From Bacteroidales bacterium (GTDB lineage: Bacteria > Bacteroidota > Bacteroidia > Bacteroidales > UBA932): a stretch of 42,510 bases of DNA. Below, piece by piece: positions 1 through 42,510 of this stretch. The notes under the pieces are model-generated. The model was given only the letters and a program-made list of their open reading frames with translations, did not search any database and was not told the origin of the DNA. The stretch spans positions 1 to 42,510 of the forward strand of contig JAFYEM010000049.1 of NCBI GenBank assembly GCA_017544265.1, in the 5' to 3' direction. Both the position numbers and the translations under genes were made by a program. Within the stretch, counting starts at the first letter, position 1, and the number at the start of each line of letters is the position of its first letter.

Positions 1-268
1 GAGACTTGTCGCCGCCCTTCTTATTGGCTACCGCGTTCTGCATGGCACCAGAGCCAAAAAGGGTGGTAACCGTCAATGGAGTCTTCTGCGGTTCCTGTGG
101 GTCATCATCACCGGGCTGTTCAGGATCCTCAGGATTTTCAGGTTCCTCATCTTCCTTTTGCTCCTGCTGTTGCTTTTGGTCCTGATCTTTGTCTTGATTC
201 TGCTCTGCAACATCCGGAGTACAAGAGAAGATTAAAACTGCCGTAATAAGGAATAATAATCTCTTCAT
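1..268 (-). CDS. Lipoprotein of unknown function, N-terminal part only (runs off the window)
   Basis: Reading the minus strand from the ATG at 268 gives 89 open codons to the window edge. The protein begins MKRLLFLITAVLIFSC, a type II signal peptide with a lipobox cysteine at about residue 16. A low-complexity stretch follows, rich in Gln, Asp, Glu and Pro (about residues 22-62), which looks like a flexible surface linker. A start of folded sequence comes next (TPLTVTTLFGSGAMQNAVAN). The start lies 6 bp after the stop of the upstream phosphatase-fold gene, so it is the next gene of the same operon. I do not recognise the family from this fragment. A surface or outer-membrane lipoprotein accessory to the SusC/SusD system upstream is an inference from position and linker only. 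Confidence 0.8.
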   Translation of the reverse strand, partial: MKRLLFLITAVLIFSCTPDVAEQNQDKDQDQKQQQEQKEDEEPENPEDPEQPGDDDPQEPQKTPLTVTTLFGSGAMQNAVANKKGGDKS

Positions 269-274
269 AATATA

Positions 275-1219
275 TTAGAAATTAAAGTCTACAATTATTG
301 GCAGGTGGTCGGACGGATGGGCAAAACTGCTTATTATCTCATCCTTCACCGGCGTAGTATATTCATCTTTGACTATCTCTGCATTTGTTATGCAAGGAAG
401 AAGATCCGGAGTGCAGAACACATAGTCATAACGTGTGTCTATCCATGTTGAGACAATTACCTGCTCCGGGTACTTCTGTTTAATAATATCCAGGTATGGG
501 GTCTTATCGTGCATATAATCCTGCGCCTGGAATTTAGGAGAATCAGCAGGAAGTCCATACAGGGCATTATCGGTGCGGGAAATGGAATTAAAATCTCCCA
601 TCATAAGCCAGTTTCCCTCAGTGGCGGAACCTATAGTGTGACGGCAAACGTATTCCACTTCCATCGCCCTGTAGGCATCTCCGCCATTCTCGGCTTTGGA
701 AACCTCCTGGTCCTCAGCATTATAGGCGTATGGGTGCGGCCATGTGTGGATAGACACAAGATTCAGGGTCCTTTCTCCAACCGTGACCTGTGCCCAACCT
801 GCTCCATGCGCAACCACTGTATCGCTGCTTTCCCCTGTTATCTTTGCCATCCCATGAATAGGTATACGGGATGTGATAACTTGCGGATAATTATCCCTCA
901 TGCCGCCTACATAGACATAAAGATGACCGTAACGTGCCGCGAGTTCAGGCCAGTGCTCAACCAGATATTTTTCCTCAACCGGCAGCTTATCCTTTGTTCC
1001 AGTGTAATAAATACTGCGGGCTTCGCACCAGACACAGACATCTGGATTCTTTGCTTTTACCCAGGAGACGAAACGGTCATAATTGTCACCCTGTCCGTCC
1101 CACATACCGTTCTGGATATTCCAGTACAGAAGGCGGAAACTGGTAGTCTCGTCAGAAACCGAACGGGTACAGCCGGCAAGACTCATACAAAGCAACGCTA
1201 TGAAATACAGATGTCTCAT
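275..1219 (-). CDS. Endonuclease/exonuclease/phosphatase-superfamily lipoprotein
   Basis: A 314-residue protein with a lipoprotein signal (MRHLYFIALLCMSLAGC, lipobox LAGC). The EEP-fold signatures are visible in order: YWNIQNG near residue 33, a metal-binding Glu in VWCEA near residue 62, GDFNS near residue 208 and the catalytic SDHLPII near the C-terminus. Members of this superfamily hydrolyse phosphodiester or phosphomonoester bonds (DNase I-like nucleases, sphingomyelinases, inositol phosphatases). The substrate cannot be read from the sequence. Its lipoprotein nature puts it in the envelope, so a nutrient-processing phosphodiesterase is more likely than DNA repair. Its ATG overlaps the stop of the upstream IPT/NHL gene by 4 bp, which indicates translational coupling in the fecR-susC-susD operon. 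Confidence 0.85.
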   Translation of the reverse strand: MRHLYFIALLCMSLAGCTRSVSDETTSFRLLYWNIQNGMWDGQGDNYDRFVSWVKAKNPDVCVWCEARSIYYTGTKDKLPVEEKYLVEHWPELAARYGHLYVYVGGMRDNYPQVITSRIPIHGMAKITGESSDTVVAHGAGWAQVTVGERTLNLVSIHTWPHPYAYNAEDQEVSKAENGGDAYRAMEVEYVCRHTIGSATEGNWLMMGDFNSISRTDNALYGLPADSPKFQAQDYMHDKTPYLDIIKQKYPEQVIVSTWIDTRYDYVFCTPDLLPCITNAEIVKDEYTTPVKDEIISSFAHPSDHLPIIVDFNF

Positions 1220-2460
1220 TTGATATTCACTTTACGGATAAGGCAATTCTGGGCATCACATATATACAGCGTCTCATTGTCATAGATAAGTATTCCGTCC
1301 GGCTCATTGAATTTTGCGTTAAGGCCTTTGCCGTCGGAAAAACCTTTGGTGCCCCCAAGGACGGTCTCGACCTTGCCTTTGGCATAGTTTCCATTCTTGT
1401 CGGGAGTGAGTTTCCGGATACAGTTGTACGAAACGTCACAGATATACATAGTACCGTCAGGCGCAATGTCAAGGCCCTGGCAGGAGCGCATTGTGGTTTT
1501 TAATGGGTCCCCGTCAGGATCATCATACATTTTGTCGGATTTTTCACCGGTTCCGAAGATAACGGATTGAATTCCGTCTGGAGCAATAGAGATTAGTCTG
1601 TAGCCATGCTGAACAGACACTATCATATTACCTGAATGGTCGAACGCGATAAAGGCCGGGCCGTCATCTGGAATTGTAGCAAATTCGCTTTTTGCCATAG
1701 TTGCAGGATCGAATTTGTAAACAACTTTAGCATTGCGGCATGGAACATAGATGTAGCCGCCTGAGCCGATTGCTACATTCATTGGATTGTCAAGGCCGCT
1801 TGCCTTCTGGACATTCTTGCTTCCATCGGCACTCAGGCAGTAAAGATTACCTTTCGCTTTGTCATTGTACCAGTAATTTCCCTCGGCATCGAAGCAGCCC
1901 TGCCATACGGCCGAGCCGGCGGTGGAAACTTCTGCGAGCGTCTGTACAGTCATATCCTTGGCAATCCTGCGGATTTTATTACCGCCACGGTCTGTGAACC
2001 ACATAGTTCCGTCCGGAGCCTTGTTTATACCGGTGGGCATATATGTCAGGGCCTCAACCCCAACACCATCCTCACATTTGCGCTGTCCCTGCTGGCCGAC
2101 TATGGTCGATACCAGATAGGTATGGTCCGGGACCTTCAGATAATTGACCATTATGCCTTCAGCTTCACCGGCCGGTGCCTTGACAGCTATAGGCCACTGC
2201 CCGGGTTCGCGCTCGGGAAGAACTATCTGGAGACGACCTGACGCAGCTTCGATGACGATAGCGGGGACACCACCCACCGTCACCTCGTCAGCTGCGGGAT
2301 CAGGCGAGAAATTATTGCCGAATACGGTCACAATGTCACCAGGATAGCCGTTTCGCGGTTCCACGGATACCAGACGTACGTCCGTGACACGGGCTACATA
2401 TTTCTCCTCGCAGCCCACAAGCGCGAGCGCGGCAAGTGCGATTATTATTACTTTTTTCAT
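1216..2460 (-). CDS. IPT/TIG and NHL-repeat lipoprotein (one TIG domain)
   Basis: 414 residues. The signal peptide MKKVIIIALAALALVGC is followed by acidic EEK. Residues about 29-108 form one immunoglobulin-like IPT/TIG domain (PRNGYPGDIVTVFGNNFS is the hallmark strand-turn pattern). Residues about 120-414 carry NHL-type beta-propeller repeats: recurring GI..APDGTMWFTDRGGNKIRRI-like units ending with DAQNCLIRKV. No catalytic residues are recognisable. IPT/TIG lipoproteins encoded beside SusD often act as surface glycan-binding proteins, so that role is inferred here. It is a shorter paralogue of the neighbouring three-TIG protein and overlaps that gene by 4 bp. A lyase-like propeller cannot be excluded. 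Confidence 0.85.
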   Translation of the reverse strand: MKKVIIIALAALALVGCEEKYVARVTDVRLVSVEPRNGYPGDIVTVFGNNFSPDPAADEVTVGGVPAIVIEAASGRLQIVLPEREPGQWPIAVKAPAGEAEGIMVNYLKVPDHTYLVSTIVGQQGQRKCEDGVGVEALTYMPTGINKAPDGTMWFTDRGGNKIRRIAKDMTVQTLAEVSTAGSAVWQGCFDAEGNYWYNDKAKGNLYCLSADGSKNVQKASGLDNPMNVAIGSGGYIYVPCRNAKVVYKFDPATMAKSEFATIPDDGPAFIAFDHSGNMIVSVQHGYRLISIAPDGIQSVIFGTGEKSDKMYDDPDGDPLKTTMRSCQGLDIAPDGTMYICDVSYNCIRKLTPDKNGNYAKGKVETVLGGTKGFSDGKGLNAKFNEPDGILIYDNETLYICDAQNCLIRKVNIK

Positions 2461-4241
2461 ATAAGCGTTATCTCCCTTATAACGAAGTGATTGTATTCAG
2501 ACACATAGAGATGTTTGCCATCCGGGGCCATCCTGATTTCACCAGGAGACCCGAAACATGCGGCGGTACCGTCGCCATCCCACGCCTCGGCCTTTCCGGA
2601 AGTTCCGGCAACCGTCATAACGGTGGCATCTGTATAGCCATTATCACCTTTCTTAATAAACTTGATTACTTTGAAACTGTCATCGGCAAGATAAATATTA
2701 CCGTCTGAATCCAGAGTAAGTCCAAATAGATTGGAGCCGAATTTTGCCGTAAGCGGCTGCCCCGGTTCTCCGTTATAATCAGCCTTTGCTCCCTGAACAC
2801 CAGCGATGACTGTCTGTGCTCCGTCTGGTGCGACCGCAATTACCTGACCGCCATTTGTGGCCACAATCAAATTTCCGTCAGGCGCAAATTCCATGGCTAG
2901 AGGCCCGTCGATGAAAGTCGTAAACGTCTCCATTGTGGTAAAATCGGAACCTGCTGCCTTGAAAATAGCCTTTGAACCGTCGCGGACCAGCACGTAACCG
3001 TTACCGGCCGCGTCGAAACAGACATCCATAGGAGATGTCCCGGTGAAACCGGCTGTGACGACCTCGCTTTCATCTGTCTTATAATTGTAACGGACAAGTT
3101 TATTATTTCCCTTACTGGCGATATAAATCCAGTCACCATGTACAGAACCTCTCCAGGCGGCATTAAGCTGCGCTTTAGCAGCCACGCTTGAGATAACGGT
3201 ATAAGTGGATAGATCCATAAAGCGCACAGCGTTATTTCCGTTGTCGAAGATGACCATTCTGCCATCGGGCAGGAAAGCAAGGCCACGAGGCTGGCGGTAC
3301 TTCGCCTGGGTTGGATCACCGTCGATTACAGTATTTGCATCCGCCGCCCTGTCGAGTCCTGAAACAGTCCTTACGCGGTACGTGAACTGCTTGTCTATGT
3401 ACATGAACACTGGGCCCTCCACAGTTTTGTCTCCCACGGTTACCACGACAGGATATGAGCCATTAGGATTATCAGGAGCTACAATCTTAAGTTCACGGGA
3501 AGAGGCGGAGAGCACCTCTGCACGCACGCCGTTCAAGGTTACAATATTCTCTGATGCAGTTTCACCAAAGCAGAGACCTGTAACCGTAATTTCAGTCCCA
3601 ACACTTCCCACATTGGGAGAAATGGATTCAACGGAAAGTGAAGGTCTCGGATCGTATGTGAAGTCCGGGCCGGTCACACTCTCTTCTCCTACTGTGACGA
3701 CAAAGGGATATTTCCCCGGATCCAAATCAGGAATCCTTACGACAATACGGCTCATTGACGCAGAGAGCACAGTACATTCCAAGCCTCCTATTTTCACGCT
3801 GTTCCGCTCTTTCTTGGGCGAAAACAACTGACCTCCAATAGTAACTTCTTCCCCTACATAGCCGTGATCTGGGGTATAGGAGTATATTGAGAGTTTTTCC
3901 TCTTCAGGATGCTCTGAATAACGGAAAGAAACGCCACCATTGCTACGGCCGTCCACATCGACGACTATTTCGTATGTTCCCAGCGGCTTATCCGGCATCA
4001 CGACGGTAATGCGGTCCATAGTAGAAGCCTTTACCTCAGCCGGAGTATCGCCTACGGTCACCGAGACACTACTCCCGTCGAAGTACCATCCTGAAATGAC
4101 AGCTTCCGTTCCGGGATAACCGGCTTTGGGAATAATGGATAGTACTTTAGGATCGTGCGGTCCTTCCGGAAGGCTCTTTTCAGCACATCCGGCAGAAAGT
4201 ACAATCGCGAACAGTATATAAAGTATTCTTTTCATACGCAT
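2457..4241 (-). CDS. IPT/TIG and NHL-repeat lipoprotein (three TIG domains)
   Basis: 594 residues. The lipoprotein signal ends at SAGC (Cys19). Three consecutive IPT/TIG domains lie at about residues 32-108, 117-197 and 203-282; each opens with a P..G..G..V.I.G motif. A six-bladed-type NHL propeller fills about residues 295-594, with units such as LAFLPDGRMVIFDNGNNAVRF and IYLADDSFKVIKF. The architecture, an extended stalk of Ig-like domains carrying a terminal propeller, is typical of surface glycan-binding lipoproteins in polysaccharide-utilisation loci; that function is inferred. The ATG shares one base with the TAA of the upstream glycosidase gene (TAATG), so the two are translationally coupled. 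An alternative ATG two codons downstream (4235) would give the same mature protein. Confidence 0.87.
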   Translation of the reverse strand: MRMKRILYILFAIVLSAGCAEKSLPEGPHDPKVLSIIPKAGYPGTEAVISGWYFDGSSVSVTVGDTPAEVKASTMDRITVVMPDKPLGTYEIVVDVDGRSNGGVSFRYSEHPEEEKLSIYSYTPDHGYVGEEVTIGGQLFSPKKERNSVKIGGLECTVLSASMSRIVVRIPDLDPGKYPFVVTVGEESVTGPDFTYDPRPSLSVESISPNVGSVGTEITVTGLCFGETASENIVTLNGVRAEVLSASSRELKIVAPDNPNGSYPVVVTVGDKTVEGPVFMYIDKQFTYRVRTVSGLDRAADANTVIDGDPTQAKYRQPRGLAFLPDGRMVIFDNGNNAVRFMDLSTYTVISSVAAKAQLNAAWRGSVHGDWIYIASKGNNKLVRYNYKTDESEVVTAGFTGTSPMDVCFDAAGNGYVLVRDGSKAIFKAAGSDFTTMETFTTFIDGPLAMEFAPDGNLIVATNGGQVIAVAPDGAQTVIAGVQGAKADYNGEPGQPLTAKFGSNLFGLTLDSDGNIYLADDSFKVIKFIKKGDNGYTDATVMTVAGTSGKAEAWDGDGTAACFGSPGEIRMAPDGKHLYVSEYNHFVIREITLI

Positions 4242-5206
4242 TACGGTTCATTAACGGTTACCATCCAGCAGTTGACTACAGCCCTTTCGGCTCCGACACC
4301 TGGGTTGTCGCAAGCACGGTTACGAAGCTGGAAAGTATTCACGGTCGGATGCCTGATAACAAGCATCGCACTGCCGCCGCCGTCCAGGTTGGATGCCCAG
4401 TCGCAGCCAAGGGCCGTCATTATTTCACCCTCCTCCCAGTAAAGCATTCCGTCAGACCATGTCGCCTGACGACCGTCCACAATCATAAAATAGAGAGTCT
4501 TTCCGTCGGCGGTGTACCCAACTACATTGCGAGGATGCCGGTTGGTTGAGTATCCGGAGAAATCAGTCGGTACGACCCCGTCGCGGACTACGATAACACC
4601 GCTTCCGGTCAAATCGCGCATATCTCCCTGCAAATCAAGATAATCTTCCGCCGGCCGTATATAAGGCACATTGTCAAAATTAAGCCCGAAAAAGCTGATG
4701 GCTTGGTCGGTAAGGGTGGGTGAATAAAAGAAATCATCCTTCAACACTGAGCCATCCTTATGCAGAGGACCGCGGGTCTTGCCGTTGGAAGTATCCCAGA
4801 AGTCGCCGTTTACAGCCGCGACCACACGCGCGCCGGGTTTGTCGACAAATTCTATCATATCAGTCGGAGTCTGGCGGGCGCCGACGACGTAAGCGTCCTT
4901 ATTGTCCGGCAGGACAACTTTCATCTTAAGGCTGGGCTCGGCAAGGTTTACCCGTAGTATGAACACGTGCTCAACCTTATAATCCGTAGTCTGGAGATGG
5001 ATATCTGTTTCATCCACACCTCGAGCTATAATAAAGGTAGTATCCGCATAAATATGCGCGACACTTTTTGCCTCTGAGACCATCTTCCCCAGTTCTGTCC
5101 GAGGACTGTAAGTTGTGTCGGGTATATCGCCCGGGCCGGTGGGGAGCTTCTGGCAGGCGCCAAGCAGCGTCGCCATCGCAATCACGGTAAGTAATATCTT
5201 TTTCAT
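4241..5206 (-). CDS. Phosphodiester glycosidase family lipoprotein (NAGPA/DUF2233-like)
   Basis: About 321 residues from the ATG at 5206; a GTG two codons upstream (5212) is also possible. The signal peptide MKKILLTVIAMATLLGAC has a lipobox GAC. The C-terminal two thirds match the NAGPA family by eye: VNGDFWDTSNG near residue 136, RHPRNVVGYTADGKTLYFMI and VDGRQATWSDG further on, and LDGGGSAML near residue 277, the family's diagnostic DGG loop. The family includes the mammalian enzyme that removes GlcNAc from GlcNAc-1-phospho-mannose and bacterial exopolysaccharide enzymes; it cleaves sugar-phosphodiester bonds. Placed directly after susD, it probably works on the imported or surface-bound glycan. 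The substrate is unknown. Confidence 0.87.
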   Translation of the reverse strand: MKKILLTVIAMATLLGACQKLPTGPGDIPDTTYSPRTELGKMVSEAKSVAHIYADTTFIIARGVDETDIHLQTTDYKVEHVFILRVNLAEPSLKMKVVLPDNKDAYVVGARQTPTDMIEFVDKPGARVVAAVNGDFWDTSNGKTRGPLHKDGSVLKDDFFYSPTLTDQAISFFGLNFDNVPYIRPAEDYLDLQGDMRDLTGSGVIVVRDGVVPTDFSGYSTNRHPRNVVGYTADGKTLYFMIVDGRQATWSDGMLYWEEGEIMTALGCDWASNLDGGGSAMLVIRHPTVNTFQLRNRACDNPGVGAERAVVNCWMVTVNEP

Positions 5207-5212
5207 AGGCAC

Positions 5213-6523
5213 TTATTCATTCGTTTCAGAATCATCGGAAGCAATCCACAGAGAATGCTGGTGAAGAGCTTTGTTAAGAGTAAGTTCCCTTGAAGGAATA
5301 GGGAGCACTGTGTACTTGGATTCCACACCGACTGTCTGTTCGTATTTTCCAGTACGGACCAAATCATACCAGCGAAAGCCCTCTCCGAAGAGTTCCAGGC
5401 GGCGCTCATTGATGACAGCATTCAGGAAAGCCGCCTCGGAAGCGGGATGTACTGCTTCCAAACCGCGGAAAGTCCTCAACTGATTATGGCGGTCGATACC
5501 CAGGGCAAGGCCCTTGCATTCAGCGCTTATCAAATACATTTCCGCCAGACGGGCAATGTAGATGGGGTCGTGTCCCGCATCACCCTGATAATACTTGTTC
5601 ACAACATTATTGCTGCCCTGAATGTCCACGGAGTAAGGAGTACGCTTATCATTATGAACGAACATATCCATCGCTTCCTGAGTCGGGCAGAAAGTGTAAC
5701 TGCCGCCGACAGTGGACTCTTTGGTGTAATAATAGGAGCCGATATTGAAAGAACCTTCGTTCTGCAAATTGGGGAAAGTGAAGATTTCCTCCTTGTTGAC
5801 CTTTCCGCGGAAGATAGAAGAGAAATCGGCAAGAGCAAAACGCCCGCAGGTAATCAATTCTTCAGCCAGATCAGCAGCTTCTTTCTTTTTGCCCATCGCA
5901 AGGTAAGTACGTGCAAGAAGAGCCTTTGCGGCATCCTTGGACACGTAATTCTTGTCCGAAAAATCAGGCGCCATCTCAATGGCTTTCTTGAATTCCCCCT
6001 CAACGAATTTCCAGGCCTCGGCCTCTTCTGTCTGGGGAACATCATAATCCACCGGTCCGGTAACAATAGGGACATCGCGCCAGCGGGTCACAAGGTAGTA
6101 ATAATAAAGACCGCGGAAGAAGTACCCAGTGCCGCACATTTCCTTCTTTCGGGGCGAATCCGGAAGAGATTCTGCAGCGTTAATGAAGTTATTAATCTGA
6201 TACAGACCTGCGTAATAGCCGTTCCAAGGGCCGCCCACAATGCTCAAGCCTGGAGCGATTGCTCCCTGGACGACGAGAGCAGGGGTGTTTGTCGATGTCG
6301 CACCGGGGCGTATAAGGTCTCCGCCGATAATATCGAACAACGCATATCCATTGAATGTTGGCTTGTACTGAGCGATGTTGTAGGCGCCCACCATAAGCAT
6401 TTCAACATCATCCTCAGTGAGATTATCAACTGACTTGGCGTTATGCGGATACTGGGTAAGCAGTTTGTCGCACGAAACAGTCAGGACGATGACCGATATC
6501 AACAATATGATTGACTTTTTCAT
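5213..6523 (-). CDS. SusD/RagB-family glycan-binding lipoprotein
   Basis: 436 residues. The signal peptide MKKSIILLISVIVLTVSC is followed by DKLLTQYP, the usual SusD mature N-terminus. The TPR-rich SusD core is visible (LYQINNFINAAESLP, GTGYFFRGLYYYYLVTRWRDVPIVTGPV, KNYVSKDAAKALLARTYLAMGKKKEAADLAEELI). The C-terminal signature includes PIYIARLAEMYLISAE and INERRLELFGEGFRWYDLVRTG. SusD caps the SusC barrel and delivers glycans to it. It is on the short side for the family (usually 480-600 residues), so surface loops are probably reduced. It lies 4 bp after susC and is followed by the phosphodiester glycosidase with almost no gap, which identifies a single operon. Confidence 0.95.
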   Translation of the reverse strand: MKKSIILLISVIVLTVSCDKLLTQYPHNAKSVDNLTEDDVEMLMVGAYNIAQYKPTFNGYALFDIIGGDLIRPGATSTNTPALVVQGAIAPGLSIVGGPWNGYYAGLYQINNFINAAESLPDSPRKKEMCGTGYFFRGLYYYYLVTRWRDVPIVTGPVDYDVPQTEEAEAWKFVEGEFKKAIEMAPDFSDKNYVSKDAAKALLARTYLAMGKKKEAADLAEELITCGRFALADFSSIFRGKVNKEEIFTFPNLQNEGSFNIGSYYYTKESTVGGSYTFCPTQEAMDMFVHNDKRTPYSVDIQGSNNVVNKYYQGDAGHDPIYIARLAEMYLISAECKGLALGIDRHNQLRTFRGLEAVHPASEAAFLNAVINERRLELFGEGFRWYDLVRTGKYEQTVGVESKYTVLPIPSRELTLNKALHQHSLWIASDDSETNE

Positions 6524-6527
6524 AGCT

Positions 6528-9500
6528 CTACAGTTTAATATTTACACCGAAGGTGAAGGTCGTAGGCTGCGGAATCCACATACAGTCTAATCCCATCTTG
6601 GTGGCGGTCATTGATGTATTGACTTCCGGATCAAGGAAACGGAACGGACTGTAATGCCAGAGATTGTCGCCCTGAACATAGACACGGAGTTTCTCAATAC
6701 CGATTCTCTCGGTCCATCTCTTAGGCAGGGTATAGCCTATCTGGACAGTCTTCAGGCGGATATAAGAAGCATCGTGCAGGTAACGAGTACTCTTGAACAT
6801 CGTGGAGTTCCAAGTGTAACCGTAGATAGCGCGGGGAACGGTGTTGGAAGTGCCTGGTCCCGTCCAGCGGGCAAGTGCCTCGCTTTCCTGGGCAGGCCAG
6901 TTGCCGTTTCCAAGACGAAGTCCACCAGTCCAGTACTCGTAGATTTTCGCTCCGTAGGAGTAGGTGAAAAATATGTTTGCATCAAGGCCTTTCCATGTGA
7001 AGGTGTTGCTGAAACCGCCGGTAAAAATTGGATTTGCCGAGCCTACGAACTGGGCGTCATCTTCCACTGTGATATCACCGTCACCATTGACGTCTTCATA
7101 GATTACATCACCGGCACGAACGCCATAGTGTTCATACTGATAGGTTGGTACATCCTCGTCGTATTGATAGATACCAAGCATCTTGATCATATAGAAACTG
7201 CCAATTTCCTCACCCACCTTGATGGCGTGATAGTCGTCAGTCATAAGGACCTCGTTATCTCCGATAAGGGATGTCAGGCGGTTCTTGACAAATGAGATAT
7301 TCAGATCGCCCTTCCAATGAAAATCGCCCTTACCAAGATTTCCACCCAAGGCGAATTCCAAACCGCGGTTTCTCATAGAACCGATGTTGCAGGTGTACTG
7401 GGTGTAACCCTTGGTGGCAGAAATGGGCATATCATAGAGCAAGTTTTCAGTATCTTTGAGGAAGGCATCCGCCGTGAATGTCAGGGCTCCCCTGAAGAAA
7501 CTCAGGTCCACACCCACATCCCATTGATGTGCGGTTTCCCATTGCAGGTCAGAATTACCGGGCTGCATAACCGCATAGCCGTTTTTCCCGTTATAATTGT
7601 ATCCGGCGTTAACCAGAGTCATCCAGGCATAGCTTCCTATACCGCCCTGATTGCCGGTAGCTCCGTAACTCGCACGAATCTTGGCATTGATTCCGTCCCA
7701 CTTCCAGAAAGGCTCCTCCGAGAGATTCCAACCCAGAGAAACCGACGGAAAAAAGCCGTAACGGTGCTTGAAGTCGGATGCGAACTTGGATGAACCGTCC
7801 AGACGGGCATTTACCGTCATAAGATAACGATCCTTATAATTCAGCGTAGTACGCAACATAAATGACTGAAGCGCCCAGGTCGAAAGGCCAGTGGAATAGT
7901 CGGTAATCTCGGCAGCTACTGAATTGACATCGAAATCGCTGCTGGGGAAACCTTGTCCCTTCTGCATCGCCGTGGAATTATTGTCCATCTGGAATGAGTG
8001 GCCGAGCATCGCGTTAAGGGTAAGGCCTCCAAAACTGTGATTATAACTGAGAATGTTGTCCACCACAATAGAAGCGAAGTTACGGCGCGAATCGGTCAGC
8101 ACACCGGCAGAATTTCCGTACATATGGTCTTTACTGAAATAGACGTGATCCTCGGCAGACATATAGTCGCCGCCGAAGGTGGTCCGGAAATTAAGGTCCT
8201 TGAAAAAGTCTATTTGGGCGTACGCGGTGCCATAGACACGGTAGGTCTTGTTATAGACCTTCTGCTCGTTAATTGCCTGAACCAGATTATAGTGCAGCAA
8301 ATCCGCGTTAATGATGGTGTAGCTGCCGTCTCCCTTGAACGGAGTATCCCAGGGCCTGTGCTCCAGACCGTGGGTAAGCATAGACGTGCCTATTGCTCCG
8401 TCCGGAACGCGGTTCGCGTCGGTATAACTCAGATTAATTGTTGCGCCTATCTTGAGCCATGGGGTAACCTGGCTGTTGACATTGGACTTTACTCCATACT
8501 TCTGGTAGAGGGAGCCTATACCCACGCCCTGGTTCCATTTTGCATGGCCGGCGATGTAATAGTCCGATTTTTCGCCGCCTCCCGCAACAGAAAGGTCCGC
8601 CTGCCAGCTCTGAGCCAGACGGAATACCATATCAATCCAGCTGAACTGGGGCTTGCCGGGATAGGGGTTTTCCAGGCGGGGGATCGCGCTGTCTGTCTGC
8701 TTATTATAATTGTCTATGGCTTCATTCTGGACTTCCAGATATAGGTCAGCATCAGCCACGCGAAGTTTATCCAGGTTCTGAAGATAACTGAGGCCGTAAT
8801 TTGCATTGGCCGAAAGCTTCGGTTTGCCTTTGGCGCCTTTCTTAGTGGTGATTATTATGACGCCATTGGTTCCACGGGAGCCGTAAATCGCAGCAGAAGC
8901 AGCATCCTTGAGAATCTGGATAGATTCTATATCAGCCGGATTGATATCCGACAGTCCACTGAGCGACTCTCCAGCGTATGCGCCGGTGTCGCCGGAGGTG
9001 TTTGACATAGGGACGCCGTCCACGACATAGAGCGGCTCGTTGCCGGCGGTGATGGAACCGATACCGCGGACACTCACCCTGCTTCTGCCGCCGGGAGTAC
9101 CGGAAGCGGCTGCGACATTGACACCCGCCACACGGCCCTGAAGCATCGCATCCGGACTGATAAACTCTCGCTCTCCCTCATCCGCGGGCTTGTAAGTGGA
9201 AATAGAAGAGGTGATGTCGCGCCTCTGCATGGTACCATAACCTACAACCACAGACTCTTGCAACAACTGTGAATCATCCACAAGAGAAATCTCGATTCCG
9301 GATGTCATAGTTCCAACAGTATATAGAGCATCTTTATAGCCCAGCATACTGAAGCGGATGACATCTCCCTTTGCGGCTTGAATGGTAAAAGTACCGTCTT
9401 CCGCGGTCATTTCCGCCTTCTGGGTACCATCAATCATTACCACAGCCCCAGCCAAGGGTCCAATCTTGTCTCGAACAGTACCGGAAACCGGCACGTGGGC

Positions 9501-9815
9501 AGGTTTTTCGGCCGCTTTTTTCTTGACAATCAAAATCATTTTTCCCTTGATAACAGCCTCTGTACCCGTCCCTTCGAGGATGATACTCAGGGCTTCGGCA
9601 AGTGGCTTGCCGCTTGGAGTGGAGACAATTTTGGAAAGATCTGTAATAGTCTCGTTATAGGCTATAGACATTCCGCTTTGCGACTCAATCACCCCAAGAG
9701 CCTCACCGACGGTCATTTTCGCAGATGGAAAATTAACCGTTCCCTGCGCATTTACCCCTAAAGGGATAAAAAGCAGGATAGCAAGGCCAAGAATCTTCAA
9801 TAAGGTCTTACGCAT
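6528..9815 (-). CDS. SusC/RagA-family TonB-linked outer-membrane protein with N-terminal STN domain
   Basis: 1095 residues. After a cleavable signal peptide (MRKTLLKILGLAILLFIPLG, cut near VNAQ) come a secretin/TonB short N-terminal (STN) domain at about residues 27-98, a carboxypeptidase-like regulatory beta-sandwich at about 107-182, the SusC signature ESVVVGYGTMQRRDIT at 187-202, a plug domain to about 330 (NGVIIITTKKG) and a 22-strand barrel ending in an aromatic-rich C-terminus. It imports glycan fragments across the outer membrane using TonB energy. The STN domain is the part that contacts a FecR anti-sigma factor in trans-envelope signalling, which fits the fecR gene ending 6 bp upstream. 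Confidence 0.96.
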   Translation of the reverse strand: MRKTLLKILGLAILLFIPLGVNAQGTVNFPSAKMTVGEALGVIESQSGMSIAYNETITDLSKIVSTPSGKPLAEALSIILEGTGTEAVIKGKMILIVKKKAAEKPAHVPVSGTVRDKIGPLAGAVVMIDGTQKAEMTAEDGTFTIQAAKGDVIRFSMLGYKDALYTVGTMTSGIEISLVDDSQLLQESVVVGYGTMQRRDITSSISTYKPADEGEREFISPDAMLQGRVAGVNVAAASGTPGGRSRVSVRGIGSITAGNEPLYVVDGVPMSNTSGDTGAYAGESLSGLSDINPADIESIQILKDAASAAIYGSRGTNGVIIITTKKGAKGKPKLSANANYGLSYLQNLDKLRVADADLYLEVQNEAIDNYNKQTDSAIPRLENPYPGKPQFSWIDMVFRLAQSWQADLSVAGGGEKSDYYIAGHAKWNQGVGIGSLYQKYGVKSNVNSQVTPWLKIGATINLSYTDANRVPDGAIGTSMLTHGLEHRPWDTPFKGDGSYTIINADLLHYNLVQAINEQKVYNKTYRVYGTAYAQIDFFKDLNFRTTFGGDYMSAEDHVYFSKDHMYGNSAGVLTDSRRNFASIVVDNILSYNHSFGGLTLNAMLGHSFQMDNNSTAMQKGQGFPSSDFDVNSVAAEITDYSTGLSTWALQSFMLRTTLNYKDRYLMTVNARLDGSSKFASDFKHRYGFFPSVSLGWNLSEEPFWKWDGINAKIRASYGATGNQGGIGSYAWMTLVNAGYNYNGKNGYAVMQPGNSDLQWETAHQWDVGVDLSFFRGALTFTADAFLKDTENLLYDMPISATKGYTQYTCNIGSMRNRGLEFALGGNLGKGDFHWKGDLNISFVKNRLTSLIGDNEVLMTDDYHAIKVGEEIGSFYMIKMLGIYQYDEDVPTYQYEHYGVRAGDVIYEDVNGDGDITVEDDAQFVGSANPIFTGGFSNTFTWKGLDANIFFTYSYGAKIYEYWTGGLRLGNGNWPAQESEALARWTGPGTSNTVPRAIYGYTWNSTMFKSTRYLHDASYIRLKTVQIGYTLPKRWTERIGIEKLRVYVQGDNLWHYSPFRFLDPEVNTSMTATKMGLDCMWIPQPTTFTFGVNIKL

Positions 9816-9821
9816 ATGTTG

Positions 9822-10697
9822 TTACTTAAGATATATCTTTTCACCGTCCCGGGTGTAACGCATTCCCGGAACAATCATACAGATAGCGTCCATCAACTCA
9901 TCAAGCGTCTCACCGTGGATAAAGCTGGCAGTAAGAATGGCTTTGTCGTAACGGTCTGTCATAAGAATAATGTCCACATTGTAGCAGCGTTCCAAAGTCC
10001 GGATAACTGATTGGATGGATTCGGAACGGAAACATAGGTTATTCTGTTCCCAGGCAACTGATTCCAATGCGTTCACAGGCGAGACGCTAACCTTGCCACT
10101 TGACTTTTCAAAGAGAAAACACTGGTTGGGCTCCAAAGTATAGGTTCTGTCAGGCTCTTTTTCAGGCCAGGCAGTGATGACTCCACGAAGAAGTGTCGCG
10201 CTCACGGAAGAATCGTCATAATAAGCGTCTATGTTGAAGCGGGTACCGTGGACCTTGATGGTAACATCCGTAGTCTTGACAAAAAAAGGATGCTTGTCAT
10301 CGGAAGTGACGTCAAAAGATGCTTCTCCGGAAAGGAATACGCTCCTCTGCCGGCCGAAAGTCTCGGGATACACCAAAACTGATTCGGAATTAAGTATAGC
10401 TTTTGTCCCGTCGGAAAGGACAATTTCACGTATCTCCCCACGGGCAGTAGTAGCCTGGCACATCACCGGCTGTGGTGTCTGGTGACGGGATACCCACAGC
10501 CACGCTGAAAGCGGGGAAAGAATAGCAATAATAGCCGCTGCCGCAATCCCTATCACTGCAAACAGCGGTATTCTGCGACGCTGAACAGCCACATCCATAG
10601 ACTTTTTCATAACCGCATCAAAAGCGGAATTCATTTCCTGGGGAGAAACAGATACTCCATCTGTCTTATCCCATCCGGGGAACTTTTTCATAGGCAT
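9822..10697 (-). CDS. FecR-family anti-sigma factor
   Basis: About 291 residues from the ATG at 10697; the reading frame is open to 10739, but the added residues lack a sensible start context. A cytoplasmic N-terminal segment of about 40 residues is followed by one membrane helix (LFAVIGIAAAAIIAILSPL), then a periplasmic FecR domain (IVLSDGTKAILNSESVLVYP, FLSGEASFDV, HGTRFNIDAYYDD) and a C-terminal DUF4974-like domain (LERCYNVDIIL, LDELMDAICMIVPGMRYTR). Proteins of this family hold an ECF sigma factor inactive and release it when the STN domain of the partner receptor signals. It is the first gene of the susC/susD operon. The cognate sigma gene lies divergently upstream, whereas sigma and anti-sigma are more often encoded in tandem. 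Confidence 0.93.
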   Translation of the reverse strand: MPMKKFPGWDKTDGVSVSPQEMNSAFDAVMKKSMDVAVQRRRIPLFAVIGIAAAAIIAILSPLSAWLWVSRHQTPQPVMCQATTARGEIREIVLSDGTKAILNSESVLVYPETFGRQRSVFLSGEASFDVTSDDKHPFFVKTTDVTIKVHGTRFNIDAYYDDSSVSATLLRGVITAWPEKEPDRTYTLEPNQCFLFEKSSGKVSVSPVNALESVAWEQNNLCFRSESIQSVIRTLERCYNVDIILMTDRYDKAILTASFIHGETLDELMDAICMIVPGMRYTRDGEKIYLK

Positions 10698-10760
10698 ACC
10701 TTTTGTTATATAGACGATTCTCCGGCATATTGCACCCATTCTAAAATCAAATTTTTTCTT

Positions 10761-10768
10761 TATTTTTG
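10761..10768 (+). promoter_or_regulatory. Possible -7 promoter element (TATTTTTG) for the sigma gene
   Basis: The octamer fits the Bacteroidota -7 consensus TAnnTTTG, but no clear TTTG lies 19-21 bp upstream. If used, transcription would begin only about 4 bases before the ATG at 10776, a nearly leaderless mRNA. The 78 bp between the sigma and fecR starts must also hold the promoter of the fecR operon, presumably read by the ECF sigma factor itself. I could not identify that element. Confidence 0.35.
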
Positions 10769-10775
10769 CATTCGC

Positions 10776-11297
10776 ATGCGTTTGGATGACAGCATATTGA
10801 AACGTATAGCGGATGGCGATACCAAAGCTTTCCGCCAGGTATTCGAGTACTTCTATCCGAAGGTGCTTTCATTAATGTGCAACTACGCCAGGCGCCGGGC
10901 TGACGCCGAAGATCTGGCCCAAAATGTTTTCGTAAAGCTTTGGACCAATAGGAAATCGCTTTCGGATATCCGCTCCTTTGACGCCTACCTTTTCAAGATG
11001 TGCCGGAACGCGGCCCTGGATTACTGCAAGAGGCATAAGATATTCTTCGACCTGGATGAGACTTATCCTGAAGAGCAGACTAATGCGTTGGACGAGGACT
11101 ATATCGCCCGGGAGATTCAGCAAATAATGTATCGTCAAATTGCTTCAATGCCAGAAAAACGACGTCAGGTCATTACAATGTCCCGTATTGAAGGAAAATC
11201 TAATGACGAAATAGCCGAGGCTCTCGGTATATCCAAAAAAACTGTTGAGAATCACATCAACGCAGCACTGCACAATCTGCGGAAACTTTCTTCTTAG
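10776..11297 (+). CDS. RNA polymerase ECF sigma-70 factor (Bacteroidota FecI-like type)
   Basis: 173 residues. Region sigma2 lies at about residues 16-80 (FRQVFEYFYPKVLSLMCNYA, then DAEDLAQNVFVKLW, the -10 recognition helix). Region sigma4 lies at about 115-170 and contains a helix-turn-helix (GKSNDEIAEALGISKKTVENHI). The protein lacks sigma1 and sigma3, as ECF factors do. It would direct polymerase to the fecR-susC-susD operon when FecR releases it. It is transcribed divergently from fecR. Downstream, the nuclease gene begins 20 bp after its stop on the same strand, so the two may be co-transcribed. Confidence 0.93.
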   Translation: MRLDDSILKRIADGDTKAFRQVFEYFYPKVLSLMCNYARRRADAEDLAQNVFVKLWTNRKSLSDIRSFDAYLFKMCRNAALDYCKRHKIFFDLDETYPEEQTNALDEDYIAREIQQIMYRQIASMPEKRRQVITMSRIEGKSNDEIAEALGISKKTVENHINAALHNLRKLSS

Positions 11298-11317
11298 GTT
11301 AACAAGGATATTGCACC

Positions 11318-12625
11318 ATGAGCAATTTGATAACCATCGATAAAGAATACAGCAAGTGGATTGACGAAATCGTTAGCCGCTATGAACTCAGACGCATCAT
11401 TGCTTCCTCAAAGGCAAACGAACAACTTCTCCGTTTCTACTGGAGCGTCGGGGAAGATATTGTAAAGAAGAAGGCTGTATCCAAGTGGGGGGACGGTATC
11501 ATTGCGACTATGAGCCGGGACTTGTCAGACCGCGTTCCGGATACCGGTGGGTTTTCCGTCACGAATCTTGGATATATCAAACGCTTCTATGAGCTTTATT
11601 CTCAATTGGATAAGTTTTACCCACAACTTGTGGGCAATACCAAGTATGAGAAGCTGAAGGAGGCCATCTTCCTGGTTCCCTGGGGCCACCATCACTACAT
11701 TATTGACAAGTTCCTGGAGAATCCCAAACGCGCTTTCTATTACGTACAGCTCACCCTCGCTAACGGCTGGTCCCGCGCTATGCTCCTCAACGCCATAGAC
11801 CTTGACCTGAAAGAGCCGGAAGGAAAAGCCATCACCAATTTCCAAAGCACACTGCCCGTACCGCAGGGAGACCTTGCCCAGGAGGTTACAAAGGATCCTT
11901 ATACCTTCGATTTCATCGCCATCACAGAGCGTTACAATGAATATCAGCTCAAACAGGCGCTGATGGAAAATGTCATCCAGTTCCTTTTGGAGATGGGGAA
12001 AGGTTTCTGCCTGAGAGGAAAGGAACACCGTATCAAGGTTGGGAACACCGACCAGCTCATCGACCTGCTCTTTTACAACACGGACATCCATAGTTACGTG
12101 GTTGTCGAGGTCAAGACGGACAAGTTCAAACCGGCCGATATCGGTCAGCTCGGTACTTATGTGGCAGCAGCAAACCACCTCCTTAGGAAAGAAGGCGACA
12201 ACCCAACTATCGGCCTGCTCATTTGCAAGACAAAAGACAACGTCCTGGCCCAATACGCGCTGGAGTCCAGCTCTCTTCCTATCGGAATATCCGAGTATGA
12301 GCTTTCGAAGGCCTATCCTGCCGATTTCCACAGCGCCATGCCCACCATCGCAGAGATTGAAAGCGAAATCGCTGCACGTAAGCTCCTGCCCGGGAGAAAG
12401 AAGAGGAAGATTCTCTCAGATGATACGCTGACTGAAAAGGACAAGACGGTCATCCGCTTCTGCAAGAAACCCCGCAGCGCAGAGGAAATCATGAACAAAC
12501 TTGGCCTTAAAAACATCAACGGAAATCGCCGCCGCTACATCACCCGTCTGGTTGCTATGAGCCTGCTTTCCAAGACCATCCCCGGCAAAGCCACATCTAT
12601 AAACCAGAAATATGTGGCCGTATAG
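11318..12625 (+). CDS. PDDEXK nuclease of the DUF1016/YhcG type with C-terminal winged-helix domain
   Basis: 435 residues. The N-terminal DUF1016 domain covers about residues 10-180 (LLRFYWSVGEDIV, FSVTNLGYIKRFYELY, PWGHHHYIIDK). The PD-(D/E)xK nuclease core is at about 195-345, with Asp249 (DQLIDLLFY) and Glu264-x-Lys266 (VVVEVKTDKF) as the expected metal-binding and catalytic residues, all intact. Residues about 370-435 resemble the winged-helix tail found at the C-terminus of Fic-like and AlbA-type proteins (SAEEIMNKLGLKNINGNRRRYI, KTIPGKATSINQKYVAV). The family is associated with mobile and defence regions, but its biological role is poorly defined. It sits 20 bp after the sigma gene. It is probably an accessory gene; a functional link to the sugar locus is not evident. 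Confidence 0.88.
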   Translation: MSNLITIDKEYSKWIDEIVSRYELRRIIASSKANEQLLRFYWSVGEDIVKKKAVSKWGDGIIATMSRDLSDRVPDTGGFSVTNLGYIKRFYELYSQLDKFYPQLVGNTKYEKLKEAIFLVPWGHHHYIIDKFLENPKRAFYYVQLTLANGWSRAMLLNAIDLDLKEPEGKAITNFQSTLPVPQGDLAQEVTKDPYTFDFIAITERYNEYQLKQALMENVIQFLLEMGKGFCLRGKEHRIKVGNTDQLIDLLFYNTDIHSYVVVEVKTDKFKPADIGQLGTYVAAANHLLRKEGDNPTIGLLICKTKDNVLAQYALESSSLPIGISEYELSKAYPADFHSAMPTIAEIESEIAARKLLPGRKKRKILSDDTLTEKDKTVIRFCKKPRSAEEIMNKLGLKNINGNRRRYITRLVAMSLLSKTIPGKATSINQKYVAV

Positions 12626-12681
12626 CCTTCCTCTTGGATAGACGATACATTTGTAACGCTCTATATATAAGCACAATACTC

Positions 12682-12704
12682 CATACCCACAAGTTGTAGG
12701 TATG
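12682..12704. repeat. 23-bp imperfect palindrome between the convergent nuclease and trmH-like genes
   Basis: Arms CATACC/GGTATG, one C-A mismatch, then ACAA/TTGT around a single central G at 12693. No T-tract follows on either strand, so it is not a standard intrinsic terminator, though it could still fold in RNA at the ends of both convergent transcripts. Its core resembles a perfect 15-bp palindrome inside the nuclease gene at 11620-11634. Confidence 0.6.
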
Positions 12705-12727
12705 ACCAAGTTATCTCACGAGAAATA

Positions 12728-13558
12728 TTACTGTCGGCGCTGGCGGACGGCTTCGTAGAGGAGGATGGCGGCGGAGACTGAGACGTTCAGGGAGTCGAGG
12801 CGGCCTAGCATGGGAATGAGGATGTGGGAGGTGGCGGAGAGTCGCCAGAGGTCGGAGAGACCGGTGGATTCTGTGCCCATGACAATTGCGGTGCCGCGGG
12901 TCATGTCCACATCATAATAAGGGGCGGAATCCTGAAGCTGGGCGGTGAGAATCTGAACGCCGGATTTTTTAAGAAAGTCTATGGCTTCGGCCCCACTGCA
13001 GGCCACGGTGGGTACGGTGAAGACTGCGCCTATGGAGGCGCGGATGAGGTTGGGGTTGTAAAGGTCCGTCAGGGGGTCTGCGACTATTACGGCATCGGCA
13101 CCGGCGGCATCGGCGCTTCGGAGTATGGCGCCGAGGTTGCCGGGTTTCTCGACGGATTCGAGGACCACGATAAGGGGGTTCTCGGAAAGGGTGAGGTCGT
13201 TAAGGCTGAGGCTTCGCTGATGCATTTCGGCGACGAGGCCCTCGGTGGTGCCGCGGAGTGCGATTTTGGCGTACAGGGCCGGGGGAACTTCGACAAGGAG
13301 GGATGCCCGGTCGGAGCCGGGCATGACGCCCGCAGCATTAACGGCCTGCGCCAAGACGTCATGGCCGACCTGATCGGCCATCTCAGGACAATAAAAAATA
13401 GTATGGGGAACAAAGCCGGCCTCGAGGGCGTGGGAGAACTCCCGGCGCCCCTCAACGACGAAAAGCCCTTCCTCCCGCCGCAGGGAAGACTTTTCCTGCA
13501 GGGCGAGAAGATGCTTTATCTTCGGGTTCTGCGCCGAGGTTATCCGCTCGAGCCTCAT
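12728..13558 (-). CDS. TrmH/SpoU-family RNA 2'-O-methyltransferase
   Basis: 276 residues from the ATG at 13558. That start is chosen because its A is the last base of the stop of the upstream gene (TAATG), and because MRLERITSAQNPKIKHLLAL is the normal family N-terminus. The N-terminal substrate-binding domain (about residues 1-95) precedes a SPOUT domain with the three motifs in order: VVLESVEKPGNLGAILRSAD, IVMGTESTGLS and the knot-forming LDSLNVSVSAAILLYE. The enzyme uses S-adenosylmethionine to methylate ribose in rRNA or tRNA; the target nucleotide cannot be assigned. It is the last gene of a lysS-pspC-trmH run on the minus strand. Confidence 0.92.
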   Translation of the reverse strand: MRLERITSAQNPKIKHLLALQEKSSLRREEGLFVVEGRREFSHALEAGFVPHTIFYCPEMADQVGHDVLAQAVNAAGVMPGSDRASLLVEVPPALYAKIALRGTTEGLVAEMHQRSLSLNDLTLSENPLIVVLESVEKPGNLGAILRSADAAGADAVIVADPLTDLYNPNLIRASIGAVFTVPTVACSGAEAIDFLKKSGVQILTAQLQDSAPYYDVDMTRGTAIVMGTESTGLSDLWRLSATSHILIPMLGRLDSLNVSVSAAILLYEAVRQRRQ

Positions 13559-13737
13559 TAATCGACAGGTGCTACGGCCCAGACAATCAGATAGGCCCAA
13601 AATCCGAATCCGCCGCCTATCAGGGCAATCAGAAACAGTATCCTGACGACGGTGACGTCAACATCGAGATAATTTGCAATGCCTGCACACACACCGGCGA
13701 TTTTCCTGTTCTGTCGGTCCAATACTAAACGTTTCAT
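13558..13737 (-). CDS. PspC-domain small membrane protein
   Basis: 59 residues from the ATG at 13737, preceded by a purine-rich GAAAAGAAA. The frame is open for 17 codons more, but those would be encoded by a palindromic repeat, so the shorter start is preferred. Residues 1-25 contain the PspC signature (NRKIAGVCAGIANYLDVD), and a single hydrophobic helix follows (VVRILFLIALIGGGFGFWAYLIVW). PspC-like proteins are small inner-membrane proteins tied to envelope-stress or toxin-regulation functions in other phyla. Its role in this lineage is not established. It overlaps the methyltransferase start by one base and lies downstream of lysS. Confidence 0.85.
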   Translation of the reverse strand: MKRLVLDRQNRKIAGVCAGIANYLDVDVTVVRILFLIALIGGGFGFWAYLIVWAVAPVD

Positions 13738-13750
13738 TTTCTTTTCTTTT

Positions 13751-13786
13751 GAGATTTCTCCCTGCGCTTCGCTTGGTCGAAATGAC
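13751..13786. repeat. 36-bp imperfect palindromic element between lysS and pspC
   Basis: The sequence has nested complementary arms: ATTTC (13754-13758) with GAAAT (13779-13783), CC (13761-13762) with GG (13775-13776), and GCG (13764-13766) with CGC (13770-13772) around CTT. The arms are symmetrical apart from short bulges. It resembles the dispersed GAGATTTCTC...TCGAAATGAC palindromes that I recall from intergenic regions of many Bacteroidota genomes; that recollection is not tested here. Only one copy occurs in the window. Confidence 0.55.
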
Positions 13787-13790
13787 AAGC

Positions 13791-15308
13791 TTAGAATTTT
13801 TCAGGTCTCATCGTGGGGAAGAAGAGCACGTCCTGGATAGTTTCAGCGCCGGTAAGGAACATGGTAAGACGGTCTATTCCGATGCCGATGCCGGAAGTCG
13901 GCGGCATGCCGAACTCCAGGGCGCGTACAAAATCGTAGTCAATATACATCGCCTCGTCATCTCCCTTGGACTTGAGCGCAGCCTGTTCCTCGAAACGGGA
14001 AAGCTGGTCCACAGGATCGTTCAGTTCGGAATAGGCATTCGCGAGTTCCTTGCCTGCGACAAACAGTTCGAAACGCTCGGTAAGGGAATCATCGTAGCGG
14101 CAGCGCTTGGTCAGAGGAGACATCTCCACCGGATAGTCAATTATAAATGTCGGCTGGATGAGATTCTTCTCGCAATAATCGCCGAAAATCGCGTCTATAA
14201 GCTTGCCCGCGCCCATGGTCGGATCCGTCTCGACCCCCAGTTTCGCGCAGGTGGCGCGGAGGGCCGCCTCGTCCATGCCGGCCACATCTACACCGGCATA
14301 TTCCTTAATCGCGTCAAGGATGCGGAGCCGGCGGTACGGCGCCCTGAAGTCTATCTTGTGGCCCATAACATCGGCCTCGGTCGTGCCGTTTGCCGCAATT
14401 GACACCTTTTCCAGCATATTCTCGGTGAACTGCATCATCCAGAGATAATCCTTGTAGGCGATATACATCTCCACGCAGGTGAACTCCGGATTGTGCGTCT
14501 TGTCCATACCTTCGTTGCGGAAATTCTTCGCGAACTCATAGACCCCGTCGAAGCCGCCGACAATCAGGCGCTTCAGGTACAGTTCATTGGCGATACGCAG
14601 ATACATGTCCACGTCCAACGCATTGTGGTGGGTGATGAAAGGCCTTGCGGTCGCGCCGCCGGGGATGGGCTGAAGGATTGGCGTTTCCACCTCCAGGCAG
14701 CCGGCAGAATTGAAAACTTCCTTCATCGCGGCGATAATCTTCGCCCTCTTGACGAACACGTCCTTGACGGAGGGATTCACTATCAGATCCACATACCTCT
14801 GGCGGTAGCGGAGCTCGGGGTCCGAGAATCCGTCGTGGACGGTGCCGTCCGCGTCGGTCTTTACGATGGGAAGCACCCGGAGCGACTTGGAAAGCACGGT
14901 GAGTTCTTTCGCATGCACCGACAGCTGGCCGGTCTGGGTAAAGAACGCAAAACCCCTTATGCCTATGATGTCGCCGATGTCGAGCAGTTTCTTGAAAACG
15001 GTGTTATAGAGCGTCTTGTCCTCGCCGGGGCATATTTCATCGCGCTTGATATAGACCTGGATGCGGCCCGTGGAGTCCTGCAGCTCGATGAAAGACGCCG
15101 CCCCCATTATCCGGCGCGACATGATGCGTCCTGCGATGGTCACATCCTGAAGATTGCCTTTCTCCGGGTCATATTCAGCGGCTATCTGCGCTGCGGTTGC
15201 ATTTACCTTATACTCCGCTGCGGGATAAGGATTGATACCCAGTTCCCTGAGCTTTCCGAGCGACTCTCTCCTTCCGAGTTCCTGTTCGTTCAATTCAATG
15301 TTTGCCAT
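13791..15308 (-). CDS. lysS: Lysine--tRNA ligase, class II
   Basis: 505 residues, the normal length for bacterial LysRS. An OB-fold anticodon-binding domain lies at about residues 55-160 ([32 protein letters not shown]). The class II catalytic core follows, with motif 1 ([18 protein letters not shown]), motif 2 ([20 protein letters not shown]) and motif 3 ([15 protein letters not shown]). It charges tRNA-Lys in the cytoplasm. The ATG at 15308 opens [15 protein letters not shown], which fits the family. It is divergent from the PCMD gene across 75 bp that hold back-to-back promoter elements, and pspC and trmH-like lie downstream on the same strand. Confidence 0.97.
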
Positions 15309-15329
15309 AGTCTAACTTTTCCAATTCCG

Positions 15330-15337
15330 CAAATTTA
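15330..15337 (-). promoter_or_regulatory. Predicted -7 element (TAAATTTG) of the lysS promoter
   Basis: On the minus strand the octamer matches TAnnTTTG. A start about 4 bases downstream leaves a leader of roughly 18 nt before the lysS ATG. The -33 box is not convincing. The element is back to back with the PCMD promoter on the other strand, only 13 bp away, so the two promoters probably interfere. Confidence 0.5.
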
Positions 15338-15350
15338 CAAAAAATATTGC

Positions 15351-15358
15351 TATCTTTG
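15351..15358 (+). promoter_or_regulatory. Predicted -7 element (TATCTTTG) of the PCMD-gene promoter
   Basis: An exact match to TAnnTTTG, 25 bp before the ATG at 15384, giving a leader of about 20 nt. The upstream -33 position falls in A/T-rich sequence without a clear TTTG. Confidence 0.6.
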
Positions 15359-15383
15359 CCCTCCCGCTCAATGGCGCGGCAAA

Positions 15384-16151
15384 ATGGACATGAAAAAAAT
15401 CGCAACAATTCTGCTAATGGCGCTCGCGGCCCTTTCTGCCGCCGCCCAGGGAGGCGAACAACTCTATAACATGAGTTTCGACAACTGGTCGAAAGTCAAA
15501 GGCGAATGGTGCCTCTGGAGCGAAGGTGCAGGCTCCGCAAAGAAAGTATGGGGCACCGCAAACCGCGGCCTTTCCATACTCGGAAAGAACTGCACCGAGC
15601 CGGAAGACGAAATCGTCGCGGTGAAAGGCCCCGGAAAGAGGGCCTGCAAACTGCACAGCGAAAAAGTCCTCTGGGCCTTCGCCGCCGGGAATCTGTACAA
15701 CGGCAAATTCAACAAAGTGCTCGGCACTTCCGGCGCTGAACTCAGCTGGGGTGTTCCCTTCCACTCCCGTCCCAAATCCCTCTCCGGGTACTATTACTAC
15801 CTTCCCAAGACCATAGACTTCGCCCAGAAGCCCTATACTCATCTCAAGGGCAAAGGCGACGAGGGCTCCGTTGAGGTCATTCTTGCTGACTGGGACGAGC
15901 CGCAGGTGATAAACACCAAGGAGGGCAAGTTCGTGGATGTGGAGAAAGACCCGCACATTATCGGCCGCGGCTTCATACACATCAAAAAAGGCACTGACGG
16001 CTATGTCCATTTCAACCTGCCGATAGAGTACCGCAACGACCGCACGCCGAAGTGGGTCGTGGTCCTGGCCTGCTCAAGCCGCTATGGGGGCGATTTCACC
16101 GGCGGCAACGGCTCGATACTGTATGTAGATGAATTCAACTTCAAGTACTGA
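15384..16151 (+). CDS. PCMD-domain secreted protein (putative carbohydrate metabolism domain)
   Basis: 255 residues from ATG 15384; ATG 15390 would remove two residues. The signal peptide MDMKKIATILLMALAALSA is cut near AAAQ. The remainder has the PCMD jelly-roll pattern: YNMSFDNWSKVKGEW, VWGTANRGLSIL, KLHSEKVLWAFAAGNLYNG, PFHSRPKSLSGYYYYLP and GGNGSILYVDEFNFKY at the end. The family is found on lipoproteins and secreted proteins next to glycan genes in Bacteroidota; its activity is not established. The frame is open far upstream into lysS antisense, but the predicted promoter and the signal peptide fix the start here. A glycosyltransferase gene follows 60 bp downstream. Confidence 0.88.
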   Translation: MDMKKIATILLMALAALSAAAQGGEQLYNMSFDNWSKVKGEWCLWSEGAGSAKKVWGTANRGLSILGKNCTEPEDEIVAVKGPGKRACKLHSEKVLWAFAAGNLYNGKFNKVLGTSGAELSWGVPFHSRPKSLSGYYYYLPKTIDFAQKPYTHLKGKGDEGSVEVILADWDEPQVINTKEGKFVDVEKDPHIIGRGFIHIKKGTDGYVHFNLPIEYRNDRTPKWVVVLACSSRYGGDFTGGNGSILYVDEFNFKY

Positions 16152-16211
16152 TATATCTAGAAACTGACACATATTTTTATTTATAAAGACGCGCAACACA
16201 TAACTGATAAC

Positions 16212-17354
16212 ATGAAGATACTGTTCGTAGTTAATAATCTTTATGCAACGGCAAACGGCCTTTCGGCTTCAGCGAGGAGAACAGTAAGATACTTGAAAGA
16301 TGCAGGGATGGATGTGAGGGTACTCTCCGGAAGGAACTGGGAAGAAGGCGGGCCCCAGCCCGAATACGTCTTGCCGGATTATTATTTCCCTGTTTTCAAC
16401 CCGCTTATTTTATCTCACGGCTACCACTTCGCCCAGAGTGACGTGAAAGTATTCCAGGAGGCGCTCTCCTGGTGCGACGTAGTGCATCTGGAGGAGCCTT
16501 TCGGCATCCAGTACCGGCTTATCAAATATGCAGAAAAGATGGGCAAGCCCATCACCGGGACGTATCACCTGCACCCGGAGAACATGTTTGCATCCGTCCA
16601 TCTGCATAACTGGCATTTCATAAATCACCTTTGCCTGCATCTCTGGGTAAAGTGCATCTTCAACCACTGCAAGGTTGTCACCTTCCCGACCGAGAACTGT
16701 ATGAAGCGGCTTCGCCGTTTCCATCTTAGAGCTAAGATGAAGGTGATTTCCAACGGCGTCGAGCCTGAAAAAGGCATCCATACCGGACATGGGGAAGCGG
16801 ACCCTTTCATAATCTGCTGCATCGGGCGCCTCGCCGTCGAAAGGAACCAGAAGACTCTTATCCGGGCCATGAAATACAGCAAATACGCAGACCGGATCGA
16901 ACTTCACTTTGCCGGACGAGGACCGAGGAACGAGCGCTACTTCCGTATGGCCGAAAGGGCCTACAGGAAAGGCACGCTGAAATACAGGCCCGTGTTTGAA
17001 TTCCTTGACAAAGAAGGCCTGAAAGACCTGGCTTCCCGCTCCGACCTGTATATCCACTGCGCCACGGTGGAGGTCGAGGGACTCAGCTGCATAGAGGCGC
17101 TTCGCCAGGGCGTGGTGCCGATTATCGCGGATGCACACCGTTCCGGAACCACACAGTTCGCCCTCGACGACAGGAGCATCTACCGCGGCCCGAAGAACGC
17201 CCGGCAGCTGGCCCGGAAAATCGACTGGTGGCTGGACCATCCCAAGGAGATGAAGGAGATGAGCGACAAGTATATAGAATTCTCCAAGAGCTTTGACATC
17301 CACCGTTCCATAGACGAACTTGTGAAAATATTCAGGGACGTATGCGATAAATGA
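16212..17354 (+). CDS. Glycosyltransferase, GT-B fold, family 4-like
   Basis: 380 residues. The N-terminal Rossmann half begins MKILFVVNNLYATANGLSAS, typical of GT4 acceptor domains. The C-terminal half contains ICCIGRLAVERNQKTLIRAM near residue 201, LHFAGRGPRNERYF near 231 and the nucleotide-sugar-binding E-x7-E region (VEGLSCIEALRQGVVPIIAD) near 288. No signal peptide or membrane helix is seen, so it is cytosolic or membrane-associated and transfers a sugar to a lipid or polysaccharide acceptor that cannot be specified. Its last four bases overlap the start of the next lipoprotein gene (ATGA). There is no other polysaccharide-biosynthesis gene nearby. Confidence 0.9.
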   Translation: MKILFVVNNLYATANGLSASARRTVRYLKDAGMDVRVLSGRNWEEGGPQPEYVLPDYYFPVFNPLILSHGYHFAQSDVKVFQEALSWCDVVHLEEPFGIQYRLIKYAEKMGKPITGTYHLHPENMFASVHLHNWHFINHLCLHLWVKCIFNHCKVVTFPTENCMKRLRRFHLRAKMKVISNGVEPEKGIHTGHGEADPFIICCIGRLAVERNQKTLIRAMKYSKYADRIELHFAGRGPRNERYFRMAERAYRKGTLKYRPVFEFLDKEGLKDLASRSDLYIHCATVEVEGLSCIEALRQGVVPIIADAHRSGTTQFALDDRSIYRGPKNARQLARKIDWWLDHPKEMKEMSDKYIEFSKSFDIHRSIDELVKIFRDVCDK

Positions 17355-17725
17355 AACGTTTCCTCTGCATAGCACTGATGCTCATGGTGGTTTTCTCCTG
17401 CAGGAGGGAGCCGTATTCCTACGAAGGTCTGTGGAACTACGACTGTTCTGAACCGGACCTGGGGGAAGCCTACAGGGGCTCGTGGCTGTATGTGGAAAAA
17501 GGCTGGGATTTCACCTGGTGGGACGCGTCCACGGAGCAGAAGTTCACCGGCAACGGCAACAGCATGCACAGGGAGGAAGGTTTCATCGTCACAGTGACCT
17601 CCAGGAACAAAAGCGAAAAGCGGGTCTATACTGTCGAAATAAAACGCCTGAAAGACGGCGTGATGGAAGTGATTACGGATTCGCTGAACGGCGTTGAAAC
17701 CAGAATCAGGCTCGTCAGGGAGTAA
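17351..17725 (+). CDS. Small lipoprotein of unknown function
   Basis: 124 residues. MKRFLCIALMLMVVFSC is a lipoprotein signal with Cys17, followed by RREPYSYEGLWNY. The mature part is Trp- and Tyr-rich with alternating strands (FTWWDASTEQKFTGNGN, RVYTVEIKRLKDGVMEVI, ETRIRLVRE) and resembles a small beta-barrel or lipocalin-like fold; I do not recognise a named family. It is translationally coupled to the glycosyltransferase by an ATGA overlap. Its 3' end overlaps the convergent ABC permease gene by 11 bp. Confidence 0.8.
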   Translation: MKRFLCIALMLMVVFSCRREPYSYEGLWNYDCSEPDLGEAYRGSWLYVEKGWDFTWWDASTEQKFTGNGNSMHREEGFIVTVTSRNKSEKRVYTVEIKRLKDGVMEVITDSLNGVETRIRLVRE

Positions 17726-18764
17726 GCCTGTAGGTAAGATTGCGAATATTCAGCAACATGAGCAAGCTGCCCCAGAGCAGCAGCATCACATAGTTCGGCC
17801 ACAGCTCAGCCGCCCCGACGTTCTTCAGGAGCACTTTCCATGAACCGTCGGCCATCCAGAAGAAGGGATTGACAAATCGCGTCGCGGCCCATCCTTCCGA
17901 CATATTGTCCAGGGGCGCGAACATTGTCGAAAGCAGAATCAGCACAAAGAAGGAAAACACCATTATGAATATCGCCCTGACCTGCGAGTCGCTGACCGAG
18001 GCGATAAAAATTCCAAGGTTCACCATACACAGCAGGAAGCAGGCTCCGAGGGCGAAATAGGTCACTAGAGAGCCGGCGCAGGAGAAATCATAGACAACTC
18101 TGGCTATCACGAGGCCGACTCCAAGTTCCAGAAGCGCCACGGCAATGAAAAACACCACCTTGGTGAGCACATACTCCCCCGCTTTCATACCTATGCTCCG
18201 AAGGTGCTCCAGCATCTTTTTCTGTCTCTCGTCCACGACCGAGACAACCGCAAGGAAACATCCGATGATTGCAATCAGTATGGCGAGGATGGTGCACATG
18301 TAATAATGCATGTTGCCGTCGCCGCTGACATAGCGCAAATGCGGGTGAAGCGGCAGACCCTCCATAGGATCTCCGAGTACCAGACGCATCAGGTACGAGG
18401 ATATATCCCTTGCCTGGAGTATGTGCGACCCGTCCACGAGGATCACCGGCTGCTCGCCTTCCGGCCGCACCACCACGATAGCCTCTATTTTCCCCTTGTC
18501 CATCTTACGCAGGGATATTTCCCTTGAAGGAGACCAGTTGACGGCAACCACATGAGGGGAACGCATCAGGGAAGTGACCATTTCCCTCGCACGGGGAGTA
18601 AATGACTCGTCCACGACGTCCACCTTCATCTTGGTGAGATTTCCGAGTCCGAACGGCAGTACTCCCACCGCAACTGACGGACACACCAGCAAAACCAGCA
18701 GGAAGGACGGTGTAGCAATCATCTGCAGGAATTCCTTTCTCAATATGCAGAAAAAACGTCTCAT
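17715..18764 (-). CDS. ABC-2 type transporter permease (second of the operon)
   Basis: 349 residues with the ABC-2 permease layout: one N-terminal membrane helix (SFLLVLLVCPSVAVGVLPFG), an extracytoplasmic domain of about 140 residues, then five helices from about residue 165 (YYMCTILAILIAIIGCFLAVVS; VVFFIAVALLELGVGLVIAR; LVTYFALGACFLLCMVNLGIF; IFIMVFSFFVLILLSTMF; and a last one near the C-terminus). It would pair with the upstream permease and the two ATPases as the inner-membrane part of a tripartite exporter. It overlaps the upstream permease by one base and is the last gene of the operon. Confidence 0.92.
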   Translation of the reverse strand: MRRFFCILRKEFLQMIATPSFLLVLLVCPSVAVGVLPFGLGNLTKMKVDVVDESFTPRAREMVTSLMRSPHVVAVNWSPSREISLRKMDKGKIEAIVVVRPEGEQPVILVDGSHILQARDISSYLMRLVLGDPMEGLPLHPHLRYVSGDGNMHYYMCTILAILIAIIGCFLAVVSVVDERQKKMLEHLRSIGMKAGEYVLTKVVFFIAVALLELGVGLVIARVVYDFSCAGSLVTYFALGACFLLCMVNLGIFIASVSDSQVRAIFIMVFSFFVLILLSTMFAPLDNMSEGWAATRFVNPFFWMADGSWKVLLKNVGAAELWPNYVMLLLWGSLLMLLNIRNLTYRLTP

Positions 18765-19846
18765 CAGCGCAGTGCAACTCTCTTATTAAGACCGGGAAGC
18801 GCTATAAGCACACCCGCAACGATATTTCCGAAGAGCACAGCTATGCTGGGCCACGCATCATAGACTCCGAGTCCCTTATAGGCGACATCCCTGAAAACAC
18901 TCATATAGGCAGTCCCGGGGAAAGAATGGATAACCGCTCCGAAAAAACCGGTGATTGAACTCACAGGGAAAAGGAATCCGGAAAGCAGCATATTCGGAAG
19001 GAAAATCAGAATGAAACTCAGTATCAGCAGATCCACCGGACGGTCGAGCCAGGCGGCCAGCATAAGGCCCAGAGACATGCAACTGATTGAAAACAGGGCA
19101 GTTATAGAAAGGAAAAGGGCAAGATTTCCCACAATCTGTATTCCGAACCAGAGGCAGGAAAGCCATACCGCGAATACATGTACAAGGGAAATGAGGAAAT
19201 ACGGCAGCGCCTTCCCGGCTATCAGTTCCAGCGGTGACAGCTTCGTCATCCGCAGGAGTTTGTACGAGCCCTGGATCTTTTCCCGGTTCACCGCCGTTCC
19301 GAAAACGATGGCGGAAACAATGATGAAAATCATCATCACAAGCCCCGGTATGGGCATATATTCTTTCTTCAGCGCGGGATTATACAGGAACCGGGTGGTG
19401 ATTGCCGGCTTCCGTACGGACGGAGGCATGCCGTCAGTGATGAAATCCGCGACTATCGCGCCTACGCAATTATAGACATTGTCGCCAAGCAGCGCACTGG
19501 TCCCGTCCACAAATATTTCTATCTCCTTCTCGCCCCAGACCAGTACAGCGCGGTTGTTGTCGCGCGCAAAGGCCTTGTCTATATCCGCCGTCGTGTCTAT
19601 CCGGCCGGTTACCTTGACCCTGTTGTTGGCATCCAGACGCACGAAAAGCGACTCGGCCCTCTGGCTGTGGAGGGGATTGCACACCGCGATGTTCAGGTGC
19701 CGGACTTCGAAGGAAAGGGCATAACCAAGGATGAAAAGAATGGCCACGGGCATCAGGAACAGTATCAGACACGACACCCTGTCCCTGAAAATATGGCGGA
19801 ATTCTTTCCATATCACCGCCCCTGTCATATAAAACTTCCCCTGCAT
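18764..19846 (-). CDS. ABC-2 type transporter permease (first of the operon)
   Basis: 360 residues from ATG 19846; a GTG at 19849 is an alternative start. An amphipathic N-terminus (AVIWKEFRHIFRDRVSC) leads into the first helix (LILFLMPVAILFILGYALSF). A large periplasmic domain follows to about residue 165, then a helix bundle (LVMMIFIIVSAIVFG; YFLISLVHVFAVWLSCLWFG; LALFLSITALFSISCMSLG; LLILSFILIFLPNMLLSGFL; and a final one). This is the YhhJ/YbhR type of drug or lipid exporter permease. Its ATG overlaps the TGA of the preceding ATPase (TGATG). Confidence 0.92.
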   Translation of the reverse strand: MQGKFYMTGAVIWKEFRHIFRDRVSCLILFLMPVAILFILGYALSFEVRHLNIAVCNPLHSQRAESLFVRLDANNRVKVTGRIDTTADIDKAFARDNNRAVLVWGEKEIEIFVDGTSALLGDNVYNCVGAIVADFITDGMPPSVRKPAITTRFLYNPALKKEYMPIPGLVMMIFIIVSAIVFGTAVNREKIQGSYKLLRMTKLSPLELIAGKALPYFLISLVHVFAVWLSCLWFGIQIVGNLALFLSITALFSISCMSLGLMLAAWLDRPVDLLILSFILIFLPNMLLSGFLFPVSSITGFFGAVIHSFPGTAYMSVFRDVAYKGLGVYDAWPSIAVLFGNIVAGVLIALPGLNKRVALR

Positions 19847-20508
19847 CACCTGAAATACCTGAGAAGTGACTGTTCATCCGGCGCCACCTCTTTGGGGGTG
19901 CCGCGTGCTATAAGCTGTCCCTCCCTGAGAAGCGACAGGCTGCTGCAGTAATAGGCTTCGTCAAGGTAGTGGGTACTCACTATTATACCCGTCCCCATAG
20001 ACGCCCTCTCATGAATCATTTTCCACATTTTCCGCCGCGCGACTGCATCCAGTCCGCTGGTGGGTTCATCCAGTATCAGCACTTTCGGGTCAGCAATCAC
20101 GGCGACCGAGAACGACAGGCCCTGGCGATAGCCCGACGATAGCGCCCTGACCGGAGTCCCGCGGTACTGGACGAGATTGAGCCTTTCAGTGATCTCCTCC
20201 TCCCTGCGGGCGAGTTCATTGCGGGACAGTCCCATCAGAGTGCCGTAGTAGCGGATATTCTCATGGACCGAAAGTTCCTCAACAAGCGAAAAGGACTGGC
20301 ACATATAGCCTGGACGGCCCGCTGTCCATACCGTGCCGCTGTCCGGCGGAATCAGCGAGCATATCATGCGTATCAGGGTGGTCTTGCCTGCCCCGTTGGC
20401 GCCCAGAAGCCCCATAACCTCACCCTCTCCGAGCGAGAAAGAGACGCCCCGGACTGCCTTCACTGGCGGGAAGGTCTTGCTGACGTTGTTGATTTCGGCA
20501 AGGTTCAT
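19846..20508 (-). CDS. ABC transporter ATP-binding protein (second ATPase)
   Basis: 220 residues, a single nucleotide-binding domain. Visible motifs are Walker A GANGAGKTT near residue 35, Q-loop YMCQSFSL, signature LSSGYRQGLSF (a variant of LSGGQ), Walker B VLILDEPTSGLD and the switch His in STHYLDEAYY. The C-terminus is short, without a regulatory tail. With the upstream ATPase it forms the two halves that are fused in one polypeptide in E. coli YbhF and RbbA. It couples ATP hydrolysis in the cytoplasm to the two ABC-2 permeases. It overlaps the previous gene by 4 bp. Confidence 0.94.
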   Translation of the reverse strand: MNLAEINNVSKTFPPVKAVRGVSFSLGEGEVMGLLGANGAGKTTLIRMICSLIPPDSGTVWTAGRPGYMCQSFSLVEELSVHENIRYYGTLMGLSRNELARREEEITERLNLVQYRGTPVRALSSGYRQGLSFSVAVIADPKVLILDEPTSGLDAVARRKMWKMIHERASMGTGIIVSTHYLDEAYYCSSLSLLREGQLIARGTPKEVAPDEQSLLRYFR

Positions 20509-21389
20509 AGACGGGACGAAAGCGTTTCGATGAAAATATCCTCCATTTCCGGCTGGATCCGTGTCAGTTCGCGGCCGGTTACCGGCAGAGGCTCAAATGA
20601 TTCATCAGTGATGACATGGACCTTGTCGCCATAGAGATACAGGTCTATGACGCCGCGGCGGGCGGACAGTTCGGCCTCGACCTCGGGAAAGCGGGTGCTC
20701 TCGCAGGGAAGGCTGTAGAGATTGTGCCTGTAGCTGCGCAAAATACCCTCAGGAGAGTCGTAAAGCATCATCACGCCCTGATGCAGGAAGAGAATGCGGT
20801 CCGCCTTGCCCGCCTCATCCAGATAGTGGGTGCTAACCAGTACCGACACCCCGGTTTTTCGCAGGGCCGCTATTTCCTTCCACATATCCGAACGGGAAAC
20901 CGGGTCAACTCCCACCGTAGGTTCGTCCAGAAGCAGCACGGAAGGATTGTGTACCATCGCGCAGCAGATTGCGAGCTTCTGCTTCATTCCTCCGGAAAGA
21001 TGGCCTGCACGTATGTCAGAGAAGGGTTCCAGGCTTTTCCAGAGATAGGGAGAAAGGCTGTGGATATCATCCGGATTGCAGCCGAAGGCCTTGGCGAAAA
21101 ACACCAGGTTCTCCTTTACGCTCAGATCTTCATACAGGGAGAAACGCCCCGGGACATAGCCCACGGCGCCCTTCACATCCATAGGCTGTGTACGCACGTC
21201 GAATCCTCCCACCACTGCAGAGCCGCTGAAGCGCGGGTCCAGGGATGAGAGTATGTCGAAAAGAGTGGATTTGCCGGCACCGTTGGCTCCCATAAGCGCC
21301 ACCGTCTCGCCCCGGCCCATCTCGAAAGTAACGCCTTTGAGTACTTCCCGCTTTCCGAAACTCTTGTGTATGTCCCTGACCGAAATCAT
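20505..21389 (-). CDS. ABC transporter ATP-binding protein (first ATPase)
   Basis: 294 residues. Motifs in order: Walker A GANGAGKST, Q-loop region YVPGRFSLYEDLSV, canonical signature LSGGMKQKL, Walker B VLLLDEPTVGVDP and switch STHYLDEA. A C-terminal extension of about 70 residues (GVIDLYLYGDKVHVITDES) has the small beta domain typical of DrrA/YbhF-type exporters. The glutamine of the usual Q-loop is replaced by Arg in VPGRFSLY. Together with the second ATPase it would make a heterodimer. Its ATG overlaps the adaptor gene by 4 bp. Confidence 0.94.
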   Translation of the reverse strand: MISVRDIHKSFGKREVLKGVTFEMGRGETVALMGANGAGKSTLFDILSSLDPRFSGSAVVGGFDVRTQPMDVKGAVGYVPGRFSLYEDLSVKENLVFFAKAFGCNPDDIHSLSPYLWKSLEPFSDIRAGHLSGGMKQKLAICCAMVHNPSVLLLDEPTVGVDPVSRSDMWKEIAALRKTGVSVLVSTHYLDEAGKADRILFLHQGVMMLYDSPEGILRSYRHNLYSLPCESTRFPEVEAELSARRGVIDLYLYGDKVHVITDESFEPLPVTGRELTRIQPEMEDIFIETLSSRL

Positions 21390-22267
21390 TTATATATTTC
21401 AGCGGGCATGCCGGGGCGCATTCCGCTTGCGTCGGAAAGGTCTATGCGGACGTGATAGACCATGGTCAGGCGGGTGTCGCGGGTAAGTACGCGGTTGGGA
21501 GTGAATTCGGCCTCGTCGGAAATGAAACTGACGGTCCCCGGGACCTCACGCAGCTTTCCGAAAGCATTGTCAACTTTCACTTTCACCTGGTCCCCGGGGG
21601 CGAGGCCGGCGAGGCTGGCGCCGTCGAACCAGGCATCGACATAGAGATGGTCAAAATCCGAGAGGCGGAAAATCGGCATCCCGGCAGCGACGAATTCATG
21701 ACGGGAGGAATAAATCTCGGACACGAGTCCGTTCTCCGGGCAGAGGACCGTGCAGCGCCTTATCTTGTCGCGAAGTATGTCCTGCTCGCTGCGGAGGGAG
21801 GAGATCTGGGCCATTACGGCAGCTTTCTCCCTGGAGAGAGATGATTTTGCGGCCGCTATCCGGCTGTCCGCTGCATGGACCTTGTCATCTATAGCGTCCA
21901 GCTGTTTGCGTGATGCAGTCCCGCTCTGGACCAGGGGTTCTACCCTCTCCCTTTCGCTCAGGAGGGCCTTTTTCTCGCTTTCCAGAACATCCAGCTGCTT
22001 GCCGGCATTCGGGAGAGTCGGAAGCAGAGCCTGTATCTGCGCCTCAACGGCGACCAGACGAAGACTGAGCTGGGCCGTGTCTATCTGAAGGGCAAGGGAA
22101 TCCTTGAAGACCCGGTCCCCTTCCCTGAGGTCCATACGGATAATCTGGCCAGACTCCGAAGAAGCGACCATGATACTTTTCGCGTCTATCAGGCCGTAGG
22201 CATCCGGGGTCTCCCCGCCGCAGGCAGAAAGTATCAAAACAGGCAGAATAAAATGACGTAATCTCAT
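21386..22267 (-). CDS. HlyD/RND-type periplasmic adaptor (membrane fusion) lipoprotein
   Basis: 293 residues. The signal peptide MRLRHFILPVLILSAC is lipoprotein-like. The biotinyl-lipoyl half-motif IDAKSIMVASSESGQIIRM lies near residues 27-45. A long alpha-helical hairpin spans about residues 70-160 (VEAQIQALLPTL, LLSERERVEPLVQSGTASRKQ, AAKSSLSREKAAVMAQISSL). The second lipoyl half (CTVLCPENGLVSEIYSS) and a beta-barrel domain (GLAPGDQVKVKVDNAFG, PGTVSFISDEAEFTPNRVLT) follow. It links the ABC permeases to the TolC channel, as YbhG and YhiI do. It overlaps its neighbours by 4 bp on both sides. Confidence 0.93.
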   Translation of the reverse strand: MRLRHFILPVLILSACGGETPDAYGLIDAKSIMVASSESGQIIRMDLREGDRVFKDSLALQIDTAQLSLRLVAVEAQIQALLPTLPNAGKQLDVLESEKKALLSERERVEPLVQSGTASRKQLDAIDDKVHAADSRIAAAKSSLSREKAAVMAQISSLRSEQDILRDKIRRCTVLCPENGLVSEIYSSRHEFVAAGMPIFRLSDFDHLYVDAWFDGASLAGLAPGDQVKVKVDNAFGKLREVPGTVSFISDEAEFTPNRVLTRDTRLTMVYHVRIDLSDASGMRPGMPAEIYK

Positions 22268-23523
22268 AGCGTGTACTGGCCTTTCTTAAGTTGTTCCTTG
22301 ATTCTGAGGATGATAAGCCGCTGCTGCTCCAGCCTGGCCGAAGAGAGTTCGGAAAGCGCGTCTATATATTCGGAAACAGAAGCCTCGCCGCCGGAGGACA
22401 GGCGGTCCATTTCAGATGCCAGCTCTTCGTACTTGGCGACAGCCTCTCGCGCCCCGTCGAGCATGGCGTCATAGCGGGCGATAGCTCCGTCGTATCTGGA
22501 AAGCTCGGCGCTGCGGCGTCTTTCAAGGTTTTCTCTCTGTATGTCTATGCGCGCGAGCGCGTTGTTGCGGAGGTTACGGCTGTAGAAATAGTCCTGCCAT
22601 GAGGTCAGCGGAATGGAAAGCCCGAGTCCGACGACTCCGAAAACATCGGGATCGTGGCGGAAGAAATCCAGCGACCACTGTCCGAAGCCCATTGTCCCCC
22701 AGAGAGACAGCTTGGGAAGGCATCTCGCAAGGGAAAGCCGAAGACTCAGGTTGGCGCGCTGCTCCTGCAGTTCCAGACTTTTCAGGCTGGGATCGTCGAC
22801 AGGGCTGAAACGCTCCGGCTGAGGCAGTTCCAAGCGGGTTTCAGGGCCGATTTCCAGCCCGGTGAGGGCGGCCAGGTTTCCTTCGGCGGAGGCCCTTTCG
22901 GCCACCAGCCCGTCTATCGATGAGTTGAGGGACGACAGACCGGCTTCCAGGCGAAGCACGTCGGTCCTGTATATTTTCCCGGCCTCGAATGCTTCCCTGG
23001 CGCTTTCAAGTTTCCTTTCAAGAAGTTCTTTCTGGCCCTTCAATATGTCCTCCTGCTTCTGCATGAGCAGAATTCCGAGAAAAAGCTCGTCAACTGCCCG
23101 GTCCGCCTCTATGAGAGAACCTTCAATCGACTGTTTTTCAAGTTCCGAGTCCACCTCGGCAAGGTCCGTCCGCACCTTCCGGCTGCCGCCGGCATAGATA
23201 GTCTGGGAAACCATGACCCCGACATGGAACTGCAGCTTGGGCATCGGATACAGCGTAAAGGGGAGATCGGTAAAGGATGCCGGGTCAGGAGCGTCTGACT
23301 GGTAGAATACGCTGCCGTAGCCATGGGCCTGGGGAAGATAGGGAGTCCGGATAAGTTTTTTACGCTCCGCAAGATCGCTGTCCGAAAGATCGACTGCTTC
23401 CTCGGCGCGCGAGACCTCCCTCGCGGCAGCACGGCAACGCTCAAGCGTCAGCGAGCCCTGCGCCTGAAGCAGTCCGGCGGCACATAAAAGAAGAATTGAT
23501 GCCAGAATACATTTTTTCCCCAT
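22264..23523 (-). CDS. TolC-family outer-membrane efflux channel
   Basis: 419 residues. The signal peptide MGKKCILASILLLCAAGLLQ is cut near AQG. Two outer-membrane efflux repeats of mostly alpha-helical, Glu/Arg/Leu-rich sequence follow; each has the pattern of long coiled helices with a short beta segment (GYGSVFYQSDAPDPASF and LSLWGTMGFGQWSLDFF). Trimeric channels of this family conduct substrates across the outer membrane from the periplasmic adaptor. It is the first gene of the efflux operon, so this operon supplies its own outer-membrane component. A possible promoter lies immediately upstream. Confidence 0.94.
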   Translation of the reverse strand: MGKKCILASILLLCAAGLLQAQGSLTLERCRAAAREVSRAEEAVDLSDSDLAERKKLIRTPYLPQAHGYGSVFYQSDAPDPASFTDLPFTLYPMPKLQFHVGVMVSQTIYAGGSRKVRTDLAEVDSELEKQSIEGSLIEADRAVDELFLGILLMQKQEDILKGQKELLERKLESAREAFEAGKIYRTDVLRLEAGLSSLNSSIDGLVAERASAEGNLAALTGLEIGPETRLELPQPERFSPVDDPSLKSLELQEQRANLSLRLSLARCLPKLSLWGTMGFGQWSLDFFRHDPDVFGVVGLGLSIPLTSWQDYFYSRNLRNNALARIDIQRENLERRRSAELSRYDGAIARYDAMLDGAREAVAKYEELASEMDRLSSGGEASVSEYIDALSELSSARLEQQRLIILRIKEQLKKGQYTL

Positions 23524-23530
23524 ACAATGG

Positions 23531-23538
23531 CAAATATA
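23531..23538 (-). promoter_or_regulatory. Possible -7 element (TATATTTG) for the efflux operon
   Basis: An exact TAnnTTTG match on the minus strand, only 7 bp before the tolC-like ATG at 23523. The mRNA leader would be about 4 nt. No convincing -33 box lies at 19-21 bp, so it may be a chance match in A/T-rich DNA. Confidence 0.4.
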
Positions 23539-23625
23539 GCAAATATTTCGGAATTTGTTAAATTATAATAATTAACAACTTAGGCCTCTTTATGTAAATT
23601 TTTTAAAATTTTACCTTGATTTTTA

Positions 23626-23657
23626 TTTGATTTTTAAAAGCAAAATACCTACATTTG
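23626..23657 (+). promoter_or_regulatory. Strong Bacteroidota-type promoter of the candidate small RNA
   Basis: TTTG at 23626-23629 and TACATTTG at 23650-23657 are separated by 20 bp, the best -33/-7 pair seen in the window. A transcription start near 23661 is expected. No long reading frame follows before the terminator at 23709-23748. Confidence 0.65.
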
Positions 23658-23660
23658 CGT

Positions 23661-23748
23661 TGGACAATGAAAGTCTCTTCTTGTCTATTTGTTAAGTTCG
23701 TTTTATATGGACCGGAGTTCTTGGGGAAGACCTCCGGTCTTGTTTTTT
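23661..23748 (+). ncRNA. Candidate small RNA or attenuated leader, about 88 nt
   Basis: The region between the predicted start and the U-tract of a strong hairpin has no convincing gene. A 42-codon frame from ATG 23668 runs through the terminator and through the next promoter, and it does not look like a protein. Two readings are possible: a free-standing small RNA, or a leader whose terminator controls read-through into the outer-membrane protein gene at 23802. The latter gene has its own promoter inside the intergenic region, which favours the first reading. I do not recognise a known RNA family. Confidence 0.45.
23709..23748 (+). terminator. Intrinsic terminator upstream of the outer-membrane protein gene
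   Basis: An 8-bp perfect stem GACCGGAG (23710-23717) with CTCCGGTC (23732-23739), extendable by a G-U pair, encloses a 14-nt loop. It is followed by TTGTTTTTT. It ends transcripts from the promoter at 23626-23657. Confidence 0.75.
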
Positions 23749-23769
23749 ACAATGAATTGATTATCTTTG
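23740..23769 (+). promoter_or_regulatory. Predicted promoter of the outer-membrane protein gene
   Basis: TTG at 23740-23742 and TATCTTTG at 23762-23769 are 19 bp apart. Transcription from about 23773 gives a leader of about 28 nt. The -33 box overlaps the end of the upstream terminator, so the two signals are nested. Confidence 0.6.
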
Positions 23770-23801
23770 CGAATCGGATATCATTAACAAACTGACCCTA
23801 T

Positions 23802-24569
23802 ATGAAAAAGATCTTTGTTCTCCTTGCATCGGCGCTGATTGTCGCCGCTCCCGCTTTCGCTGCTCCAAAGAAAGCCGCTCCCGCCAAAGAAAATGGAATT
23901 TTCGTCGGCGGTACCCTGGGTTTCACCTTCTCCAATGTCGGTAACGGAGGCAACAACCAGAACGGTGTGTCCTTCAGTCTGGCAGCTGACGGCGGATACC
24001 AGATCAACAGCCGCTTCGGCGTTGGTGCACAGCTGGGCTACAGCCACGGCGGTGCCATGCTCGGCGGTTTCGACATTTCCGACATCAAATCCCTCGCCGC
24101 TACCGGTATCGGCACCTACATGGATGTTGCCGACAACAGCATCAATGCTTTGACTTTCGCTCCTTATGCCCGCATCAATCTCCTGGTAGGTAAAGTCGTG
24201 GACCTTTTCATAGAGCCCGGCCTCTCCTTCAGCCTCGCCTTCCTCAAGGGCGGTGCTGGTGCCCCCCTCCCCAATATCGGCGGTGGCGGTGGCGGCGATG
24301 ACGACGATGAAGATGACGGTGGCGCACTGCCCATCGGCGGCGGTGGAGATGAGACCAATGTCTTTTTCGGCATGGGACTTATGGCACGCCCCGGCGTGAT
24401 GTTCAAGATTGACAACCATATCCGCCTCTATGCAAAACTCGGCGGCGCCGGCTTCCAGCTCGGCACCATGTCCACCGTGGGTTCAAATGCAGCACCGAGC
24501 GTTCTGACCCGTTTCGGTTTCGATGTCACCACCGCAAACCTTCTCGTGGGAGTCCAGTTCAAATTCTAA
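23802..24569 (+). CDS. Outer-membrane beta-barrel protein with Gly/Asp-rich insert
   Basis: 255 residues. The signal peptide MKKIFVLLASALIVAAPAFA is cut after AFA, and the mature start is Lys/Ala-rich. Alternating amphipathic strands with aromatic girdles follow (GIFVGGTLGFTFSNVG, GVGAQLGYSHG, LTFAPYARINLLVG, DLFIEPGLSFSLAF, FFGMGLMARPGVMFKI, IRLYAKLGGAGFQLG). The C-terminus ends in Phe (LLVGVQFKF), the usual barrel-assembly signal. The fold is an eight-strand-type small porin or OmpA/opacity-like barrel. Residues about 150-186 form an insert of Gly and Asp/Glu runs, predicted to be an external or periplasmic loop. It has its own promoter and a strong terminator, so it is probably a monocistronic, abundant protein. 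Confidence 0.85.
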   Translation: MKKIFVLLASALIVAAPAFAAPKKAAPAKENGIFVGGTLGFTFSNVGNGGNNQNGVSFSLAADGGYQINSRFGVGAQLGYSHGGAMLGGFDISDIKSLAATGIGTYMDVADNSINALTFAPYARINLLVGKVVDLFIEPGLSFSLAFLKGGAGAPLPNIGGGGGGDDDDEDDGGALPIGGGGDETNVFFGMGLMARPGVMFKIDNHIRLYAKLGGAGFQLGTMSTVGSNAAPSVLTRFGFDVTTANLLVGVQFKF

Positions 24570-24584
24570 AATACCGTAAGAGAC

Positions 24585-24627
24585 AAAAAAATACCGGCGG
24601 GCTTTCAGGCCTGCCGGTATTTTTTTG
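24585..24627. terminator. Bidirectional intrinsic terminator between the OMP gene and ssb
   Basis: A 14-bp perfect stem (24585-24598 with 24613-24626), extended to 18 bp with one G-U pair, has a 6-nt loop TTTCAG. Seven As on one side and seven Ts on the other make it work on both strands, serving the two convergent genes. Confidence 0.93.
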
Positions 24628-24634
24628 CTGCTTA

Positions 24635-25123
24635 CTAGAATGGAAGATCGTCCTCCGGCGCAGAAGCTGCTTCAGGTGCAGGGGAAGCAGCGGGAGCTGC
24701 TGCGGGTGTGAATGACTGCTGCGGAGCGGAGCCTCCCTGAGGCTGGAAACCACCCTGACCGTCTTCGACGCGGTCGCGGCGCCCCAGAAGCTGGAAGTTC
24801 TCCACGATCACTTCTGTGGTGTAGTGCTTTGCGCCGGTCTGGTCAGTCCATGAACGGGTACGGAGCCGGCCTTCTATATAAAGCTGGGTTCCCTTCTTGA
24901 CAAACCTTTCGATAACATCAGCATTACCTCTCCACGCGACGATGTTGTGCCATTCGGTATTCTCGTGCACCTCACCGCTGCGGTCGCGGTAGCGGTCAGA
25001 TGTAGCGAGGGGGAATGTAGCGACTTTGGCATTTGCACCTCCGCTTTGGGGAGCCTGGTCAAGATAACGTACTTCCGGGTCCTTACCAACGTTACCGATT
25101 AGCATTACTTTGTTAAGTGACAT
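24635..25123 (-). CDS. ssb: Single-stranded DNA-binding protein
   Basis: 162 residues from ATG 25123; the MSLNKVMLIGNVGKDPEV start fits the family, and the nine upstream codons do not. The OB-fold covers about residues 3-108 (ATFPLATSDRYRD, HNIVAWRGNADVIERFVKKG, LYIEGRLRTRSW, TEVIVENFQLLG). A Gln/Pro/Ala-rich linker leads to the acidic tip EDDLPF, which recruits replication and repair partners. It coats single-stranded DNA in replication, recombination and repair. It is monocistronic, ending at the shared bidirectional terminator. The 94 bp upstream to aroE are very A/T-rich and hold no gene. Confidence 0.96.
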   Translation of the reverse strand: MSLNKVMLIGNVGKDPEVRYLDQAPQSGGANAKVATFPLATSDRYRDRSGEVHENTEWHNIVAWRGNADVIERFVKKGTQLYIEGRLRTRSWTDQTGAKHYTTEVIVENFQLLGRRDRVEDGQGGFQPQGGSAPQQSFTPAAAPAASPAPEAASAPEDDLPF

Positions 25124-25217
25124 AATTCTTTGAGTTTTAACGCGCTGCATTTTGCATAACGGCTCGCAATTTAATAATTTTTTTTATAATCATAAATTTT
25201 TTTAATAAATTTATAAC

Positions 25218-26018
25218 ATGAAAATTTTCGCTCTTATCGGCACCCCCCTTTCTGGCTCGCTGAGTCCATGTTTGATGAAAGCGGCGTATAATGGCCGGTA
25301 CCGTTACGATTTGTTAGATTCACCGGATTTCGACCTGGTCTGGGGGAGATTTCTCAAAGACTACAACGGGATAAACGTCACGGCTCCGTTCAAGGAAAGA
25401 GCTTTCCATGAGGTACTTCGCTCCGGAAAGGTCTCTCCGAATGCCGAGATAAGCGGCGCGGTGAACCTTGTGGTGAAAACTCCCGGAGGGCTCTATGGAC
25501 ATAACTGCGACGTGGACGGAATACTCAGCGCCATTACTCCTGCCGTCAATGCTTTAGGGACGGCTGGAAAAAAGCCCCGGGCTTTGGTGGTCGGCGCCGG
25601 AGGGGCAGGCCGTGCCGCCATAACTGCGGCCTTCATCGCCGGAATGGACGTCACTCTGGTGAACCGCACATACGAAAGGGCGACAGCTCTCTCGGAGGAA
25701 ATGGAGCAGCTATGGTTCAGCGTCAATCCCATGGAAGACCTTCGGGAGTGCATTCGCGGCGCAGACCTTGTAATCTACACTCTCCCCTGCCCGCTTGCGG
25801 GACTGGAAAAATATGATTTCCAGGGGAAGTGGGTGCTGGAAGCGAATTACAAGACTCCCTGCCTTAAAGACTTTTTCACAGGAAAAGAAAAGTCCGGAGG
25901 ATATATCTCCGGACTCGAATGGCTGCTCGGACAGGCTGCCGCCGGCTACTCTCTGTTCACCGGCGAAGAGCCCGACGTCACTGCAATGCGATCACAGCTG
26001 AAGACAAGGCGGGCATAG
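25218..26018 (+). CDS. aroE: Shikimate dehydrogenase
   Basis: 266 residues. Shikimate-binding motifs are present with small changes: PLSGSLSP at residues 8-15, NVTAPFKERAF near 54 (catalytic Lys) and HNCDVDGIL near 94 (catalytic Asp). The NADP-binding half has VVGAGGAGRAA near 130 and NRTYERA near 151. The C-terminus GLEWLLGQAAAGYSLFTGEEP closes the active site. It reduces 3-dehydroshikimate in aromatic amino acid synthesis. The usual GAxNT motif reads GAVNLV, a mild deviation. Its last 41 bp overlap the 3' end of the convergent amylase gene. Confidence 0.94.
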   Translation: MKIFALIGTPLSGSLSPCLMKAAYNGRYRYDLLDSPDFDLVWGRFLKDYNGINVTAPFKERAFHEVLRSGKVSPNAEISGAVNLVVKTPGGLYGHNCDVDGILSAITPAVNALGTAGKKPRALVVGAGGAGRAAITAAFIAGMDVTLVNRTYERATALSEEMEQLWFSVNPMEDLRECIRGADLVIYTLPCPLAGLEKYDFQGKWVLEANYKTPCLKDFFTGKEKSGGYISGLEWLLGQAAAGYSLFTGEEPDVTAMRSQLKTRRA

Positions 26019-28455
26019 CCAGTTTCCTGCCGTCTGAAGAGACAGAAAGCGGCGAATAGCTGTTGGAAATCAAGAGGTAAGGATTTCCTCCTGCCTTGGT
26101 CTTAAGTTCAGCCGCAGTTCCACTAAGCGACATATTTGCGGAAGGGACGCTGATGCCTCCCGGAAGAGTAACATCCACTTTCTCCCTTGAGAAATTGTGC
26201 AGTACAAGACACTTGCCGCTGCCGTCTTTTTCATTCATATACCATGCGGCGACCGCATTGCTTCCGGAACTTACCGGCTCCATACGCCCCTTGTAAAGGG
26301 CCGGCGTCTGGTTGCGGGCACTGGCGAAACGGCGGTAGAGGCTGAGTAGCGACTTGTCATCCGCGCCCTGCTCCTCGACAGAGCCGAGGGCCTTGAGCAT
26401 GGAATTATTGACCTTGGAGCCGAGAGGTGACGAAGCCAGGCGGCCGCCGGCGGTCCAGTACATAGGAGTACGGACATATTCATCTCCGTTATCCTTCACT
26501 CCCCAGTAGCCGAGTTCCTCACCCTGATAAATATAGGGCTTGCCCTCGGAGGTCAGCAGCACGGCCCCCGCGAGGCGGACCTTCTGGTCATTCTCTCCGA
26601 GGGTCGATGCGGCGCGGTTTTCATCATGGTTGGAGAGCTTGATTGCATCATAATAACCTGAGGAGTGGGCATACTTCCTCTGATTGTAGTTGCTTTCAAT
26701 CTTATTTCTGAAACCGACCACGGTGGAGGCGAAATCACTTCCCTTCCCTGAATTAATCCGGTCTGAAAGCGTCCACCAATAGTAGAAGTTAAAATGTGAA
26801 GGAAGGCCCTTGTAGTAAGGAGCCATCTGCTCCACAGAATCCGCCCAGGTTTCCGCGACCATATAGAGGTCGCCGCTGCGGCCGAGATTATGATAGGTCG
26901 TGTTGCAGTGGTCATACCACTTGGAGAGGAACTCCACATTTGCCTCGGTGTTACACTGATATATCCACATCACTGCATCCAGCCTGAGTCCGTTCACGCC
27001 CATGGTAATCCATTTGTCCGCCGTCCCGGCAAGGTCTATGAAAGCGGGAGAATTCTCGCACTGGAAGTATTTGCCGTAGTTCAGATCCGGCATGGACTTG
27101 TCGAAGGAAGCGAAGAAGTAGGAGGCCTTCCCGCCGAAAGTAATATTGGCGGCGGTGGTATTATTCAGCTTGAACGGCTTGTCGAACTCTATTCCAGAGC
27201 CGTCGCCGCCCCATTTTGTACCTCCGTCCCAAGAAGTACTTGAAGTCCGGACCAGGAAACCCCAGTCAGTGTTCATATCAACGGTTATCTCGTGGATACC
27301 GGAGGATGTTTCCTGCATTCCTACCGTCTTGTTCACATGAATCCATATTTTAGGGCTCCCGGCCGTCGGGGAAAGGTCCTGCCCGTCTGCCTTGGACACG
27401 GTGACGGTCTTTGCGTTCCAGTCCACCTTGAAATGGACACGGCCGGTGTAGCCGCCCCCTGTCGAAGTGACATGCCATCCGCCCATCACGGGATCCTTTC
27501 CTCCGGCGAAATTGTCCACATTCCCGTTTGCGACATCGGTCTTGTAATCATCTGAGAACACATAATACTTGCGATACTCGCTTTCAGGGTCCGCCACTGC
27601 CTGCTGGAACCACGGGCACTGGTCACCGCTGTGGTTGAGCACATAGTCCAGATATATGTCTATATTCTTGGCCTTTGCCTCATTCACCAGCTCCTGGAAC
27701 TTTTCCTCTGCCTTTGACTCGGTGGCATTTTTGCCGCCGAATTTGGCCCGGATAGAGGCATAATCGGTGATATCGTAGCTGTGGTAGCTCTGGGCCGGCT
27801 GTATCGGGGAAAGCCAGAGTGCGGACACACCCAGGGATTCGAAATAATCCAGATGGTCTATAATGCCTTGGAAGTCACCCCAGCCGTCGCCGTCGGAGTC
27901 CGCGAAACTATAGACATTGAGCTGATAGGTCAGGCCGGAGGGCCTTGTGGTCTCGGCTGCGGAAGCACCGGCGATTATGCCGCCTTTAAGCGGAATGCCG
28001 GCCTGGGCATGGGAGAAGTTCCCCCCGCTTTCCAGAACAACCATGATTCCGTTTACAGGAGCCAGATAGAAATCATATTTGCCTGCCTTTGAAATGCGGA
28101 AATTGCCGCCGCCCTGGGCGAGAGGAATCTCCTTGTCAAGGGCGAAGGAAACACCGGATGCGCCGAAATTGACGTCCCAGTTGCCGTTCTTGCGGAACTT
28201 GAATTCCGCATTTGCAGCGGCCTTGACGCCGAGGGCGATATGCCAGTCGCCTTTCATTTTGAGAGCGACATTGTTGCTGTTCCAGGAATCTTCTCCATTG
28301 ATTCCGGCTATGCTCCAGGGGCTCGACGTCGCACCTTCGGGATAGCTCACGCCCTCCTCCTCCTTCCCTGCTTTATCCTCCGGTTTCGGCTCGCTCTGGC
28401 AGGCCGCGGCAAACACCAGCACCGCCGTCAGCAGCATAAACACTATTTTTTTCAT
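25978..28455 (-). CDS. GH13 alpha-amylase lipoprotein with N-terminal starch-binding-like module
   Basis: 825 residues. Signal MKKIVFMLLTAVLVFAAAC; the mature start QSEPKPEDKAGKEEE is acidic, consistent with surface export. Residues about 45-145 form a SusE/F-like beta-sandwich (FKFRKNGNWDVNFGAS). The GH13 barrel starts near 174 (LTYQLNVYSFADSDGDGWGDF). Catalytic residues are intact: nucleophile Asp493 (GLRLDAVMW), acid/base Glu535 (MVAETWA) and Asp611 (LSNHDENRA). An insert at about 320-455 in domain B resembles the CBM58 insertion of Bacteroides SusG. A C-terminal beta-domain ends in SSAVIALQ. It is predicted to be an endo-acting starch hydrolase on the cell surface. Start spacing and AAGGA give a good ribosome-binding site. 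It is the last gene of the operon. Confidence 0.92.
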   Translation of the reverse strand: MKKIVFMLLTAVLVFAAACQSEPKPEDKAGKEEEGVSYPEGATSSPWSIAGINGEDSWNSNNVALKMKGDWHIALGVKAAANAEFKFRKNGNWDVNFGASGVSFALDKEIPLAQGGGNFRISKAGKYDFYLAPVNGIMVVLESGGNFSHAQAGIPLKGGIIAGASAAETTRPSGLTYQLNVYSFADSDGDGWGDFQGIIDHLDYFESLGVSALWLSPIQPAQSYHSYDITDYASIRAKFGGKNATESKAEEKFQELVNEAKAKNIDIYLDYVLNHSGDQCPWFQQAVADPESEYRKYYVFSDDYKTDVANGNVDNFAGGKDPVMGGWHVTSTGGGYTGRVHFKVDWNAKTVTVSKADGQDLSPTAGSPKIWIHVNKTVGMQETSSGIHEITVDMNTDWGFLVRTSSTSWDGGTKWGGDGSGIEFDKPFKLNNTTAANITFGGKASYFFASFDKSMPDLNYGKYFQCENSPAFIDLAGTADKWITMGVNGLRLDAVMWIYQCNTEANVEFLSKWYDHCNTTYHNLGRSGDLYMVAETWADSVEQMAPYYKGLPSHFNFYYWWTLSDRINSGKGSDFASTVVGFRNKIESNYNQRKYAHSSGYYDAIKLSNHDENRAASTLGENDQKVRLAGAVLLTSEGKPYIYQGEELGYWGVKDNGDEYVRTPMYWTAGGRLASSPLGSKVNNSMLKALGSVEEQGADDKSLLSLYRRFASARNQTPALYKGRMEPVSSGSNAVAAWYMNEKDGSGKCLVLHNFSREKVDVTLPGGISVPSANMSLSGTAAELKTKAGGNPYLLISNSYSPLSVSSDGRKLAMPALSSAVIALQ

Positions 28456-28470
28456 TCCTTAATTATTTTT

Positions 28471-28593
28471 ATCTGAAACAGGCTGTTTTGGTAGCGTGAC
28501 CGCCCGTGGTCCATGAACGGGAGGGGCCCAACCAACGGTTGGGAGGGACGAGCCCCAAAGGGGCGAAGGTGGACAAAACAGTCTGTTTCAGAT
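28471..28593. repeat. 123-bp structured inverted-repeat element between two amylase genes
   Basis: Terminal arms of 20 bp (28471-28490 and 28574-28593) are perfect inverted repeats apart from one G-T pair. Three further hairpins lie between them: CCCGT/ACGGG (28503-28507 with 28517-28521), CCCAACC/GGTTGGG (28527-28533 with 28537-28543) and GCCCC/GGGGC (28552-28556 with 28560-28564). No reading frame is present. A partial likeness occurs at 37161-37175. It has the form of a MITE- or REP-like element and would fold in the polycistronic mRNA. Confidence 0.8.
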
Positions 28594-28602
28594 TATTAAA
28601 CA

Positions 28603-31600
28603 TTACAAATCAAAAACGACGGAGGAGTAGGCAGGGAGGGTGACGCTGGAGCCGGAGACCCTGACCTTGCCGTTGGAAGCGAGAATATGACTGAGGTCGT
28701 TCAGATGAGATGAACGGTCCACGGTAATGTCCCAGCCACTCAGGTTATGAAGCACCAGGACAGTATTGCTCCAGTTCCCCACCTCGTGCATATACCATCA
28801 TGCAATATGCCCGTCGTAGTTGTTCTGCGTAATCTCATCCACTTCCGGTTCGCCGTTCGCAAGCGCCGGATGCGTATTGCGGGCAGCCGCGAAGTTGCGG
28901 TACAGGCTCAGCAGCGAGGTTTCATCCGCACTCTGGCGCTCCACCGAGATGGATGCTGTAAGCATACCCTTGTCCACCTTTCCGGAGAGTTTCTTTGAAG
29001 CAGCGCTGGAGAGGTTCGGGGTCCACAGAATCGGGGTGCGGACATACTCGTCACCTCCGGACTTGGTGCCCCAGTAGCCGAGTTCCTCGCCCTGATAGAT
29101 ATACGGCCGGCCCGGAGATGTCAGCAGCACACAGGCGGCAAGACGAATCTTGTTCTTGTTGTTGCCGAGCCAGGAGGCCGTGCGGTCCTCATCATGGTTG
29201 GAGAGCTTGGGAGTGGAAATGGCGTTGCCGCGCACTGCCCTGTGACCGTCCCAGCGTCCCTTCAGAGACTGCGGGAAGTTCATGTTGTAACCGGCGCGGT
29301 AGATGTCGCCGTTATTGATGCATTCGCGCAGATCCCACCAGAACTGGAACTCGAACAGGGCGGGCAGGCCTTCGTAGAACTTGGTGCAGTGGCCGTCGCC
29401 GGAGAGCACCTCTCCGACCATGAAGATATCCGAATCTGGATTGACAAGGCCGCTGCGCTTTGAAGAATACTTCTTGTAGAGGGTGTTGCAGGCATCATAG
29501 AACTTCTTCCAGAAGATTATGTTGTTCCGCCCCGCCTCGACATGATAGATATGCTTCACGGCATCCAGGCGGAAGCCGTCCACGCCCATCGCGAGCCACT
29601 TGTCAGCACTCTCGACTATCGCCTTGAAGGCCGCGGAATTCTGGCAGTTGTCCGCAGCGCCGTAGTTGAAGTCCACGAACATTCCGGTGCCGAACTCGGT
29701 ATAGTAGTAATAGAGTTCGCCGCCGGGCATGACTATGGACTGGACATTGACCGGATTGTTGTCCGAATACAGGGTATGGGCGACGCCGAGTTTCATCTGG
29801 TCGCCGGTGGTGTTGAAGCCCCACTTGGTCTTTCCGGTCCAGACATCTTCATTGGTGGTACGCACCAGGCAGCCCCATTCGGACTGGTAGTCCAGGGTGA
29901 GGGTGTATTTGCCTGTGCCGTTGTCCACGAACTGCGTGTAGGTGCCGTTGCCCCAGTAGAGATAGCGGGCCGGATTGTCCTTCGCTCCGCCGGTGGTGGG
30001 CTCCGCTGTCGTCTCCGTCACCGTCATCTTCGGAGCGGAGGAGTTCGTCCAGTCGAGGTCTATCTTGTAGCGTTTCTTTCCGCCGCCGCCCACGGTGACC
30101 GGATACCATTTGTAGCGGTCGTAATTGCGGTCGTCCACCTGGGCTATTTTCCCGCTCTGGCAGTCGCTCTGGGGATTCTTGGACAGGGAATAATAGTTCC
30201 AGTAAGGGCTCGCTGTCCCGTTCTGCTTGATATCCAGGAACCACTTGTTCTGGTCGCCGGAATGGTTCATCACATAGTCTATATAGATACGGATGTTGTG
30301 CTCGTGCGCCGTGGTGACAAGATTCTGGAAGTCCTCGATGGTGCCGAACTCGCGGTTCACGCTTTCATAGTCTGTCACGTCATAGCCGTGATAGCTCTGA
30401 GCGGGCTGGATCGGAGAAAGCCAGAGGGCGGTCACTCCGAGCTTGTCGAAATAGTCCATAGACTCGGTCAGGCCGTTGAAATCGCCGATTCCATCGTTAT
30501 TGGAGTCCTTGAAACTGAACACATTGACCTGATAGGTCAGGCCGCCCGCCTTGCTTGTCACAGGGATATTGTAATCCCCGCCGGCGGAGGTATAGTCGGG
30601 CTTGCCCTCTGCCTCATGGGTCCATGCCGTCCCGGCCTGGAGAATATAGGCAATGGCGTTCTCGACACATAGATAGACATCATATCTGCCGGTGGCGGAA
30701 ACGACCATATTGTTTCCTCCGGAGGTCAGAACTATCTTGTTGCCGACCGGCACTGAAGTAGTCGTATTGACATTTTCGCCGCAGCCGAAATTAGATGCCC
30801 ATGCGCGGTCCTGGCGGAACTTGAAGCCCTTTCCTGCGGCAAGGCTGACATCTTTCGCGACCTCCCAGTATCCCTGTGTGTCCATGGGAACGTCATCGAC
30901 AAAATTCCATCCGCCCACAGCGTCGCCCACTATGGACCATGCGCTGGTGCCGAAGGTAATCGGCTCGGGTTCCACGCCCTTGCCGCTGACGCCCGGCTCC
31001 AGCGGATCCTCGACCTTGGTCACCTTGGAGCCGTCCCAGACGAAATAGAGGGTGTTCATTATGGTGAGGCCCTTCCAGAGCGGCTCTTCTTCGCCGTCGG
31101 AAGGATACTGGTGGCGCTTTATCAGCGTTCCCCCTTCGTCCTTCTCGTCACCCTGGCCGTCATTGATTATGATATTGATGCCGCTGACGCCGTTGAAACC
31201 GGAGGCCTCCCAGTAAGTCCAGGTGTAGTCGCCTATCTGCTTGGTGCCGTTTGCATACATTCCCGGCCAGCGGCCGTAGGGCTCCAGTTCACCCTTTCCG
31301 GTGTAAGTATAGAGGAAAGGAGTCTTCCATGTGGAATTGTTGAGTATGAAAATCCTGACATTCTCCCCTATAGTCTGGTCCTGGGTAGCGTCGCCGTAGG
31401 CAAATTCTTCACCTGCTGTCAGTACATACAGAAGCATGAAGGTCGGATGCACGTAAAGGTCGTAGGTCCCGGCGGCAAGCTTGAAGTTATTGCCATTGTC
31501 CACCAGGGGATACTTCTTGTTGAGATAGGGCTGGTAGTTGGATGCACCGAGATTGGTGGTCCACTGCTGCTCCTTGCGGAATTTGAACTCCTGCCCGGCC

Positions 31601-32151
31601 TCGACCACGACATCGAAAGCCGCCATCCAGCCCGTAGGTTCAGCCAACATCGGAAGATCCTCCTCTCCGGCCAGGCTCCAGTTCAGGTTCATTATGCTGC
31701 CAGTTACTCCCCAGTCGGTAACAAGGGCGAAATCCTCGCGGGGAATGACCGTCCCCTTAGGGTCGGGAGTGTCGTCAGTGGGGTCTATCGAGGGATCATC
31801 CGGATTGACCTGCCCTGCCTTTGCCTGCTGGATGCTGAGGTTATAGACAGCTGTACCGGCGCGGAATGACACTCTGCCGAACCTCTTCTCCCCGGTGTTG
31901 GCCTCAACCGACACTGTTACATCCGTAGTGCCGCTGCCGCTCGAAGGCTTGACGGTAATCCACGCATCCGAGGGCTCAGCCGTCCAGTTGGAAGCATTTG
32001 TAGTAATTTTGACCGAAGCCTCGTCGGCAGTTCCGGCAAGGGATACTATTCCATCCTTTGCATCAGAGGAGAATGTAACGTCTTCTTGTTTCTCCTTGGT
32101 ACATGTAAACGCGACAAAGGCAACCGCGATTATGGCAAGAATTTTTTTCAT
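28603..32151 (-). pseudogene. Multi-modular GH13 amylase (SusG-like) gene interrupted by an in-frame TGA at 28798-28800
   Basis: 1117 residues are read before TGA, then 64 more in the same frame to TAA at 28603. Lipobox FTC (Cys17) is followed by TKEKQED. Modules: BACON at about 26-110; SusE/F-like beta-sandwich 145-245; CBM26-like 265-382 (VRIFILNNSTW, PYGRWPGM); second SusE/F-like 400-507; GH13 core 537-1045 with Asp863, Glu914 and Asp987 intact and a CBM58-like insert at about 680-815. The TGA falls inside the C-terminal beta-domain, in GHIA-stop-WYMHE, where the paralogue downstream reads AAWYMNE. The catalytic core is complete, so the truncated protein could still be active; 'pseudogene' is a cautious label. 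It lies 24 bp after the nucleoside kinase stop in one operon. Confidence 0.85.
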
Positions 32152-32175
32152 AGCCGTTTGTATCTATTCTTTAAT

Positions 32176-33867
32176 CTATATGCTTGGACTTGTGAGTATC
32201 TGCCCTCCGATGAATTCACGCATAATCGAAGAGGGCGGTATTGCAGCTATTTCCTCAGGGGTAAGGGCTACTATGTAATCCAGGAATTTAAGCAGGCGCC
32301 TGGCCTCCGGATATGCCGGAGAAGAAGGGTGTATGCGCCTGAGGAGAGGCTCGGCGTAGTAACGCAGCAGCGGCAGCTCGTACAGGAGCGCCGTGTTGAA
32401 CTGGCTGTCCGCATTCTCCTGGAAGGGGAAAATGTATTTCGATTCGCCACGGCGGACGCTCGGCCAGCGGAGGATGGTCTCCTCGGGGGATATTCCCCGG
32501 ACCCGGTTGTCCCTTATCATACGCCTCAGAAGCCGGTTGTCCGTAGTGGAAATGCAGCAGTTTTCATCCAGCTTGAGGGAAGTCAGGGCCGAGGCGTAGA
32601 TACGGTAAATCCGGCTCTGGTCCACGGACGGGACCATTGCGGGATCCAGGGCATGGATGCCCTCCATGACAAGTATGTCATTCTCGTCAAGCGACATCCT
32701 GGGGCCGTCGAAGAACGGCTTTCCCTGCTTGAAATCATAACGCGGCAACTGGACCTGCTCTCCGCGGAGCAGGGCGTTCAGGTGCTCCCCGAGAAGATCG
32801 AGGTCCATGGCCTCGAGAGCCTCGAAATCATAGTTGCCATCCTCGTCCAGGGGCGTGCGGTCCCTTGAGACAAAGTAGTTGTCAAGTTCTATGACCTTGG
32901 GGTCCAGGCCGAGTATTTTGCACTGCTGGGCCACCCTCAGCGAGGAAGAAGTCTTTCCGCTGGAGGAAGGCCCCGCGAGAAACACTATCTTGTACTTGCC
33001 AGGCTCGGCGCAGATTTTGTCCGCCAGGGCGGCAAAAGCCCTTTCCTGGCGCGCCTCGCAGAGGTTGATAAGTTCCCTGGCCTTGCCGGAGGAGATATTC
33101 CTGTTCAGAGCTCCGACGCCGACCACTCCCGTACTCTTGCACCAGTAGCCGTACTCTTTCAGCATCGCCGTGAGTTTCAGCTGCTTCTGGCTGGAAATGG
33201 TACGGGTGATATCCTCGTCGGAAGGATACTGCAGGCAGAAACCGTGGTGGAAGGGCATCAGGCCGAAAACTCCCAGACAGCCCGTGGACGGGACCATGGG
33301 GCCGTAGAAATTATCCGCCACTCCGTCAAGATACCACACATCAGTGTAGTAATTCCCGACCGAACGCAGCAGGTCCGCTTTCAGCGGCTGGTTCTGCCTC
33401 TCGAAAAGTTCTATCGCCTCACTCGCTTCGACGCTCCTGTGGGTAAACGGCAGGTCCTCCGCGACAAGCCGGCGCATTTCCTCCTTGATGAGTTTTATCT
33501 CCGCATCGGTAATGCGCGGCAGTCCGCGCAGTTTGCAGTACAGACCCGCGGGGAGGGAATGGTTAATCTTGAACTTACGGTCCGGCAGGACCTTGCGGGC
33601 CGCGCACTGTGCGAGGAAACTCAGTGAACGGATATATGTCCGGCGCCCCTCCGGATTGTTGTAGCCTATGAATTCCACGGTGTGGGAACGGAAAGCCACA
33701 TAGTCCAGAGGTTTCAGCTTATGGTCCACCAGAGCCGCCAGGACCGGATACTCTTTCCCGGTCTTGGCGTCAGTGACGGTCTTCGGCGCGACGGACATCA
33801 GGCTGCTGCCCTCTTCCACGCGTTTTACTCCGCCCAGCTGCGGCAATATCAGTTCTATCTCACTCAT
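32176..33867 (-). CDS. Nucleoside (uridine-type) kinase with N-terminal TGS/ThrRS-like domains
   Basis: 563 residues. The N-terminal half resembles the TGS and second additional domains of threonyl-tRNA synthetase (DHKLKPLDYVAFRSHTVEFI near 48-67, LPFTHRSVEASEAIELF near 139). The C-terminal half is a P-loop kinase of the PRK/uridine kinase family: FLAGPSSSGKTSSS at 296-309, VIELDNYFVSRDRTP near 325 and the substrate region ILVMEGIHALDP near 398. This is the large nucleoside kinase form known in Bacteroidota and Thermotoga. It would phosphorylate a pyrimidine nucleoside with ATP; the true substrate is unproven. It has no signal peptide, unlike all its operon neighbours, and overlaps the upstream binding-protein gene by 4 bp (ATGA). 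Confidence 0.88.
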   Translation of the reverse strand: MSEIELILPQLGGVKRVEEGSSLMSVAPKTVTDAKTGKEYPVLAALVDHKLKPLDYVAFRSHTVEFIGYNNPEGRRTYIRSLSFLAQCAARKVLPDRKFKINHSLPAGLYCKLRGLPRITDAEIKLIKEEMRRLVAEDLPFTHRSVEASEAIELFERQNQPLKADLLRSVGNYYTDVWYLDGVADNFYGPMVPSTGCLGVFGLMPFHHGFCLQYPSDEDITRTISSQKQLKLTAMLKEYGYWCKSTGVVGVGALNRNISSGKARELINLCEARQERAFAALADKICAEPGKYKIVFLAGPSSSGKTSSSLRVAQQCKILGLDPKVIELDNYFVSRDRTPLDEDGNYDFEALEAMDLDLLGEHLNALLRGEQVQLPRYDFKQGKPFFDGPRMSLDENDILVMEGIHALDPAMVPSVDQSRIYRIYASALTSLKLDENCCISTTDNRLLRRMIRDNRVRGISPEETILRWPSVRRGESKYIFPFQENADSQFNTALLYELPLLRYYAEPLLRRIHPSSPAYPEARRLLKFLDYIVALTPEEIAAIPPSSIMREFIGGQILTSPSI

Positions 33868-35168
33868 TGGTTGACCGATACCCAGAAATCGACCGGGTTT
33901 TTATGCAGGTGCAGATAGACGGTAAGACTGGCTCCGTCATCTACTCCTGACAATTCAATATTCTGTCCGCTGGCCGTCAGAGCCACATCGGAGGAAAACG
34001 GCAGCGGAACAGCATCCATCGAACCCATGCCATAGTCGCCCTGAGCCCAGTCATGGTTTTTCAGGAACTTGAACTGGAGGCCCGTCGTATAATTGAATTT
34101 GAACTCCCAGGTATCTTCACCTTCTGTCGTATAGTGAGCGGAACTCTCCACATAGCTCCACTCGTCTGAACCGCCGAAGTTGCCCATCAGCGACCAGTAA
34201 TCACCTCCCGGGGTATCTCCTCCGGGGGTGTCTCCCGGAGTGAAACTGTCCGGACTGATTACCTGGACTTCATAATGTCCGCTGCCGTCAGTAGAACTCA
34301 GTATATTGTAGAAGAAAGTGCTTCCGTCGGCAACTGCAACCGGACCGTAGTCCACCGTCTGCGCCCCTGAGCCGTTGGTGAAAATGATGTAGATATTGCC
34401 GAAGAATGACTCATCCAGTTCGAAGACTAAAAACTCGTTGCCGCTGACCGTTTCCGTTCCGCTGGCGCTCTTGTTTCCGGGCCAGTCGCTGCCGGTAAGG
34501 TTCCCTGTTTCGTTCCATGCCCAGAGATGCATTCCAGTACCCCAGCCGTGGGTATCATAGACATACAGCTTCGCGCCGCCGGGAGTGTCACCGCCAGGAG
34601 TATCTCCACCGGGTGTGTCACCGCCAGGGGTGTCTCCACCGGGTGTGTCACCGCCAGGGGTGTCGCCGCCAGGGGTGTCACCGCCAGGGGTGTCACCGCC
34701 AGGGGTGTCGCCGCCGCTTTTGCCTTTCCAGGCCTTTACTTCAATGGAATAGGCACCGCCCTTTTTCGCGTCAGCGATAGTATGGGTGGCGGGATTGCCG
34801 GAGGCATCGACCTCTATGCCTTTTTCCTTCGACACGAACCAGAAGGGGTCCGCGAGGGTTTTTCCGCCAATGAAGTCATTGGGGTCCAGATAAGCGGCAA
34901 GCACATTTCCGCCCTTGGAAGAACGGGCGAGCTTGAACGCAGCAGCATTCTCCTGACCGCCGGTGACTGCCCCGGCAAGATAGATGACGTCTGTGGAAGA
35001 TGTCGATGATGGAAGCGTCACTTCAATCAGGATGTTGTCTTTGTCGCCGGGGAAGATCTTCCCGTCCTCGACTTGTGCTTCTTTATCCTTGTTGCAGGCC
35101 GTTACGGCAGAGATTGCCATAGCCGCAAAGGAAAAAAGTTGAAGAATTCTTTTCATATTGATATGCAT
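33864..35168 (-). CDS. Starch-binding-like lipoprotein with (GGDTP)9 linker
   Basis: 434 residues from ATG 35168, which shares one base with the TAA of the upstream gene; ATG 35156 would start at MKRILQLFSFAAMA. The lipobox is TAC followed by NKDKEAQVED, an acidic start consistent with surface export. Modules: an Ig-like domain at about 45-147 resembling SusE, a linker of nine GGDTP units (152-196), a CBM26-like module 200-305 (MHLWAWNETG, SDWPGN), a second short linker, and a SusF-like starch-binding sandwich 324-434 (QFKFLKNHDWAQGDYGMG). No catalytic motif is present. It probably binds starch at the surface as SusE/SusF do, although no SusD is encoded nearby. Confidence 0.87.
   Translation of the reverse strand: MHINMKRILQLFSFAAMAISAVTACNKDKEAQVEDGKIFPGDKDNILIEVTLPSSTSSTDVIYLAGAVTGGQENAAAFKLARSSKGGNVLAAYLDPNDFIGGKTLADPFWFVSKEKGIEVDASGNPATHTIADAKKGGAYSIEVKAWKGKSGGDTPGGDTPGGDTPGGDTPGGDTPGGDTPGGDTPGGDTPGGDTPGGAKLYVYDTHGWGTGMHLWAWNETGNLTGSDWPGNKSASGTETVSGNEFLVFELDESFFGNIYIIFTNGSGAQTVDYGPVAVADGSTFFYNILSSTDGSGHYEVQVISPDSFTPGDTPGGDTPGGDYWSLMGNFGGSDEWSYVESSAHYTTEGEDTWEFKFNYTTGLQFKFLKNHDWAQGDYGMGSMDAVPLPFSSDVALTASGQNIELSGVDDGASLTVYLHLHKNPVDFWVSVNQ
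34581..34715 (-). repeat. Nine tandem 15-bp units encoding GGDTP
   Basis: Nine consecutive 15-bp units run from 34581 to 34715 in the linker of the starch-binding lipoprotein. Units differ only at third positions (for example GTGTC/GTATC and ACCGCC/TCCACC), so the repeat is old enough to have drifted but remains prone to unit gain or loss. A change of one unit keeps the frame. Confidence 0.9.
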
Positions 35169-37129
35169 TATCTTTTAAATTCAACCACCAGCGCCGTTTT
35201 CGCCGGAACTACGGTCGCATCGGAGAGCGTAACGCTTTCCCCTGTCAGTACGTCCGTCCCTTCGGAAGCCCCGGACAGGAAGCCGGAATAGCGGGTCCAG
35301 TCCAGTTTCCGCTCCGACGTCGCATTGTTTATATAGACAAAAACCGCGTCGCTGTCGTCATAACGATAGTAAGCGTAAGTGTTGTCAGTTATGTTGCGGG
35401 CGCCTTCGTTCCTGCGGGAAAGGTAGTGGATTGTACTGCCGTTCCAGATGACAGGACACTCTTTGCGCCAGTTGAAAAGGCGCGCGGCGTAGTCGTGAAG
35501 TTCAGCCGCCTGAGGATTGCCGGCGCGGCCCTCCTCCGTGAAGAGGTCTTCAGCATCGCCTTCCCATCCCCCTGGGAAGTCTATCCGTTTGCTCCCGTCA
35601 TGCGAGGAGCGGGAGGACTCCATGAACATCATTTCATCGCCGTAATAAAGCTGCGGAATGCCCCTCAGGGTTGCGAGCATGGTGAGCGCGAGCTTCATCT
35701 TACGAGGGTCACCTCCGAAGATGTCACCGGTACGGGGATGGTCGTGGTTGGCGAAGAAAATCATCATATTGGAGAGGTCTTTATAGACAAAATCCTGCGC
35801 CAGAATGCTGTATATGCGGGTCATGCCTTCGCTCCACCACACTTCGTCCTCGCAGAGGGCGGTGATCATGGCGTCTCTCAAGGGGAAGTCCATTATGGAC
35901 GGCAGATTGGAGTTGAAACCGTTCTTGTTCGGATTGTCTTTCTGCCAGTAGGCCAGCTGAGGGACCACGGCGTCCCAGCACTCGCCGACTATATTGAGAT
36001 TCGGATACTCGTCTGTCAGGGCCTTGCACCACTGAGACATGGGGCCGGGCTCATTGTAAGGATAGGTATCCACCCTGAGGCCGTCCAGGTCCGCATATTC
36101 GACCCACCAGACAGCCCATTGCTGGAAATATTTCAGCAGATAGGGATTGTCCAGATTCATATCCGGCATTGACGGGACGAACCAGCCGCTCTCCTGCCTC
36201 ATTCTGTCGTCGGGGGCTGCCGCGGGGTCCATATAGACCGAAAACAGGGCGTTCATCTGGACATGCTCGGGGAAAGTATGGATCCAGTCCCGGAAAGGCA
36301 TATCCTTCATCCACCAGTGCTCCGTGCCGCAGTGGTTCGTGACTATGTCCATGATGACCTTGAGGCCCTTCCCGTGGGCTTTTTCCACGAAGTCGCAGTA
36401 AAGAGCGTTGTCGCCGAAGCGCGGATCCGTATGGTAATAGTCGCTGCAGGCATAGCCATGGTAGGATTCCCGCTTCTGGTTGTCCAGCAGCAGCGGAGTG
36501 CTCCAAATTGCCGTGGCGCCGAGTTCAGCGATATAATCCAGATGGTCTATGATGCCCTGCAGGTCGCCGCCATGCCGCGAAAGGGCGGAACTGCGGTCGC
36601 TTGTTTCCTTCATCTGAGGGACAGTCCACGCCCTGGCGGAACCGTCGCCATAGACCTTGTCGGGGTACTGGTCGTCATTGGCGGGATTGCCGTTGGAGAA
36701 GCGGTCCGGCATCAGCAGATAGATCATGTCCGCAGAGGAGAAACTCTTCCTCGCGGAACTTCCTTCCCTGCGCCGCCTGATCAGATAGGGATACTTGAAA
36801 AGGTCCTTCCCCTCCTTTGAAAACACCAGATAGCGTATACCTTCGGCGGCATTTGCATCGACCTCCATGTCGGCAAAGATGAAATTCGGGTTTTCCGCCG
36901 GAGTAAGCTTCGTCAGTTTCATGCCGCCACCTTCCACCCTGAGCTCCAGTCCGGCTATTTCCGGGCCCTGAATCAGCAGCTGCAGCGGAGTCCTCATCCC
37001 GGCCCACCAGCTGAGGGGCTCGACCCTCTGCACCTGGTCTGCGGCGTCAGGCACGCTTTCGGGCACGAACTTCTGTCCGCAGCCGAAAAGTGCCATAGAC
37101 ACCAGCAACACTATCGTCAGCTTTTTCAT
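35168..37129 (-). CDS. GH13 cyclomaltodextrinase/neopullulanase-type lipoprotein
   Basis: 653 residues from ATG 37129, preceded by an AGGTGA ribosome-binding site; seven upstream in-frame codons lack one. Signal MKKLTIVLLVSMALFGC, then GQKFVPE without an acidic run. An N-terminal Ig-like domain (PLSWWAGMRTPLQLLIQG) of the cyclomaltodextrinase type occupies about 30-120. The GH13 barrel begins MIYLLMPDRFSNGNP; catalytic residues are Asp354 (LDGLRVDTYPY), Glu383 (NIVGECWDA) and Asp463 (FANHDHPRTGD). A C-terminal beta-domain ends KTALVVEFKR. Enzymes of this group cleave cyclodextrins, pullulan or maltooligosaccharides, as Bacteroides SusA does in the periplasm. Probably periplasmic here. Confidence 0.93.
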   Translation of the reverse strand: MKKLTIVLLVSMALFGCGQKFVPESVPDAADQVQRVEPLSWWAGMRTPLQLLIQGPEIAGLELRVEGGGMKLTKLTPAENPNFIFADMEVDANAAEGIRYLVFSKEGKDLFKYPYLIRRRREGSSARKSFSSADMIYLLMPDRFSNGNPANDDQYPDKVYGDGSARAWTVPQMKETSDRSSALSRHGGDLQGIIDHLDYIAELGATAIWSTPLLLDNQKRESYHGYACSDYYHTDPRFGDNALYCDFVEKAHGKGLKVIMDIVTNHCGTEHWWMKDMPFRDWIHTFPEHVQMNALFSVYMDPAAAPDDRMRQESGWFVPSMPDMNLDNPYLLKYFQQWAVWWVEYADLDGLRVDTYPYNEPGPMSQWCKALTDEYPNLNIVGECWDAVVPQLAYWQKDNPNKNGFNSNLPSIMDFPLRDAMITALCEDEVWWSEGMTRIYSILAQDFVYKDLSNMMIFFANHDHPRTGDIFGGDPRKMKLALTMLATLRGIPQLYYGDEMMFMESSRSSHDGSKRIDFPGGWEGDAEDLFTEEGRAGNPQAAELHDYAARLFNWRKECPVIWNGSTIHYLSRRNEGARNITDNTYAYYRYDDSDAVFVYINNATSERKLDWTRYSGFLSGASEGTDVLTGESVTLSDATVVPAKTALVVEFKR

Positions 37130-37147
37130 ATTCACCTGTCTATTTTT

Positions 37148-37155
37148 CAAAGGTA
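37148..37155 (-). promoter_or_regulatory. Possible internal promoter -7 element (TACCTTTG) before the cyclomaltodextrinase gene
   Basis: An exact TAnnTTTG match on the minus strand, 18 bp before the ATG at 37129, in the 54-bp gap after the upstream amylase. The nearest -33 candidate is at an unfavourable 23 bp. It would let the downstream five genes be expressed separately. Confidence 0.4.
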
Positions 37156-37183
37156 TGGGCTTTGGTAACGTGACCTCTGAAAA

Positions 37184-38599
37184 TTATTTGGAAAGTACTA
37201 GATAGTCGCCGGGGGCGAGGGTGATCAGCCTGTCTCCTTCGAGCTTTTCGCCCGTAAACACATTGGTGTACTTGCCGTCAAGCTTTATAGTCATGGTGAC
37301 AGGCTCGGCCTGAAGATTGCGGAAAGGCGCGGCATTGACCTCGCCCTGAGGGCGGTTGTCATTGGCCTCGGCCTGCACGGCAGGAGCCTCCTGAGGCTCT
37401 GCGGAGCCGAAGGAAGCAAGGACTATAACCTTGTTGCCCTTCACCTCGCGATGGAATGCCACCCAGCCTTCGGGAGCTTCCCACCAGACAATTTCGCCTC
37501 CCCTCTCACCGGCCGCGAGAGCCGGATTATTGTGCTTGAGGTCCACAAGGGCCTTCCAGAAAGCAGTCTGCCCATTGGGGCTCCAGTCCGTTATGGAATC
37601 CTTCTCGAAGAAGGCGAGACGGCGGCTCAGGCCTATTTCCTGGCCGGTGTAGATGAGCGGCTGGCCGGCGGGGAGAGTGAAGCAGAGCACGGCGCAGGCG
37701 TTTGCCGCGGCACCTTCCCTCTCGAACTCAGTTCCGGCCCAGGAATTCTCATCGTGGTTGGACGTGAACATAAGGCGGAACTGCTCTTTGAAGCGGGCGG
37801 CGTCACGTGCAACGTAATCTTTCAGGTCCTGGACACTCTTTCCGCCCTGGGCCAGGCCGTTCAGCAGATGATGCAGTTCCCAGGCATAGTTCGCATCGAA
37901 GGTTTCCCTCGGATCGGCGATATTGTCGCGTTCCGCCTCGGCGAGGAGATAGATGTCAGGATAGTCGGCCTTGATTCCGGGAAGGATGCCCTTCCAGAAC
38001 TCTGCCGGGACGTCGCCGGCAGCATCGCAGCGGAATCCGTCCACTCCCTTGCCGAGCCAGAAGCGCATTGCATCGTCCTGGGCGGCCCATACTTCCCTGC
38101 ACTCGTAATTGAGGCTGCGGGTATCCGTCCAGTCATACTCCCAGATGGCGTTCCCGTTTTCATCCCTTTCGTAGAACTCGGCAGGCTTTTCGTACATCCA
38201 AACATTGTCCGGGGCCGTCTGGTTGGCAACCCAGTCGAGAATCACCTTGAAGCCGAGCCTGTGAGCCTCGGCAACCAGATGCTCGAAATCCTCCATTGTC
38301 CCGAATTCGGGATTGACCTTCTTGTAGTCGGCAATCGCATAGTACGAACCGAGAGTGCCTTTACGGCCTTCTACGCCGATTTTATACATCGGCATCAGCC
38401 ACAGCACGTCCACGCCGAGTTCTTTCAGGCGGGGCAGCTGGCCTTCGAAAGCCTTGAATGTTCCTTCGGGAGTGAACTGGCGGATATTCACCTCATAGAC
38501 TACGCTGTCGTATGTCCATTCGGGGTGCAGCGCCTCGGGGGCCTTGCCGCAGGCAGCCAGGGCGAGGGCTGCGGAAATAATTACAAGTAGTTTTCTCAT
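37184..38599 (-). CDS. GH13 alpha-amylase family lipoprotein (compact, single catalytic domain)
   Basis: 471 residues. Signal MRKLLVIISAALALAAC, then GKAPEALHP. The GH13 barrel starts directly (TYDSVVYEVNIRQFTPEGTF) without accessory modules. Catalytic residues: Asp192 (GVDGFRCDAAGD), Glu221 (IYLLAEAERD) and Asp283 (FTSNHDENSWAG). The short B domain and the ENSW context differ from the two large amylases. The C-terminal beta-domain ends GDYLVLSK. It probably acts on short maltodextrins in the periplasm, inferred from the absence of binding modules and of an acidic export signal. It is the first gene of the starch operon, separated from the upstream receptor by a strong terminator. I see no clear promoter in the short leader. 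Confidence 0.92.
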   Translation of the reverse strand: MRKLLVIISAALALAACGKAPEALHPEWTYDSVVYEVNIRQFTPEGTFKAFEGQLPRLKELGVDVLWLMPMYKIGVEGRKGTLGSYYAIADYKKVNPEFGTMEDFEHLVAEAHRLGFKVILDWVANQTAPDNVWMYEKPAEFYERDENGNAIWEYDWTDTRSLNYECREVWAAQDDAMRFWLGKGVDGFRCDAAGDVPAEFWKGILPGIKADYPDIYLLAEAERDNIADPRETFDANYAWELHHLLNGLAQGGKSVQDLKDYVARDAARFKEQFRLMFTSNHDENSWAGTEFEREGAAANACAVLCFTLPAGQPLIYTGQEIGLSRRLAFFEKDSITDWSPNGQTAFWKALVDLKHNNPALAAGERGGEIVWWEAPEGWVAFHREVKGNKVIVLASFGSAEPQEAPAVQAEANDNRPQGEVNAAPFRNLQAEPVTMTIKLDGKYTNVFTGEKLEGDRLITLAPGDYLVLSK

Positions 38600-38646
38600 T
38601 ATGCAGTTATTTTGGTTATCAGTGTTCTATGAACCACAATATTAAC

Positions 38647-38685
38647 AAAAAAGCGGCGGAATTCCAATGATTCCGCCGCTTTTTT
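38647..38685 (-). terminator. Intrinsic terminator downstream of the TonB-dependent receptor gene
   Basis: A 16-bp perfect stem (38647-38662 with 38670-38685) with a 7-nt loop; the outer six pairs are A-T and give a T-tract in either direction. It lies 13 bp after the receptor stop and separates that gene from the starch operon. Confidence 0.93.
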
Positions 38686-38698
38686 ACTGCCTAAGCTT

Positions 38699-41600
38699 TT
38701 AGAACATGTACTTTATGCCCAGCTGGAGGTACCAGCACTGGCCGTAGGCATGATTGTAGTCGAAGGTACGGCGGGATTTGGATGTATTGAAAAGATCCAC
38801 CACCTTTCCGTTCGAATTATATTTGGTCGTATAGACAGGCTTTTTGCCGTCCATGTGGTCGAGTACGAGAATCTGGCCTACCGTACCGTAGTTGCCGGTC
38901 GTCACATAGTCCGAGAATGTCTTTTCCACGCCCCAGCGGGAGTTTACCAGGTTGAGGGCGTTCCAGAAGTCCGCGCTGAGGCGGATGATGTTCTGCTGGC
39001 GGCCGATCTTGAACTTGAAGTCATAGGCATAGCGGAAGTCCAGACGATGCACCATCGGAGCATGGACCGCATAGGCCTCGGCATACTGTCCCTTGTGGGA
39101 AGAAAGGTACTTGTCCTGCTCCACGAAGCTCCAGAAGAGATCCCTCTGGTCTTCGGAAACGAAGGCAAGTTCGTTCTTGTCCTTGGGAATATAGACAAGG
39201 TCCATGGCGATTCCGTCGCCGTTCACATCGTTCTGATAGCAGTAGCTCAGGCCGCCGGGGACATAACCTTCATAGAAGAGGGAGAAGTGGCTGTTGCCTG
39301 GAGACCAGGTCAGGGAGGCCATCACGCGGTGGGGAATCACATACTGGGAATTGTGGAGCTGCATGTAATTGGGGCCGTTGACGGTGGGGATTCCCTGATA
39401 GGCGGAAGATGCCGCGCTGCCGGGCATGCCGGTCAGTTCCTTCGAAGCAGTGTAGGTGTAGGAAGCGGTCAGGCGCAGATTCTCAAGCGGGGACATGTCC
39501 AGTCCGACAGTCGCGAGATAACCGTAGCCCTTGTCCGTATTGGTGAGCACGAACGCGTCACTGCCATTGAGGACATAATCCTTGACCGTCTTGTTTGCTT
39601 CATTCTTGTGGGAAGGATAGATGTAACGATTGTCACCGCCTTCCATCTTCTCAAACTTGGTCGCGTCCTTGATGTCGTAGTTTGTCAGCAGGGTGCCGTT
39701 GACGGTTTTGTTGAAAGTGAATTCGCCACTGACGGTGAAGGGGAAGGGCACGGGAATATCATAGTCGATTCCGATGGTGCTCTTCCAGACCTGGGGCATC
39801 TTGAACTCACGGTCCACCGCATTGATCTGGTAAGGCAGGACTCCTTCCTTGGGGGCGTCCTTGGGAAATTTATCGGCGGATATTCCGTTCAGCTTGTCCA
39901 CCAAATCAGAGGGTTTTGTAATCATCTTGCCGGCAAACTGCTTCAGGGCCTCGTCACCGGAGGTAATCATGGCCTGCATCTGGATCATACCGGAGTTGGT
40001 GGGCATATTGGTCAGGAACACCAGGGGAAGACGGCCGAGGAAGAGGCCTGTACCGCCACGTACCTTCAGCGAACCGTCGCCGAGTACATCCCAGTTGAAG
40101 CCTATGCGGGGAGACACCTGGACCCTGGTTTTCGGCCACAGGCCGACGTCAATTTTCTTGCCGTCAAAGTCCAGCGCCGCAATCTTGGGATTTGCAATGA
40201 GGTCATTGTTGTCGAAGATGATTGTATCCAGACGGAGACCAGCTGTGAGTTTGAACTTGTCGGAGATGCTCCATTCATCCTGGGCGTAGGCCGCAAGCTG
40301 ATGGAAACGCACTTTTGCGGAAGGATTCAGCTGACCGCCGTAACCATAGGTGATACCAACTGATTCGGGAGCTTTCTGCTGGAGGAAATCATCGAGGCTG
40401 GCGTAACGGTAATATCCGGTTCCGCTTCGCATATAGGAGTTGTCCGCATACTGGAATTCATAACTAAGACCGGCAGTAAGCTTGTGGGCGCCGAAATTCA
40501 TGGTCACATCGTCCTTGACGGTTACGACGTGGTTGTGGACCGCGTTGTTATATGAGAACAACTCATGGCCGAACGACAAGTAGGGAGTCATCTTCGAGCC
40601 GGTACCCGCGCTGCTGTCCATGATGTCCACGAAGGGGAAGATGTCGCAGTTGGCTTCCCTCCAGTCGTGGATATTGCTGTAGGTGGCGAGCAGCTGGTTG
40701 GAGACGTTGTCGCTCAGACGGCTGTTCAGGTCCAGGGAAGCGGAATGAACTTCATTGTGCTGCCAGTAATCGGAACCGTTGAAATACATCGAAGACTCCG
40801 ATGCGCGGTTGATATAGATTCGCGGCTTGGCGTCGGTGGAGTTGCCGCTGACGGGGTTCGCCTGCTTGTTGCCGGTAAAATTGTACCTCAAGGCCAGATG
40901 ATGCTTGTCGGTTATGTTCCAGTCGATTCGGGCGAGGAGCTTGAGATTGTTCTCGTTGGAGGAGAAGTTCTTGTAGGAACCCGGATTGAAGCTGTACTGG
41001 TCGAGATGCTCTATGACCTTGTCCATATCCTTGTCCAGGGTCCTGGAAATCATCTGGTTCTTGTTGGCTACGCCGTCTGTGGAAACTCTCCAGCGGTTGG
41101 TCACCGTGGGAATGATGCTGTACTCGGCATTGACGAAGAAGAAGAGTTTGTTCTTGACGATGGGACCGCCGAAGGTTAGGCCGAAGAGGGTGTTGCGGTC
41201 CACAAGGCGGGCGCCCAGATCCTCGTTGGCAACACGGTTGCCGTGCATATTCTCATTGGCATGATAGGCATACGCGCTGCCGTGGAACTCATTGGTACCG
41301 GATTTGGTGATGGCGTTCACGCCGCCGCCGATGAAGTTCGTCTGCCTTACGTCGAAGGGAGAAACCACAATCTGGATTTCCTCGATAGCGTCTATTGAAA
41401 TAGGATTTCCGCCGCCGGGAAGGTCCTCGTTCAGGCCGAAATTGTTGTTGAAATTCGAGCCGTCAACGGTGAAGTTGGTGCTGCGTCCGTCGCTTCCGCC
41501 GAAACTCATTCCGTTGCCGCCGTAAGGAGAAATACGGGCGATGTCGGCGATGCTGCGGGTGGTATTGGGAATTGACATGATCTCATCCCTGGAGATATTG

Positions 41601-42016
41601 GTCGATGCCCCGGTCTTGGTACCGGTGAACTTCGAATCCTTGTCCGCGGTAACGACCACCGCCTCGATCTGCTCGGCATTATCGGCGAGTTTGACGTCGA
41701 AGTTGACAGGGTCTCCCAGACTGAGAGTAACGTCGTTATATGTGACCGGCTGGTACCCGAGGCACAGATATTCGATCTTGTAGGGGCCGCCGGCGCGGAG
41801 TCCAGTTATGAAATAATGGCCGTCCGCATTTGTGACCACCCCGTAATAGGTCCCTGAAGGAACGTGGGTCGCCACTATGGCCACGCCCGGGACGGGTGCT
41901 CCATATATGTCGGTAACCTTGCCGTCAAGCGAAGCCGTGGTCACCTGCGCATAAAGAGAGATTCCTGCAAACAATGTAATGGTTGCGAGGATTAAGCGGT
42001 TGAAAATAGACTTCAT
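38699..42016 (-). CDS. TonB-dependent receptor, Oar-like, with N-terminal carboxypeptidase-regulatory domain
   Basis: 1105 residues. The signal peptide MKSIFNRLILATITLFAG is cut near LYAQ. Residues about 28-112 form a carboxypeptidase-like regulatory sandwich (LDGKVTDIYGAPVPGVAIVA, TNADGHYFITGLRAGGPYKI). The plug follows to about 240 (IEAVVVTADKD, DEIMSIPNTTRSIADIARISP, IEEIQIVVSPFDVRQ). A large barrel ends in WYLQLGIKYMF. It differs from SusC by its plug (VDGSNFNNNFGLNE) and by having no SusD partner, and matches the Oar-type receptors of myxobacteria and Bacteroidota. Substrate unknown; its place before the starch operon suggests, without proof, oligosaccharide uptake. Confidence 0.93.
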   Translation of the reverse strand: MKSIFNRLILATITLFAGISLYAQVTTASLDGKVTDIYGAPVPGVAIVATHVPSGTYYGVVTNADGHYFITGLRAGGPYKIEYLCLGYQPVTYNDVTLSLGDPVNFDVKLADNAEQIEAVVVTADKDSKFTGTKTGASTNISRDEIMSIPNTTRSIADIARISPYGGNGMSFGGSDGRSTNFTVDGSNFNNNFGLNEDLPGGGNPISIDAIEEIQIVVSPFDVRQTNFIGGGVNAITKSGTNEFHGSAYAYHANENMHGNRVANEDLGARLVDRNTLFGLTFGGPIVKNKLFFFVNAEYSIIPTVTNRWRVSTDGVANKNQMISRTLDKDMDKVIEHLDQYSFNPGSYKNFSSNENNLKLLARIDWNITDKHHLALRYNFTGNKQANPVSGNSTDAKPRIYINRASESSMYFNGSDYWQHNEVHSASLDLNSRLSDNVSNQLLATYSNIHDWREANCDIFPFVDIMDSSAGTGSKMTPYLSFGHELFSYNNAVHNHVVTVKDDVTMNFGAHKLTAGLSYEFQYADNSYMRSGTGYYRYASLDDFLQQKAPESVGITYGYGGQLNPSAKVRFHQLAAYAQDEWSISDKFKLTAGLRLDTIIFDNNDLIANPKIAALDFDGKKIDVGLWPKTRVQVSPRIGFNWDVLGDGSLKVRGGTGLFLGRLPLVFLTNMPTNSGMIQMQAMITSGDEALKQFAGKMITKPSDLVDKLNGISADKFPKDAPKEGVLPYQINAVDREFKMPQVWKSTIGIDYDIPVPFPFTVSGEFTFNKTVNGTLLTNYDIKDATKFEKMEGGDNRYIYPSHKNEANKTVKDYVLNGSDAFVLTNTDKGYGYLATVGLDMSPLENLRLTASYTYTASKELTGMPGSAASSAYQGIPTVNGPNYMQLHNSQYVIPHRVMASLTWSPGNSHFSLFYEGYVPGGLSYCYQNDVNGDGIAMDLVYIPKDKNELAFVSEDQRDLFWSFVEQDKYLSSHKGQYAEAYAVHAPMVHRLDFRYAYDFKFKIGRQQNIIRLSADFWNALNLVNSRWGVEKTFSDYVTTGNYGTVGQILVLDHMDGKKPVYTTKYNSNGKVVDLFNTSKSRRTFDYNHAYGQCWYLQLGIKYMF

Positions 42017-42042
42017 TTCTGTTTAGTTGTTTTTGCGAATGC

Positions 42043-42050
42043 GAAGATAC
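42043..42050 (-). promoter_or_regulatory. Possible -7 element (TATCTTCG) for the TonB-dependent receptor
   Basis: A seven-of-eight match to TAnnTTTG (TTCG in place of TTTG) on the minus strand, 26 bp before the ATG at 42016. The expected leader is about 23 nt. The -33 region reads T-rich but has no exact TTTG. Confidence 0.4.
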
Positions 42051-42073
42051 TATCTTTATTTGGATTTGGAAAA

Positions 42074-42510
42074 TTAAAAACCGAATGCACGGCGTATATC
42101 TTCCACAACATCAAGTTTTTCCCATCCGAAGAACTGTACTTTCTTCCGGCGGGGAGTATCACCGTCGAAGACCGTCACTTCCTGGACATACGGCTCGCGG
42201 CCCATGTGGCCGTAGGCGGCAGTGGGGGCATAGATAGGGTTCTTCAGGCCGAAGCGCTCCACTATCTTGGCCGGACGGAGGTCGAAAATCTCCGGGATTC
42301 TCTCTGCTATCAGTTCATCGCTGAGGCCCTGGCGGGCTGTTCCGCGCGTGTCCACATAGACACTCACGGGGCGGGCGATGCCGATGGCATAGGAAAGTTG
42401 CACGAGCATCTCGTCAGCGACTCCGGCAGCCACCATGTTTTTCGCGATATGACGGGCGGCATAGGCGGCGCTGCGATCGACCTTGGACGGATCCTTGCCG
42501 GAGAAGGCGC
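42074..42510 (-). CDS. metK: S-adenosylmethionine synthetase, C-terminal part (runs off the window)
   Basis: The frame is open from the window edge and gives the last 145 residues: [20 protein letters not shown], a signature of the MetK C-terminal domain with its ATP/methionine-binding Lys and Asp, then [20 protein letters not shown] and [12 protein letters not shown]. It makes S-adenosylmethionine from methionine and ATP. The C-terminal extension ending [12 protein letters not shown] is the longer bacteroidal type. The gene ends 57 bp before the receptor start on the same strand, and no terminator is evident in that gap. Confidence 0.95.

What the first reader, a model, noticed from the sequence alone, without database searches (positions are those of the whole stretch)
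28789..28806. In-frame TGA in the largest amylase, apparently a 3-bp ATG duplication
On the minus strand the gene reads GGG CAT ATT GCA TGA TGG TAT; the same frame continues for 64 codons that match the C-terminal beta-domain of the paralogue at 25978-28455, which reads GCC GCA TGG TAT ATG. Removing one ATG from GCATGATGG restores GCATGG. Nothing else in the gene is damaged, and the catalytic residues are intact. The options are a recent loss of the last 65 residues, a slippage-prone on/off site, stop read-through, or an assembly error.
Basis: seen in the sequence. Interest (0 to 1): 0.75.

Follow-up and report, generated by a model that had tools for sequence, protein, structure and literature searches.

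The report
Premature stop in starch-digesting enzyme
A starch-digesting enzyme gene of a gut bacterium carries an early stop signal where related bacteria have an ordinary building block, so it is most likely a simple recent mutation (or a sequence error) that cuts off the enzyme's last domain, and not a duplicated "ATG" or an on/off switch.

Summary
The in-frame TGA is real in the assembled sequence (window 28800-28798, minus strand), and the same frame stays open for 64 more codons that encode the SusG C-terminal domain. The proposed cause is wrong. In 23 of 23 distinct homologues that cover the site (55-73% identical there), a sense codon occupies the TGA column and none has a gap (18 Gly, 3 Ala, 1 Cys, 1 Ser). 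The stop is a substitution inside an existing codon, not a 3-bp ATG duplication. The tail after the stop shows no decay (0 of 14 otherwise invariant columns changed), so the stop is young or the consensus base is wrong. TGA looks like a normal stop in this genome: it ends 76 of 204 sampled long ORFs, none of the seven best-scoring TGA extensions except this one continues a gene, and RF2 is present. No reads and no close strain were available (best-scoring relatives 73% DNA), so a true nonsense allele and a consensus error cannot be separated; I favour the allele. Ordinary, low interest. In passing: the spacer downstream holds an unexplained dispersed, strongly structured repeat.

The parts
28798..32151 (-). 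SusG-like GH13 alpha-amylase gene, 1117 aa up to the premature TGA (BACON domain, further N-terminal region, GH13 catalytic domain with inserted CBM58)
28798..28800 (-). in-frame premature TGA; homologous codon is Gly in 18, Ala in 3, Cys in 1, Ser in 1 of 23 homologues
28603..28797 (-). 64 open codons plus TAA after the stop, encoding the SusG_C (domain C) region; no sign of decay
35168..37150 (-). context: GH13 with cyclomaltodextrinase N- and C-terminal domains, same strand
37184..38599 (-). context: further GH13 protein, same strand
38699..42016 (-). context: TonB-dependent outer-membrane receptor, same strand

Best explanation
The gene is an ordinary SusG-like alpha-amylase of a gut (probably ruminant) Bacteroidales starch locus, in which a base substitution turned a codon that relatives use mostly for glycine into TGA. 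Shown: the stop replaces an existing codon near the start of domain C, and TGA behaves as a stop elsewhere in the sampled part of this genome. Inferred: the assembled strain makes a 1117-residue protein lacking domain C, probably unstable or weakened, while the open paralogue next door and other GH13 enzymes of the locus cover starch digestion. The mutation is recent, because the orphaned tail still looks conserved.
For: Codon present in 23 of 23 homologues, gap in 0. GGA, one substitution from TGA, makes up 22 of the 111 Gly codons of this gene and stands at the site in 2 of 23 homologues. Tail: 0 of 14 invariant columns changed; tail/head divergence ratio 1.50, inside the 0.88-1.72 range of the 23 others. 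TGA ends 76 of 204 sampled ORFs; of 21 TGA extensions of 30 codons or more, the seven best-scoring were examined and only this one continues a gene. RF2 present at 458 bits, cut-off 370. Open paralogue beside it.
Against: No read data and no strain-level relative (best-scoring matches 73% identical over about 880-890 bases), so a wrong consensus base would look the same. The undecayed tail fits an error, or read-through, as well as a young mutation. The commonest codon at the site in relatives is GGC (16 of 23), which is two substitutions from TGA. Loss of function of the truncated enzyme was not tested.
Confidence: 0.62

Rival explanations
1. Consensus or assembly error: the sampled population has an intact gene and one base of this draft contig is wrong.
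For: The genome is a draft of 65 contigs, 90.5% complete. The tail is undamaged, and no other interrupted gene was found among the extensions examined, which fits an isolated single-base error as well as a young mutation.
Against: Nothing specific; single-base consensus errors are uncommon in good short-read assemblies (recalled).
Confidence: 0.3
2. Three-base ATG duplication, with a slippage-prone on/off site.
For: Taking one ATG unit out of GCATGATGG gives letters that resemble the paralogue.
Against: The column is filled in 23 of 23 homologues with no gap; two of them (L055, L060) read DGHIAGWY where the window reads DGHIA*WY. The paralogue also aligns without a gap. Two units of three bases are not a slippage tract and would not shift the frame.
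Confidence: 0.01
3. TGA is decoded here (UGA as glycine as in genetic code 25, selenocysteine, or programmed read-through), giving full-length enzyme, perhaps at a low level.
For: The column is glycine in 18 of 23 homologues and the tail looks conserved.
Against: TGA ends 76 of 204 sampled ORFs, and the six other best-scoring TGA extensions are the next gene (4) or belong to shadow frames antisense to gyrB and a class II tRNA synthetase gene (2). RF2 is present. No tRNA-Sec over cut-off. No UCA anticodon among the tRNAs typed, though the tRNA set of the draft is incomplete. No homologue of the 23 has a stop here.
Confidence: 0.03
4. Adaptive truncation: a stable, secreted amylase without domain C.
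For: The stop falls near the start of the SusG_C model, and the related family GH77 naturally lacks domain C (passage of PMC11046441).
Against: None of the 23 homologues does this. Of six further homologues, chosen from matches that ended early, none was found to end at this site. The tail has not decayed.
Confidence: 0.04

Closest known systems
SusG, GH13 alpha-amylase (PDB 3k8k, 3k8m, 3k8l, 6bs6, 9fz0; from Bacteroides thetaiotaomicron, recalled)
   Same: residues 533-1182 of the protein read with X at the stop align end to end (E 7.8e-146), with CBM58 and SusG_C
   Different: an extra N-terminal part with a BACON domain; premature TGA near the start of domain C, where the SusG chain has Ala
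UGA-to-glycine code of Absconditabacteria and Gracilibacteria (PMC8629427, passages only)
   Same: a TGA stands in a column that is mostly glycine
   Different: one gene only in the sample; TGA is a common normal stop; RF2 present; no such tRNA seen in an incomplete set
Ordinary single-nonsense pseudogenes in bacterial genomes (general knowledge)
   Same: isolated stop, otherwise open reading frame, paralogue present
   Different: none seen

Membership tests
SusG-like GH13 alpha-amylase | GH13 barrel with CBM58 and SusG_C terminal domain encoded in one frame | tested here: met
   (PF00128, PF20756, PF23915); SusG_C lies only after the stop
SusG-like GH13 alpha-amylase | translated protein includes domain C | tested here: not met
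   under table 11 the protein ends at residue 1117, before the SusG_C match
Nonsense pseudogene or allele | stop replaces a codon that is sense in relatives | tested here: met
   23 of 23
Nonsense pseudogene or allele | lesion present in the DNA of the organism, not only in the assembly | not testable with these tools
   no reads; no close strain
Slippage (phase-variable) site | tandem repeat whose unit number changes the reading | tested here: not met
   no extra unit relative to homologues or paralogue
UGA reassigned to an amino acid (code 4 or 25) | TGA rare as a stop and frequent in-frame, RF2 lost | tested here: not met
   76 of 204 sampled ORFs end in TGA; RF2 present
UGA reassigned to an amino acid (code 4 or 25) | tRNA with UCA anticodon | tested here: inconclusive
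   ARAGORN named a tRNA at 29 of 30 loci, none UCA; seven amino acids have no tRNA among them
Selenoprotein | tRNA-Sec in the genome | tested here: not met
   0 of 5 matches over cut-off; genome 90.5% complete, so absence is not certain

The most novel reading that the evidence does not exclude
The stop is leaky or decoded, so the cell makes both a domain-C-less and a full-length surface amylase from one gene; the conserved tail would then be under present selection.
Probability: 0.03. Interest if true: 0.6.

Novelty: new member of a known kind. Interest (0 to 1): 0.1.

Why it matters
It matters little beyond annotation: the gene should be marked as a candidate pseudogene or checked for a consensus error, and not cited as slippage or recoding. 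The case shows that one paralogue is a poor guide to insertion versus substitution; 23 homologues settle it.

Tried and rejected
ATG duplication: rejected on the homologue alignment. UGA recoding and selenocysteine: rejected on stop usage, RF2 and tRNA searches, with the caveat of an incomplete tRNA set. Normal terminus shared by homologues: rejected. Natural relatives that end here: six homologues chosen from matches that ended early were fetched (not all early-ending matches were). By coordinates L152, L153 and L157 run to a contig end, and the frame of L154 (238 codons) is longer than its match; by sequence L156 diverges near a contig end and L155 is broken elsewhere in the gene. Restart at the in-frame ATG three codons after the stop: considered, and not thought useful, because such a fragment would lack the signal peptide (inference). 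Pairwise dN/dS of the tail: synonymous sites near saturation or undefined, so uninformative. Nearer relatives: 400 genus genomes and 398 relatives (draws overlap) gave best-scoring matches of 73% identity; shorter matches reach higher identity. Literature: searches were seen as listings; I noticed no paper on loss of domain C in SusG there, which is no proof of absence. Passages only of PMC4963412, PMC11046441 and PMC8629427 were read. Rows dropped: L078 (partial, codon GGC) and L012/L048 (do not reach the site) are not in the 23; matches under 54% identity are not in the 23, but those fetched before one search were seen there and show a sense codon at the site. Structure prediction was not run.

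Full report
What is there. On the minus strand the ORF 28798-32151 encodes 1117 residues and ends in TGA (28800-28798). The frame then stays open for 64 codons to a TAA at 28605-28603. The protein starts with a lipoprotein-like signal (MKKILAIIAVAFVAFTC, my reading) and carries a BACON domain, a GH13 alpha-amylase domain with CBM58 and, only after the stop, SusG_C. It aligns with SusG of known structure from residue 533 to 1182, across the stop. Same-strand neighbours include a SusG-like paralogue, two further GH13 proteins, a CBM26 protein and a TonB-dependent receptor: a starch utilisation locus. The named relatives are Bacteroidales or Bacteroidia assemblies; 10 of 22 record titles name a ruminant.

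How the stop arose. With the homologues the picture is different. [quoted passage not shown] Some may be paralogues, and L069 and L071 are nearly identical. All 23 have a sense codon and none a gap: GGC 16, GGA 2, GCC 2, GCT 1, TGC 1, TCC 1, that is Gly 18, Ala 3, Cys 1, Ser 1. L055 and L060 read DGHIAGWY where the window reads DGHIA*WY. The more distant homologues fetched, and the paralogue, also have a residue there. So the stop is a substitution inside an existing codon. In this gene 72 of 1117 codons are one substitution from TGA, 22 of them GGA.

How old it is. In the tail 14 columns are invariant among the 23 homologues and the window keeps all 14. In the aligned part before the stop it departs at 1 of 95. 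Its tail-to-head divergence ratio, 1.50, lies inside the range 0.88-1.72 of the other sequences. Tail codon usage scores 0.195, near the median of 0.19 for the sampled ORFs. Nothing suggests relaxed constraint. Since the best-scoring relatives are far (73% DNA), this only says that the stop is young compared with that long branch, or not in the organism at all.

Is TGA a stop here? Over the window plus 20 stretches (299,838 bases) I kept 204 largely non-overlapping ORFs of 150 codons or more: 76 end in TGA, 72 in TAA, 56 in TAG. The set holds some shadow frames: at least two were recognised later. An in-frame extension of 30 codons or more follows 21 TGA, 28 TAA and 26 TAG stops, so TGA is not enriched. 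The 30 best-scoring extensions were printed; seven follow TGA, and all seven were examined. One is this gene. One is the next gene, a STAS-like protein by my reading. Three are next genes with their own Pfam domains: a nuclease after a repeat protein, a SusD-like protein after a TonB receptor, and a GH20 enzyme after a release-factor gene. In the last two the upstream ORF is a shadow frame, antisense to gyrB and to a class II tRNA synthetase gene (lysS by my reading). The other 14 TGA extensions scored under 0.018 and were not examined. Three TAA/TAG cases with little overlap were the next gene (ribosomal S10 and L23, my reading) or an extension after a complete protein end. RF2 is present. 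tRNA-Sec has no match over its cut-off. ARAGORN named a tRNA at 29 of 30 tRNA loci, none with anticodon UCA, but tRNAs for Ala, Asp, Asn, His, Ile, Trp and Tyr were not among them, so the set is incomplete. The known UGA-to-Gly codes are those of Absconditabacteria and Gracilibacteria (passages of PMC8629427). Recoding is very unlikely.

What it does. By the ordinary code the product lacks domain C, a C-terminal beta-sandwich in GH13 enzymes (passages of PMC4963412 and PMC11046441). That this weakens the enzyme is inferred, not shown. Another broken SusG-like gene occurs in the genus: in L155 a GH13 gene, cut at a contig start, changes frame with a missing stretch before the GDEYVRTP motif.

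Verdict. The two main explanations left are a recent nonsense substitution (favoured, 0.62) and a single wrong consensus base (0.30), and only reads or strain-level data can separate them. Interest is low.

Noticed in passing
window 28470-28594, between the two amylase genes: A dispersed element: a core of about 75-80 nt with three predicted hairpins. The own genome gives 16 matches at E <= 0.001, this one and seven others at 83-89% identity over 63-90 bases, the rest shorter; 30 of 41 genomes searched (own and 40 of the genus) have a match, many of them short. In the window copy and six others folded, a long outer stem encloses the core; it is complementary within each copy but differs in sequence between copies. 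RNA folding z-scores are -5.4 to -7.7 in 7 of 7, though in one (L091) the predicted core fold differs. No Rfam family at gathering score. It looks like a structured element sitting in the loop of varying terminator-like hairpins; unexplained.
   Followed up: partly
L155 (G038:C11), bases 1-2000: A SusG-like GH13 gene in another genome of the genus changes reading frame, with a missing stretch just before its GDEYVRTP motif: a second damaged amylase, by a different lesion.
   Followed up: partly
own genome G000: Only 30 tRNA matches; Ala, Asp, Asn, His, Ile, Trp and Tyr tRNAs were not among those typed, so the draft seems to lack part of the tRNA set despite 90.5% estimated completeness.
   Followed up: no
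window 13674-14402 (+) and L105 131-1774 (+): Long open shadow frames run antisense to a class II tRNA synthetase gene (window 13791-15308, minus) and to gyrB (L105 2-1705, minus); purely mechanical ORF lists of this genome contain such frames.
   Followed up: yes
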